Shown here in pieces: positions 1 through 41,291 of a stretch of DNA of 41,291 nt. How positions within the stretch are numbered: position 1 is the first letter of the stretch; every line of letters begins with the position of its first letter. Made by a program: the position numbers and the translations under genes. Location of the stretch: the NCBI GenBank assembly GCA_946629525.1, contig CAMOXU010000010.1, forward strand, positions 1 through 41,291. The letters run 5' to 3'. This DNA comes from an uncultured Clostridia bacterium. Lineage in GTDB: Bacteria; Bacillota; Clostridia; Lachnospirales; Lachnospiraceae. Under the pieces are notes generated by a model, which was not told where the DNA came from, did no database searches, and saw nothing but the letters and a program-made list of their open reading frames with translations.

Positions 1-20
1 GCCCCTCAAGAGTGAGGGGC
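1..20. terminator. Hairpin at the left edge, possible terminator
   Basis: A perfect 7-bp stem (GCCCCTC / GAGGGGC) with a 6-nt loop lies at the window edge. It could be the terminator of a rightward gene lying outside, or a bidirectional one. No T-tract follows on the + strand, and the minus-strand tail is outside the window. Confidence 0.3.
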
Positions 21-90
21 AGGGGAGTTGATGCAGGCTTGCCTGCTTTGTTCTCTCACAGGAAATGGAAGCAGGATCCTTCTCCGCTGA

Positions 91-135
91 GAAAAAAAGA
101 ACCGAAACAGAGCCCTGAAGTCAGGGATGCTTCGG
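91..135 (-). terminator. Rho-independent terminator of the glycerate operon
   Basis: Read on the minus strand just after the permease stop, an outer stem CCGAA/TTCGG encloses an inner stem CCCTGA/TCAGGG and is followed by TTCTTTTTTT. Position and T-tract fit termination of the kinase-permease transcript. Confidence 0.65.
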
Positions 136-163
136 TAAGGAGGATCACTTGTAAGAGAAGCTT

Positions 164-1432
164 TCAGCCGAGGATCAGGAACAGGATCACGCTCACGATC
201 GTGCTCGTAAGACCTACGCAGGCCTCGAACGGAATCAGCTTCATGCGGTCACCGATACTCATATTGACGGAGCCTCCGGTCGCATGGAAGAAGGAGCCGT
301 GGGGCAGAGAATCGACGACGGTTGCGCCTGCATGGATCATTGCTGCCGCTGCCAGTGCGGGAACGCCCTGGGACATCAGTGTCGGGGCAAAGGTCTGTGC
401 CGCGATTGTTGCACCTGCCGTCGTGGATGCTGTCGCACCTGCCATGAGGATACCTGCGAGAGGTGCGAGGACAAAGGACGGCATATTGAGGGTCTCAAGA
501 ATGTTGATGACATCATACTGGAGCATGGAGGCCTTGATGATTCCTGCGATCGTACCGGTCCCGATCAGAAGAATGGATACCCCGATGACTTTGGACAGGC
601 CGAATTCCGTGAATTCCACGACCTTCTTCGCGTTTCCGGTAACAAGGGTGCTGACAAGGCCGCCGACAGGCAGTGCGATAAGCGGATCGATACTGATCCC
701 GGCAATCGGACGAAGCGCAAGGAGGATAATAACGACCAGCGGTCCGAGTACTGCGGGCAGGAAGCCGGGAAGTGCATTCTCACCGGTATCACAGTCGCTG
801 TCCTCGACTTTGAGACCATTGGCTTTACCGGAAAGCATCGAGGCAAGCAGGATCGTGACGATGAGAGCGCAGATCGCCGGGATGATGTTCTTCATCATCA
901 GGGATGTCAGATCTACGCTGAAGGCCTCGGATGCAGCAATCGTGTTCGGGTTCGGCGAGATGATGTTGCCGGCTTTGCCGCCTCCGATCATAGCCAGAAG
1001 GAGGCTTTCCTTCGGGAGTTTTGCTCTTTTTCCAATCGCGAGGGCGATCGGTGCAACGGTGATGACGGAGATATCTACAAAGACTCCGACAGCACAGATG
1101 ATCATCGTTGCGATCGCGATGGCGGCGATTGCCTTCTTTTCGCCCATTTTGTCGACGATGGTCTCCGCGATCTTCTGTGCAGATCCGGTCCTGATCAGCG
1201 CGCCGGCGAGGATTCCCGATGTCATGATGCGCAGGACAGAAGACATCATGCTCTGTGCGCCGCTCACCATGGTATTGACTGTAGTGACGAGGCCGCCTCC
1301 TCCGATGATACCGCCGAGGAGGGCTCCGAGGATCAGACTGTAGGCCGGGTGAACTTTTTTAATGATGAGAATAATTGCAATGACGAGCCCGAGGAGGGCA
1401 CCAAGGGTTGAAAAATCAGCAACGGCTTCCAT
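164..1432 (-). CDS. GntP-family permease, probable glycerate/gluconate importer
   Basis: Integral membrane protein of about 422 residues built almost entirely of hydrophobic segments, typical of the GntP family of organic-acid:H+ symporters. Family-like stretches are visible: an N-terminal helix followed by KKVHPAYSLILGALLGG, the loop MIGGGKAGNIISPNPNT, and the C-terminal MIHAGATVVDSLPHGSFFHA. It sits 174 bp downstream of a glycerate kinase on the same strand, so glycerate is the best substrate guess; gluconate or another sugar acid is possible. I chose the ATG at 1432, preceded by AAAGGGA with 8-nt spacing, over an in-frame ATG at 1450 that lacks a ribosome binding site. The family is firm; the substrate is inferred from the neighbours. 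Confidence 0.9.
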   Translation of the reverse strand: MEAVADFSTLGALLGLVIAIILIIKKVHPAYSLILGALLGGIIGGGGLVTTVNTMVSGAQSMMSSVLRIMTSGILAGALIRTGSAQKIAETIVDKMGEKKAIAAIAIATMIICAVGVFVDISVITVAPIALAIGKRAKLPKESLLLAMIGGGKAGNIISPNPNTIAASEAFSVDLTSLMMKNIIPAICALIVTILLASMLSGKANGLKVEDSDCDTGENALPGFLPAVLGPLVVIILLALRPIAGISIDPLIALPVGGLVSTLVTGNAKKVVEFTEFGLSKVIGVSILLIGTGTIAGIIKASMLQYDVINILETLNMPSFVLAPLAGILMAGATASTTAGATIAAQTFAPTLMSQGVPALAAAAMIHAGATVVDSLPHGSFFHATGGSVNMSIGDRMKLIPFEACVGLTSTIVSVILFLILG

Positions 1433-1498
1433 ATATGTTGTCCCTTTCATGTGAGTATATTCATCACGTATCCGACTCGCCGGCCGGACACGTGACCT

Positions 1499-1564
1499 GA
1501 TGAAGTTAAGATGAAACCAAGATGAAGCTGAGATGAAACTAAGATGGAACTGAGATGAGGCAGT
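1499..1564. repeat. Six tandem 11-bp units between glycerate kinase and permease genes
   Basis: Six contiguous 11-mers start at 1499, 1510, 1521, 1532, 1543 and 1554. Each begins GATG and is purine-rich (consensus about GATGAARYYRA). The array fills much of the 174-bp gap in the leftward operon. A period near one DNA helical turn suggests phased protein contacts or a simple slippage array; no function is shown. Confidence 0.8.
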
Positions 1565-1606
1565 GATGTTATAAATGATATCTGCTCCTGTCGTCTTATA
1601 CGTCGA

Positions 1607-2755
1607 TCAGCGCTTTGCCTGAATATCCATGCCTGCCTTGATGAAGCGGAACATTCTGACTGCACCGAGATAGTACAGCTCCTCCGCACGACCGAGAGCC
1701 TCCTCGAGAGGCATCGGGGCGTCGACCGTTGTCATGAGGGATTCGATTCCGTGTGCAAAGATCTGATCCGCATCCCTTCCGAGACTTCCCGAAAGACCTA
1801 CAGCGGTAACGCCTTTGGCTTTTGCCCGCTGGCCGACGCCCTGCATGACTTTGCCGAAGCAGCTCTGCCAGTCTGTTCTGCCTTCGCCCGTGACGACCAG
1901 ATCTACGCCGTCCAGTCTGTTGTCGAAATCGATCAGGTCGAGAACGGTATCGATACCGGACTTCATCTCGCCTCCGAGAAATACCTTGAGAGCTGTGCCG
2001 AGACCGCCCGCAGCGCCGCCGCCCTGAAGCTCGTCGGGATCGATGCCGAACTGCTTCCTGATGACATCGCGGTAGTTGCACATTCCCTTCTCCAGACGGT
2101 CAAGGATCTCCGGAGTGCCGCCTTTCTGGGCACCGAAGGTGTAGGTAGCCCCGTTCTCACCGCAGAGCGGATTTGTCACGTCGCACATGACTGTGATCTT
2201 TGCATCCTTGATTCTCGGATCCAGCTCGGAAACATCGATGGAGCAGATCTTCTCCAGATCCGCGCCGCGGCCTTCCAGCTCCTTCCCGTCCTTGTCAAGG
2301 AAACGGACACCGAGCGCTCTCACACAGCCAATTCCGCCGTCATTGGTGGCGCTTCCGCCGATCGCGATGGAAATGTCGGTGAATCCTTGATCGAGTGCGT
2401 GACGGATCATCTCGCCGGTGCCGTAGCTCGTAGTGTTCAGCGGATTTCTCTTGTCCATCGGGACCATCGGAAGTCCGGATGCTGCGGCCATTTCCAGAAC
2501 GGCTTTGTTCCCGCCGAACTTGCCGTAGTAAGCCTTCGTGCGCTCCATGAGCGGCCCGAATACGTCGACGTAGATCTTCTCACCGTTCTCCGCAGCGATG
2601 ACTGCGTCGGTGGTGCCCTCACCGCCGTCAGCTACCGGGACGCCGCTGTATTCGATTTCTCCGAAGACATTTTTTGCTGCCTTTGCAAGCAGCTCTACGG
2701 TCTGTTCACTGGAAAGCGTGCCTTTGAAGGAATCAGATGCAAATAAGAACTTCAT
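1607..2755 (-). CDS. Glycerate kinase
   Basis: ATP-dependent glycerate kinase (GarK/GlxK family), predicted to phosphorylate glycerate, most probably to 2-phosphoglycerate, feeding lower glycolysis. It has 382 residues, the normal family length. Family motifs in order: DSFKGTLSSEQ at the N-terminus, PVADGGEGT, TSYGTGEMI, GGSATNDGG and VTGEGRTDWQS. The ATG at 2755 is set by a perfect AAAGGAGGT 6 nt upstream; a longer frame to 2791 has no such signal. It is the first gene of a leftward operon with the GntP-type permease, and is divergent from the CdaR regulator that probably controls it. Whether the product is 2- or 3-phosphoglycerate cannot be read directly. Confidence 0.95.
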   Translation of the reverse strand: MKFLFASDSFKGTLSSEQTVELLAKAAKNVFGEIEYSGVPVADGGEGTTDAVIAAENGEKIYVDVFGPLMERTKAYYGKFGGNKAVLEMAAASGLPMVPMDKRNPLNTTSYGTGEMIRHALDQGFTDISIAIGGSATNDGGIGCVRALGVRFLDKDGKELEGRGADLEKICSIDVSELDPRIKDAKITVMCDVTNPLCGENGATYTFGAQKGGTPEILDRLEKGMCNYRDVIRKQFGIDPDELQGGGAAGGLGTALKVFLGGEMKSGIDTVLDLIDFDNRLDGVDLVVTGEGRTDWQSCFGKVMQGVGQRAKAKGVTAVGLSGSLGRDADQIFAHGIESLMTTVDAPMPLEEALGRAEELYYLGAVRMFRFIKAGMDIQAKR

Positions 2756-2802
2756 GGGGTTACCTCCTTTACTGGCTTTGTTTTGTTCCATTTGATGGTT
2801 CC

Positions 2803-2830
2803 ATTATAACAGTGAAAATGTCTGTTGAAT
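2803..2830 (-). promoter_or_regulatory. Putative promoter of the glycerate kinase operon
   Basis: On the minus strand TTCAAC (2825-2830), a 16-nt spacer and a consensus TATAAT (2803-2808) lie about 50 nt upstream of the kinase start. The -35 box overlaps one arm of the inverted repeat described next, a position suited to control by a bound regulator. Confidence 0.5.
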
Positions 2831-2868
2831 ATGTTTTTCAACACAAATATGCCCTGAATGATGTTGAA
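2823..2868. promoter_or_regulatory. Candidate operator: three TGTTGAA half-sites
   Basis: A perfect inverted repeat, TGTTGAA (2823-2829), 7-nt spacer, TTCAACA (2837-2843), is followed by a third half-site TGTTGAA at 2862-2868. The first arm overlaps the -35 of the leftward kinase promoter and the third overlaps the -35 of the rightward regulator promoter. The arrangement suggests joint control of both genes, most simply by CdaR; that binding is inferred. Confidence 0.5.
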
Positions 2869-2891
2869 ATATTTGTTATATATGATATATT
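2864..2891 (+). promoter_or_regulatory. Putative cdaR promoter
   Basis: TTGAAA (2864-2869), a 16-nt spacer and TATATT (2886-2891). The -35 box overlaps a TGTTGAA half-site, consistent with autoregulation. Transcription would begin near 2898, leaving a leader of about 185 nt before the regulator gene. Confidence 0.5.
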
Positions 2892-2892
2892 T

Positions 2893-3082
2893 AGGGAGGG
2901 CGGACAGGAATTCGAGTCTCGCTCGCGAGACCTTGTGCGGGACTCAGATCAGCGTCAGCTGATATCTTCCGGGGCCTTCCCGTACTGAGATAAAACGTTA
3001 GTCCCGGAAAGCAGTACGGAAAAAGAACTGTAACAGAAGTCGACGAAGCCTCGGACAATATTGGCAGAGAGGGATGAGAAGT
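2893..3082 (+). promoter_or_regulatory. Structured 5' leader of cdaR with competing helices
   Basis: The leader has no open frame of note but several perfect stems. GTCTCG/CGAGAC lies at 2916-2931 and ATCAGC/GCTGAT at 2948-2963. Then come two interleaved pairs: TTCCGGG (2967-2973) with CCCGGAA (3003-3009), and CCGTACTG (2980-2987) with CAGTACGG (3012-3019). The last two are arranged a-b-a'-b', so they either form a pseudoknot or exclude each other. I do not recognise a known riboswitch class. Confidence 0.45.
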
Positions 3083-4180
3083 ATGCCGAAGATGATAAAT
3101 ACGCAGCTCGCCATGCAGATCGTGGAGACACTGAAATCCATCTGCGATCACGATATCAACTATATTTCCCCGTCGGGAAAAATATACGCAAGCACGGATA
3201 CAGCCCGGGTGGGGGAGTTTCATGAGGTCGGCTACCAGGCTGCAAAGAGCGGGGAGATCATCACCATAGAGCAGGAAGAGGAGTCCGGGAACGTGCGGAA
3301 GGGCATCAATATGCCGATCCGCTTTCACGGGGATACGGTCGCGGTCATCGGCATCACGGGGGAACCGGACGAGATCAGCCGCTATGCGTACCTTGCGCAG
3401 CGCATCACACTGCTCCTCCTTCGGGAGCATGAGATCGACATGAAGGACCGCAATGACCGGGCCAGGATCGACTATCTGGTCAGGACGCTTGTCCAGAATG
3501 AGGGGATAAACCCGGAATTTCAGCAGGAGGTCCTGGCAAGGAACGGTGTAGAGACGGAGAACGGTAAGTGGCGCTGTATCGTCTTCAAGCTGAATCGGAG
3601 ATATAATCTCTACAACCTGTCCATGATCGAGACGAAGCTTCAGGAGGTGTTCGACCGGATGGGCACGCATCTCTACACATACAGATATCCCGACGAATAT
3701 GTCCTTCTGGCAGAGGACGAATCCGTGGAAAAGTATATGTACATGATCCGGGAGCTGGCCGCACAGTACGGGGATATCATGCAGATCGGAGTCGGGCGGA
3801 GGGGAAGCTTCTCCCATCTGTATCAGTCCTGGCTTTCGGCAGGACTTGCGATCCAGAGCCTGGGACCGGGGGAAAATCTCTCGCTGTTCGATACACTGGA
3901 TCTGGAGATCCTTCTTGCGAGCGCTTCTCCGAACGCGAAGGATGTGTTCCTTGAAAAATGCCTGAAGAACCTGACGGAGGAGGACATTAAGATCCTTGAT
4001 ACCTATTTTTCCTGCGGCCAGTCTCTGAAAATGACTTCAGAGAAAATATTCATGCACGTCAATACTCTTCAGTACAGGCTGAACAGGATCCATGAGCGGT
4101 GCGGATACCAGCCGAGAGTGTTCCAGGACGCGGTGGTGCTTTTCGCGGCGCTGAAGCTCCGGAAGATCATGAGAGGATGA
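3083..4180 (+). CDS. cdaR: CdaR-type sugar diacid utilisation regulator
   Basis: Transcriptional regulator with the CdaR layout. An N-terminal putative sugar-diacid recognition domain begins INTQLAMQIVETL and carries the stretch KGINMPIRFHGDTVAVIGITG. A middle GGDEF-like region follows, then a C-terminal PucR-type helix-turn-helix (SEKIFMHVNTLQYRLNRI). Length of 365 residues is usual. Such proteins activate glycerate, glucarate or galactarate genes when bound to the acid. Divergent placement from the kinase and permease makes them the obvious targets. The ATG at 3083 has GAGGG 9 nt upstream; the ATG at 3074 sits directly against that same motif and is less likely. Confidence 0.92.
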   Translation: MPKMINTQLAMQIVETLKSICDHDINYISPSGKIYASTDTARVGEFHEVGYQAAKSGEIITIEQEEESGNVRKGINMPIRFHGDTVAVIGITGEPDEISRYAYLAQRITLLLLREHEIDMKDRNDRARIDYLVRTLVQNEGINPEFQQEVLARNGVETENGKWRCIVFKLNRRYNLYNLSMIETKLQEVFDRMGTHLYTYRYPDEYVLLAEDESVEKYMYMIRELAAQYGDIMQIGVGRRGSFSHLYQSWLSAGLAIQSLGPGENLSLFDTLDLEILLASASPNAKDVFLEKCLKNLTEEDIKILDTYFSCGQSLKMTSEKIFMHVNTLQYRLNRIHERCGYQPRVFQDAVVLFAALKLRKIMRG

Positions 4181-4342
4181 CGGGCATCTTTCGGAAATGC
4201 CGGTGAAATGATATACTTATTTTCATCAGTTCGATGTTTCGGGATCCGGAACGGAATTTCATGAATGCTCATATAAATTTTCATACGGCACACCGCTTTG
4301 CAATGAACTGAAGGTGAACCGGGATATTGAAAGGAGCCGCCT

Positions 4343-4843
4343 ATGTTTGAACTGAAGTACTGCCCGCAGTGCGGGACGCTTCTTACGGAAAAGTATCTGG
4401 AAAATGAAGGGAATATCCCCTACTGCGAGACATGCGGGGATTTTCGTTTCCCGATCTTCTCCACTGCCGTCAGTATGATCTGCATGAATGAGGAGAGAAA
4501 TAAGGTCCTCCTGATCCGACAGTACGGAAGACCGACCTATATTCTGGTCGCCGGATACGTGACGAAGGGGGAGGACGCGGAAGACACCTGCAGAAGAGAA
4601 CTGATGGAGGAACTGTCGCTCGAGGCGGAGGAGATCCATTTTAACAGGAGCCATTATTTTGCACCGTCCAACACGCTCATGCTGAATTTTACAGTGATCG
4701 TGAAGGAGAAGGAACCGGAGCCGAACAGCGAGATCGACTCGTACAGCTGGTTCACGGTCGGGGAAGCCAGAAAGAATATCCGGCCGAATTCGCTGGCGCA
4801 GAAATTCCTGGAAGGATATTTTACGAAGAAATATGACTTCTGA
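4343..4843 (+). CDS. NUDIX hydrolase with N-terminal zinc ribbon
   Basis: Nucleoside-diphosphate-linked hydrolase of 166 residues. An N-terminal zinc ribbon has Cys7, Cys10, Cys28 and Cys31 (CPQCG...CETCG). The Nudix box follows the expected G-x5-E-x7-RE-x2-EE pattern (GYVTKGEDAEDTCRRELMEE), except that the usual Gly after EE-x is Ser. Zinc ribbon plus Nudix resembles the C-terminal half of NudC (NADH pyrophosphatase), but the protein lacks NudC's N-terminal domain, so NAD(H) hydrolysis or RNA decapping is only a guess. Its start has AAGGAG 7-8 nt upstream. Its last codons form the first unit of a 40-bp tandem repeat that continues downstream. Confidence 0.88.
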   Translation: MFELKYCPQCGTLLTEKYLENEGNIPYCETCGDFRFPIFSTAVSMICMNEERNKVLLIRQYGRPTYILVAGYVTKGEDAEDTCRRELMEELSLEAEEIHFNRSHYFAPSNTLMLNFTVIVKEKEPEPNSEIDSYSWFTVGEARKNIRPNSLAQKFLEGYFTKKYDF

Positions 4844-5030
4844 GGACTTGGGTGCCGGGTTTCCACGGAGATATGATTTCTGAGGACTTAAGTGCCGGAT
4901 TTGCGAGAGCGATGACCACTGAGGACTCTGCGGCGGATCGGCACAGATCTGTGACTTTTGAGGAGTCCGTGATGTTTTTGCGGAGAACTGCGACTGACCC
5001 GGACTCCGTGATTCTTTTGCGGAAAAATTG
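4831..5030. repeat. Five degenerate 40-bp tandem repeats
   Basis: Exact 40-bp periodicity with units at 4831, 4871, 4911, 4951 and 4991. Units 1 and 2 are most alike (ATATGAYTTCTGAGGACTT at the start of each), as are units 4 and 5 (GACTCCGTGATTCTTTTGCGG-like ends). The array starts inside the 3' end of the NUDIX gene, crosses its TGA and fills almost the whole gap before the next gene. Because 40 is not a multiple of three and the units carry stops, the copies are not coding. Confidence 0.75.
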
Positions 5031-5052
5031 AGGATGGACGGAGGAGAAAAGC

Positions 5053-6162
5053 ATGCTGTCAGACTGGTACAGGAATATAGAGGAGTCCCTGGATTCTTTT
5101 TACGCCGCTCATGAGGCTCTGAAGAGGGAAATCAAAGAGGGACCGGCATATGTCGGGGAGGTCTACGGGACTCTGCAGAGAATGGGCTATCTCCGGCTCG
5201 AGGCCCGTGCCCTGATGCTCGATGTGCGGAATGAGATACTGGATCGGAATAAAGGAACTCTGAATCAGGAACAATATGAGGGAGAGCTTCGTCTTCTTGC
5301 GAAAAAGCCGTATGATCTGTACGACGTGCCGATTGTCTGTGATGCGGAGGTGGAGCAGCTCGGGGAGAGGATCCGCAGCTTCAGCGAGAAGGCGGAGAGC
5401 GAGGAGGCGGGGGCGGATGATCTTGCCCTGTCGATCCTCCCTGAGCTTGAGACCTGTGTTCGCGACAGCTTTTACCGTATGGCAGGCAGCGGCGAAATCG
5501 AGAAGCCTGATTTTTCGAAGGTGACGGAAGCGTCGGATGGTGAGATCCATGCGGAGGAGTTCGTCCTCGAAGCCGGCTCTCTTCTCATGGAATGCATGAG
5601 GTTTTCGGAGTGCCTTGACTTCGACCGGCGTATTCTCGACCTCTTTGCCTGCGACAATGAAAATGCATACTTTATCATGGGGGACGTCGGAGAGTGCCTC
5701 GAAAATCTCGACCGGGCGGACGAATGTGACAGATGGTTCGCCATGCTTTCCGGAAAATATCCGGATGATCCGAACCTTGCAGCTGCCTACGGGATGATCC
5801 TCATGAGACGAGGCGATTTTGCGAAGGCGAAGGAAGTGATCGAAGATGCTCTGCCGGAAACGAATCCCATTCTCATGGAATATTACCTCCTCTATGACCG
5901 GGCAGCTTTCCTCTACGAAGAGATCGACGAACCGGAGAAGGCCCGGTTCTACGCGGAGCTTCTTGAAGAAATAGACGGGGCTTTCGAGGAAGAGGGGGAT
6001 ATGACGGAGGAAGATCTGCTCTCAGAAGAGGAGTTTCTTTCGGAAGAGGAAGAGTATGACCGACAGGAGGATCCTTCCGAAGAGTCCTCCGGAGAGACAG
6101 AATATGATGAGGAAGAGTTTTCGGAGATCCTTTCCGCCCTGTATGATGAGGATGACGACTGA
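5053..6162 (+). CDS. Unrecognised TPR-like protein with acidic C-terminal tail
   Basis: I do not recognise a named family for this 369-residue protein. It is soluble, with no signal peptide or membrane segment. Residues about 180-310 look like tetratricopeptide-type helical pairs (LECMRFSECLDFDRRILDLF, LENLDRADECDRWFAMLSGK, MILMRRGDFAKAKEVIEDAL), suggesting a protein-binding scaffold. The last 60 residues are almost entirely Glu, Asp and Ser (LLSEEEFLSEEEEYD, ending YDEDDD), a disordered, strongly negative tail. The start follows GGAGGAG with 6-nt spacing. It has no clear partner: the 40-bp repeat array lies upstream and a 312-bp gap downstream. Confidence 0.8.
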   Translation: MLSDWYRNIEESLDSFYAAHEALKREIKEGPAYVGEVYGTLQRMGYLRLEARALMLDVRNEILDRNKGTLNQEQYEGELRLLAKKPYDLYDVPIVCDAEVEQLGERIRSFSEKAESEEAGADDLALSILPELETCVRDSFYRMAGSGEIEKPDFSKVTEASDGEIHAEEFVLEAGSLLMECMRFSECLDFDRRILDLFACDNENAYFIMGDVGECLENLDRADECDRWFAMLSGKYPDDPNLAAAYGMILMRRGDFAKAKEVIEDALPETNPILMEYYLLYDRAAFLYEEIDEPEKARFYAELLEEIDGAFEEEGDMTEEDLLSEEEFLSEEEEYDRQEDPSEESSGETEYDEEEFSEILSALYDEDDD

Positions 6163-6474
6163 CGGGCGGATTTTATCCGGAAGTTGACGAATCCGTGCGG
6201 AATACGGTTTAAAAAACAGGAAAAATGGCAATAATGCAGGGGTGAACGGGTGCCGGCCGGCCGTAAATTTGTAGATAATCACGATAAAAACACTACCAAT
6301 AGATATTTGTTTGTGATAAAATCTCTAATAGTGACAGGTGCTTTAAAAATATGCCCAAAGAGGATGAGGGGTTCATCTTCAGGGGTATCCATCTGATCCG
6401 GCCGGAGGAGCGGCGGTACGGATCACAGTAAAGGACTCTGCATCCTATTAAGAACGCTCCAGAAGGAGAAAAAG
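6163..6474 (+). promoter_or_regulatory. Gap upstream of the HPr-dehydrogenase gene
   Basis: There is no gene in these 312 bases. A -10-like TAAAAT lies at 6317-6322 without a convincing -35. It sits inside an imperfect inverted repeat (ACTA-n5-AGAT at about 6292-6304, ATCT-n4-TAGT at 6321-6332), which could be an operator. No strong terminator is seen for the preceding gene. Confidence 0.35.
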
Positions 6475-7776
6475 TTGAAAACATTATCTTATGAAGTGAC
6501 GAATGCTCTTGGTATCCATGCACGCCCGGCAGCGCTTCTTGCACAGTGCTGTGTGGGACTTACCTCCCAGATCACCATCAAGTGCGGAGACAAGGCAGCG
6601 AACGGCAACAATGTCCTTCAGATTCTCGGTCTCCACGCAGTAAAAGGCTCCGTCCTTGAAATCACCGCTGAGGGCGGCGACGAAGATGCAGCTATCAGCG
6701 CTATTTCCAAGGTCCTTGAGGAGGAATTCAAGGAGAAGAAGAAAGTGGAAGTCTTAAAGATTGCTTTCTTCGGGACAAAGGATTATGACCGTATCTTCTT
6801 CAGCGAGCTCGCCAAGGATAAGGGCGAAGGAACCTACAACTGCGATATCAAGTATTTCGAGACCCGTCTTACACCTGAGACCGCTTATCTGGCAAAGGGA
6901 TTTGACGCTGTCTGCATCTTTGTCAACGATGAAGCTCCGAGAGCTGCTGTCGAGACCCTCAAGGAGTGCGGTGTCAGGCTGATCCTTCTGCGCTGCGCGG
7001 GCTTCAACAATGTTGATCTTCAGGCGGCGAAAGAGTGCGGCATCACTGTCATTCGTGTTCCGGCTTATTCTCCGTATGCGGTCGCCGAGCATGCCATGGC
7101 GATCATCACGACAGCCAACAGAAGGCTGCACAAGGCATATAACAAGGTCAAGGACAACAACTTCGCACTCAGCGGACTTCTCGGCGTTGACCTCCACAAT
7201 AAGGTCGCCGGCATCATCGGCACCGGCAAGATCGGCCAGTGCATGGCAAGGATCTGCAAGGGCTACGGCATGACCGTCATCGCATGGGATGCATTCCCGA
7301 ATCAGGGACTCGTAGACGAAGGCCTCCTCACGTATGTTGAGAAGGATGAGCTCTTTGAGAAGGCTGACCTGATCTCCCTCCATGCTCCGCTGATCATGGG
7401 CGATGGCGGAACATATCATCTGATCGACGCGAAGGCAATCGCGAAGATGAAGGACACTGCGATGCTCGTCAATACAGCCCGCGGCGGACTGATCGATACG
7501 GAAGCCCTGATCGATGCGCTGAAGGCCGGAAAGTTCCATGCAGTCGCGCTCGATGTTTACGAGGGCGAGGATGAGAACGTTTACACAGACCATTCGGATG
7601 ACTACCTGCAGCACTCGATCACAGCGAGACTGCTGATGTTCCCGAACCTTGTCCTGACATCTCATCAGGCATTCTTCACACGGGAAGCTCTTCAGGCAAT
7701 CGCGGCAGTTACGCTTGAGAATGCCCGCAACTTCAACGAAGGCAACCCGCTGGGCATCGGCGAGTGCAAAGCCTGA
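6475..7776 (+). CDS. HPr phosphocarrier domain fused to D-lactate-type 2-hydroxyacid dehydrogenase
   Basis: One uninterrupted 433-residue frame joins two modules. Residues 1-87 are an HPr domain with the active-site motif GIHARPAA at 13-20, placing the phosphorylatable His exactly at 15. The position of the regulatory HPr-kinase site is Asn46 (NGNNVLQILGL) instead of Ser46. After a charged linker (FKEKKKVEVL), residues 95-433 form a D-isomer 2-hydroxyacid dehydrogenase: NAD-binding GTGKIGQ at 249-255, catalytic Arg336 (NTARGG), Glu365 (DVYEGE) and His397 (TSHQAFF), with the same spacing as classical D-lactate dehydrogenases. The start is TTG, supported by AGAAGGAG 6 nt upstream. Pyruvate-to-D-lactate reduction is the likely reaction. 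The fusion itself is seen directly; a regulatory link to PEP-dependent phosphorylation is inferred. Confidence 0.92.
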   Translation: MKTLSYEVTNALGIHARPAALLAQCCVGLTSQITIKCGDKAANGNNVLQILGLHAVKGSVLEITAEGGDEDAAISAISKVLEEEFKEKKKVEVLKIAFFGTKDYDRIFFSELAKDKGEGTYNCDIKYFETRLTPETAYLAKGFDAVCIFVNDEAPRAAVETLKECGVRLILLRCAGFNNVDLQAAKECGITVIRVPAYSPYAVAEHAMAIITTANRRLHKAYNKVKDNNFALSGLLGVDLHNKVAGIIGTGKIGQCMARICKGYGMTVIAWDAFPNQGLVDEGLLTYVEKDELFEKADLISLHAPLIMGDGGTYHLIDAKAIAKMKDTAMLVNTARGGLIDTEALIDALKAGKFHAVALDVYEGEDENVYTDHSDDYLQHSITARLLMFPNLVLTSHQAFFTREALQAIAAVTLENARNFNEGNPLGIGECKA

Positions 7777-7844
7777 GTACAGAATAAGGAATGCTGCTCA
7801 GGGGGCAGCACATAGATGAGCGCTGAGACGCTCCTCCATACTTA

Positions 7845-7878
7845 AAAGACCGCCGGTCCCTTAAGTCCGGCGGTCTTT
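7845..7878 (+). terminator. Terminator after the HPr-dehydrogenase gene
   Basis: A perfect 12-bp stem AAAGACCGCCGG / CCGGCGGTCTTT with a 10-nt loop lies 68 nt downstream of the stop. A similar GGACCGCCGGATC stem occurs at 16507-16550, so this is a recurring terminator sequence in this genome. Confidence 0.85.
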
Positions 7879-7912
7879 CTGCGTCCTGAGGATTGCGGCG
7901 GCGCGATCCGGA

Positions 7913-8019
7913 CGGTCCTTCGCGATCTGCACGGGGGGCGGTCCTTCGCGATCTGTACGGGGGGACGGTTCTTCGCAATCTGCGTGGCGGGACAGATGTT
8001 CGCGATCTGCACGGCGGAA
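7913..8019. repeat. Four GC-rich 26-27-bp tandem repeats
   Basis: Units start at 7913, 7939, 7966 and 7993 with a core CGGTCCTTCGCGATCTGCAC followed by a run of G. They lie in the 433-bp gap between the terminator at 7878 and the esterase gene. A short TTG-initiated frame (7893-8093) reads through them as a 9-residue repeat but has no convincing ribosome binding site, so I do not call it a gene. The rest of the gap (8020-8209) shows nothing else I can identify. Confidence 0.75.
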
Positions 8020-8209
8020 GCAGCCCGACAATCTCAATGAGGCGCATGTGGTGCATTGCGGGGCAAACAGTTTTGTGTTACCCTTTTACGTAGCGGCCGG
8101 GTGTCTTACAGGGGATGACTGATTTAAGGAAAGCGGGCTCATGCGTTCCGGCATGGCAGGAACGCTGAGGCGTTCCGGACACGGATTCTTACCAGGTGAG
8201 GAGAACACT

Positions 8210-9256
8210 ATGATCATTGAAAGAATTGAGATCTACGAGGAACATGAATACAGTTATCCGTCAGCCTTCGGTTTCAGGCCTTTTTTTATAGCCTACCGTC
8301 ATGAGGACGAAAAGATCCGTCCGGCGATCCTGATCATTCCCGGGGGCGGGTACGAATTCGTCTCCTCGAGGGAAGGCGAGATCGTCGCCAAACGGTTCTT
8401 CTCCAAAGGGTACAACGCGTTTGTCCTGGTCTACACGGTCAATCCCATGGACTTTGCTCCGCTTAAGATGCAGGCGCTCAGTGACGCGGCGCGCGCCATG
8501 CGTATGCTCCGTGCAGGTTCGGACCGCTATGGAATCGATCCCCGAAAGATAGCCGTCCTCGGCTTCTCGGCCGGCGGTCATCTCGCAGCCTCCCTCGCTG
8601 TCCACCATATGGATGCGCAGGAATCGGATCCGGATCTGGCTGCGTTCTCCGCAAGGCCGGACGTCTCTGTTCTCTGCTATCCCGTCATTTCGACGACGGA
8701 TACGCATAACGGGACGATCAAAGCGCTTCTCGGCATCAACAGAGAGGAAGCCGAAAGTGAAGGAAAGATGGAGGAGACAGCCTTCGGCCCCTGTGCCATG
8801 CCGGGGTGCGTGACGATAGCAGATGAGCTGCACTATGCCTCCCTCGAGACGCAGGTGACGGAGGATGTGCCGCCGACCTTTCTGTGGCATACATCGACGG
8901 ATGCGAGCGTTCCCGTGAGCAACAGTCTGCGTTACGCCGAGGCACTGAAGAATCACGGGATCAGGCACAGCCTTCACATTTTCTCGAGGGGGAAGCACGG
9001 GCTCTCTCTGGCAAATGAAGAATGGGCGGATCACAGGAACAGTCCGGATTATACTTATGAGCAGTGCCGGAACTTTACAAAAGCCGCGGATCGGGGAGAG
9101 CTGGGACTGGATGACGAGACGATCCGCCTTCTCCATGAGAACGACCATTTCGGGACCGGGATCACGGAGCGGAATGATGTACCGGTCTTTGAAGTAACGG
9201 TATGGCCGGAGATGGCGCACGCTTTTATTGCGGATGTACTGGGACTTGCTCAGTAA
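8210..9256 (+). CDS. Alpha/beta-hydrolase esterase, BD-FAE/acetyl-xylan-esterase-like
   Basis: Cytoplasmic serine hydrolase of 348 residues. Seen in order: the oxyanion-hole segment IIPGGGYEFVSSREGE, the nucleophile elbow GFSAGGHLAASLA, the acid region LWHTSTDASVPVSNS and the catalytic-His region FSRGKHGLSLA. This layout is that of bacterial carbohydrate- or small-ester carboxylesterases of the BD-FAE/DLH type. No signal peptide is present, so it probably acts on imported acetylated sugars or other small esters. A long C-terminal part after the His (about 100 residues, with the segment YTYEQCRNFTKAADRGE) exceeds the minimal fold. The ATG at 8210 follows GAGGAG with 6-nt spacing; an upstream ATG at 8141 has none. 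The substrate is unknown. Confidence 0.88.
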   Translation: MIIERIEIYEEHEYSYPSAFGFRPFFIAYRHEDEKIRPAILIIPGGGYEFVSSREGEIVAKRFFSKGYNAFVLVYTVNPMDFAPLKMQALSDAARAMRMLRAGSDRYGIDPRKIAVLGFSAGGHLAASLAVHHMDAQESDPDLAAFSARPDVSVLCYPVISTTDTHNGTIKALLGINREEAESEGKMEETAFGPCAMPGCVTIADELHYASLETQVTEDVPPTFLWHTSTDASVPVSNSLRYAEALKNHGIRHSLHIFSRGKHGLSLANEEWADHRNSPDYTYEQCRNFTKAADRGELGLDDETIRLLHENDHFGTGITERNDVPVFEVTVWPEMAHAFIADVLGLAQ

Positions 9257-9363
9257 GAAGGATGATATGCCGGAAGGCTCCTTCAGGAACACATGGGCAT
9301 GCAGTACGGGATCCGTTTACCGCCTTCGCACAGGCCCGTTCTGCATTCGGATCTGCAATGAAC

Positions 9364-9633
9364 TATAAGGACATAAGCAGGTGACTGCGAAACTATGTGC
9401 GGAATGGAATTGTGTGAGCAATTCAAACATTCTGCACAAGCCTTGGAACTTCTTCATGAGTGCAGGATGCGAAATGAGCAAAAAGCACGCGTCTGAGCGC
9501 AGCGAGTTCGTACTTTTTGCGAATGCTTTTTCGCAGCCTGCACGAATGATCAGAAGTTCCTGGCGCGGAAGCCGTTTGAATGTTCACACAATTTCCATGG
9601 AGCACAACGTTTCGCAATCGCCTTATAAGGACA
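9364..9633. mobile_element. 250-bp palindromic element flanked by 10-bp direct repeats (MITE-like)
   Basis: The segment 9374-9623 folds as one long imperfect hairpin. Its ends read AGGTGACTGCGAAAC on the left and, as reverse complement, AGGCGATTGCGAAAC on the right. Interior matches include GGAACTTCT, GTGCAGG-TGCGAAA and CAAAAAG-ACG, closing on a short centre near 9500. The 10-mer TATAAGGACA occurs directly on each side (9364-9373 and 9624-9633), as a target duplication would. There is no coding frame of substance, so it would be non-autonomous. A shorter, decayed relative lies at 21037-21125. It fills most of the 399-bp gap before the aminopeptidase gene; nothing else is identifiable in that gap. 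A structured RNA or double terminator is an alternative. Confidence 0.65.
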
Positions 9634-9655
9634 AAAATACGGAAAGGAAAACAAT

Positions 9656-11464
9656 ATGCACATTTCAGATGACAGGATAGCCGGACTTCGTAAGTTCATG
9701 GAGGATGAAGGGATAGACTATTTTCTTATCCCGTCCACTGATTTTCATTTCTCTGAGTATGTCGGAGATTATTTCAAGGTGACGGAGTATTTCTCGGGCT
9801 GCACGAGTGATAATGTCGATCTTGTGATCGGGATGGAGACCGCTGAGCTCTGGACAGACGGGAGATACTTTATCTCCGCGGAAGCGGAGCTTTCGGGAAG
9901 CTGCATTCATCTCATGCGGTCGGGGGAGCCAGGCGTTCCGGGAGTCGATAAATATCTTTCGGAAGCGCTTCGTCCCGGGATGACCTTTGCATTTGACGGG
10001 AGATGCATTGCTCTCAAGAGGGGCAGGCGGCTCGTGGAGCTCGCGAATAAAGCCGGCGCATCGGTGCGCATGGATCTCGATCCGGCGGAGGCGGTATGGA
10101 CGGACAGACCGGAGCTCCCGTCGCATCCTGTCTATACGATCTCAGACGAGCTGGCGGGAAAGACAGCGGAGGAGAAGATCAGTGAGATTCGCGGAGCGCT
10201 TGCGAAGAAAGAGTGCGACTGGCTCTTTCTGTCTAAGCTCGATGATATCTGCTGGGCGCTGAATATCCGCGGGGACGACGTTCAGTGCAACCCTGTTGCG
10301 CTCTGCCACGCGCTGATCGGGAAGGAAAGCGTCTTTCTATTTATTCAGAGCACCGAGACGGATGACGCTTTCCGCGCGTATGCGGAGAAGATCGGAGTCA
10401 CTCTGTGTGAATACAGCGGGTTATACGACTTTTTCGGGAAATTCTCTCTCAGTGGGAAGGTCCTGATCGATCCGCAGCACGTCAGCGTTCGCATTGCTGA
10501 CATTCTGGGAGAGAAGGCGGAGATCGTCTGCGCCGCAAATCCGACGGAGCGCATGAAGGCGGTGAAGAATCCGGTCGAGATCAGAAACATTTATCAGGCC
10601 TACCTCATGGATTCGGTGGAGCTCTGCAGATTCCTCTGCCGGCTCTCCGGGAAAATCGGCAGAGAGAAAATGACGGAGATAACGGCAGCCCGTGAGCTTG
10701 ACGCGCTCCGGGCGCAGATCCCCGGTTTTATGGGGCTCTCTTTTCCGACGATCTCAGCTTACGGGGCAAATGCCGCGATGGCGCACTACATGCCGACGGA
10801 GGAGAACTGTGCGGAGATCAGACCGGAGGGCTTCTATCTCGTGGACTCCGGCGGACAGTATCTCGGCGGGACGACGGATGTGACCCGAACGATCGTATGC
10901 GGACCGCTGACAGACAGGCAGAAGAGAGACTTCACGCTCGTTGCGGTCGCGAATCTGAATCTCCTGAATGCGAGATTCCTGCACGGGACGACCGGGATCC
11001 TTCTGGACGCCTGCGCAAGAATGCCTCTCTGGGAGCATGCTATCAATTATAATCACGGAACGGGACACGGGATCGGCTACATCCTGAATGTTCACGAGGG
11101 ACCGCAGAGCATCCGGTGGAAATCGGTTCCGGGACAGCCGGATGCTGCCTTTGAGGCGGGCATGGTCGTTTCTGATGAGCCGGGGATCTATATCGAGAAT
11201 GAATACGGAATCCGGACGGAGACGATCCTCATGACTGTTCCGGATGTTGAGAATGAGTACGGGCGTTTTCTCCGGTTCGAGCCGCTCACCTGGGCGCCGA
11301 TCGACCTCAGGGGAATCGATCCTTCCTATATGCAGCCGAGAGATATCGAGCGGCTTGATGCCTATCATGCAGGCGTTTATGAGAAGATCTCTCCCTTCCT
11401 CTCCGGGGAGGAGCTTGCGTGGCTTTATAAGGCGACCCGGCCTTATAAGGAGTATGCCGGGTGA
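9656..11464 (+). CDS. Xaa-Pro aminopeptidase (aminopeptidase P, M24B)
   Basis: Long-form aminopeptidase P of 602 residues that removes an N-terminal residue preceding proline. It has two N-terminal creatinase-like domains (residues 1 to about 310), a pita-bread catalytic domain, and the C-terminal extension typical of this form (HAGVYEKISPFLSGEELAWL). The five metal ligands are visible: Asp397 and Asp408 in DSGGQYLGGTTDVTRT, His471 in HGTGHGIGY, Glu508 in DEPGIY and Glu522 in RTETI. A dinuclear Mn or similar site is therefore intact. The start at 9656 follows GGAAAGGA. It is a single-gene unit; its transcription must pass through or start within the palindromic element just upstream. Confidence 0.95.
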   Translation: MHISDDRIAGLRKFMEDEGIDYFLIPSTDFHFSEYVGDYFKVTEYFSGCTSDNVDLVIGMETAELWTDGRYFISAEAELSGSCIHLMRSGEPGVPGVDKYLSEALRPGMTFAFDGRCIALKRGRRLVELANKAGASVRMDLDPAEAVWTDRPELPSHPVYTISDELAGKTAEEKISEIRGALAKKECDWLFLSKLDDICWALNIRGDDVQCNPVALCHALIGKESVFLFIQSTETDDAFRAYAEKIGVTLCEYSGLYDFFGKFSLSGKVLIDPQHVSVRIADILGEKAEIVCAANPTERMKAVKNPVEIRNIYQAYLMDSVELCRFLCRLSGKIGREKMTEITAARELDALRAQIPGFMGLSFPTISAYGANAAMAHYMPTEENCAEIRPEGFYLVDSGGQYLGGTTDVTRTIVCGPLTDRQKRDFTLVAVANLNLLNARFLHGTTGILLDACARMPLWEHAINYNHGTGHGIGYILNVHEGPQSIRWKSVPGQPDAAFEAGMVVSDEPGIYIENEYGIRTETILMTVPDVENEYGRFLRFEPLTWAPIDLRGIDPSYMQPRDIERLDAYHAGVYEKISPFLSGEELAWLYKATRPYKEYAG

Positions 11465-11614
11465 TCCGGGAAATAGTCGGCATATGCGGAGTCCGGACCT
11501 TTGAAAGACGCATCGCGCCATGAAAATCATTTACCGGATACGATCCGTACAGAGGTCCACAGAGGGACAGCGCAGAGGGACAGGACAGAGTACTTCCGGG
11601 AAGGATCTGCCTTC

Positions 11615-11643
11615 TTGACAATCCAGGGGAAAAGCCATATACT
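11615..11643 (+). promoter_or_regulatory. Near-consensus sigma-A promoter
   Basis: TTGACA (11615-11620), exactly 17 nt, then TATACT (11638-11643). Only one base departs from consensus. It would start transcription near 11650, about 47 nt upstream of the acyl-CoA synthetase gene, which should therefore be strongly expressed unless repressed. Confidence 0.88.
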
Positions 11644-11696
11644 TCAATAGGCGAAAGCGTTAATTCGCGAAAATAACATATAAGGGAGTAAAGAGA

Positions 11697-13343
11697 ATGC
11701 CCATAACACAATTGCTTGAACAGAACTGCAAGCTGTATCCGGAAGACATCGCTCTCGTGGAACTGAATCCTGCAAAAAGTGAAGACAGGAGGATCACCTG
11801 GAGAGAATATGAACTGGTACATTCGACGCAGGATACCCCTTACAGGAGAGAGATCACATGGCGCGTCTTCAATGAGAAGGCCAACCGCTTCGCAAATCTT
11901 CTGATCGAGCGGGGGATCAAAAAGGATGACAAGGTCGGGATCCTGCTCATGAACTGCCTTGAGTGGCTTCCGATTTATTTCGGCGTCCTGAAGACGGGCG
12001 CTCTTGCCGTGCCGCTGAATTTCCGCTATACTTCTGACGAAATCGAGTACTGCGTAAAGCTTGCCGAGTGCGATGTTCTGCTCTTCGGTCAGGAATTCAT
12101 CGGCCGTGTGGAGGAGATCGCAGACCGCATCTCGAAGAACAGGCTCCTGTTCTTCTACGGAGATTCCTGTCCCTCTTTCGCGGAGGATTATACGAAGCTT
12201 ACATCGAACTGCTCCAGCCGCGATCCGCGGATCCTGATCACGGATGAAGATTACGCCGCGATCTATTTCTCTTCGGGTACGACCGGGTTCCCGAAGGCGA
12301 TCCTTCACAAGCACGAATCGCTCATGCACAGCGCGAAGGTGGAGCAGAAGCATCATGGGCAGACGAAGGACGATGTGTTCCTGTGCATCCCGCCCCTGTA
12401 CCACACGGGCGCCAAGATGCACTGGTTCGGAAGTCTGATCTCGGGCGGGAAGGCTGTCCTTCTCAAGGGAACGAAGCCGAAGGATATCCTTGAGGCCGTA
12501 TCGAGGGAGAGATGCAGCATCGTCTGGCTCCTTGTCCCGTGGGCACAGGATATACTGGATGCGCTGGACTCCGGTGCGCTGAAGCTTGAGAATTATAATC
12601 TGAAAAAATGGCGTCTCATGCACATCGGGGCACAGCCCGTGCCGCCGAGCATGATCAGGCACTGGAAGGAATACTTCCCGAAGCATCAGTACGACACGAA
12701 CTACGGTCTGTCAGAGTCGATCGGTCCGGGCTGTGTGCACCTCGGCGTGGAGAATATCCACAAGGTCGGCGCGATCGGCGTTCCGGGATTCGGATGGCAG
12801 GTAAAGATCGTGGATGAGAACCGCAATGAGATCACGGAGCCTGAGACGGTCGGCGAACTCGCCGTGTTCGGACCGGGCGTCATGACCTGCTACTACAATG
12901 ATCCGAAGGCGACCGCCGAGGTCATGGACGAAGAGGGATGGCTTTACACCGGCGACATGGCGATGCGGGATAAGGACGGTTTTTATTTTCTGGTCGACCG
13001 CAAGAAGGATGTCATTATCTCCGGCGGAGAGAATATCTATCCGGTACAGATCGAAGATTTCCTGCACGGCTATGAGCCTGTAAAGGATGTCGCGGTCATC
13101 GGACTTGCGGACAAGAGACTCGGCGAGAAGACAGCCGCGATCATTGAGATCAAAGAGGGATATACCTGTACGAAGGACGACATTGAGGAATACTGTATGA
13201 AGCTTCCGAAGTATAAGAGACCGAGGGAGATCATCTTCGCGCACGTTCCGAGGAATGCCACCGGGAAGATCGAGAAGCCGCGCCTCCGCAGGGAGTACGG
13301 GGCGGAGGATCTGGTGGCGGCTGAGAATCAGATCAGAATTTGA
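11697..13343 (+). CDS. Acyl-CoA synthetase (AMP-forming), class I adenylate-forming enzyme
   Basis: Adenylate-forming ligase of 548 residues that would activate a carboxylic acid via acyl-AMP and transfer it to CoA. Motifs seen: the P-loop YFSSGTTGFPKAI, YGLSES, the hinge region YTGDMAMRDKDGF then DRKKDVIISGGENIYP, and the catalytic C-terminal lysine in NATGKIEK. The N-terminal region holds an extra segment of about 20 residues (ELVHSTQDTPYRREITWR) that partly echoes the preceding RRITWRE. The acyl substrate cannot be read; medium- or long-chain fatty acids or aryl acids are possible. AzlC follows after one base, so the two are translationally coupled and co-transcribed from the promoter at 11615. 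Confidence 0.9.
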   Translation: MPITQLLEQNCKLYPEDIALVELNPAKSEDRRITWREYELVHSTQDTPYRREITWRVFNEKANRFANLLIERGIKKDDKVGILLMNCLEWLPIYFGVLKTGALAVPLNFRYTSDEIEYCVKLAECDVLLFGQEFIGRVEEIADRISKNRLLFFYGDSCPSFAEDYTKLTSNCSSRDPRILITDEDYAAIYFSSGTTGFPKAILHKHESLMHSAKVEQKHHGQTKDDVFLCIPPLYHTGAKMHWFGSLISGGKAVLLKGTKPKDILEAVSRERCSIVWLLVPWAQDILDALDSGALKLENYNLKKWRLMHIGAQPVPPSMIRHWKEYFPKHQYDTNYGLSESIGPGCVHLGVENIHKVGAIGVPGFGWQVKIVDENRNEITEPETVGELAVFGPGVMTCYYNDPKATAEVMDEEGWLYTGDMAMRDKDGFYFLVDRKKDVIISGGENIYPVQIEDFLHGYEPVKDVAVIGLADKRLGEKTAAIIEIKEGYTCTKDDIEEYCMKLPKYKRPREIIFAHVPRNATGKIEKPRLRREYGAEDLVAAENQIRI

Positions 13344-13344
13344 T

Positions 13345-14070
13345 ATGGACAGAAAAAATATTTTTACAAAAGGTTTAAGAGACGGAATGCCTATAGGGAT
13401 CGGTTACTTCGCCGTATCCTTTGCATTCGGAATTCAGGCGGCAGACATCGATCTGTCGCCTTTTCAGGCTGGTCTGATATCGCTCATGAATGTCACGAGC
13501 GCAGGCCAGTTCGCGGGCCTTACGGTGATCGCCCAGGCCGGAACATACTTTGAGATGGCGATCCTGCAGTTCATTGTCAACCTGCGATATCTGCTCATGT
13601 CGGCGGCTCTCTCGCAGAAGCTTCCGCCGGATACGAAGACGGTACACAGGCTCGGGATCGCCTACGGCGTGACGGATGAGATCTTCGGCATCAGCATAGC
13701 AAGAAAAGGCCCCCTCGATCCGCGCTACAGCTACGGGGCTATCCTTTCCGCCGTCACCGGCTGGGTAGGCGGAACGGTCCTCGGGGCTTCTGCCGGAGCG
13801 ATCCTTCCGGAGAAGGTGGTCAGCTCGCTTGGCATCGCGCTCTACGGCATGTTCCTCGCGATCATCATCCCGCCTGCAAGGGATGAGAAGCCGGTATTCA
13901 TAGCGGTGATCTCCGGGATGGTCCTTGCGACGATCTGCCGGTACGCGCCGTTCCTCCGTTCCCTGTCAGAGGGAATGAGGATCATCCTGGTCACCGTACT
14001 CGTTGCAGGATGCTGTGCGGCGCTCTGGCCGGTCAGAGAGGAGGAGTCAGGTGTTTCTGAAGATGAATGA
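13345..14070 (+). CDS. azlC: AzlC-family branched-chain amino-acid exporter, large subunit
   Basis: Membrane protein of 241 residues with multiple hydrophobic segments. The AzlC hallmarks are visible: an N-terminal GLRDGMPIGIGYFAVSFAFG, then LMNVTSAGQFAGLTVI and QFIVNLRYLLMSAALSQKL. With AzlD it exports branched-chain amino acids and analogues. The ATG at 13345 lies one base after the synthetase stop (TGATATG), which implies reinitiation; a longer frame from 13255 runs inside the synthetase gene and is rejected. Co-expression with an acyl-CoA synthetase is unusual enough to suggest a shared link to branched-chain acid metabolism, but that is inference. Confidence 0.92.
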   Translation: MDRKNIFTKGLRDGMPIGIGYFAVSFAFGIQAADIDLSPFQAGLISLMNVTSAGQFAGLTVIAQAGTYFEMAILQFIVNLRYLLMSAALSQKLPPDTKTVHRLGIAYGVTDEIFGISIARKGPLDPRYSYGAILSAVTGWVGGTVLGASAGAILPEKVVSSLGIALYGMFLAIIIPPARDEKPVFIAVISGMVLATICRYAPFLRSLSEGMRIILVTVLVAGCCAALWPVREEESGVSEDE

Positions 14071-14094
14071 GCAGTCTGAGAGGGAGATGACATC

Positions 14095-14409
14095 ATGAGA
14101 GGCTCTGTATATATCTATATTCTGGTAATGGCGCTGGTCACCTACCTGATCCGTGCCCTGCCGCTCACGCTGATCCGGAAGAAAATAAAGAACCGTTTCA
14201 TCCGATCCTTTTTATACTATGTGCCTTACGCGACGCTCGCGGCCATGACGTTTCCCGCAATTCTCTTTTCGACGGATGCTCCGGCTGCATCCCTTGCAGG
14301 ATTTGCCGCAGCGGTCGTTCTTGCATTTCAGAGAAAGAGCCTGATCGTGGTGGCAGCCTTTGCCTCTCTTGCGGCGCTTCTTGTCGATCTCCTGATAATG
14401 TATCTGTAA
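14095..14409 (+). CDS. azlD: AzlD-family branched-chain amino-acid exporter, small subunit
   Basis: Small hydrophobic protein of 104 residues with about four membrane segments, the usual AzlD size. It contains the family's TYLIRALPLTL near the N-terminus, and FIRSFLYYVPYATLAAMTFP. It lies 24 bp after azlC and completes the two-component exporter. GGGAG precedes the ATG. No clear terminator follows: the 198-bp gap holds only A/T-rich short stems (for example TTTTCCG/CGGAAAA near 14440-14466). Confidence 0.92.
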   Translation: MRGSVYIYILVMALVTYLIRALPLTLIRKKIKNRFIRSFLYYVPYATLAAMTFPAILFSTDAPAASLAGFAAAVVLAFQRKSLIVVAAFASLAALLVDLLIMYL

Positions 14410-14550
14410 GATGAGGATAAAATGACCGGAAATCCGGATGTTTTCCGAATAAATACGGAAAAAATCCTAATCCATATCCAAAGTACAGATCAAAAAGTAT
14501 AATTAAAACGGGGATTTTTATCACTAAACCGGTGAATTATTCCTTAATTC

Positions 14551-14579
14551 TTGGAAAGACTTTTCACTTTTGATATATT
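14551..14579 (+). promoter_or_regulatory. Putative promoter of the AraC-type regulator pair
   Basis: TTGGAA (14551-14556), 17-nt spacer, TATATT (14574-14579), about 29 nt upstream of the GTG start of the first regulator. Confidence 0.6.
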
Positions 14580-14607
14580 AACGCTGTCAAATTATCGGGG
14601 GTGAAAA

Positions 14608-15213
14608 GTGAGTAAGTATAATATTCTTGTGATCACGGATGATGACGATTTCTGCAGGGAGATCCGCGCTGGTCTTGAGGGAAGATCGGAAGACGCAAAA
14701 ATCATAAAAGTGGATTCATTTTCTGAAGCGTTGTCCAACTGCGGTAACAGCGGACGGAATATACTGGTCGCAGATACCGGAACGCTGCTTCCGAACAGAG
14801 CTGGAGGCGGACCGGTATCCGGACACCGCACGGGCAGCGCGAAGTATGAGATCCTGAGACTCAAGCAGTATATCCGGAGCCATTATGCTGAAAACCTTTC
14901 CATGGAAACTCTCTCGGGAGTTGCCCATCTGTCAGCAAATTATCTTGGAAGCCTGTTCAAGCAGGAGGAGGGGATCTCTGTCAGCAGATTCATTGAGAAA
15001 GTCCGCATCGATGCAGCTGCGGCGCTTCTCCTTTCATCGAACAGGAAAGCAGGCGAGATCGCGAGAGCCTGCGGATTCAGAAATACCTCATATTTCGGAA
15101 AGTGCTTTCGAGGCATTTACGGCATGTCCCCCACGGTGTTCAGAGACAACTATAAACTGACGGACTTAAAAAGAATACTGGGGGGAAAGCGAGATGTCAG
15201 TGAGGGAACTTGA
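14608..15213 (+). CDS. AraC-type regulator with shortened receiver-like N-terminus
   Basis: A 201-residue protein. Residues 1-60 look like the first part of a response-regulator receiver: NILVITDDDDF supplies the acidic cluster and NILVADTG a possible acceptor Asp. The rest of a receiver (about 60 residues, with its conserved Thr and Lys) is missing. Residues about 80-182 are a complete AraC double helix-turn-helix (ILRLKQYIRSHYAENLSMET ... IARACGFRNTSYFGKCFR ... MSPTVFRD). It may be a YesN-like regulator that has lost part of its receiver. The start is GTG at 14608, with a G-rich stretch (CGGGGGTG) upstream. It overlaps the next AraC-type gene by 20 nt. Targets are unknown. Confidence 0.82.
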   Translation: MSKYNILVITDDDDFCREIRAGLEGRSEDAKIIKVDSFSEALSNCGNSGRNILVADTGTLLPNRAGGGPVSGHRTGSAKYEILRLKQYIRSHYAENLSMETLSGVAHLSANYLGSLFKQEEGISVSRFIEKVRIDAAAALLLSSNRKAGEIARACGFRNTSYFGKCFRGIYGMSPTVFRDNYKLTDLKRILGGKRDVSEGT

Positions 15214-15544
15214 GATGGTGTACAGGCTCATCAGAAAGCACTGCTGCGAGGAACTGAGCTGGGAGAGAATATCAGAGGTCGTGAATCTGTCTCCCGATTA
15301 TCTCAGAAAGGAATTCAGCGAGCATTACAGAACGACCCTGTCGCGCTGCGTGCGGGATTTTCGCATGGAGGAGGCGTCGAAGATGCTCAGGATGACCAAT
15401 GAGAGGATCGGCATGATCGCCTACAAGGTGGGGATAAGAAATCAGTCGTATTTTTCAAAGTGCTTCCGGGAGTGGAGCGGGATGTCGCCCCGCTCGTTCC
15501 GGGAGAAGTATTACTGCATCGATGATGAAAAAGACATCATCTGA
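15194..15544 (+). CDS. Stand-alone AraC-type DNA-binding protein
   Basis: A 116-residue protein consisting of little more than one AraC-family DNA-binding domain: first helix-turn-helix around LSWERISEVVNLSPDYLRKE, second around IGMIAYKVGIRNQSYFSKCF, ending MSPRSFREKYY. It has no ligand or receiver domain. It overlaps the 3' end of the preceding AraC-type gene by 20 nt in another frame, so the two are translationally coupled, and their domains are alike, suggesting ancient duplication. They could act as a heteromeric regulator; this is inferred. The ATG at 15194 has a GGGGGAAAG stretch upstream. Confidence 0.85.
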   Translation: MSVRELEMVYRLIRKHCCEELSWERISEVVNLSPDYLRKEFSEHYRTTLSRCVRDFRMEEASKMLRMTNERIGMIAYKVGIRNQSYFSKCFREWSGMSPRSFREKYYCIDDEKDII

Positions 15545-15564
15545 GGGGACGGAACCGGCAGACA

Positions 15565-15593
15565 GTGACATATTTTGATTTCTATGGTATCAT
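15565..15593 (+). promoter_or_regulatory. Putative promoter of the phosphoesterase gene
   Basis: GTGACA (15565-15570), 17-nt spacer, TATCAT (15588-15593) preceded by TGG, giving an extended -10. The start codon is 30 nt downstream. Confidence 0.6.
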
Positions 15594-15623
15594 TATTGTC
15601 AGAAAGAAAGGGAGCCGCAGGAT

Positions 15624-16409
15624 ATGAGTACATATGTAATGTCAGACTTCCACGGCAGGCATGATCTGTTTCTCAGGATGCTCGGGAAGATTTCTTTTTG
15701 TGAAGAAGATACCCTCTATATACTGGGAGATGTCGCTGACCGCGGACCGGACGGAATCAAGACATTTTTATATATTATGGACAGGCCGAACATTATCTAC
15801 CTGATCGGGAATCATGATATGTTCCTGCTTGACTGTGCCCGCAAGGCGACCGTATGGGGAAGCGGGGACCGGCTGTACAATTCTCAGGAGTTCCTGCTCT
15901 GGATGTACAACGGCGGCGGGCCGACCTGGGAGCAGTACTGTGAGCTCGACAGGCGGGACCAGAGAAGGATCCTCGCTTATCTGGCCGGCAGCTATGTCAT
16001 TATTCCGAATCTGAAGGTAGGAGACCGGAACTTCTATCTGTGTCACGCCACCCACGCGGATACGCCGTACCAGGAGCCCGTGAAGTACAAAGACGCTGAT
16101 TCGGAGATGAGAAATCATGTGGTGTGGGACCGCGTCTATCCGCGTTACACACGCATGTCGATGGAGTTCGACCATATCTCTTATGATGAGCTCTACAATA
16201 AGTACCCGAAGAACACCAAGATGATCTTCGGACATACGCCGACGCTCCTCTTTAAAGGGCCGGAGCGGGACGGAAGAGGACGGATCTGGCACGGAGGACA
16301 CGGCCATCTGATCGATATCGACTGCGGCTGCGCGGCGCGGAACATGGAGAACGTCATGCTGGGCTGTCTGCGGCTGGATGACCTTGCTGAGTTCTATGTA
16401 CATTATTAA
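15624..16409 (+). CDS. PP2A-like metallophosphoesterase
   Basis: Calcineurin-type metallophosphoesterase of 261 residues. The metal-binding series is visible: SDFHG (Asp and His), GDVADRGPDG, GNHD, then CHATHAD and FGHTPT toward the C-terminus. The GDxxDRG-GNHD spacing is that of bacterial Ser/Thr protein phosphatases and ApaH-like enzymes. Substrate could be phosphoprotein, dinucleoside polyphosphate or another phosphoester. It is cytoplasmic. GGGAG lies about 10 nt before the ATG. It is probably a monocistronic unit with its own promoter and the strong terminator at 16507-16550. Confidence 0.9.
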   Translation: MSTYVMSDFHGRHDLFLRMLGKISFCEEDTLYILGDVADRGPDGIKTFLYIMDRPNIIYLIGNHDMFLLDCARKATVWGSGDRLYNSQEFLLWMYNGGGPTWEQYCELDRRDQRRILAYLAGSYVIIPNLKVGDRNFYLCHATHADTPYQEPVKYKDADSEMRNHVVWDRVYPRYTRMSMEFDHISYDELYNKYPKNTKMIFGHTPTLLFKGPERDGRGRIWHGGHGHLIDIDCGCAARNMENVMLGCLRLDDLAEFYVHY

Positions 16410-16506
16410 CGAAAATTTACCATATGAATTCGTACGGGTGCCGGGAACAGATCGCTTCCGAAGGAGAGCGTTCTTTTCCCGGACGGGACCCGGAACGACA
16501 GCAGAC

Positions 16507-16550
16507 AAAAGGACCGCCGGATCACAATTGAGTGATCCGGCGGTCCTTTT
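16507..16550. terminator. Strong bidirectional terminator between convergent genes
   Basis: A long perfect stem, AAAAGGACCGCCGGATCAC on the left and its complement on the right, with a 6-nt loop and TTTT at the 3' side. It lies between the phosphoesterase (+) and the leftward unknown gene, serving both. Confidence 0.9.
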
Positions 16551-16552
16551 GC

Positions 16553-17083
16553 TCACCTGGGGGCTGAGAAGGCAATATAGAGAAAGCCTTCCGGCTCATA
16601 CTTTTCAAGCATTTCGGCAAGGTAATCCGCGATGGCTCTGTAGAAATTGATCACAATGTACATGTGTTCAAAAAGCCCCTGACGGATCACTTCCAGTGAT
16701 TGCCCTTCATACTTTTCACTGTAGACCTTTGCGGGAATGAGGAGCTTCAGATCAAATTCATCCCTGACAATGTCCAGTCTCGGGTCATCGAGCTTCCCTT
16801 CCTTCAGAAGCCTGATGCAGGCACGGAGCTCTTTCTCCAGCATACGGACGTTCTTCATGGGGATCAGATTAAGCTCGTTCTTCCAGCGGATCTTCCCCGG
16901 ATAATATTGCCTGAGAAACGGCCCGACAAGTCTGTGCATGCACTTATTGTCGCAGGAAAGCTCATCCTCCTCGATAAGATCGGCATCCCCGTCAAGGATC
17001 TCCTGGCTCAGCGGATCGAGCCAGAAACAGAGTTTGTCGCTGTGGCCGCGTCTGATTTTAATTTTGTACTTTTTTTCTTCCAT
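16553..17083 (-). CDS. Unrecognised 176-residue protein
   Basis: I cannot assign a family. The protein is soluble, rich in charged residues, and has two Cys close together (SCDNKCMH, residues about 43-50). A long helical C-terminal half includes YIVINFYRAIADYLAEMLEK. I chose ATG 17083 because AGGAG lies 7 nt upstream; an in-frame ATG at 17173 would sit within the promoter repeat region. It is transcribed leftward, convergent with the phosphoesterase and divergent from the DEAD-box helicase gene, with a promoter candidate at 17118-17146. Confidence 0.75.
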   Translation of the reverse strand: MEEKKYKIKIRRGHSDKLCFWLDPLSQEILDGDADLIEEDELSCDNKCMHRLVGPFLRQYYPGKIRWKNELNLIPMKNVRMLEKELRACIRLLKEGKLDDPRLDIVRDEFDLKLLIPAKVYSEKYEGQSLEVIRQGLFEHMYIVINFYRAIADYLAEMLEKYEPEGFLYIAFSAPR

Positions 17084-17117
17084 TGCTATGCTCCTGAATA
17101 CACGTTGAACTCCTATC

Positions 17118-17146
17118 ATCTTATCAACTGTCAACAGTTTTATCAA
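17118..17146 (-). promoter_or_regulatory. Putative promoter of the leftward unknown gene
   Basis: On the minus strand TTGATA (17141-17146), 17-nt spacer, TAAGAT (17118-17123). The spacer contains the palindrome AACTGT-CA-ACAGTT (+ strand 17126-17139), which could be an operator. It overlaps the first 27-bp repeat unit. Confidence 0.45.
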
Positions 17147-17184
17147 GTGCAGGGATGTCAACAGTTTTATCAAGTGCAGGGATT
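17131..17184. repeat. Two direct 27-bp repeats in a divergent control region
   Basis: Units 17131-17157 and 17158-17184 differ only in the last base and abut each other. The core is TCAACAGTTTTATCAAGTGC. They lie between the leftward unknown gene and the helicase gene, overlap the leftward -35, and end at the putative helicase -35. They may be paired regulator sites or a recent slippage duplication. Confidence 0.85.
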
Positions 17185-17211
17185 GACTTTTCCGGGGAGA
17201 TATGGTTTAGT
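17183..17211 (+). promoter_or_regulatory. Putative promoter of the DEAD-box helicase gene
   Basis: TTGACT (17183-17188), 17-nt spacer, TTTAGT (17206-17211), about 63 nt upstream of the helicase start. The -35 begins in the last base pair of the second 27-bp repeat. Confidence 0.45.
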
Positions 17212-17273
17212 AACCAAATGCGAAAAATGCAGCTGTGAAGGAAGAAAAGGGAAGAACATAAGGAGGGAACTGC

Positions 17274-19106
17274 TTGGAATCGATTGATATGAAGGATGAG
17301 AGAACAGCGGTAACGGAAGATGAGAGACAGGCGGACGGGCCTCTGACCGGGGCGGATGAGATATCCGGGAACGGATCGGAGATTTCCAATGAGGAGGAGA
17401 CCCCCGCTTTCATGCGGCTCGGCCTCGGAAAAAAGCTTCTGCGGGCCATCTCCGATATGGGATTTGACGCACCCTCGCCGATCCAGGAGAAGGCGATCCC
17501 GATTCAGCTTGCCGGAAAGGATCTCATAGGACAGGCCCAGACCGGGACCGGAAAGACCGCTGCGTTCGGACTTCCGCTCCTTATGAAAGTCGACCCGAAG
17601 CTGAAAAAACTGCAGGCAGTTATCCTCTGCCCGACGAGGGAGCTCGCGATCCAGGTCTCGGATGAGCTTCACCGATATGCAAAGTACATGCATAATGTGA
17701 AGATCATGCCGGTCTACGGAGGCCAGGATATCGTGAAGCAGATCAGGGGACTGAAGGACGGGACGCAGATCGTGGTCGGCACACCCGGACGGGTGATGGA
17801 CCATATGAGGCGGGGGACCGTGAAGATGGATCATGTGCACACAGTCGTTCTGGATGAGGCGGACGAGATGATGGATATGGGCTTCATCGACGATATGCGG
17901 ACGATCCTCTCTGCGCTTCCGGAGGAGCGCCAGACGGTCATGTTCTCCGCAACGATGCCGCGGGAGATCGCCGAGCTCGCCCGGGAGTTCCTCACGGATC
18001 CTGAGAGGGTGACGATCGCAAAGAAGGAATTAACCGTCCCGGAGATCACTCAGTATTATTACGATGTACGTCCGAATAAAAAGACGGAAGTGCTCACGAG
18101 GCTGATAGACCTCTATGAGCCGAAGCTTTCCGTTGTCTTCTGCAATACGAAGAAGAAAGTCGACGAACTGGTCGACGAGCTGAAGGGCAGAGGGTACTAT
18201 GCGGAAGGTCTGCACGGAGATATGTCTCAGGCCCAGAGGGACCGTGTTATGAAAGGATTCCGCAAGGGACTTACGGATATTCTGGTGGCGACGGATGTCA
18301 TGGCACGCGGGATCGATGTGGAGGACATAGAGGCCGTCTTTAATTATGACATTCCGCAGGACGACGAGTACTATGTACACCGGATCGGACGGACCGGGCG
18401 CGCAGGCCGGAAGGGCACTGCCTATTCCCTGGTCGTCGGGCGGGAAGCTTACAAGATGAGAGATATCCAGCGGTATTGCCGGACGAAGATCATTCCTCAG
18501 GCGATCCCCTCTCTGGGAGATATCAATGATATCCGTGCGGAAAAGATCCTTGACTCCGCAGTGGAATATCTCGACAAAAATGAAGAGCGGATGAACAGGA
18601 TCTACGATATCCTTGACAAGCGGATCTTTGAGGATGAGGTCTCCTCGATGGATCTTGCTGCGGCGCTCCTTTCGCTCCTTATGGGAGACGGGGCGGTAAG
18701 AGAGGACGATCTCTCTGACCGGAAGGTCCCCCGCGCTCTGGACGATCTGGAAGGGAAGCGCGGAGACAGGCGGGACCGGGGAGAGAAGTTTACCGGCAAA
18801 GGCCGTCTGGACGGCAAAAAGCTGAAGGTCAAAAAGAGGGGAGCAAAAGACCATGCGGACGATGATATGGTCCGTCTGTTCATCAATATCGGCAAAAAGC
18901 AGCATGTAAAGCCGGGGGATATTCTCGGGGCGATCGCGGGCGAGGCCGGTATATCCGGAAGGCTTGTCGGGGCGATCGATCTCGGGGAGAGCTTTTCTTT
19001 CGTGGATGTGGACAGAAAGAACGCGGACAAGGTCATGCGGGCGATGAAGAACGCGAAGATCCGCGGCCTGAATGTGCATATGGAGAAGGCGAACGGGGAG
19101 AAATGA
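17274..19106 (+). CDS. DEAD-box ATP-dependent RNA helicase with DbpA-type RNA-binding tail
   Basis: DEAD-box RNA helicase of 610 residues of the DeaD/CshA type, acting in ribosome assembly, mRNA decay or cold adaptation. The motifs appear in order: Q-motif region MGFDAPSPIQEKAIP, Walker A AQTGTGKTAAF, PTRELAIQ, TPGRVMDH, DEAD, SAT (FSATMPREIA), then RecA2 motifs ATDVMARGIDVEDI and HRIGRTGRAGRKG. The last 75 residues (VRLFINIGKKQHVKPGDILG onward) match a DbpA-like RNA-binding domain, preceded by a basic linker. The TTG start is chosen because AGGAGG lies 7 nt upstream; an ATG at 17289 would remove five residues but has no such signal. Confidence 0.94.
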   Translation: MESIDMKDERTAVTEDERQADGPLTGADEISGNGSEISNEEETPAFMRLGLGKKLLRAISDMGFDAPSPIQEKAIPIQLAGKDLIGQAQTGTGKTAAFGLPLLMKVDPKLKKLQAVILCPTRELAIQVSDELHRYAKYMHNVKIMPVYGGQDIVKQIRGLKDGTQIVVGTPGRVMDHMRRGTVKMDHVHTVVLDEADEMMDMGFIDDMRTILSALPEERQTVMFSATMPREIAELAREFLTDPERVTIAKKELTVPEITQYYYDVRPNKKTEVLTRLIDLYEPKLSVVFCNTKKKVDELVDELKGRGYYAEGLHGDMSQAQRDRVMKGFRKGLTDILVATDVMARGIDVEDIEAVFNYDIPQDDEYYVHRIGRTGRAGRKGTAYSLVVGREAYKMRDIQRYCRTKIIPQAIPSLGDINDIRAEKILDSAVEYLDKNEERMNRIYDILDKRIFEDEVSSMDLAAALLSLLMGDGAVREDDLSDRKVPRALDDLEGKRGDRRDRGEKFTGKGRLDGKKLKVKKRGAKDHADDDMVRLFINIGKKQHVKPGDILGAIAGEAGISGRLVGAIDLGESFSFVDVDRKNADKVMRAMKNAKIRGLNVHMEKANGEK

Positions 19107-19133
19107 CGGTACTTAAAACCCCGGAAGTTTCCG

Positions 19134-19161
19134 TGTACATTGTGATAAATTGTGCTATACT
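19134..19161 (+). promoter_or_regulatory. Putative extended -10 promoter of the aminotransferase gene
   Basis: TGTACA (19134-19139), 16-nt spacer, TATACT (19156-19161) with TGC just before it, i.e. an extended -10. The start codon is 51 nt downstream. Confidence 0.55.
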
Positions 19162-19211
19162 TTATGGCAGCGTTCTTGATGAGCGTAACTGACGATTAAG
19201 GAGATAAGAGC

Positions 19212-20429
19212 ATGAGAGAATTCAGGAAATCTTCCAAGCTGGACAACGTTCTCTATGATGTCCGCGGACCGGTCGTAGAGGAAGCTGACCGGATGATCTC
19301 GAAGGGACTTGAAGTCCTGAAGCTGAATATCGGAAATCCGGCTCCGTTCGGGTTCAGGGCACCTGAGGAAGTGATCAGTGATATGTCCTCCAATCTGCGC
19401 GAGAGCGAGGGCTATTCCAACTCAAAGGGGATCTGGGCCGCCAGAAAGGCGATCATGCAGTACGCGCAGAATCTCAACATTCCGAATGTTGCCATGGAAG
19501 ATATCTATACAGGGAACGGGGCGTCGGAGCTGATCAACCTCTGCATGTCCGCACTGCTCGACGACGGGGACGAGATTCTCATCCCGGCACCGGATTATCC
19601 GCTCTGGACCGCATGTGCGACCCTGGCCGGAGGAAAAGTAGTCCACTATATCTGTGACGAGCAGAGCGAGTGGTATCCGGATCTTGCCGATATTGAGAGC
19701 AAGATCACGGACAAGACGAAGGCGATCGTCATCATCAATCCGAATAATCCGACCGGCGCTGTGTATCCGCCCGATGTCCTTCAGGGAATCGTTAAGATTG
19801 CCAGGGAACATCAGCTCATTCTCTTCTCGGACGAGATCTATGACAGACTTCTGATGGACGGGTATACGCACACGTCCATCGCATCCCTTGCACCGGATCT
19901 GTTCTGCGTGACCTTCTCGGGACTCTCAAAATCCCACATGATCGCCGGCTTTCGGATCGGGTGGATGATCCTCTCCGGAAATAAGGAGATCGCAAAGGAT
20001 TATATTGAAGGGATCAAGATGCTGTCCTCCATGCGGCTCTGCTCCAATGTCCCTGCGCAGTCGATCGTACAGACGGCGCTCGGGGGTACACAGTCTGTCA
20101 AGGGCTATGTCAATGAGACGGGACGCATCACGAAGCAGAGAGATTTTATCTACGAGAGGGTCAATTCCATTCCGGGCCTCTCGGTCGTAAAGCCGAAGGC
20201 TGCGTTCTACTGCTTCCCGAAGCTGGACTGCGAGAGATTCAACATCCATGACGATATGCAGTTCGCATATGATCTGCTGAAGAGAGAGCGGGTCCTTCTT
20301 GTCCAGGGAACAGGCTTCAACTGGATCGCGCCGGATCATTTCAGAATTGTCTATCTGCCCAGGATCCCGGTCCTTGTGGAGGCGATGGATAAGATCGAGC
20401 ACTTCCTTTCGACCTACAGACAGGCGTGA
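19212..20429 (+). CDS. Class I PLP aminotransferase, AlaA-like (alanine/aspartate type)
   Basis: Fold-type I aminotransferase of 405 residues, closest in appearance to AlaA glutamate-pyruvate aminotransferases: N-terminus with SKLDNVLYDVRGPVVEEA, then LNIGNPAPFGFRAPEEV. PLP contacts are visible: NPNNPTGAVY (Asn), FSDEIYDRL (Asp and Tyr) and FSGLSKSHMIAGFRIGW (the Schiff-base lysine). It would make alanine from pyruvate and glutamate. The ATG follows AAGGAG. A small stem AAGCGC/GCGCTT follows the stop (20427-20461), but the next gene is only 76 bp away and may be co-transcribed. Confidence 0.92.
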   Translation: MREFRKSSKLDNVLYDVRGPVVEEADRMISKGLEVLKLNIGNPAPFGFRAPEEVISDMSSNLRESEGYSNSKGIWAARKAIMQYAQNLNIPNVAMEDIYTGNGASELINLCMSALLDDGDEILIPAPDYPLWTACATLAGGKVVHYICDEQSEWYPDLADIESKITDKTKAIVIINPNNPTGAVYPPDVLQGIVKIAREHQLILFSDEIYDRLLMDGYTHTSIASLAPDLFCVTFSGLSKSHMIAGFRIGWMILSGNKEIAKDYIEGIKMLSSMRLCSNVPAQSIVQTALGGTQSVKGYVNETGRITKQRDFIYERVNSIPGLSVVKPKAAFYCFPKLDCERFNIHDDMQFAYDLLKRERVLLVQGTGFNWIAPDHFRIVYLPRIPVLVEAMDKIEHFLSTYRQA

Positions 20430-20505
20430 AGCGCCCGCAGATGACCGCAGGGGTGCGCTTTGAGGCGCCGCAGCCTGCAGTCTCAGTTCAACGGAGATAA
20501 AGTCC

Positions 20506-20961
20506 ATGCGTAAGATCAGATTCCTGATTTCTTTTATGACGTTCCTCGCCGTTTCAGGCCTGCTCCTCGGCGGCTGCGGCAGGGTAGTTTCATCAGTTGA
20601 GTACAGAACGATCGTCGGATTTGCTCTTCCGGGATCGGATGATGACTCGGCCGTCACCCGTATGGCGAAGATCCTCGAGACAAAGATCCCCACGGATAAT
20701 GTCTGGGTGGATTTTGAACTGGCAGGGCAGGTCAGCGAAGCGCAGGTGTTTCAGCTTCGGAATATGATCGCCAACCATACGGATATTATCGTCGCGTCCT
20801 TCGTCGACGGCGTGGAGGAGGATGATGTGATCATCTCGCTCCGTGCAGCCGATATCCCCGTCGTGCTGATCGATCCGGCTGCTGCGGAGGCCGATCCCGA
20901 GAAGGAAGCGGAGAGGCTGGCGCAGGAGATCGACCGGCTTCTCAATGAATCAATGAATTGA
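20506..20961 (+). CDS. Small lipoprotein resembling the N-terminal lobe of a sugar-binding protein
   Basis: A 151-residue secreted lipoprotein. It has a signal peptide with hydrophobic core and lipobox LGGC, giving lipidated Cys24. The mature part looks like the first third to half of a periplasmic-binding-protein/LacI sensor fold: IVGFALPGSDDDSAVTRMAK (first strand and helix), then QLRNMIANHTDIIVASFVDG and AADIPVVLIDPAAA. It ends there with a charged helix, lacking the second lobe and hinge. It could be a truncated remnant or a small stand-alone sensor. The start follows GGAGAT. It is followed at once by a strong terminator. Confidence 0.8.
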   Translation: MRKIRFLISFMTFLAVSGLLLGGCGRVVSSVEYRTIVGFALPGSDDDSAVTRMAKILETKIPTDNVWVDFELAGQVSEAQVFQLRNMIANHTDIIVASFVDGVEEDDVIISLRAADIPVVLIDPAAAEADPEKEAERLAQEIDRLLNESMN

Positions 20962-20966
20962 AAAGT

Positions 20967-21016
20967 ACCTGCCGCGTCCCGGCAAAGGAAGGCTTCGGGA
21001 TGCGGCAGGTCTCTTT
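20967..21016 (+). terminator. Rho-independent terminator
   Basis: ACCTGCCGC-G-TCCCG pairs with CGGGA-T-GCGGCAGGT (one mismatch in about 15 bp) and is followed by CTCTTT. It starts 6 nt after the lipoprotein stop. Confidence 0.88.
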
Positions 21017-21036
21017 ATCTCCGGGAGTTCCAAAAA

Positions 21037-21125
21037 AGTAAGACAGGTGATCGGAACTATGTGCGGAACGGGAATGATCCCCCCGATTCTCATGAAGCGA
21101 ATCGTCCGGCGTCCGGCAATCGTCT
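21037..21125. repeat. Shorter relative of the palindromic element at 9374
   Basis: The left end, CAGGTGAT-CGG-AACTATG then TGCGGAACGGGAAT, matches the left end of the 9374 element almost base for base. The right end GGCAATCGTCT resembles that element's CGCAATCGCCT. The middle is shortened and carries a CGATTC/GAATCG stem around TCATGA. It sits in the gap before dgt. It looks like a deleted or decayed copy. Confidence 0.6.
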
Positions 21126-21226
21126 GAAAAAATGTAAAAAAATAAAAGGAAATCCGGGATGTATGCGGAAAGTTACTTATGTACGGTTATTTTTTCCCTG
21201 TATTTGGTTCATTTTCGGAGGTCCGT

Positions 21227-22237
21227 ATGCTCATACGTGAGGAACTTGAGGAGAGAGAGGACAGGATGCTCAGCCCGTTCGCTTCCCGGTCGGCGAAAAG
21301 CCGGGGACGGGAACGAGAAGAGGAGGAGTGTGATATCCGCACGGCCTACATGAGAGACCGGGACCGCATTGTTCACTGCAAATCCTTCAGGAGGCTCAAG
21401 GACAAGACCCAGGTCTTTCTGTCCCCGCAGGGAGATCACTACAGGACCAGGATGATGCATACCCTTGAGGTCTCCCAGACTGCGCGGACCGTGGCGAGAT
21501 GTCTCCGTCTCAATGAGGATCTCGTGGAGGCAATCGCGCTCGGGCATGATCTCGGACACACACCGTTCGGCCATGCCGGTGAGCGGGCTCTCAATGAGGT
21601 GTGCCCGTATGGGTTCAGGCATAACAGACAGAGCCTCCGGATCGTGTCCCGCCTTGAGAAGAACGGGCAGGGGCTGAATCTTACATGGGAAGTCCGGGAC
21701 GGGATCGAAAATCACGGCACGAAGGACATGCCCTCCACTCTCGAGGGCCAGGTCGTCAGGCTGTGTGACAAGATCTCCTACATTCATCATGACATGGATG
21801 ACGGAGAGAGAGCGGGACTCCTCAGGGAGGAGGACATTCCCCGGCATCTGAGGGCTCTTCTGGGAAATTCGACGAGGGAGCGCCTCAATACATTTATCCA
21901 TGATATCGTACAGAATTCCGAGGGAAGAGATTCCATCTGCATGTCTGACGAGATCGGCGGGGCCATGTTCGAGCTTCGTGACTTCATGTTCAAAAATCTC
22001 TATACGAACGAGATCGCGAAGAGCGAAGAATCGAAGGCGAGACTCATGATCCTGCAGCTGTACCGGTATTATGCAGAGAACATAGGGCTGCTCCCGGAGG
22101 ATTATTACCGGATGATCTCCGTGGAGGGGGAAGCCCCCGAGATCGTTGTCTGCGATTATATTGCAGGGATGACGGATCAGTATTCCCGTCATATATTCAG
22201 TGACCTGTATATTCCGGCATCCTGGAGTAAACTTTAA
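21227..22237 (+). CDS. dgt: dGTPase-like deoxynucleoside triphosphate triphosphohydrolase
   Basis: HD-domain dNTP triphosphohydrolase of 336 residues (type-2 dGTPase-like subfamily), hydrolysing dNTPs to deoxynucleoside and triphosphate. HD metal residues are visible in RMMHTLEVSQ and ALGHDLGHTPFGHAGERAL. The N-terminal CKSFRRLKDKTQVF is family-typical. The ATG at 21227 has GGAGG 6 nt upstream; the longer frame from 21179 does not. It lies 9 bp before dnaG, as in many Clostridia, linking nucleotide-pool control with replication priming. No clear promoter was found in the A-rich upstream gap. Confidence 0.92.
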   Translation: MLIREELEEREDRMLSPFASRSAKSRGREREEEECDIRTAYMRDRDRIVHCKSFRRLKDKTQVFLSPQGDHYRTRMMHTLEVSQTARTVARCLRLNEDLVEAIALGHDLGHTPFGHAGERALNEVCPYGFRHNRQSLRIVSRLEKNGQGLNLTWEVRDGIENHGTKDMPSTLEGQVVRLCDKISYIHHDMDDGERAGLLREEDIPRHLRALLGNSTRERLNTFIHDIVQNSEGRDSICMSDEIGGAMFELRDFMFKNLYTNEIAKSEESKARLMILQLYRYYAENIGLLPEDYYRMISVEGEAPEIVVCDYIAGMTDQYSRHIFSDLYIPASWSKL

Positions 22238-22246
22238 GGAAATGAA

Positions 22247-24040
22247 ATGCGCTATTCAGATGAACTGATTGAAGAGGTGCGATCGCGCAATGATATTGTC
22301 GATGTGATCGGGGGATATGTGCGGCTCAAACGCGCCGGGAGCAATTATACCGGCCTGTGTCCGTTCCATAATGAGAAGACTCCGTCCTTTTCCGTGAGCA
22401 GGACAAAGCAGATGTTCTACTGCTTCGGCTGCCATGAGGGCGGGAATGTCCTCACATTTATGATGAAATACAACAATATGTCTTTCGTCGAAGCCATGCA
22501 GGCTCTTGCGGACCGTGCCGGCATTACCCTTCCGCAGGCGGAGATGAGCGGCGCGGCGAAGGAGCAGGCGGACCGCAGGGAACTGCTTCTCAGGATCAAC
22601 AGGGAGGCTGCGTCCTACTATTATTATATTCTGCGTTCTGCCGCAGGAAAGCCCGGGGCTGATTATCTGATGGCGAGAGGCCTTGAGGAGGAGACGATCA
22701 AAAAATTCGGTCTCGGCTATACCGGAAGGAGCGGCGGACTTTACGGATACCTCAAGGGAAAAGGATATTCCGATGAGGTGCTTAAGGAGACGGGTCTGTT
22801 CACGTTCGACGAGAAGCGGGGTGCAGCCGATAAGTTCTGGAACCGCGTCATGTTTCCGATCATGGACGCGCGAGGACGCGTCATAGGGTTCGGCGGCCGG
22901 GTGATGGGGGACGCGAAGCCGAAATACCTGAATTCCCCCGAGACGCTGCTCTTTAATAAGCGCAGAAATCTCTTCGGATTGCAGATCGCACGCGCCACGA
23001 GGCGCAGGTACTTTATCCTCTGCGAGGGGTACATGGATGTCATATCGATGCATCAGGCGGGATTTGACTCTGCGGTCGCTTCACTGGGGACAGCGCTCAC
23101 GCCCGAGCAGGCCTCGCTCCTGCATCGCTACACGGAGCAGGTGCTCCTGCTCTATGACTCGGACGGAGCCGGACGAATGGCTGCCGTCAGGGCGATCCCG
23201 ATCCTCAGGGATGCGGGGATCGAATCGAGGGTCGTTGATCTGACTCCCTATAAAGACCCCGATGAGTTCATCCGGGCCCTGGGAGCGGAGGAGATGGAAG
23301 GCAGGCTCTCCGGTGCAAAGGACGCCTTTATGTTCCGGGCGAAGGATCTCGCAAAGAATTACCGGATGGATGATCCGCAGCAGCGGACAGCCTTCCTGCA
23401 CGCGCTCGGAAAGATGTTCCTGGAGTTCCCGGAGGAGCTTGAGCGCAATACGTATATTGACGCGCTGGCGAGAGAGTATCAGTTCAATGCGGACTCCATG
23501 CGGAAGCTCGTCGGCCAGTACGCGCTCCGCGGGGTCGTGCCCGAAAGGGAGAGGACGACGCCCGACCCGGAGAGAAAGTACGCGGCGAAGAAAGAAGACG
23601 GGCAGGTCCGGTCGGAGAAGCTCATGCTGACCTATCTGGCGAATTACCCGGAAGCCTATGAGCAGACGAGGAAGTTCATCGGCCCGGACGATTATAAGGA
23701 TCCGCTGTGCCATGAGATCGCCGAAAGACTTTACCGCCAGCTCGCGGAGGGCAGTGTCAATGAGGCGGTGCTTGTCAACACATTCACGGACCCGGATGCC
23801 CAGAGCGAGGTCGCAAAGCTCTTCAACACCGTGATCGAGGTGGAGGACGGGCAGGGACTGGACCGGGCATTTACGGATACAGCCATGAGACTTCTTTCCG
23901 GAAGCCTCGATGCCGTGAAGGACGACTATTCGAAGGATCCGAATGCCGTCATGGAGTATATCCGCAGAAAGAAGCAGCTGGAGGAATTCCGGAACGGTAC
24001 AAGAAAGCTGCATCTGACGTACAGGGAGCAGACGGACTGA
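22247..24040 (+). CDS. dnaG: DNA primase DnaG
   Basis: Replication primase of 597 residues, the usual length. The N-terminal zinc-binding domain shows CPFHNEKTPSF and FYCFGCHEGGN (Cys-x2-His and Cys-x2-Cys). The Toprim catalytic core shows FILCEGYMDVISMHQAGF, LGTALTPEQ and LLYDSDGAGRMA with the acidic metal residues in place. The C-terminal region after about residue 450 corresponds to the helicase-binding domain. AAGGAAA precedes the ATG. It is co-transcribed with dgt; rpoD begins 183 bp downstream. This is the Gram-positive macromolecular-synthesis cluster arrangement. Confidence 0.97.
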   Translation: MRYSDELIEEVRSRNDIVDVIGGYVRLKRAGSNYTGLCPFHNEKTPSFSVSRTKQMFYCFGCHEGGNVLTFMMKYNNMSFVEAMQALADRAGITLPQAEMSGAAKEQADRRELLLRINREAASYYYYILRSAAGKPGADYLMARGLEEETIKKFGLGYTGRSGGLYGYLKGKGYSDEVLKETGLFTFDEKRGAADKFWNRVMFPIMDARGRVIGFGGRVMGDAKPKYLNSPETLLFNKRRNLFGLQIARATRRRYFILCEGYMDVISMHQAGFDSAVASLGTALTPEQASLLHRYTEQVLLLYDSDGAGRMAAVRAIPILRDAGIESRVVDLTPYKDPDEFIRALGAEEMEGRLSGAKDAFMFRAKDLAKNYRMDDPQQRTAFLHALGKMFLEFPEELERNTYIDALAREYQFNADSMRKLVGQYALRGVVPERERTTPDPERKYAAKKEDGQVRSEKLMLTYLANYPEAYEQTRKFIGPDDYKDPLCHEIAERLYRQLAEGSVNEAVLVNTFTDPDAQSEVAKLFNTVIEVEDGQGLDRAFTDTAMRLLSGSLDAVKDDYSKDPNAVMEYIRRKKQLEEFRNGTRKLHLTYREQTD

Positions 24041-24163
24041 AGCCGTCTCATTGCGCGGCCTGCCATGTCCGGCGGCACCGTGAGGGCGGGACCGTTTCCC
24101 GAAGCTTCCTGCATGCGAAGGATAGGCGGCGCGGGAGGAACGCCGGGCGTTCCCAAAAGTAAG

Positions 24164-24192
24164 ATATAAATTGGGGCTTTCCCATTTTATAT
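24164..24192. promoter_or_regulatory. Inverted repeat upstream of rpoD
   Basis: ATATAAATTGGG (24164-24175), loop GCTTT, CCCATTTTATAT (24181-24192): 11 of 12 positions pair. It ends 31 nt before the rpoD start. It may be an operator or an RNA hairpin; I could not place a convincing -35/-10 pair here. The remainder of the 182-bp gap is GC-rich and shows nothing else I recognise. Confidence 0.4.
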
Positions 24193-24222
24193 AGAGCAAA
24201 GGTTTAAGAAGAGGAGATTAAG

Positions 24223-25368
24223 ATGACAGAGAATGAAGTGCGTTTTGCCGAAAAACTTACAGAACTTCTGCTGAAAGCAAAAGAGAAAAAGAATGTTCTG
24301 AACTATAAGGAGATCGGGGATGCTTTTCAGGGGATGCCTTACTCGGCGGAAGATGCGGAAAAGACGCTCGACTTCCTTGAGGCCAACGGGGTGGATGTCC
24401 TCCGAATGGAGGAGAATCCGCACGAGGATGAGGTCCTCATGATGAATGACGACGATGAAGTGGGCGTTGAGGAAGAGGACGATGCCGACATCGATGTGGA
24501 GAATATAGACCTCTCGATTCCGGAGGGAGTATCCATCGAGGATCCGGTCCGCATGTATCTGAAAGAGATCGGCAAGGTCCCGCTCCTCACCGCGGATGAC
24601 GAGATCGAGCTCTCCAAGCAGATGGAGATGGGCGGTGAGATCGGAAAGAAAGCGCAGCAGCGGCTCGCTGAGGCAAATCTCAGACTCGTCGTCTCGATCG
24701 CCAAGAGATATGTCGGACGGGGAATGCTGTTCCTCGACCTGATCCAGGAAGGCAACCTCGGTCTGATCAAGGCAGTCGAGAAGTATGACTACCGCAAAGG
24801 CTTCAAATTCTCGACTTACGCTACCTGGTGGATCCGTCAGGCCATCACGAGAGCAATCGCGGATCAGGCGAGAACGATCCGCATCCCGGTCCATATGGTC
24901 GAAACGATCAACAAGCTGATCAGGGTATCGAGACAGCTCCTGCAGGAGCTCGGCCGCGAGCCAACCCCTGAGGAGATCGCGAAAGAGATGAACATGTCCG
25001 TGGAGCGTGTCCGTGAGATCCTGAAGATCTCGCAGGAGCCGGTCTCCCTCGAGACGCCGATCGGCGAGGAGGAGGACAGCCATCTCGGAGACTTTATTCA
25101 GGATGACAACGTCCCGGTCCCGGCGGATGCCGCAGCCTTCACGCTCCTCAAGGAGCAGCTCGTGGAGGTCCTCGGTACGCTGACCGAGAGGGAGCAGAAG
25201 GTCCTTCGTCTGCGTTTCGGTCTGGATGACGGCCGTGCCCGCACCCTTGAGGAGGTCGGCAAGGAATTCAATGTCACCCGTGAGCGTATCCGTCAGATCG
25301 AGGCGAAGGCGCTCAGAAAACTGCGCCATCCTTCAAGGAGCAGAAAACTCAAGGATTATCTTGACTAA
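24223..25368 (+). CDS. rpoD: Primary RNA polymerase sigma factor (sigma-A/RpoD)
   Basis: Housekeeping sigma factor of 381 residues, the compact Firmicutes form. Region 1.1 is followed by an acidic stretch ([19 protein letters not shown]), region 1.2 ([20 protein letters not shown]), region 2 with the -10-melting segment ([19 protein letters not shown]), region 3 ([18 protein letters not shown]) and region 4.2 ([20 protein letters not shown]), which reads the -35 box. The start follows AGAGGAG. It heads a tight run rpoD-trmK-nif3: trmK begins 15 bp after its stop. Confidence 0.98.
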
Positions 25369-25383
25369 GGTATCGGAGACGGT

Positions 25384-26133
25384 ATGATCAGACTTTCCAG
25401 AAGACTTGCGTGTGCACTTGACCTGGTCCCGGCAGGGCGGCCTGTTCTCGATGTGGGGTGTGACCACGCATTTACATCGATCGCGCTTGTTGAAAGCGGA
25501 AAATGCCCGTTCTGTGTGGCCTCGGATGTTCGTCCGGGGCCTCTTTTGGCTGCGGAGAAGAACATCCGCGAGGCATCACTTGAAGGGAAAATAAAGACCG
25601 TGCTTGCGGATGGCATTCCTGAAAATATCGGAGAGATCATGAGCGGGCTCTTCGCAGGGAACGGCGGGAGAAAGGACGGGGCTTCCGATTCCATCCCCGG
25701 TGCGGCCTGCGTCATAACGGGCATGGGAGGCATGCTGATCAGAAGGATCCTTGAGGATGCCGGAGAACGCCTCGATCTCTTTGACGCGCTGGTCCTGTCG
25801 CCCCAGTCGGAGCCGGATAAGGTGAGGAGGTGCCTGTCGGGACTGCATTTTAAGATCGCATCTGAGCGGATGGTGAAGGAGGACGGGAAGTACTACCCGA
25901 TGATCCTCTGCGCAAGGGGGGAGGGAGAGCCGATTTCCGCGAAAGAAGCCCTGTACGGGCCGGTGCTCTTAAGAGAGCGGGACCCGGTCCTTCACGAGTA
26001 CCTCCTGAAACAGAGAGGCGCTCTTTCCGTGATCAGGGAGGAGCTTTTGCGGCACGGCAAAGACGGCAGTACACGATACGCCGAGGTGAGCGGACTTTTG
26101 GAGGTGACAGATGAAGCTTTATCGGATTATTGA
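25384..26133 (+). CDS. trmK: tRNA (adenine22-N1)-methyltransferase TrmK
   Basis: SAM-dependent methyltransferase of 249 residues that would make m1A22 in tRNA. It has the TrmK signatures: MIRLSRRLACALDLVPAG at the start, the SAM-binding LDVGCDHAFTSIAL, CVITGMGGMLIRRIL in the middle, and LSPQSEPDKVRRCL then MVKEDGKYYPMIL. GGAGACG precedes the ATG. It lies 15 bp downstream of rpoD and overlaps the next gene by 23 nt, as is usual in Clostridia and Bacilli. An insertion-like stretch (residues about 88-105) is richer in Gly and Ser than neighbours. Confidence 0.95.
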   Translation: MIRLSRRLACALDLVPAGRPVLDVGCDHAFTSIALVESGKCPFCVASDVRPGPLLAAEKNIREASLEGKIKTVLADGIPENIGEIMSGLFAGNGGRKDGASDSIPGAACVITGMGGMLIRRILEDAGERLDLFDALVLSPQSEPDKVRRCLSGLHFKIASERMVKEDGKYYPMILCARGEGEPISAKEALYGPVLLRERDPVLHEYLLKQRGALSVIREELLRHGKDGSTRYAEVSGLLEVTDEALSDY

Positions 26134-26896
26134 GAAACTGGATGCGGATTTTCCGCGGGAACTTGCCTGTGAATGGGACAACTGCGGACTGCTGGTAGGA
26201 GATGCGGAGGCGGAAATTGACACGGTCCTCATCAATCTCGACGTGACGGACGCCTGTGTTGAGCGGGCGGTTAAGGAGCGGGCGCAGCTCATACTGACCC
26301 ATCATCCCCTCATCTTCCGTCCGCTGGGACGGATATGCGAGCAGGATTTTATTGCCCGCAGGGTGAGAAAAATGATAAAAAATGATATCAACTATTTTGC
26401 GATGCACACGAATTTCGATATCGCGAAGATGGCGGATCTGAACGCGGACGATCTTGATCTGAAATCGCCGGAGCTCCTCTGGCCGGAAGGGACGGACGGG
26501 AGCGGTGAGCCGTACGGGTTCGGCCGGATCGGAATGGTGGAGGGGGAGCCGACGCTCACTGCGTTCGCCGGGAGAGTGAAAGAGGCGATGAGGCTCCCGT
26601 ACGTGCGGATCTACGGAGACCCGGAGAGAGTGATCCGGGTCGGAGCTGTCTCCTCAGGGGCAGGAAAGGGTGCGGTCGCCGACGCGCTTAAAAAGGGCGC
26701 AGATGTTCTCGTCACCGGAGACCTTGACTATCACACGGCCATCGACGCCGCGGGGCAGGGGCTTGCGCTCATCGATGCCGGACATTACGGGACGGAATTT
26801 ACCTATATCCGATATATGGAGCAGTATGTGAAGGAGAATTTCCCGGAGCTTCATTGCCTCGCTATGGAGATCGCGCAGCCGTATCAGGTGGTATAA
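26111..26896 (+). CDS. Nif3-like dinuclear metal-centre protein
   Basis: YqfO/YbgI-type Nif3-family protein of 261 residues that forms a hexameric ring with a two-metal site. Visible motifs: ELACEWDNCGLLVGD near the N-terminus, ILTHHPLIFRP (paired His ligands), MHTNFDIAKMADLNADDL, and VTGDLDYHTAIDA with ALIDAGHYGTE at the C-terminal end. The longer family members' central insertion is absent. Biochemical role is unsettled in the family; names such as GTP cyclohydrolase 1 type 2 homolog are used. TGGAGGTGACAG precedes the start inside the trmK 3' end, so translation is coupled. Confidence 0.94.
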   Translation: MKLYRIIEKLDADFPRELACEWDNCGLLVGDAEAEIDTVLINLDVTDACVERAVKERAQLILTHHPLIFRPLGRICEQDFIARRVRKMIKNDINYFAMHTNFDIAKMADLNADDLDLKSPELLWPEGTDGSGEPYGFGRIGMVEGEPTLTAFAGRVKEAMRLPYVRIYGDPERVIRVGAVSSGAGKGAVADALKKGADVLVTGDLDYHTAIDAAGQGLALIDAGHYGTEFTYIRYMEQYVKENFPELHCLAMEIAQPYQVV

Positions 26897-26973
26897 CTGC
26901 AGGAAGTTCGTATGCGGCGGAGTCCGGTCCGCGTACATGCCGGGATCGGGCTCATGGTACAAGGAGGGATGCT

Positions 26974-28623
26974 ATGAAGGTCACTGTCAATGAATGTGCA
27001 TACACAGTTCCGGAAGGGACCACGCTTCTTGAACTGGCGGAAAGAGTCCGCGGGAACTATGTCCATCCGATTGTTCTGGCCGAGGTGGACGGACGGCTTC
27101 GGGAGCTCCCGAACGAAGTGCCCGGAGGGAGCAGTATCCGGTTCATCACTACGGGAGATAAACTCGGCATGCAGATCCTGAGAAGGAGCTGCTCCATGCT
27201 CTTCTTCAGGGCGGTCTACGGGATTCTGGGAGAAAGGCTCCGCCGGGCGATTCTTCATTTTTCTGTGGGCAAGGGATATTACTACACGCTGGATACAGAC
27301 GTTCCGGTCGATAAGGAGCTGATCGCCTCAATAGAAAATGAAATGCGCCGTCTCACAAATCTTGCCATACCGTTCAAAAAGAGGACCGTCCGGACGGCGG
27401 AGGCATGCGAGATCTTCAAAAAAGCCGGCATGCCGGACAAGGAAAAGCTCTTCCGGACGAGGCTCGTATCGAGGACCAATATATACGAGCTGGACGGCTA
27501 CACAGACTATAATTACGGATTTATGGTCCCTGACACGGGTTATATTAAGCATTACAGGCTGCTGCCGTATCACGACGGCATCGTAGTCATGATGCCGGAT
27601 GTGTCTGACCCCGAGAAGGTCCCGGAGCTGGTGGGCTCCGCCAAATTGTTCATGACCAGACGGATCGGAGAGATCTGGGCGGAAAAGGTCGGGATCGACT
27701 GCGTCGGCGACCTCAATGATCTTGTGATCAACGGCGACGTGCGCCAGATGATCCTTCTCTCGGAAGCCCTTCAGGAGGCCGGGATCGCACAGATCGCACA
27801 GCGGATTTCCGGCAATCCTGGGGTCAAGTTCGTCATGATCGCAGGTCCCTCGTCATCGGGGAAGACGACCTTCTCGCAGAGACTATGCACCCAGCTGGGC
27901 GCGCTTGGGCTGGTGCCCCATTACATCGGGATGGATAACTATTTTATCCCGCGTGCGGAGTGCCCGCTCGATGAATTCGGGAATAAGGACTTTGAATCGC
28001 TCCGCGCTATTGACCTTCCGCTCTTCAACAGGGATATGCATGCGCTGCTCCGGGGGGAGGAGATCGATCTTCCTACCTACGACTTTATCACCGGCTGCCG
28101 TGTCTATAACGGGGAGAAGCTCCGGCTTTCCGAGGGAGAGCTCCTCGTGATCGAGGGGATCCACTGCCTGAACGAAGAACTCTCGGCGAGCCTTCCGGCG
28201 GACAGCAAGTTCAGGATCTATATCAGTGCGCTCACCCAGCTAAATGTCGATGAACACAACAGGATCTCGTCGGCGGACGGGAGGCTGATCCGCAGGATCG
28301 TGCGGGATCACAGGACCCGGGGATATTCCGCCGAGAGCACCCTGGCCATGTGGGATTCGGTACGGCGCGGGGAGGAGTCCTATATCTTCCCGCATCAGGA
28401 GTCGGCTGATGAATTCTTTAATTCCGCGCTCCCCTATGAGACCGCGGTCATGAAGCAGTATGTGATGCCTCTTCTTTTCAAGGTCCCGGAGGGAAGTCCG
28501 CAATATCATGAAGCCAGGAGGCTCCTGAAATTCCTCGACTATTTTATCGGTATTCCTCTCGATGACGTGCCGCAGAATTCCATTCTGAGAGAGTTCCTGG
28601 GCGGAGGGTGCTACAGACTGTGA
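26974..28623 (+). CDS. Nucleoside kinase with TGS/ThrRS-like N-terminus (uridine kinase family)
   Basis: Two-part protein of 549 residues. The N-terminus (MKVTVNECAYTVPEGTTLLE onward) is a TGS domain. A region follows resembling the second domain of threonyl-tRNA synthetase (LHFSVGKGYYYTLDTDVPVD). The C-terminal half is a phosphoribulokinase/uridine-kinase domain with P-loop IAGPSSSGKTTFSQ, substrate region IGMDNYFIPRAECPLDEFG and VIEGIHCLNEELS. This architecture is known in Clostridia and Bacteroidetes as a nucleoside kinase; the exact nucleoside is not readable. ATG 26974 follows AAGGAGG with good spacing; the longer frame from 26854 lies in the nif3 gene. It is 77 bp after nif3. Confidence 0.92.
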   Translation: MKVTVNECAYTVPEGTTLLELAERVRGNYVHPIVLAEVDGRLRELPNEVPGGSSIRFITTGDKLGMQILRRSCSMLFFRAVYGILGERLRRAILHFSVGKGYYYTLDTDVPVDKELIASIENEMRRLTNLAIPFKKRTVRTAEACEIFKKAGMPDKEKLFRTRLVSRTNIYELDGYTDYNYGFMVPDTGYIKHYRLLPYHDGIVVMMPDVSDPEKVPELVGSAKLFMTRRIGEIWAEKVGIDCVGDLNDLVINGDVRQMILLSEALQEAGIAQIAQRISGNPGVKFVMIAGPSSSGKTTFSQRLCTQLGALGLVPHYIGMDNYFIPRAECPLDEFGNKDFESLRAIDLPLFNRDMHALLRGEEIDLPTYDFITGCRVYNGEKLRLSEGELLVIEGIHCLNEELSASLPADSKFRIYISALTQLNVDEHNRISSADGRLIRRIVRDHRTRGYSAESTLAMWDSVRRGEESYIFPHQESADEFFNSALPYETAVMKQYVMPLLFKVPEGSPQYHEARRLLKFLDYFIGIPLDDVPQNSILREFLGGGCYRL

Positions 28624-28698
28624 CGGGATGTTCGCTATGCGCGGAGAGGGTGCCGTTCGGTCGCGATCCGCGAAAAGAGGACCGCAAGGGACCGCCTG

Positions 28699-28795
28699 AC
28701 CGTGTGCGTGAGAGAGGGAGCTGAACGGAAGCGCCTCTCATGTGCGTGAGAGCGGGACCTGAGCGGACCCGTCTGATCATGTATGTAAGAAAGAC
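28699..28795. repeat. Degenerate 38-39-bp tandem repeats before the RNase P RNA
   Basis: TGTGCGTGAG recurs at 28703 and 28741, then as TGTATGTAAG at 28780, followed in each unit by GGGA-CTGA-CGGA-like sequence. Weaker earlier units may extend back to about 28630. The array fills the gap between the nucleoside kinase stop and the rnpB promoter and carries no gene. Confidence 0.6.
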
Positions 28796-28796
28796 G

Positions 28797-28825
28797 TTGC
28801 CGAATCGGGAAAAAGCTGATATGAT
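28797..28825 (+). promoter_or_regulatory. rnpB promoter
   Basis: TTGCCG (28797-28802), exactly 17 nt, TATGAT (28820-28825). The -10 box ends 4-5 nt before the first base of the P1 helix, so transcription would begin very close to the mature 5' end. Confidence 0.75.
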
Positions 28826-28829
28826 GAAA

Positions 28830-29168
28830 GCTCGGCAGGACATGTGATCGCGGCTGGCGTTTACGCCAGGTGAGGAAAGTCCGGGCTCCGCAGGGCAGGA
28901 TGCCGGATAACGTCCGGCAGGGGTAACCCTCGGGAAAGCGCAACAGAAAAGAACCGCCGCTATGCGGTAAGGGTGAAAAGGCAGTGTAAGAGACTACCGC
29001 CTGGCTGGTAACAGGCAGGGCATATGCAAGCCCCATCCGGAGCAAGACCAAACAGAAGCAATACGGCTGCCCGTCGTGCTTCAGGCCGGTCGCTTGAGCC
29101 GTTCGGTAACGGACGGCCTGGATAGATGATCACACACGACAGAACCCGGCTTATCGTTCTGCCGAACT
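28830..29168 (+). ncRNA. rnpB: RNase P RNA (bacterial class A)
   Basis: Catalytic RNA of ribonuclease P, which removes tRNA 5' leaders. Hallmark conserved blocks are all present: GAGGAAAGTCCGGGCT near the 5' side, GCAACAGAAAAGAACCGCC, AGAGACTACCGC, and AGATGATCACACACGACAGA near the 3' side followed by ACCCGGCTTAT. The terminal helix P1 is visible: GCTCGGCAGGAC at 28830 pairs with GTTCTGCCGAAC at 29156-29167. Length is about 339 nt. The pattern looks like the ancestral A type rather than the Bacillus B type. Ends are estimated from P1 pairing. A short stem ATAAAGA/TCTTTAT follows at 29169-29187. Confidence 0.95.
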
Positions 29169-29255
29169 ATAAAGAACACCTCTTTATTCTGCCGCGCCGC
29201 GCAGAGTGCGAAGTATTTCGTGAACTGCATGGCTGCCGCGGGAGGAGCGGATACA

Positions 29256-29293
29256 CAAGAACGGGACCGGCATTTTTGCCGGTCCCGTTCTTG
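29256..29293. terminator. Bidirectional terminator between rnpB and pyrI
   Basis: A perfect stem of about 16 bp, CAAGAACGGGACCGGCA with its complement, around a T-rich loop. It lies 40 nt beyond the pyrI stop and about 90 nt after rnpB, serving both convergent transcripts. No long T-tract follows on either side. Confidence 0.8.
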
Positions 29294-29332
29294 CGCGTTC
29301 AGGATCTGATGCGGATGTCTGGCTGCAGTCCT

Positions 29333-29791
29333 TCAGCGGTCGCGCCTTCCGGAGAACTTCGTCTCACAGTACATGCAGCGGTAAAGCTCCGTCTTTTCAT
29401 CCGCGAGGACGAAGACATGGTCGAGCTCCTGCTCGATCGACGTGATGCAGCGCGGATTCTTGCATTTGATAATATTGACGACCTTAGTCGGAAGGCGGAG
29501 AGTTCTCTTCTCGTGGATCATGCCGTCCTTGATCACGTTCACGGTGATATTGTGATCGATGAATCCGAGGACATCGAGATCCAGGTAATCGATGGGGCAG
29601 GCGACCTTGATGATATCCTTCTTCCCCATCTTGCTGGAGGCCGCGTTCTTGATGATCGCGACCGTGCAGTCAAGGTTCCCGAGCTTCAGATCGTGATAGA
29701 TCGTCATGGCTTTTCCGGCTTTGATGTGATCGAGGACGAATCCTTCCTTCAGAGCGCCGATGCTGAGCGTATCTTCATTTGTATTCTTCAT
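29333..29791 (-). CDS. pyrI: Aspartate carbamoyltransferase regulatory chain
   Basis: Allosteric zinc-binding subunit of aspartate transcarbamoylase, 152 residues. The N-terminal nucleotide-binding part begins [20 protein letters not shown], with the conserved DLKLGN and [10 protein letters not shown] stretches. The C-terminal zinc site has four Cys in CKNPRC and CMYCE. It would assemble with PyrB and mediate CTP/ATP control. Its ATG overlaps the pyrB stop by 4 nt (ATGA), with GGAGGTG upstream, so synthesis of both chains is coupled. Confidence 0.96.
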
Positions 29792-30717
29792 TGCGCCACC
29801 TCCAGACCGAGCAGAGTGAGAATGAGGGCTTCCCGGATGTAGACGCCGTACTGCGCCTGCTCAAAATATTTTGCCCTCTTATCATTGTCGACTTCCACCG
29901 AGATCTCGTTCACGCGCGGGAGCGGATGGAGCACATACATATCCTGCGGCGCGAGCTTCATTTTCTCCTTGTCGAGGATATAGAAATCCTTCATGCGCAG
30001 GTAATCTTCCTCGTTGAAGAAGCGTTCGCGCTGTACGCGGGTCATATAGAGGATGTCGAGATCCTTCATGGAATCGGAGTCGAGTCCGATGACTTCACGG
30101 TAGGGAATGTTCTTTGCGATCAGTGCGTCCCGCACATAACTCGGTACGCGCAGTTCTTCGGGAGAAATGAGAACAAAACGGATACCCTCGTATCTGGAGA
30201 GGGCATTGATCAGGGAATGGACGGTGCGTCCGAACTTGAGATCTCCGCAGAGTCCGATGGTCAGGTGGTCGAAATGACCCTTCAGAGAACGGATCGTCAG
30301 CAGGTCTGTAAGGGTCTGCGTCGGATGCTGATGTCCGCCGTCCCCTGCGTTGATGACGGGGATCAGGGATTTCATGGAGGCGACGAGCGGCGCGCCTTCC
30401 TTCGGGTGCCGCATGGCGGCGATGTCCGCGTAGCAGGAAACGATGCGCATGGTGTCGGATACGCTCTCGCCTTTCGAGGCGGAGGAAGAATCCTGGCTCG
30501 CAAAGCCGAGGACCTTGCCGCCCAGATTCATCATGGCAGCCTCAAAGGAGAGGCGGGTGCGGGTGCTTGGCTCGTAGAATAACGTGGCGATCCGTTTGCC
30601 TTCACAGACATGTGCGTACTTTTCGGGGTTTCTTTCAATGTCATTTGCAAGATCAAGAAGCTTGTCAAGCTCCTCTGTTGAAAAATCCAGAGGACTCATC
30701 AGATGCCTTGGTGCCAT
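29788..30717 (-). CDS. pyrB: Aspartate carbamoyltransferase catalytic chain
   Basis: Catalytic subunit of aspartate transcarbamoylase, 309 residues, making carbamoyl-aspartate in pyrimidine synthesis. Signature sites: carbamoyl-phosphate loop [16 protein letters not shown], the flexible SSASKGES loop, [10 protein letters not shown], and the aspartate-binding region [10 protein letters not shown] with [13 protein letters not shown] 30717 has AGGAGG just upstream; longer in-frame extension to 30876 crosses the promoter. It heads a pyrBI operon that stands apart from other pyrimidine genes in this window. Confidence 0.97.
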
Positions 30718-30748
30718 TGTACCTCCTCTTATACTTGTGTGCGGGAAG

Positions 30749-30819
30749 AGGCGAAGGTCCTTTATTCGCCTGCTTTGATTATCGCATAACATGATAATGC
30801 AATGCCTGATGGAAATCAA
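30749..30819 (-). promoter_or_regulatory. pyrBI promoter and leader hairpin
   Basis: On the minus strand TTGATT (30814-30819), 17-nt spacer, TATCAT (30791-30796). The leader of about 65 nt carries a 7-bp hairpin (30749-30755 with 30765-30771) but no T-tract, so no classical attenuator is visible. Confidence 0.5.
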
Positions 30820-30915
30820 GGAAAAATCTCCGCCGCGCTCAGTGAAAAATCCGGAAAAATCCTGGAAAAACTGCACTGTCTTTTGGGAATATAGTATAAA
30901 AAAATGATGAAAGCA

Positions 30916-30924
30916 TGGTATAAT
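30916..30924 (+). promoter_or_regulatory. Extended -10 promoter of ppx
   Basis: TGG followed by consensus TATAAT (30919-30924), without a clear -35. Start of transcription would be near 30931, giving a leader of about 180 nt before ppx. Confidence 0.6.
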
Positions 30925-30930
30925 ATTGTG

Positions 30931-31090
30931 ATGATTATTACCTTATCCGCCGAAGGCTCTGTTATGAGACCGCTTCGCGGACCTCATAATCATAATAAGG
31001 CCGATAAACCGGCTTTCTGTCGAAAGTTCATTGCGGAAGGAACTTCCGATAATTCAGCAGTACAGGCCGTTTTGTACGGCATCGGAAAAA
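30931..31090 (+). promoter_or_regulatory. Highly structured 5' leader of ppx
   Basis: CCTTAT (30941-30946) can pair with ATAAGG (30995-31000), enclosing TTATGAG (30962-30968) with CTCATAA (30983-30989) capped by CCGC-TTC-GCGG. ATGATTAT (30931-30938) is also perfectly complementary to ATAATCAT (30987-30994), which would disrupt both. Further stems follow: GCCG/CGGC near 31000-31013 followed by TTTCTG, GGAAG/CTTCC near 31036-31048, and GCCGT/ACGGC near 31067-31081. I do not recognise a described riboswitch. The gap to pyrB (30718-30930) holds the two divergent promoters and nothing else. Confidence 0.45.
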
Positions 31091-31109
31091 ATATTTTAAG
31101 GAGAGGATT

Positions 31110-32645
31110 ATGGCAGTCACAGTATTTGCGGCAATCGACATCGGATCCTACAACGTGACGATGGAGATTTTTGAGATCACGAAGAAGAACGGGCTGAAGT
31201 CGCTGACGACCGTCAGGCAGCGCCTGGAGCTTGGCCGCGACACGTATAATGACGGGATGGTCTCCCCGGAGATCCTGAGGGAGCTGACGCGTATTCTGAA
31301 GGATTACAGCAGGATCATGAAAGAGTACGGGGCCAGATCATACCGCGCATGCGCAAAGACAGCGCTCCGCGAGGCGAGAAATTTCCATCTCGTCCGGGAG
31401 CATGTGCGGAATAAGACCGGGATCGAGATTGAGATCCTTTCCAATTCCGAGCAGCGGTTCATGGCCTATAAATCGATCGCGTCGCGCGGAGTCGAATTCC
31501 ACAACGTCATAGGGAAGGGGACTGCGATCATTGACGTGAGCGGAGGCAGTATCCAGATCTCCCTCTTCGACAAGGAAACACTCGTGACGGCACAGAATCT
31601 TAAGCTCGGGCTTCTCCGCATCAGCAGCAGGCTGTCAAAGATCCTGAATGAGACGACGCATCCGGATGCCCTGATCGACGAATTTATCCGCAAGGATATC
31701 CTGAATTTCAAGCGGATGCATTTAAAGGACCGCAGCATTGATACGATCATTCTGGTCGGAGACTATTATACGAATATCATTTTCCAGAATAAGACGGATA
31801 TGAACAAGATCGAGACCCGGGAGGAATTCATGCTCTGGTACGATCATATCATCCGTCAGACCCCGAATGAGGTCGCTGCGGAGCTCGGTGTCGGTATGGA
31901 GGTCGCGGACGCTGTCATTCCGATGGCGGTCCTGTACCGCCGGCTGATCGAGGTGTTCGGCGCCAACACGATCTGGCTCCCGGGGATCCAGCTGACAGAC
32001 GGAATGGCCTACGATTTCGCCACGAAGGAAAAACTGATCCGGACACAGCACGATTTTGACAAGGATATCGTCATGGCGGCGAAGCATATGGCGAAGCGCT
32101 ACGGGGGCAACAAGGCGCATACGGAGAAACTGGTCGAGATCGCGGACGCGATCTTCAAGGCCGTCAGAAAGGAATCGGTCCTCGGTCCGCGAGACAGACT
32201 TCTTCTGAAGGTCGCGTGCTACCTCAATGACTGCGGGAAGTATATCAGTCTGGTAAATGTCGCGGAATGCTCCTACAGCATCATCAGATCAACTGAGATC
32301 ATCGGGCTCTCCGACACAGAGCGTGTCATCATCGCCAATGTGGTCAAGTACCACACACTTCCCTTTGAATTCTACGGGGAGAACAACGAGGGCCTGAGCG
32401 AATTCGACTTCCTTCGCGTCGCACAGCTGACGGCGATCTTAAGGACGGCGAACAGTCTTGATCAGAGCTATCTTCAGAAGGTCCAGGATGTGAGAGTGAC
32501 AGCGAAAGAGGGTGCTCTCAAGATCGATGTGACCGTGAAGCAGGATTTCACACTGGAGAAAGGCCTGTTCGCGAGCACCGTGGGCTTCTTTGAAGACATG
32601 TTCGATATGAAGCCTGTCCTGAAGATCCGCAGAAGTACGATCTGA
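31110..32645 (+). CDS. ppx: Ppx/GppA-family exopolyphosphatase with C-terminal HD-like domain
   Basis: Protein of 511 residues combining an actin-fold Ppx/GppA phosphatase (residues 1 to about 300) with a C-terminal helical HD-like domain. Phosphate-binding motifs are visible: AAIDIGSYNVTMEIFEI at the N-terminus, YRACAKTALREARN, and IDVSGGSIQISLFD (DxSGGS, typical of the family). The C-terminal part contains KVACYLNDCGKYISLVN and VKYHTLPFEFYG, resembling the HD module of larger exopolyphosphatases, although the canonical His-Asp pair is not obvious. It would release phosphate from polyphosphate or act on pppGpp. AAGGAGAGG precedes the ATG. It lies 109 bp upstream of ppk1, so synthesis and breakdown of polyphosphate are adjacent. 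Confidence 0.92.
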   Translation: MAVTVFAAIDIGSYNVTMEIFEITKKNGLKSLTTVRQRLELGRDTYNDGMVSPEILRELTRILKDYSRIMKEYGARSYRACAKTALREARNFHLVREHVRNKTGIEIEILSNSEQRFMAYKSIASRGVEFHNVIGKGTAIIDVSGGSIQISLFDKETLVTAQNLKLGLLRISSRLSKILNETTHPDALIDEFIRKDILNFKRMHLKDRSIDTIILVGDYYTNIIFQNKTDMNKIETREEFMLWYDHIIRQTPNEVAAELGVGMEVADAVIPMAVLYRRLIEVFGANTIWLPGIQLTDGMAYDFATKEKLIRTQHDFDKDIVMAAKHMAKRYGGNKAHTEKLVEIADAIFKAVRKESVLGPRDRLLLKVACYLNDCGKYISLVNVAECSYSIIRSTEIIGLSDTERVIIANVVKYHTLPFEFYGENNEGLSEFDFLRVAQLTAILRTANSLDQSYLQKVQDVRVTAKEGALKIDVTVKQDFTLEKGLFASTVGFFEDMFDMKPVLKIRRSTI

Positions 32646-32754
32646 CCGACAGACAAGATGTATATTCTGCGGGAATACCGCGGAGAGTCTTTCCGTGAAG
32701 ACAAATCACGAGGTGCCTGTAAAGCACAGGCTCTCGCAGCTGCTTTAAGAATAC

Positions 32755-35472
32755 ATGAACGAGGATGGTATGGATATGGAAACCAGAACGGATGAGAACA
32801 GAATAGAGATCCCGGACGCTGAGAAGATACAGGACGCAGGGGAAGCGGGAGCTTCCACGGAAGCCGCGGAGGAGAAGAAGGCCTCTTTTGAGACTGTCTC
32901 TCCGGAAAATGAGAACGATGCGGCTGAAATAAAGGCTGCGGACGTCAGTGAAGGCACTGACGCCTCTGCGGAGGAGGAAGGATCCGGTAAGACGGAGACC
33001 GGAGCGGCCGACAAAAAAGTCCAGAAGGCTCCGAAGAAGAAAGACGCGGCAAAGAATGCTGCCGGATCCGGTACAAAATCCGCCAAATCCGGCGCAAAGA
33101 GCGCAAAATCCCAGAAGTCCGGGAGTGCGGGCAAGACAGGTGCAAAGGCCGGAACCAAGAGCGCCGCAAAGGGTGGGGCGAAGAGTGCCGCAAAGGCCGC
33201 CAGGGCAGCAGAGGGCACGGAAAAGACAGGAAAAGCCGAAGCAAAGACGACCGGCAGCGAGAGCGCTTCGAAAAAGGCCGGGAAGACGCAGGCCGCGTCT
33301 GAAGCCCGGAATACGATCGACTTCAGAAATCCCGAATATTACAGGAACAGGGAGCTTTCCTGGCTGCAGTTCGACGGGCGCTGCCTGTCCGAGGCGCGGG
33401 ACCGCAATATCGTTCCTCTTTTTGAGCGGATCAAGTTCCTGAGCATCACGGCTTCGAACCTCGACGAGTTCAATATGGTCCGTGTGGCATCGCTGAAGGA
33501 TCAGGTGCATGCAGGCTACAGGAAGAAGGATATTGCCGGACTTACGGCCGCTGATCAGCTTGCGCTCATTTCCGAGAAGATGCAGGAGTTCGTAAAGGAT
33601 CAGTATTCGATTTATAACCGGTCCCTTGTACCTTCTCTGCTGAAAGCCGGCCTGGAGATCGTCGAGGATTACGGGAGTCTTACGGAGTCGCAGTGCGCAT
33701 TCCTTGACACGTACTTTGAGACGGAGATCTATCCGATCCTCACTCCGATGGCAATGGATTCCTCGAGACCGTTCCCGCTGGTCCGCAACAAGACCCTGAA
33801 CATCGGCGCGCTGATCGCTCCGAAGGAATCGAAGAAGAAGAAAGAGACCTGCGAGTTCGCTACGGTCCAGGTCCCGGCCGTACTTCCGCGGATCATCCGC
33901 CTGCCGGATGCGGAGGACGGGCATATGGTCGTCATTCTGCTCGAGGAAGTGATCCGCAAATATATCGGAGTACTTTTCCAGCACTACAATGTCCTCTGTG
34001 CTTATCCGTACCGGATCATGCGGAACGCGGAGCTGGACGTCGATGAGGAGGAGGCGGAGGATCTGCTGAAAGAGATCCAGAAGCAGCTGAAGAAGCGGCA
34101 GTGGGGAGAGGTCATCCGCCTTGAGATCGAGGAAGGCGTCGACAAGCGTCTCCTCAAGGTGCTGTCAAAGGAATTTAATGTTTCCGGAAATGACATTTTC
34201 TTCATACCGGGACCGATCGACCTGACCTTCCTCATGAAGATGTACGGCCTTCCGGGATTTGAAGCCTACAAAACGAAAAAGTATACTCCGGCACCTGTCC
34301 CGGCCTTTATGGGCGAGGAGGATATCTTCAGCGTCATCAGGAACGGGGACGTCCTTGTGCATCACCCCTACATGTCCTTCGATCCGGTCGTCAAATTCGT
34401 GCAGAAGGCGTCCGTGGACCCGGATGTCCTGGCGATCAAGCAGACGCTGTACCGCGTGAGCGGGGATTCCCCGATCGTAGCTGCTCTGGCCAGGGCAGCC
34501 GACAACGGAAAGCAGGTGACCGTACTCGTCGAGCTGAAGGCGAGGTTTGACGAGGAGCACAATATCGCCTGGGCAAAGATGCTTGAGAAGGCGGGCTGCC
34601 ATGTCATTTACGGCCTTCTCGGACTCAAGGTCCACAGCAAGATCACGATGGTGATCCGCAGAGAGGAGGACGGGATCCGCCGGTATGTCCATCTCGGGAC
34701 CGGAAACTACAACGATTCGACCGCAAAGCTCTATACGGATATGGGTATCTTCACCTGCGACGCGCAGATCGGAGCGGATGCGACCGCTGTGTTCAATATG
34801 CTTTCGGGCTACTCGGAGCCGGAGAAGTGGTATAAGCTTCTCGTGGCGCCGATCTGGATGAAGAAGTCGTTCCTTCGCCTGATCGACAGGGAGAAGAGAA
34901 ATGCACTTGCCGGCAGGGAGGCCTTTATCCGGGCGAAGATGAACTCCCTGTGCGACCCCGATATCATCGAGGCACTCTATGCGGCGTCCGCCGCAGGCGT
35001 TCAGATCTCCCTTCTTGTGCGCGGGATCTGCTGTCTGAGGACCGGTATCCCCGGCGTGTCGGAGAATATCCACGTGCGGTCGATCGTCGGTAATTTCCTT
35101 GAGCATGCGAGAATTTTCCACTTCTGCAACGACGGAAGCGACGAGGTCTTCATGGGATCCGCCGACTGGATGCCGAGGAACCTTGATAAGCGCGTTGAGA
35201 TCGTTTTCCCGGTCGAAGACGAAAAGCTCATGAGGGAAGTCATTCATATTCTGGATACGGAGTTCGAAGATAACGTCAAGGCGCATATTCTCATGCCTGA
35301 CGGCGAATATGTAAAGATCGACAAGCGGGGAAAGAAGCTTGTGAATTCCCAGGATCAGTTCTGCAAGGAGGCATGGGATCAGGTCCCGAAGTCTCCGGAT
35401 CCGATCGAATCGAGGCGCTTTATCCCGGCGGAACCTCCGATCGTATTCGACGAAGAGACGGATGGTGTCTGA
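32755..35472 (+). CDS. ppk1: Polyphosphate kinase 1 with long Lys/Ala-rich N-terminal extension
   Basis: Makes inorganic polyphosphate from ATP. The Ppk1 core starts at about residue 188 (FRNPEYYRNRELSWLQFDGR) and runs to the end with all four Ppk1 domains. Active-site His627 (LKVHSKI) and second His646 (YVHLGTGNYND) are 19 apart, as in E. coli Ppk. The first 185 residues are extra: an acidic stretch (residues 10-80), then about 100 residues of Lys, Ala, Gly and Ser with repeated KSAAK/KSGAK, like a histone-H1-type tail. The start is uncertain: ATG 32755 has no ribosome site, while ATGs at 32770 and 32776 follow GAGGA; only the tail is affected. The preceding 109-bp gap has two small stems and nothing else. 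glf follows after 34 bp. Confidence 0.93.
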   Translation: MNEDGMDMETRTDENRIEIPDAEKIQDAGEAGASTEAAEEKKASFETVSPENENDAAEIKAADVSEGTDASAEEEGSGKTETGAADKKVQKAPKKKDAAKNAAGSGTKSAKSGAKSAKSQKSGSAGKTGAKAGTKSAAKGGAKSAAKAARAAEGTEKTGKAEAKTTGSESASKKAGKTQAASEARNTIDFRNPEYYRNRELSWLQFDGRCLSEARDRNIVPLFERIKFLSITASNLDEFNMVRVASLKDQVHAGYRKKDIAGLTAADQLALISEKMQEFVKDQYSIYNRSLVPSLLKAGLEIVEDYGSLTESQCAFLDTYFETEIYPILTPMAMDSSRPFPLVRNKTLNIGALIAPKESKKKKETCEFATVQVPAVLPRIIRLPDAEDGHMVVILLEEVIRKYIGVLFQHYNVLCAYPYRIMRNAELDVDEEEAEDLLKEIQKQLKKRQWGEVIRLEIEEGVDKRLLKVLSKEFNVSGNDIFFIPGPIDLTFLMKMYGLPGFEAYKTKKYTPAPVPAFMGEEDIFSVIRNGDVLVHHPYMSFDPVVKFVQKASVDPDVLAIKQTLYRVSGDSPIVAALARAADNGKQVTVLVELKARFDEEHNIAWAKMLEKAGCHVIYGLLGLKVHSKITMVIRREEDGIRRYVHLGTGNYNDSTAKLYTDMGIFTCDAQIGADATAVFNMLSGYSEPEKWYKLLVAPIWMKKSFLRLIDREKRNALAGREAFIRAKMNSLCDPDIIEALYAASAAGVQISLLVRGICCLRTGIPGVSENIHVRSIVGNFLEHARIFHFCNDGSDEVFMGSADWMPRNLDKRVEIVFPVEDEKLMREVIHILDTEFEDNVKAHILMPDGEYVKIDKRGKKLVNSQDQFCKEAWDQVPKSPDPIESRRFIPAEPPIVFDEETDGV

Positions 35473-35506
35473 GGGATCGTTCGAAGAGAATATAAGGAGA
35501 TTACAC

Positions 35507-36610
35507 ATGCAGTATGATTATCTTGTCGTCGGCGCAGGCCTTTACGGCGCGGTCTTTGCGCATGAAGCGGTAAAACGCGGAAAAAAATGCCTGGTCATCG
35601 ACAAACGGAACCACATTGCCGGAAATATTTACTGCGCGGAGGAGGAGGGGATCCTCATTCACCGCTATGGCGCGCATATATTCCATACTTCCGACGAGGA
35701 GGTATGGGAATATGCCAAACAGTTCGTGACATTCAATCATTTTATCAACAGCCCTGTCGCGAGATACAGGGACGAGCTCTACAATCTTCCCTTCAATATG
35801 AACACGTTCTCGAAAATGTGGGGGATCAGGACGCCGGATGAGGCGAAGGCCATCATAGCCGGGCAGATCGCCGGTCTCGGGATCACGGAACCGAAGAATC
35901 TGGAAGAGCAGGCGCTCCGACTCGTCGGGACCGATGTATACGAGAAGCTCGTGAAAGGGTATACGGAGAAGCAGTGGGGGAGACCCTGTACAGCCCTGCC
36001 GGCATTCATTATCCGGAGGCTTCCGCTCCGCTTCACTTACGACAACAACTATTTCAGTGACCCGCACCAGGGAGTGCCGAAGGAAGGCTACACCGTCCTC
36101 GTCGAAAAGCTGCTGGCCGGCTCCGATGTACTGCTCCGAACAGAGTACAGGGAATTTATCCGGGTGAACCCGAATGCGGCATATAAGACGGTCTTTACGG
36201 GACCGATCGACGAATTCTTTGATTTCTGTTACGGCAGTCTTGAGTACCGGAGCGTCCGGTTCGAGGACGAGCATCCGGACACGGACAACTATCAGGGATG
36301 TGCGGTCGTCAATTACACGGAGGCGGAGGTCCCCTATACACGGATCATAGAGCACAAGCACTTTGCGTTCGGCACGCAGCCGACGACGATCATTTCCAAA
36401 GAGTATCCGAGCGAGTGGAGACCGGGAGTCGAGCCCTATTATCCGATCAATGACGAGAAGAACACAAAGCTCTATGAGAAGTACAAGGCTAAAGCCGATC
36501 AGACGGAAAATGTTCTCTTCGGCGGCCGCCTGGGCACCTACCGCTACTATGATATGGACAAGGTCATTGCACGGGCGCTCGAGGATGTGCGGGCGGAATT
36601 CGGAGAATAA
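35507..36610 (+). CDS. glf: UDP-galactopyranose mutase
   Basis: FAD-dependent enzyme of 367 residues interconverting UDP-galactopyranose and UDP-galactofuranose for envelope glycans. It has the N-terminal FAD-binding YLVVGAGLYGAVFAHEA, the family's RYGAHIFHTSDEEVWEY, KGYTEKQWGRP and the C-terminal FGGRLGTYRYYDMD flavin contact. ATG 35507 follows AAGGAG with 7-nt spacing; the longer frame from 35462 would overlap ppk1 and lacks such a site. It is downstream of ppk1 and upstream of a CapA-like gene, pointing to surface polysaccharide use of galactofuranose. Confidence 0.96.
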   Translation: MQYDYLVVGAGLYGAVFAHEAVKRGKKCLVIDKRNHIAGNIYCAEEEGILIHRYGAHIFHTSDEEVWEYAKQFVTFNHFINSPVARYRDELYNLPFNMNTFSKMWGIRTPDEAKAIIAGQIAGLGITEPKNLEEQALRLVGTDVYEKLVKGYTEKQWGRPCTALPAFIIRRLPLRFTYDNNYFSDPHQGVPKEGYTVLVEKLLAGSDVLLRTEYREFIRVNPNAAYKTVFTGPIDEFFDFCYGSLEYRSVRFEDEHPDTDNYQGCAVVNYTEAEVPYTRIIEHKHFAFGTQPTTIISKEYPSEWRPGVEPYYPINDEKNTKLYEKYKAKADQTENVLFGGRLGTYRYYDMDKVIARALEDVRAEFGE

Positions 36611-36646
36611 GGAGCAGCAGGGTTCGCTGCAAGTGAGGGGAAATTT

Positions 36647-38104
36647 ATGGCGGATGCTGTAAAAAAGAAAAAGAAAAAAAAGAAGATAAGGATCGCTCCC
36701 TGGCGGCAGACGCAGAGGGCGCTTCTCGTTCTGTTCTGCCTGACGGTCTTCGCGGCGGCCATACCGGTCTGGCGGGTGGTACAGGTGCGGGGGGAAACTG
36801 CAGAGAGCGCGAAGGAAGTCAGAGATGATTCAGTCGTTCCCGCGGAGAGCACGGGCAGCGTCACGCCCCTTCCGGACACGGCTGAAGTTAAAGCCGCGGA
36901 GCCCACGCCGGCTCCTGCCGATACTGCGGCGGAACCGGCAGAGATCACTCAGCCTGCATCCCAGCCGGTCCAGTATACCGAACCGGTCCCGCTGGCCGCG
37001 CTTCCCACTGCAGAGGAAGATCCGGCAGCCTGGTATGAGTACGGGGCAGGTCCGCAGGATGCGGACAGCATTACGATCCTCGGATGCGGCGACAACCTTA
37101 TGCACAGCCAGCTCTATGAGAACGCGTGGACCGGGGAGACCTATGATTTTTCTCCCTACTACGAAAATGTAAGAGCGTTCGTCAGCTCTGCGGATCTCGC
37201 AACGATCAATCAGGAGACGCCGATGGCTACGGACCTTTACGAGCCGTCGACCTACCCGTCCTTCAACACTCCGAAGCAGATCGGCGATGCGATCCTCGGA
37301 ACGGGCTTTGACGTCATAAACCTCGGCAACAACCATATCTACGATAAGGGTACGGCCGGCGCGCTGGCTACGCTCGAATATTTCGCGGAGAGAAATGTTC
37401 CGACCGTGGGAATATACACCTCGATGGAGGATGCGGGAGATATCCGTGTCGTCGAGAAGAACGGCATCAGGGTGGCGTTCTTAAGCTTCGTCGAGTTCAC
37501 GAATGTGGACGCGGACGAGGAGGGAACGGATATCATCTGGCTGGCGGATACCGAAGGAATGAAGGATCAGATCCATGCGGCCAGACAGGCTGCGGACATC
37601 GTCGTTGCCCATGTGCACTGGGGAATAGAGGGCACGACGGATCTCACGGAGCTGCAGACGACCATGGCGCAGTTCATGGTGGATGAAGGCGTCGATATCA
37701 TCTTCGGAAATCATCCGCACTGGCTGCAGAAGCTCACCGTTCTGACCAGAGGGAGCGACGGGACAAGGTGCCCGGTCATTTACTCCATGGGAAATTTCCT
37801 GAGCGGAATGGACCGAAGGGAAGAGCTGATCACGGGCTTTCTGACCGTGGAAGTCTCCAGAGACGCGAACGGAAGAGCTATTCCTGTCAAGATGGGATTT
37901 CTGCCTCTGGTCATCCATTTTTCCAATCTGGAAAAGACGGATCTCCGGATCTATCCTCTGTGTTACTACACAGAGGAGATGGCTCAGGCAAATGCCGTCA
38001 ATCAGATCCGGGACGACGCTGCGTTCGATCTTGAACTGATCCGGAATGTCGTGGATACGAGCATTCCTAAAGAATATCAGAATCAGATGGTTAGTATCTA
38101 TTGA
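36647..38104 (+). CDS. CapA-family (poly-gamma-glutamate capsule type) metallophosphatase-fold protein
   Basis: A 485-residue, probably membrane-anchored extracellular protein. The N-terminus is strongly basic (residues 2-14 include eight consecutive Lys), followed by one hydrophobic anchor (LLVLFCLTVFAAAIPVW) and a Pro/Ala/Glu-rich linker to about residue 120. The CapA/PGA_cap domain follows: ILGCGDNLMH, TINQETPM, LGNNHIYDKG, HVHWGIEG and FGNHPHWLQ, the His/Asp/Asn set of the calcineurin-like fold. Relatives take part in poly-gamma-glutamate capsule or related surface functions; no capB/C-like gene is in this window. The poly-Lys segment is encoded by a run of A broken by single G, prone to slippage. 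GAGGGG precedes the ATG. Confidence 0.9.
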   Translation: MADAVKKKKKKKKIRIAPWRQTQRALLVLFCLTVFAAAIPVWRVVQVRGETAESAKEVRDDSVVPAESTGSVTPLPDTAEVKAAEPTPAPADTAAEPAEITQPASQPVQYTEPVPLAALPTAEEDPAAWYEYGAGPQDADSITILGCGDNLMHSQLYENAWTGETYDFSPYYENVRAFVSSADLATINQETPMATDLYEPSTYPSFNTPKQIGDAILGTGFDVINLGNNHIYDKGTAGALATLEYFAERNVPTVGIYTSMEDAGDIRVVEKNGIRVAFLSFVEFTNVDADEEGTDIIWLADTEGMKDQIHAARQAADIVVAHVHWGIEGTTDLTELQTTMAQFMVDEGVDIIFGNHPHWLQKLTVLTRGSDGTRCPVIYSMGNFLSGMDRREELITGFLTVEVSRDANGRAIPVKMGFLPLVIHFSNLEKTDLRIYPLCYYTEEMAQANAVNQIRDDAAFDLELIRNVVDTSIPKEYQNQMVSIY

Positions 38105-38116
38105 CAAAGTCACACA

Positions 38117-38151
38117 GGAAGGAGGGATCGGCGAGCGCCGATCGAGGATGT
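38117..38151 (+). promoter_or_regulatory. Hairpin between two ribosome binding sites of the pseudokinase gene
   Basis: GGAAGGAGGG (38117-38126) runs directly into a perfect 7-bp hairpin GATCGGC-GAGC-GCCGATC (38126-38143), which is followed by a second, weaker site GAGG (38144-38147) and ATG at 38152. The strong site is about 25 nt from the ATG unless the hairpin folds and brings it close. Confidence 0.5.
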
Positions 38152-41100
38152 ATGGAGACGATTAAAATCTGGCCGGGATGGGAGATTAAGGAACAGATCG
38201 GAGAAGGTGATCTCGGAAGAGTTTTTCGTATTGAACGTACGGATGCCGGGGTCACAAGAGAGGCAGCCCTCAAAGTGATCGGGATCTCCGGGGATGCAGG
38301 TGAGATCAAGAGGCTTCGGAAGATGGGGATGGACGAAGAGTCGATCCTCGAGATCTACGAAGACAGAAAAGATCAGCTCCTTGCAGCGGCAGCCCGCCTT
38401 TCCTGTCTGAGAACCGCATGCGGGATCGCGTCCGTGGAGGATATTGATTCCTCCTGGGATGAGGAGACATCTTCGTGGTCGATCCAGATCCGCAGTGAAT
38501 TCCTGGAGAGTCTGGATGCATACGGGAAGAGGGCCGGAGAAATGCTTCCGGAGGAGATCGCCCGTATGGGACGGGATATCTCGGGCGCGCTCATGACGCT
38601 TGAGAAGGAGGGGATCATTTCCCTCTCCGTAAAGCCGTCGAATATTCTGAGGAACAGTGAAGGCGCGTACAAACTGTCTGACGCCGGCATCAATGAGGGG
38701 ACAGGAAGACTGGCCGCATCGAAGGTCGGATCGATCTTTTCATGGGATGCGCCGGAGCTGGTGCGGGCCGGGAATTATGACGGGACTTCCGACATCTATT
38801 CCCTCGGCATGATCATGTACGTGCTGCTGAACAGGGGACAGCGGCCGTTCCTTCCGGAAGACGGCAGTATGAAGCGCTGGATGAGAATCAGGATCGCCAA
38901 TGAGAAGCGGGTATCCGGCGAAGCTCTGCCGAAGCCTGCCTGCGGCGATGAAAAGCTTCAGGAAATCGTTATGAAAGCCTGCGCTCCGAATGCACAGGAC
39001 CGTTATCAGAACGCCGGGGAGCTCAGGGAAGCTCTTGAGTACTGGCTGTTCGGACAGAAATACGGGATGGCGCCTGCGAAAGCTTCGGCAATACAGGAGT
39101 CTCCGATAAAGAGCGAAGCCGTGGAACTTCCCTCGGAGGAGCCTCAGGCGGCGGAAGCTGTACAGCCGGGCGATCCGGAAGTCGTGAATTTTGCAGCGCC
39201 TCCGGAAGCGGAAATACCTGCCGGGCCGCATGAAGCGGATATTTTCACCGAGCCGGCGGAGGAACCTGTTGAAGCAGAGAACGTACAGCTCTGCGGCATG
39301 GGCGCTGAGATTTTTGCTGCGACCTCAGAGGAGCCGGAGGCGGAAATCCCTGCTGAGACCCATGCAGCGGAAGATATCTTCACCGAGCCGGCGGAGGAGC
39401 CGGAGGCGGAAATCCCTGTTGAGACCCATGCAGCGGAAGATATCTTCACCGAGCCGGCGGAGGAGCCCCGGGCAGAAATTCCTGCCCTGCCCGAAGAGGA
39501 AGGAATTCTTCGCGTAAAGGCGGATGAAGAACCCGAAAGTGATGCGGATGACGCACCGTGGAAAGTATCACTGTTCAAGAAGACAGTGGAAGAGCCGGAG
39601 ATCGGAACTGCACCGGTCCTTTCAGAGGAATCCGATGCCGGCCGGCAGGATCCGCCTGAGACGAATTTCTTCGGCATGCCGGAGCAGTCTGTTGTGCCGG
39701 AGACTCCTGATCTGCCGGAGCAGCCTGCTGTGCCGGAAACGCCTGATCTGCCGGAGCAGCCTGCAGCGGAGCCGGAGTTTGGTTCCGGAGCGCTTTTCCA
39801 TATGCCTGATGATATGGATGTGCGGGAAGAGAAGGCAGAAGAGCCTGATATGATCCCCCGGGAATCTCTTTTTGGCGGATTCGGGGAAGAAGATGAGGCT
39901 ACGGCTCTCGTGGATGATTCGGACCGCGAAGCTTTAAGCAGACCGGAGTCCCTTTTCCATATGGATAATGCGGAGAAATCCCTCGATGACAGCGTTTCGG
40001 ATTTCTTCAGATCGGCAGGTGACCTTGACGAGGAGAAGCCGGATAATGAAGCGGCCCCTGTGACGGAGAGCAGACCGGAAGTGCCCGGGACTCAGGAGTC
40101 TCAGGCAGGCGGATTCTTCGGATGGGCCGGACAGGGCCCGTCTCAGGAGGAAGATCAGTACGGGGCGACGATCGTCGAGGCACCGGATATCCTGCCGGCC
40201 AGGGAGGCGGAGAAAGAGGCGCTTCCTCCGACAGCGGATCTCTTCATTTACATTTTCCAGCGGGATGACAGACTGTACGGAATTCACAGCGTGGTCTCGG
40301 AAAATGGCGGCGGAGCACGGTTCAAGATGAAATCAGATGTTCTCGAGACAGGGCTTTTCGAGACGATCCTCGGCAATCTCAAAAACCGCTCATCGCTTCC
40401 TATAGAGAACGCTTACGTGACGATTGAAAGCGGTGCTTCAAAAGAGGACTATGAGGCGCGCAGGCAGATGGTCCTTGCGGCCGGTCTCAAGTCGGTCACG
40501 GTCCTCGATGACGCGGCTGTCAATGCGCTTGGAATTTTTGCGGAGGAGCTTACCGGACAGGAAGGGGACCATTATGTGCTGTCAGTGATTCATGACTACA
40601 GCGGTTTCCGAAGCAGTCTGCTCCGCTTTGATACCGGCGACGGCACAAGGATCAGTGTTCTGAAATCGGCTCCCACAGGAAGAGTTGTGGATCCGATGGA
40701 AAATCCGGCATTTGTGATGGATCGGATGCTTCAGGATAACTGCCGGGTAGACGGGGTCGATTATTCTGACCGTGTGGAGCGTGTGCTGGTCGACAACAGG
40801 AACCGTCCTCTTATGGGATCTGTGGGACAGGGCTCCTATGACCCGTATTATAATGAGGCTTATGGCAGTATTTTCCGCAGGGCGAATCTCTATGAAGGAA
40901 TCGAAGCGCTGAAGGGGCTGGCCTATGTGAGCGGCTGCGAAAAGGGAGAGAAGAAGGGCGTACATCTGAATCTCTCCGTATATGAGGAGCCTGTCAGAAC
41001 ACAGTCGGAAGAGAATTATGCGGGCGCGACCGAACAGAAAGGCAGCTTTGTCTTCCCCGGAGCGGAGAGCTCCGGAAGAGAGGCGGAATTCGGACGCGAC

Positions 41101-41291
41101 CTGAGCGGCGGGACGGCCGATCCGGGCTTTTCGACCACGGAATCGACGATGGTCGGACCGGATCCCTTTGGCGGGTCACCTGCTGATGGCAGTTCGGATC
41201 CGTTCGGTGCAGGCGCGGGAAGCTTCGGCGAAAGCGCGGATCCGTTCGGTGCAGGCGCGGGAAGCTTCGGCGAAAGCGCGGATCCGTTCGG
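38152..41291 (+). CDS. Large pseudokinase with Hsp70-like domain and repeat regions (3' end missing)
   Basis: Open to the window edge; at least 1046 residues. Residues 9 to about 300 are a Ser/Thr-kinase fold: glycine loop IGEGDLGRVF (16-25), Lys41 in AALKV, APEL and DIYSLGMIMYVLLN. The catalytic HRD is replaced by S157-L158-S159 (ISLSVKPSNIL), removing the catalytic Asp, while K161, N164 and Asp177 (DAG for DFG) remain, so it is a predicted pseudokinase. Residues about 310-690 are acidic, Pro/Glu-rich and repetitive (22-residue and 12-residue repeats). Residues about 695-850 resemble a degenerate Hsp70 nucleotide-binding domain: AYVTIESGASKEDYEARRQM then LAAGLKSVTVLDDAAVNALG, and VIHDYSGFRSSLLRFD. 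The end holds perfect 14-residue DPFG repeats. There is no signal peptide and no membrane segment is visible. Confidence 0.85.
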   Translation, partial: METIKIWPGWEIKEQIGEGDLGRVFRIERTDAGVTREAALKVIGISGDAGEIKRLRKMGMDEESILEIYEDRKDQLLAAAARLSCLRTACGIASVEDIDSSWDEETSSWSIQIRSEFLESLDAYGKRAGEMLPEEIARMGRDISGALMTLEKEGIISLSVKPSNILRNSEGAYKLSDAGINEGTGRLAASKVGSIFSWDAPELVRAGNYDGTSDIYSLGMIMYVLLNRGQRPFLPEDGSMKRWMRIRIANEKRVSGEALPKPACGDEKLQEIVMKACAPNAQDRYQNAGELREALEYWLFGQKYGMAPAKASAIQESPIKSEAVELPSEEPQAAEAVQPGDPEVVNFAAPPEAEIPAGPHEADIFTEPAEEPVEAENVQLCGMGAEIFAATSEEPEAEIPAETHAAEDIFTEPAEEPEAEIPVETHAAEDIFTEPAEEPRAEIPALPEEEGILRVKADEEPESDADDAPWKVSLFKKTVEEPEIGTAPVLSEESDAGRQDPPETNFFGMPEQSVVPETPDLPEQPAVPETPDLPEQPAAEPEFGSGALFHMPDDMDVREEKAEEPDMIPRESLFGGFGEEDEATALVDDSDREALSRPESLFHMDNAEKSLDDSVSDFFRSAGDLDEEKPDNEAAPVTESRPEVPGTQESQAGGFFGWAGQGPSQEEDQYGATIVEAPDILPAREAEKEALPPTADLFIYIFQRDDRLYGIHSVVSENGGGARFKMKSDVLETGLFETILGNLKNRSSLPIENAYVTIESGASKEDYEARRQMVLAAGLKSVTVLDDAAVNALGIFAEELTGQEGDHYVLSVIHDYSGFRSSLLRFDTGDGTRISVLKSAPTGRVVDPMENPAFVMDRMLQDNCRVDGVDYSDRVERVLVDNRNRPLMGSVGQGSYDPYYNEAYGSIFRRANLYEGIEALKGLAYVSGCEKGEKKGVHLNLSVYEEPVRTQSEENYAGATEQKGSFVFPGAESSGREAEFGRDLSGGTADPGFSTTESTMVGPDPFGGSPADGSSDPFGAGAGSFGESADPFGAGAGSFGESADPF
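39328..39480 (+). repeat. 66-bp repeats within the pseudokinase gene
   Basis: Two nearly identical 66-bp units (39328-39393 and 39394-39459) and a partial third encode a 22-residue motif containing EEPEAEIP and HAAEDIFTEPA. A further pair of 36-bp units at 39694-39729 and 39730-39765 encodes VPETPDLPEQPA. All are in frame, so copy number could vary without disrupting the protein. Confidence 0.85.
41197..41291 (+). repeat. Perfect 42-bp tandem repeat at the window end
   Basis: Units 41197-41238 and 41239-41280 are identical, and a third begins at 41281 and is cut by the window. Each encodes DPFGAGAGSFGESA. Exact identity at DNA level points to recent or ongoing expansion. Confidence 0.95.

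Follow-up and report, generated by a model that had tools for sequence, protein, structure and literature searches.

What does an HPr phosphocarrier domain do at the front of a D-lactate dehydrogenase? The question is raised by one gene in the window, i.e. the whole stretch of 41,291 nucleotides analysed here from an uncultured Clostridia bacterium of the Lachnospiraceae. This HPr-D-lactate dehydrogenase fusion gene (6475..7776, forward strand) starts with a TTG codon at 6475, which is preceded by a purine-rich ribosome-binding site (AGAAGGAG), and encodes 433 amino acids before the stop codon at 7774-7776. The first-pass annotation had described these coordinates, a single continuous frame and the two domains; reading of the frame and Pfam searches found all of this correct, and the residue numbers that it gave for His15, Asn46, Arg336, Glu365 and His397 were confirmed in the 433-residue frame.

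The signals around the gene are faint. A possible extended -10 promoter, TGATAAAAT (6314..6322, forward strand), was picked out by eye and is a weak candidate, as it is absent from the list of the consensus promoter scan; strings resembling TGnTAwwAT were also seen by eye upstream of the fusion in Kandleria and Faecalibacillus. On the 3' side a GC-rich hairpin (7846..7877, forward strand), likewise recognized by eye, is a possible terminator; its loop of 10 exceeds the limit of the terminator scan, whose list does not contain it, and together the promoter and terminator scans gave nothing usable for the fusion gene. Shortly 3' of the hairpin lies a GC-rich tandem repeat of 27 bases in 3.9 copies (7910-8014), and the window also holds a perfect tandem repeat of 27 bases in 2 copies (17129-17183), a bacterial RNase P class A RNA (28832-29169) and another perfect tandem repeat, of 42 bases in 2.3 copies (41195-41291), which closes the contig and at which the assembly may have broken off. 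The neighbours of the fusion gene in the window encode NUDIX, TPR, esterase and M24 peptidase proteins, the last 1.9 kb downstream, while in Eggerthia a peptidase-like frame lies directly upstream of the fusion. A conserved operon was considered and rejected, as comparison by eye of seven fused loci with the window revealed no common set of neighbours.

The N-terminal part is recognized as HPr by Pfam (PTS-HPr, residues 5-82; 77.2 bits against a cut-off of 23, E-value 1e-21; 6487..6720, forward strand), and the NCBIfam HPr family TIGR01003 scores 65 bits on the fusion protein against its cut-off of 47.9. The closest solved chains for residues 1-87 are HPr-related proteins (3le1, 2.5e-15), and it is from this match in sequence that an HPr fold is predicted. 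His15 (codon 6517..6519), which Enzyme I is predicted to phosphorylate, lies in the motif GIHARPAA and is accompanied by Arg17, so that the window's fusion has the HPr active centre. At position 46, where many Bacillota HPrs have the serine phosphorylated by HPr kinase, the window's protein has an asparagine (codon 6610..6612) and thus does not have the HPr-kinase substrate residue. A cysteine at position 26 (codon 6550-6552) has a possible structural or redox role. The HPr domain is followed by a linker (residues 82-94; 6718..6756).

The remainder of the protein (residues 94-433; 6754..7773, forward strand) is an LdhA-type D-2-hydroxyacid dehydrogenase, as judged by Pfam and by matches to solved structures. 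It contains both dehydrogenase domains (2-Hacid_dh at residues 122-425, 2.1e-28; 2-Hacid_dh_C at 209-399, 4.8e-47) together with Arg336 (codon 7480..7482), Glu365 (7567..7569) and His397 (7663..7665). We take Arg336 to be catalytic by the rule of the family, and the spacings of 29 and 61 residues among the three are those of the D-lactate dehydrogenase catalytic set. The closest solved chains for residues 91-426 are LdhA-type D-lactate dehydrogenases (5z21, 5.2e-96), with 46-47% identity to the Pseudomonas aeruginosa and Fusobacterium nucleatum structures 5z20 and 5z21, and on this likeness to characterized enzymes the dehydrogenase part is expected to reduce pyruvate to D-lactate with NADH. 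The scores for the NCBIfam D-lactate dehydrogenase/VanH models lie below their cut-offs (at best 209 bits against 540 for vanH_gen and 180 against 356 for PRK08605), and the protein is not assigned to those families. A structure model of the whole fusion had a mean pLDDT of 84.7 and a pTM of 0.74, and the best 50 matches of each structure search of the PDB were dehydrogenases.

The genome of the window is a draft (82% complete, 163 contigs), and one could therefore suppose that an assembly or sequencing error had joined two separate genes. The first-pass annotation had called for the architecture to be sought across genomes, and it proved to be conserved. Within the window's genus the complete fusion is present in 15 of 42 genomes at 72-94% identity, with two further copies truncated by contig ends (residues 71-433 in G028, and residues 373-433 only, at a contig start, in G033). 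Elsewhere in the window's order it occurs in 2 of 391 sampled genomes (E-values up to 1e-150). In the order of Kandleria 71 of 294 drawn genomes gave a match, 70 of them from the HPr part onward and one (G719) from residue 109 only, where its 5100-base contig ends; in Kandleria's family the matches, in 16 of 43 genomes, are all full length. An even draw across the phylum found the fusion in 3 of 398 genomes, the window's own included. Among the matches listed from the collection of named genomes (80 loci kept) there are at least 42 fused loci, a count that leaves out L080, which is cut at a contig start and whose frame meets a stop after 85 residues. The isolates among the carriers are Kandleria vitulina DSM 20405, Eggerthia catenaformis OT 569, Faecalibacillus faecis SNUG30370 and Eubacterium pyruvativorans i6, and many of the carriers are, to judge from their record titles, gut and rumen bacteria. 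A joined frame that recurs in four named isolate species, in 15 of 42 genomes within the genus and in 70 of 294 drawn from Kandleria's order refutes an artefact, to which we assign a negligible probability.

The fusion also appears to have arisen once. In a quick maximum-likelihood tree of 108 dehydrogenase parts, of which 54 come from fusions, all the fused sequences group in a single clade with support of 100 on a long stem of 0.53, separate from the LdhA-type D-lactate dehydrogenases. The nearest unfused dehydrogenases, 12 rows that are 48-59% identical, make up its sister group. The only row inside the clade labelled as unfused, L020, is the contig-cut copy of G028, whose frame starts within the HPr domain. 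Neither a separate-gene ancestor nor a loss of HPr within the fused clade was seen among these 108 rows. The fusion thus exists, seems to go back to one event and has been retained in many genomes.

We then asked what has been conserved, using 55 distinct fusions (the duplicates L004, L015 and L016 of L006, L042 and L043 were dropped; the cut sequence L082 was excluded from the structure alignment, which has 54 rows, and from the tree). In the dehydrogenase part Arg336 is found in all 54 rows that reach its position, Glu365 is Glu in 52 and Gln in 2 of the 54, and His397 is present in all 53 rows with a residue there, L082 ending before this position and L077 lacking it by deletion. The two glutamines belong to E. 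pyruvativorans, a non-saccharolytic species (L075, 6001-7317), and its relative L070, both of which keep Arg336 and His397. In L077 (6001-7206), from a Selenomonas bovis metagenome-assembled genome, about 31 residues including the catalytic histidine are missing, by decay or by assembly error. In the HPr part Gly13, His15, Ala16, Arg17, Leu53 and Gly67 are invariant in the 55, and Pro18, Ala20, Gln24, Val47, Leu48 and Leu51 are each present in 51-54 of them (Pro18 in 53, Leu48 in 54); Cys26 is kept in 54. What the fused HPr retains in sequence is thus the active-centre loop and the hydrophobic face that we take to be the contact with Enzyme I.

Such conservation bears on one view of the domain, in which HPr is a passive appendage that assists folding or stabilizes the oligomer and is inherited from one ancient gene fusion. 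The HPr part does evolve faster than the dehydrogenase, with a higher dN/dS in 8 of 10 pairs and a mean column entropy of 1.49 as against 0.65 bits. However, purifying selection acts on it (HPr dN/dS 0.03-0.19 across the 10 pairs, the values being rough in 5 of them, where the HPr dS exceeds 1), and neither this nor His15 and Arg17 in 55 of 55 fusions would be expected of an appendage; both argue that the HPr domain is not there by chance. Nor was any clade member seen to have lost HPr, since in L020 and G719 contig ends account for the absence of all or most of the domain. We therefore consider a passive role very improbable.

The residue at position 46 differs for the most part between fused and separate HPrs. 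Of the 55 fusions 47 have Asn there, 5 Asp, 2 Arg and 1 Ser, whereas 24 separate HPrs from 13 of 14 genomes have Ser in 17 cases, Lys in 6, Arg in 1 and never Asn; Cys26, too, is present in only one of the 24 (L134). Kandleria, Eggerthia and Faecalibacillus each combine a separate HPr bearing His15 and Ser46 with a fused HPr bearing Asn46. By these comparisons of sequence the fused HPr looks built to carry phosphate at His15 and not at residue 46. The Ser46 signal of HPr kinase is one of fructose bisphosphate and ATP, and with no Ser46 in 54 of 55 fusions the enzyme would read the flux through Enzyme I instead. The first-pass annotation had proposed insulation of the fusion from HPr kinase. 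In its favour, Ser46 is missing from 54 of 55 fusions even though HPr kinase is encoded in 48 of 50 fusion genomes. The window's own genome speaks less clearly: L001, the separate HPr there that has the usual HARP loop (His15, Arg17), carries Lys46, and in this genome the fusion is therefore not alone in lacking Ser46. The same genome encodes a Crh-like protein with Lys15 and Ser46 (L002), an HPr-like protein with His15, Lys17 and Ser46 (L003) and a fifth, partial HPr match (L005). In the two fusion genomes with no HPr kinase match (G069 and G071, E. pyruvativorans and the S. bovis metagenome-assembled genome) escape from the kinase cannot be the point.

The separate HPrs also weigh on the idea that the fused domain is an additional working phosphocarrier that donates to EIIA proteins, its joining to the dehydrogenase merely fixing a dose ratio or expression. 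The intact active centre suits such a role. Yet 9 of 11 fusion genomes examined encode a separate HPr whose active centre has His15 and Arg17 (the separate HPrs read from G020 and G071 include none), which means that carrier capacity is already there, and the fused HPrs have diverged strongly, as their entropy indicates. We regard this explanation as improbable, if less so than a passive appendage.

Whether the partners needed for phosphotransfer are available was surveyed in 80 hand-picked genomes, 50 out of 91 with the fusion and 30 out of 49 without it. Enzyme I was matched in 47 of the 50 fusion genomes, the window's among them, and in 29 of the 30 unfused genomes; being equally common in the latter, it does not tell the two groups apart. 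The three fusion genomes with no Enzyme I match are G004 (a draft, 91% complete), G090 and G583 (no completeness given). HPr kinase is present in all 30 unfused genomes, and the copy counted for the fusion genome G002 is a fragment.

On the reading that we favour, and to which we would give an even chance, Enzyme I phosphorylates His15 of the fused HPr and thereby sets the activity of the dehydrogenase in cis. The fusion would then be a fermentative D-lactate dehydrogenase bearing its own PTS input domain. Phosphate would pass from PEP via Enzyme I to His15, which would be emptied by EIIA proteins or by back-transfer to pyruvate, and the phosphorylation state would shift the position or movement of HPr relative to the dehydrogenase and so alter pyruvate reduction. 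A short linker of nearly fixed length would underlie this coupling. During rapid uptake of PTS sugars His15 would be mostly unphosphorylated and the enzyme would work; at a high PEP/pyruvate ratio and low sugar flow, phosphorylated His15 would restrain it. The observations behind this reading are the architecture, its conservation and single clade, the presence of Enzyme I and EIIC alongside the fusion, the loss of Ser46 and the anticorrelation with L-lactate dehydrogenase; phosphotransfer, allosteric coupling and its direction are inferred. The interpretation offered in the first-pass annotation is in this sense partly supported. That the unphosphorylated form is probably the active one follows the analogy of Vibrio vulnificus, where pyruvate kinase A is bound by unphosphorylated HPr and then has a lower Km for PEP (PMC5987630). 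Three related D-lactate dehydrogenases are described as tetrameric and allosteric in behaviour (PMC4230899).

The main rival to cis control is that HPr serves to dock the dehydrogenase on Enzyme I, where the pyruvate released would be reduced and NAD+ regenerated, and the catalytic rate need not change. Since each phosphotransfer from PEP frees pyruvate at Enzyme I, a docked enzyme would sit at the source of PTS-driven pyruvate; when glucose is fermented through the PTS, roughly half of PEP becomes pyruvate by this route. Docking would require the same conserved face for Enzyme I and His15, and a sugar PTS is at hand, as EIIC was found in 50 of 50 fusion genomes. Against it, a docking device would tolerate linkers of varied length, yet the equivalent of the linker is 13 residues long in 46 of 55 fusions (range 12-22). 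Channelling would in addition be modest, given that Enzyme I and HPr make contact only briefly and that free pyruvate is a rapidly diffusing molecule. We judge docking to be unlikely, but less so than any other rival to control of the dehydrogenase in cis.

The place of the fusion in its hosts is suggested by the distribution of L-lactate dehydrogenase. An L-lactate dehydrogenase (NCBIfam TIGR01771) scored above the cut-off in 8 of 50 fusion genomes versus 26 of 30 unfused genomes (Fisher p 5e-10), and within the window's genus in 0 of 13 versus 6 of 10 (p 0.002), in a comparison of hand-picked genomes whose statistics ignore kinship and in which L-lactate dehydrogenase was counted without other D-lactate dehydrogenases. 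Adding weaker matches (E-values up to 1e-60) raises the first count to 13 of 50. Missing sequence does not explain the contrast, because nearly every one of these genomes gave matches to Enzyme I and HPr kinase. The fusion and L-lactate dehydrogenase can coexist, as in Kandleria; Eggerthia gave no L-lactate dehydrogenase match, and G099 has a second, unfused D-lactate dehydrogenase with 48% identity. The rarity of L-lactate dehydrogenase in fusion genomes suggests that many hosts may rely chiefly on the fusion to form lactate.

Several known systems resemble the protein in part. LdhA-type D-lactate dehydrogenases of Escherichia coli, P. aeruginosa and F. nucleatum match residues 91-433 only and have no HPr. 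With HPr (PtsH) the fusion shares the full domain and its His15/Arg17 active centre, and Crh, which keeps Ser46 and has no His15, is its converse; from both it differs in being joined to a metabolic enzyme and in having Asn46 in 47 of 55 cases against none of the 24 separate HPrs. In the multiphosphoryl transfer proteins (FPr/FruB and DhaM-type) HPr is likewise built into a larger protein, but Pfam finds in the fusion only PTS-HPr and the two dehydrogenase domains, which sets it apart from that group. LacS-type permeases carry a covalently joined EIIA domain that is phosphorylated by HPr and tunes the transporter in cis, so that they, too, have a PTS domain on a non-PTS protein; in the fusion it is an enzyme that bears the domain, and the domain is HPr. 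In V. vulnificus HPr also acts by its phosphorylation state at the PEP/pyruvate step, but as a separate protein, in trans and on a different enzyme (PMC5987630). In the passages considered of Comas et al. (2008), a survey of HPr fusions, the partners of HPr are other PTS domains (EIIA, EI), and the word "dehydrogenase" occurs 0 times in the main text (PMC2405797). A full-text search of open-licence PMC articles gave no description of an HPr-dehydrogenase protein, by title or start of abstract, among the matches listed. The architecture is probably listed in domain databases, and novelty would therefore lie in its recognition and meaning.

Bacillota L-lactate dehydrogenase is activated by fructose bisphosphate, and among the hosts of the fusion Eggerthia is a lactate producer. 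Kandleria has been called a potential lactate producer and, in the same paper, lactate formation by its relative Sharpea is tied to low methane yield, the D-lactate dehydrogenase gene of S. azabuensis being up 12-fold in low-methane sheep (PMC5069950). With somewhat less confidence than we give to cis control itself, and leaning slightly against it, we propose that PTS-coupled metabolic enzymes form a separate class, in which a step that spends pyruvate and NADH would be under cis control by Enzyme I-dependent phosphorylation, would link sugar-uptake flux directly to the outcome of fermentation free of HPr kinase, and would have replaced the fructose bisphosphate-activated L-lactate dehydrogenase in many Erysipelotrichales and one genus of Lachnospiraceae. 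As related gut bacteria keep the fusion, a sugar-uptake signal may directly control their lactate production. If phosphorylation of His15 does control the dehydrogenase, the flux of sugar transport would be wired to the lactate switch within one polypeptide, which would provide a simple, testable case of flux sensing and a natural design for coupling the state of the PTS to an enzyme.
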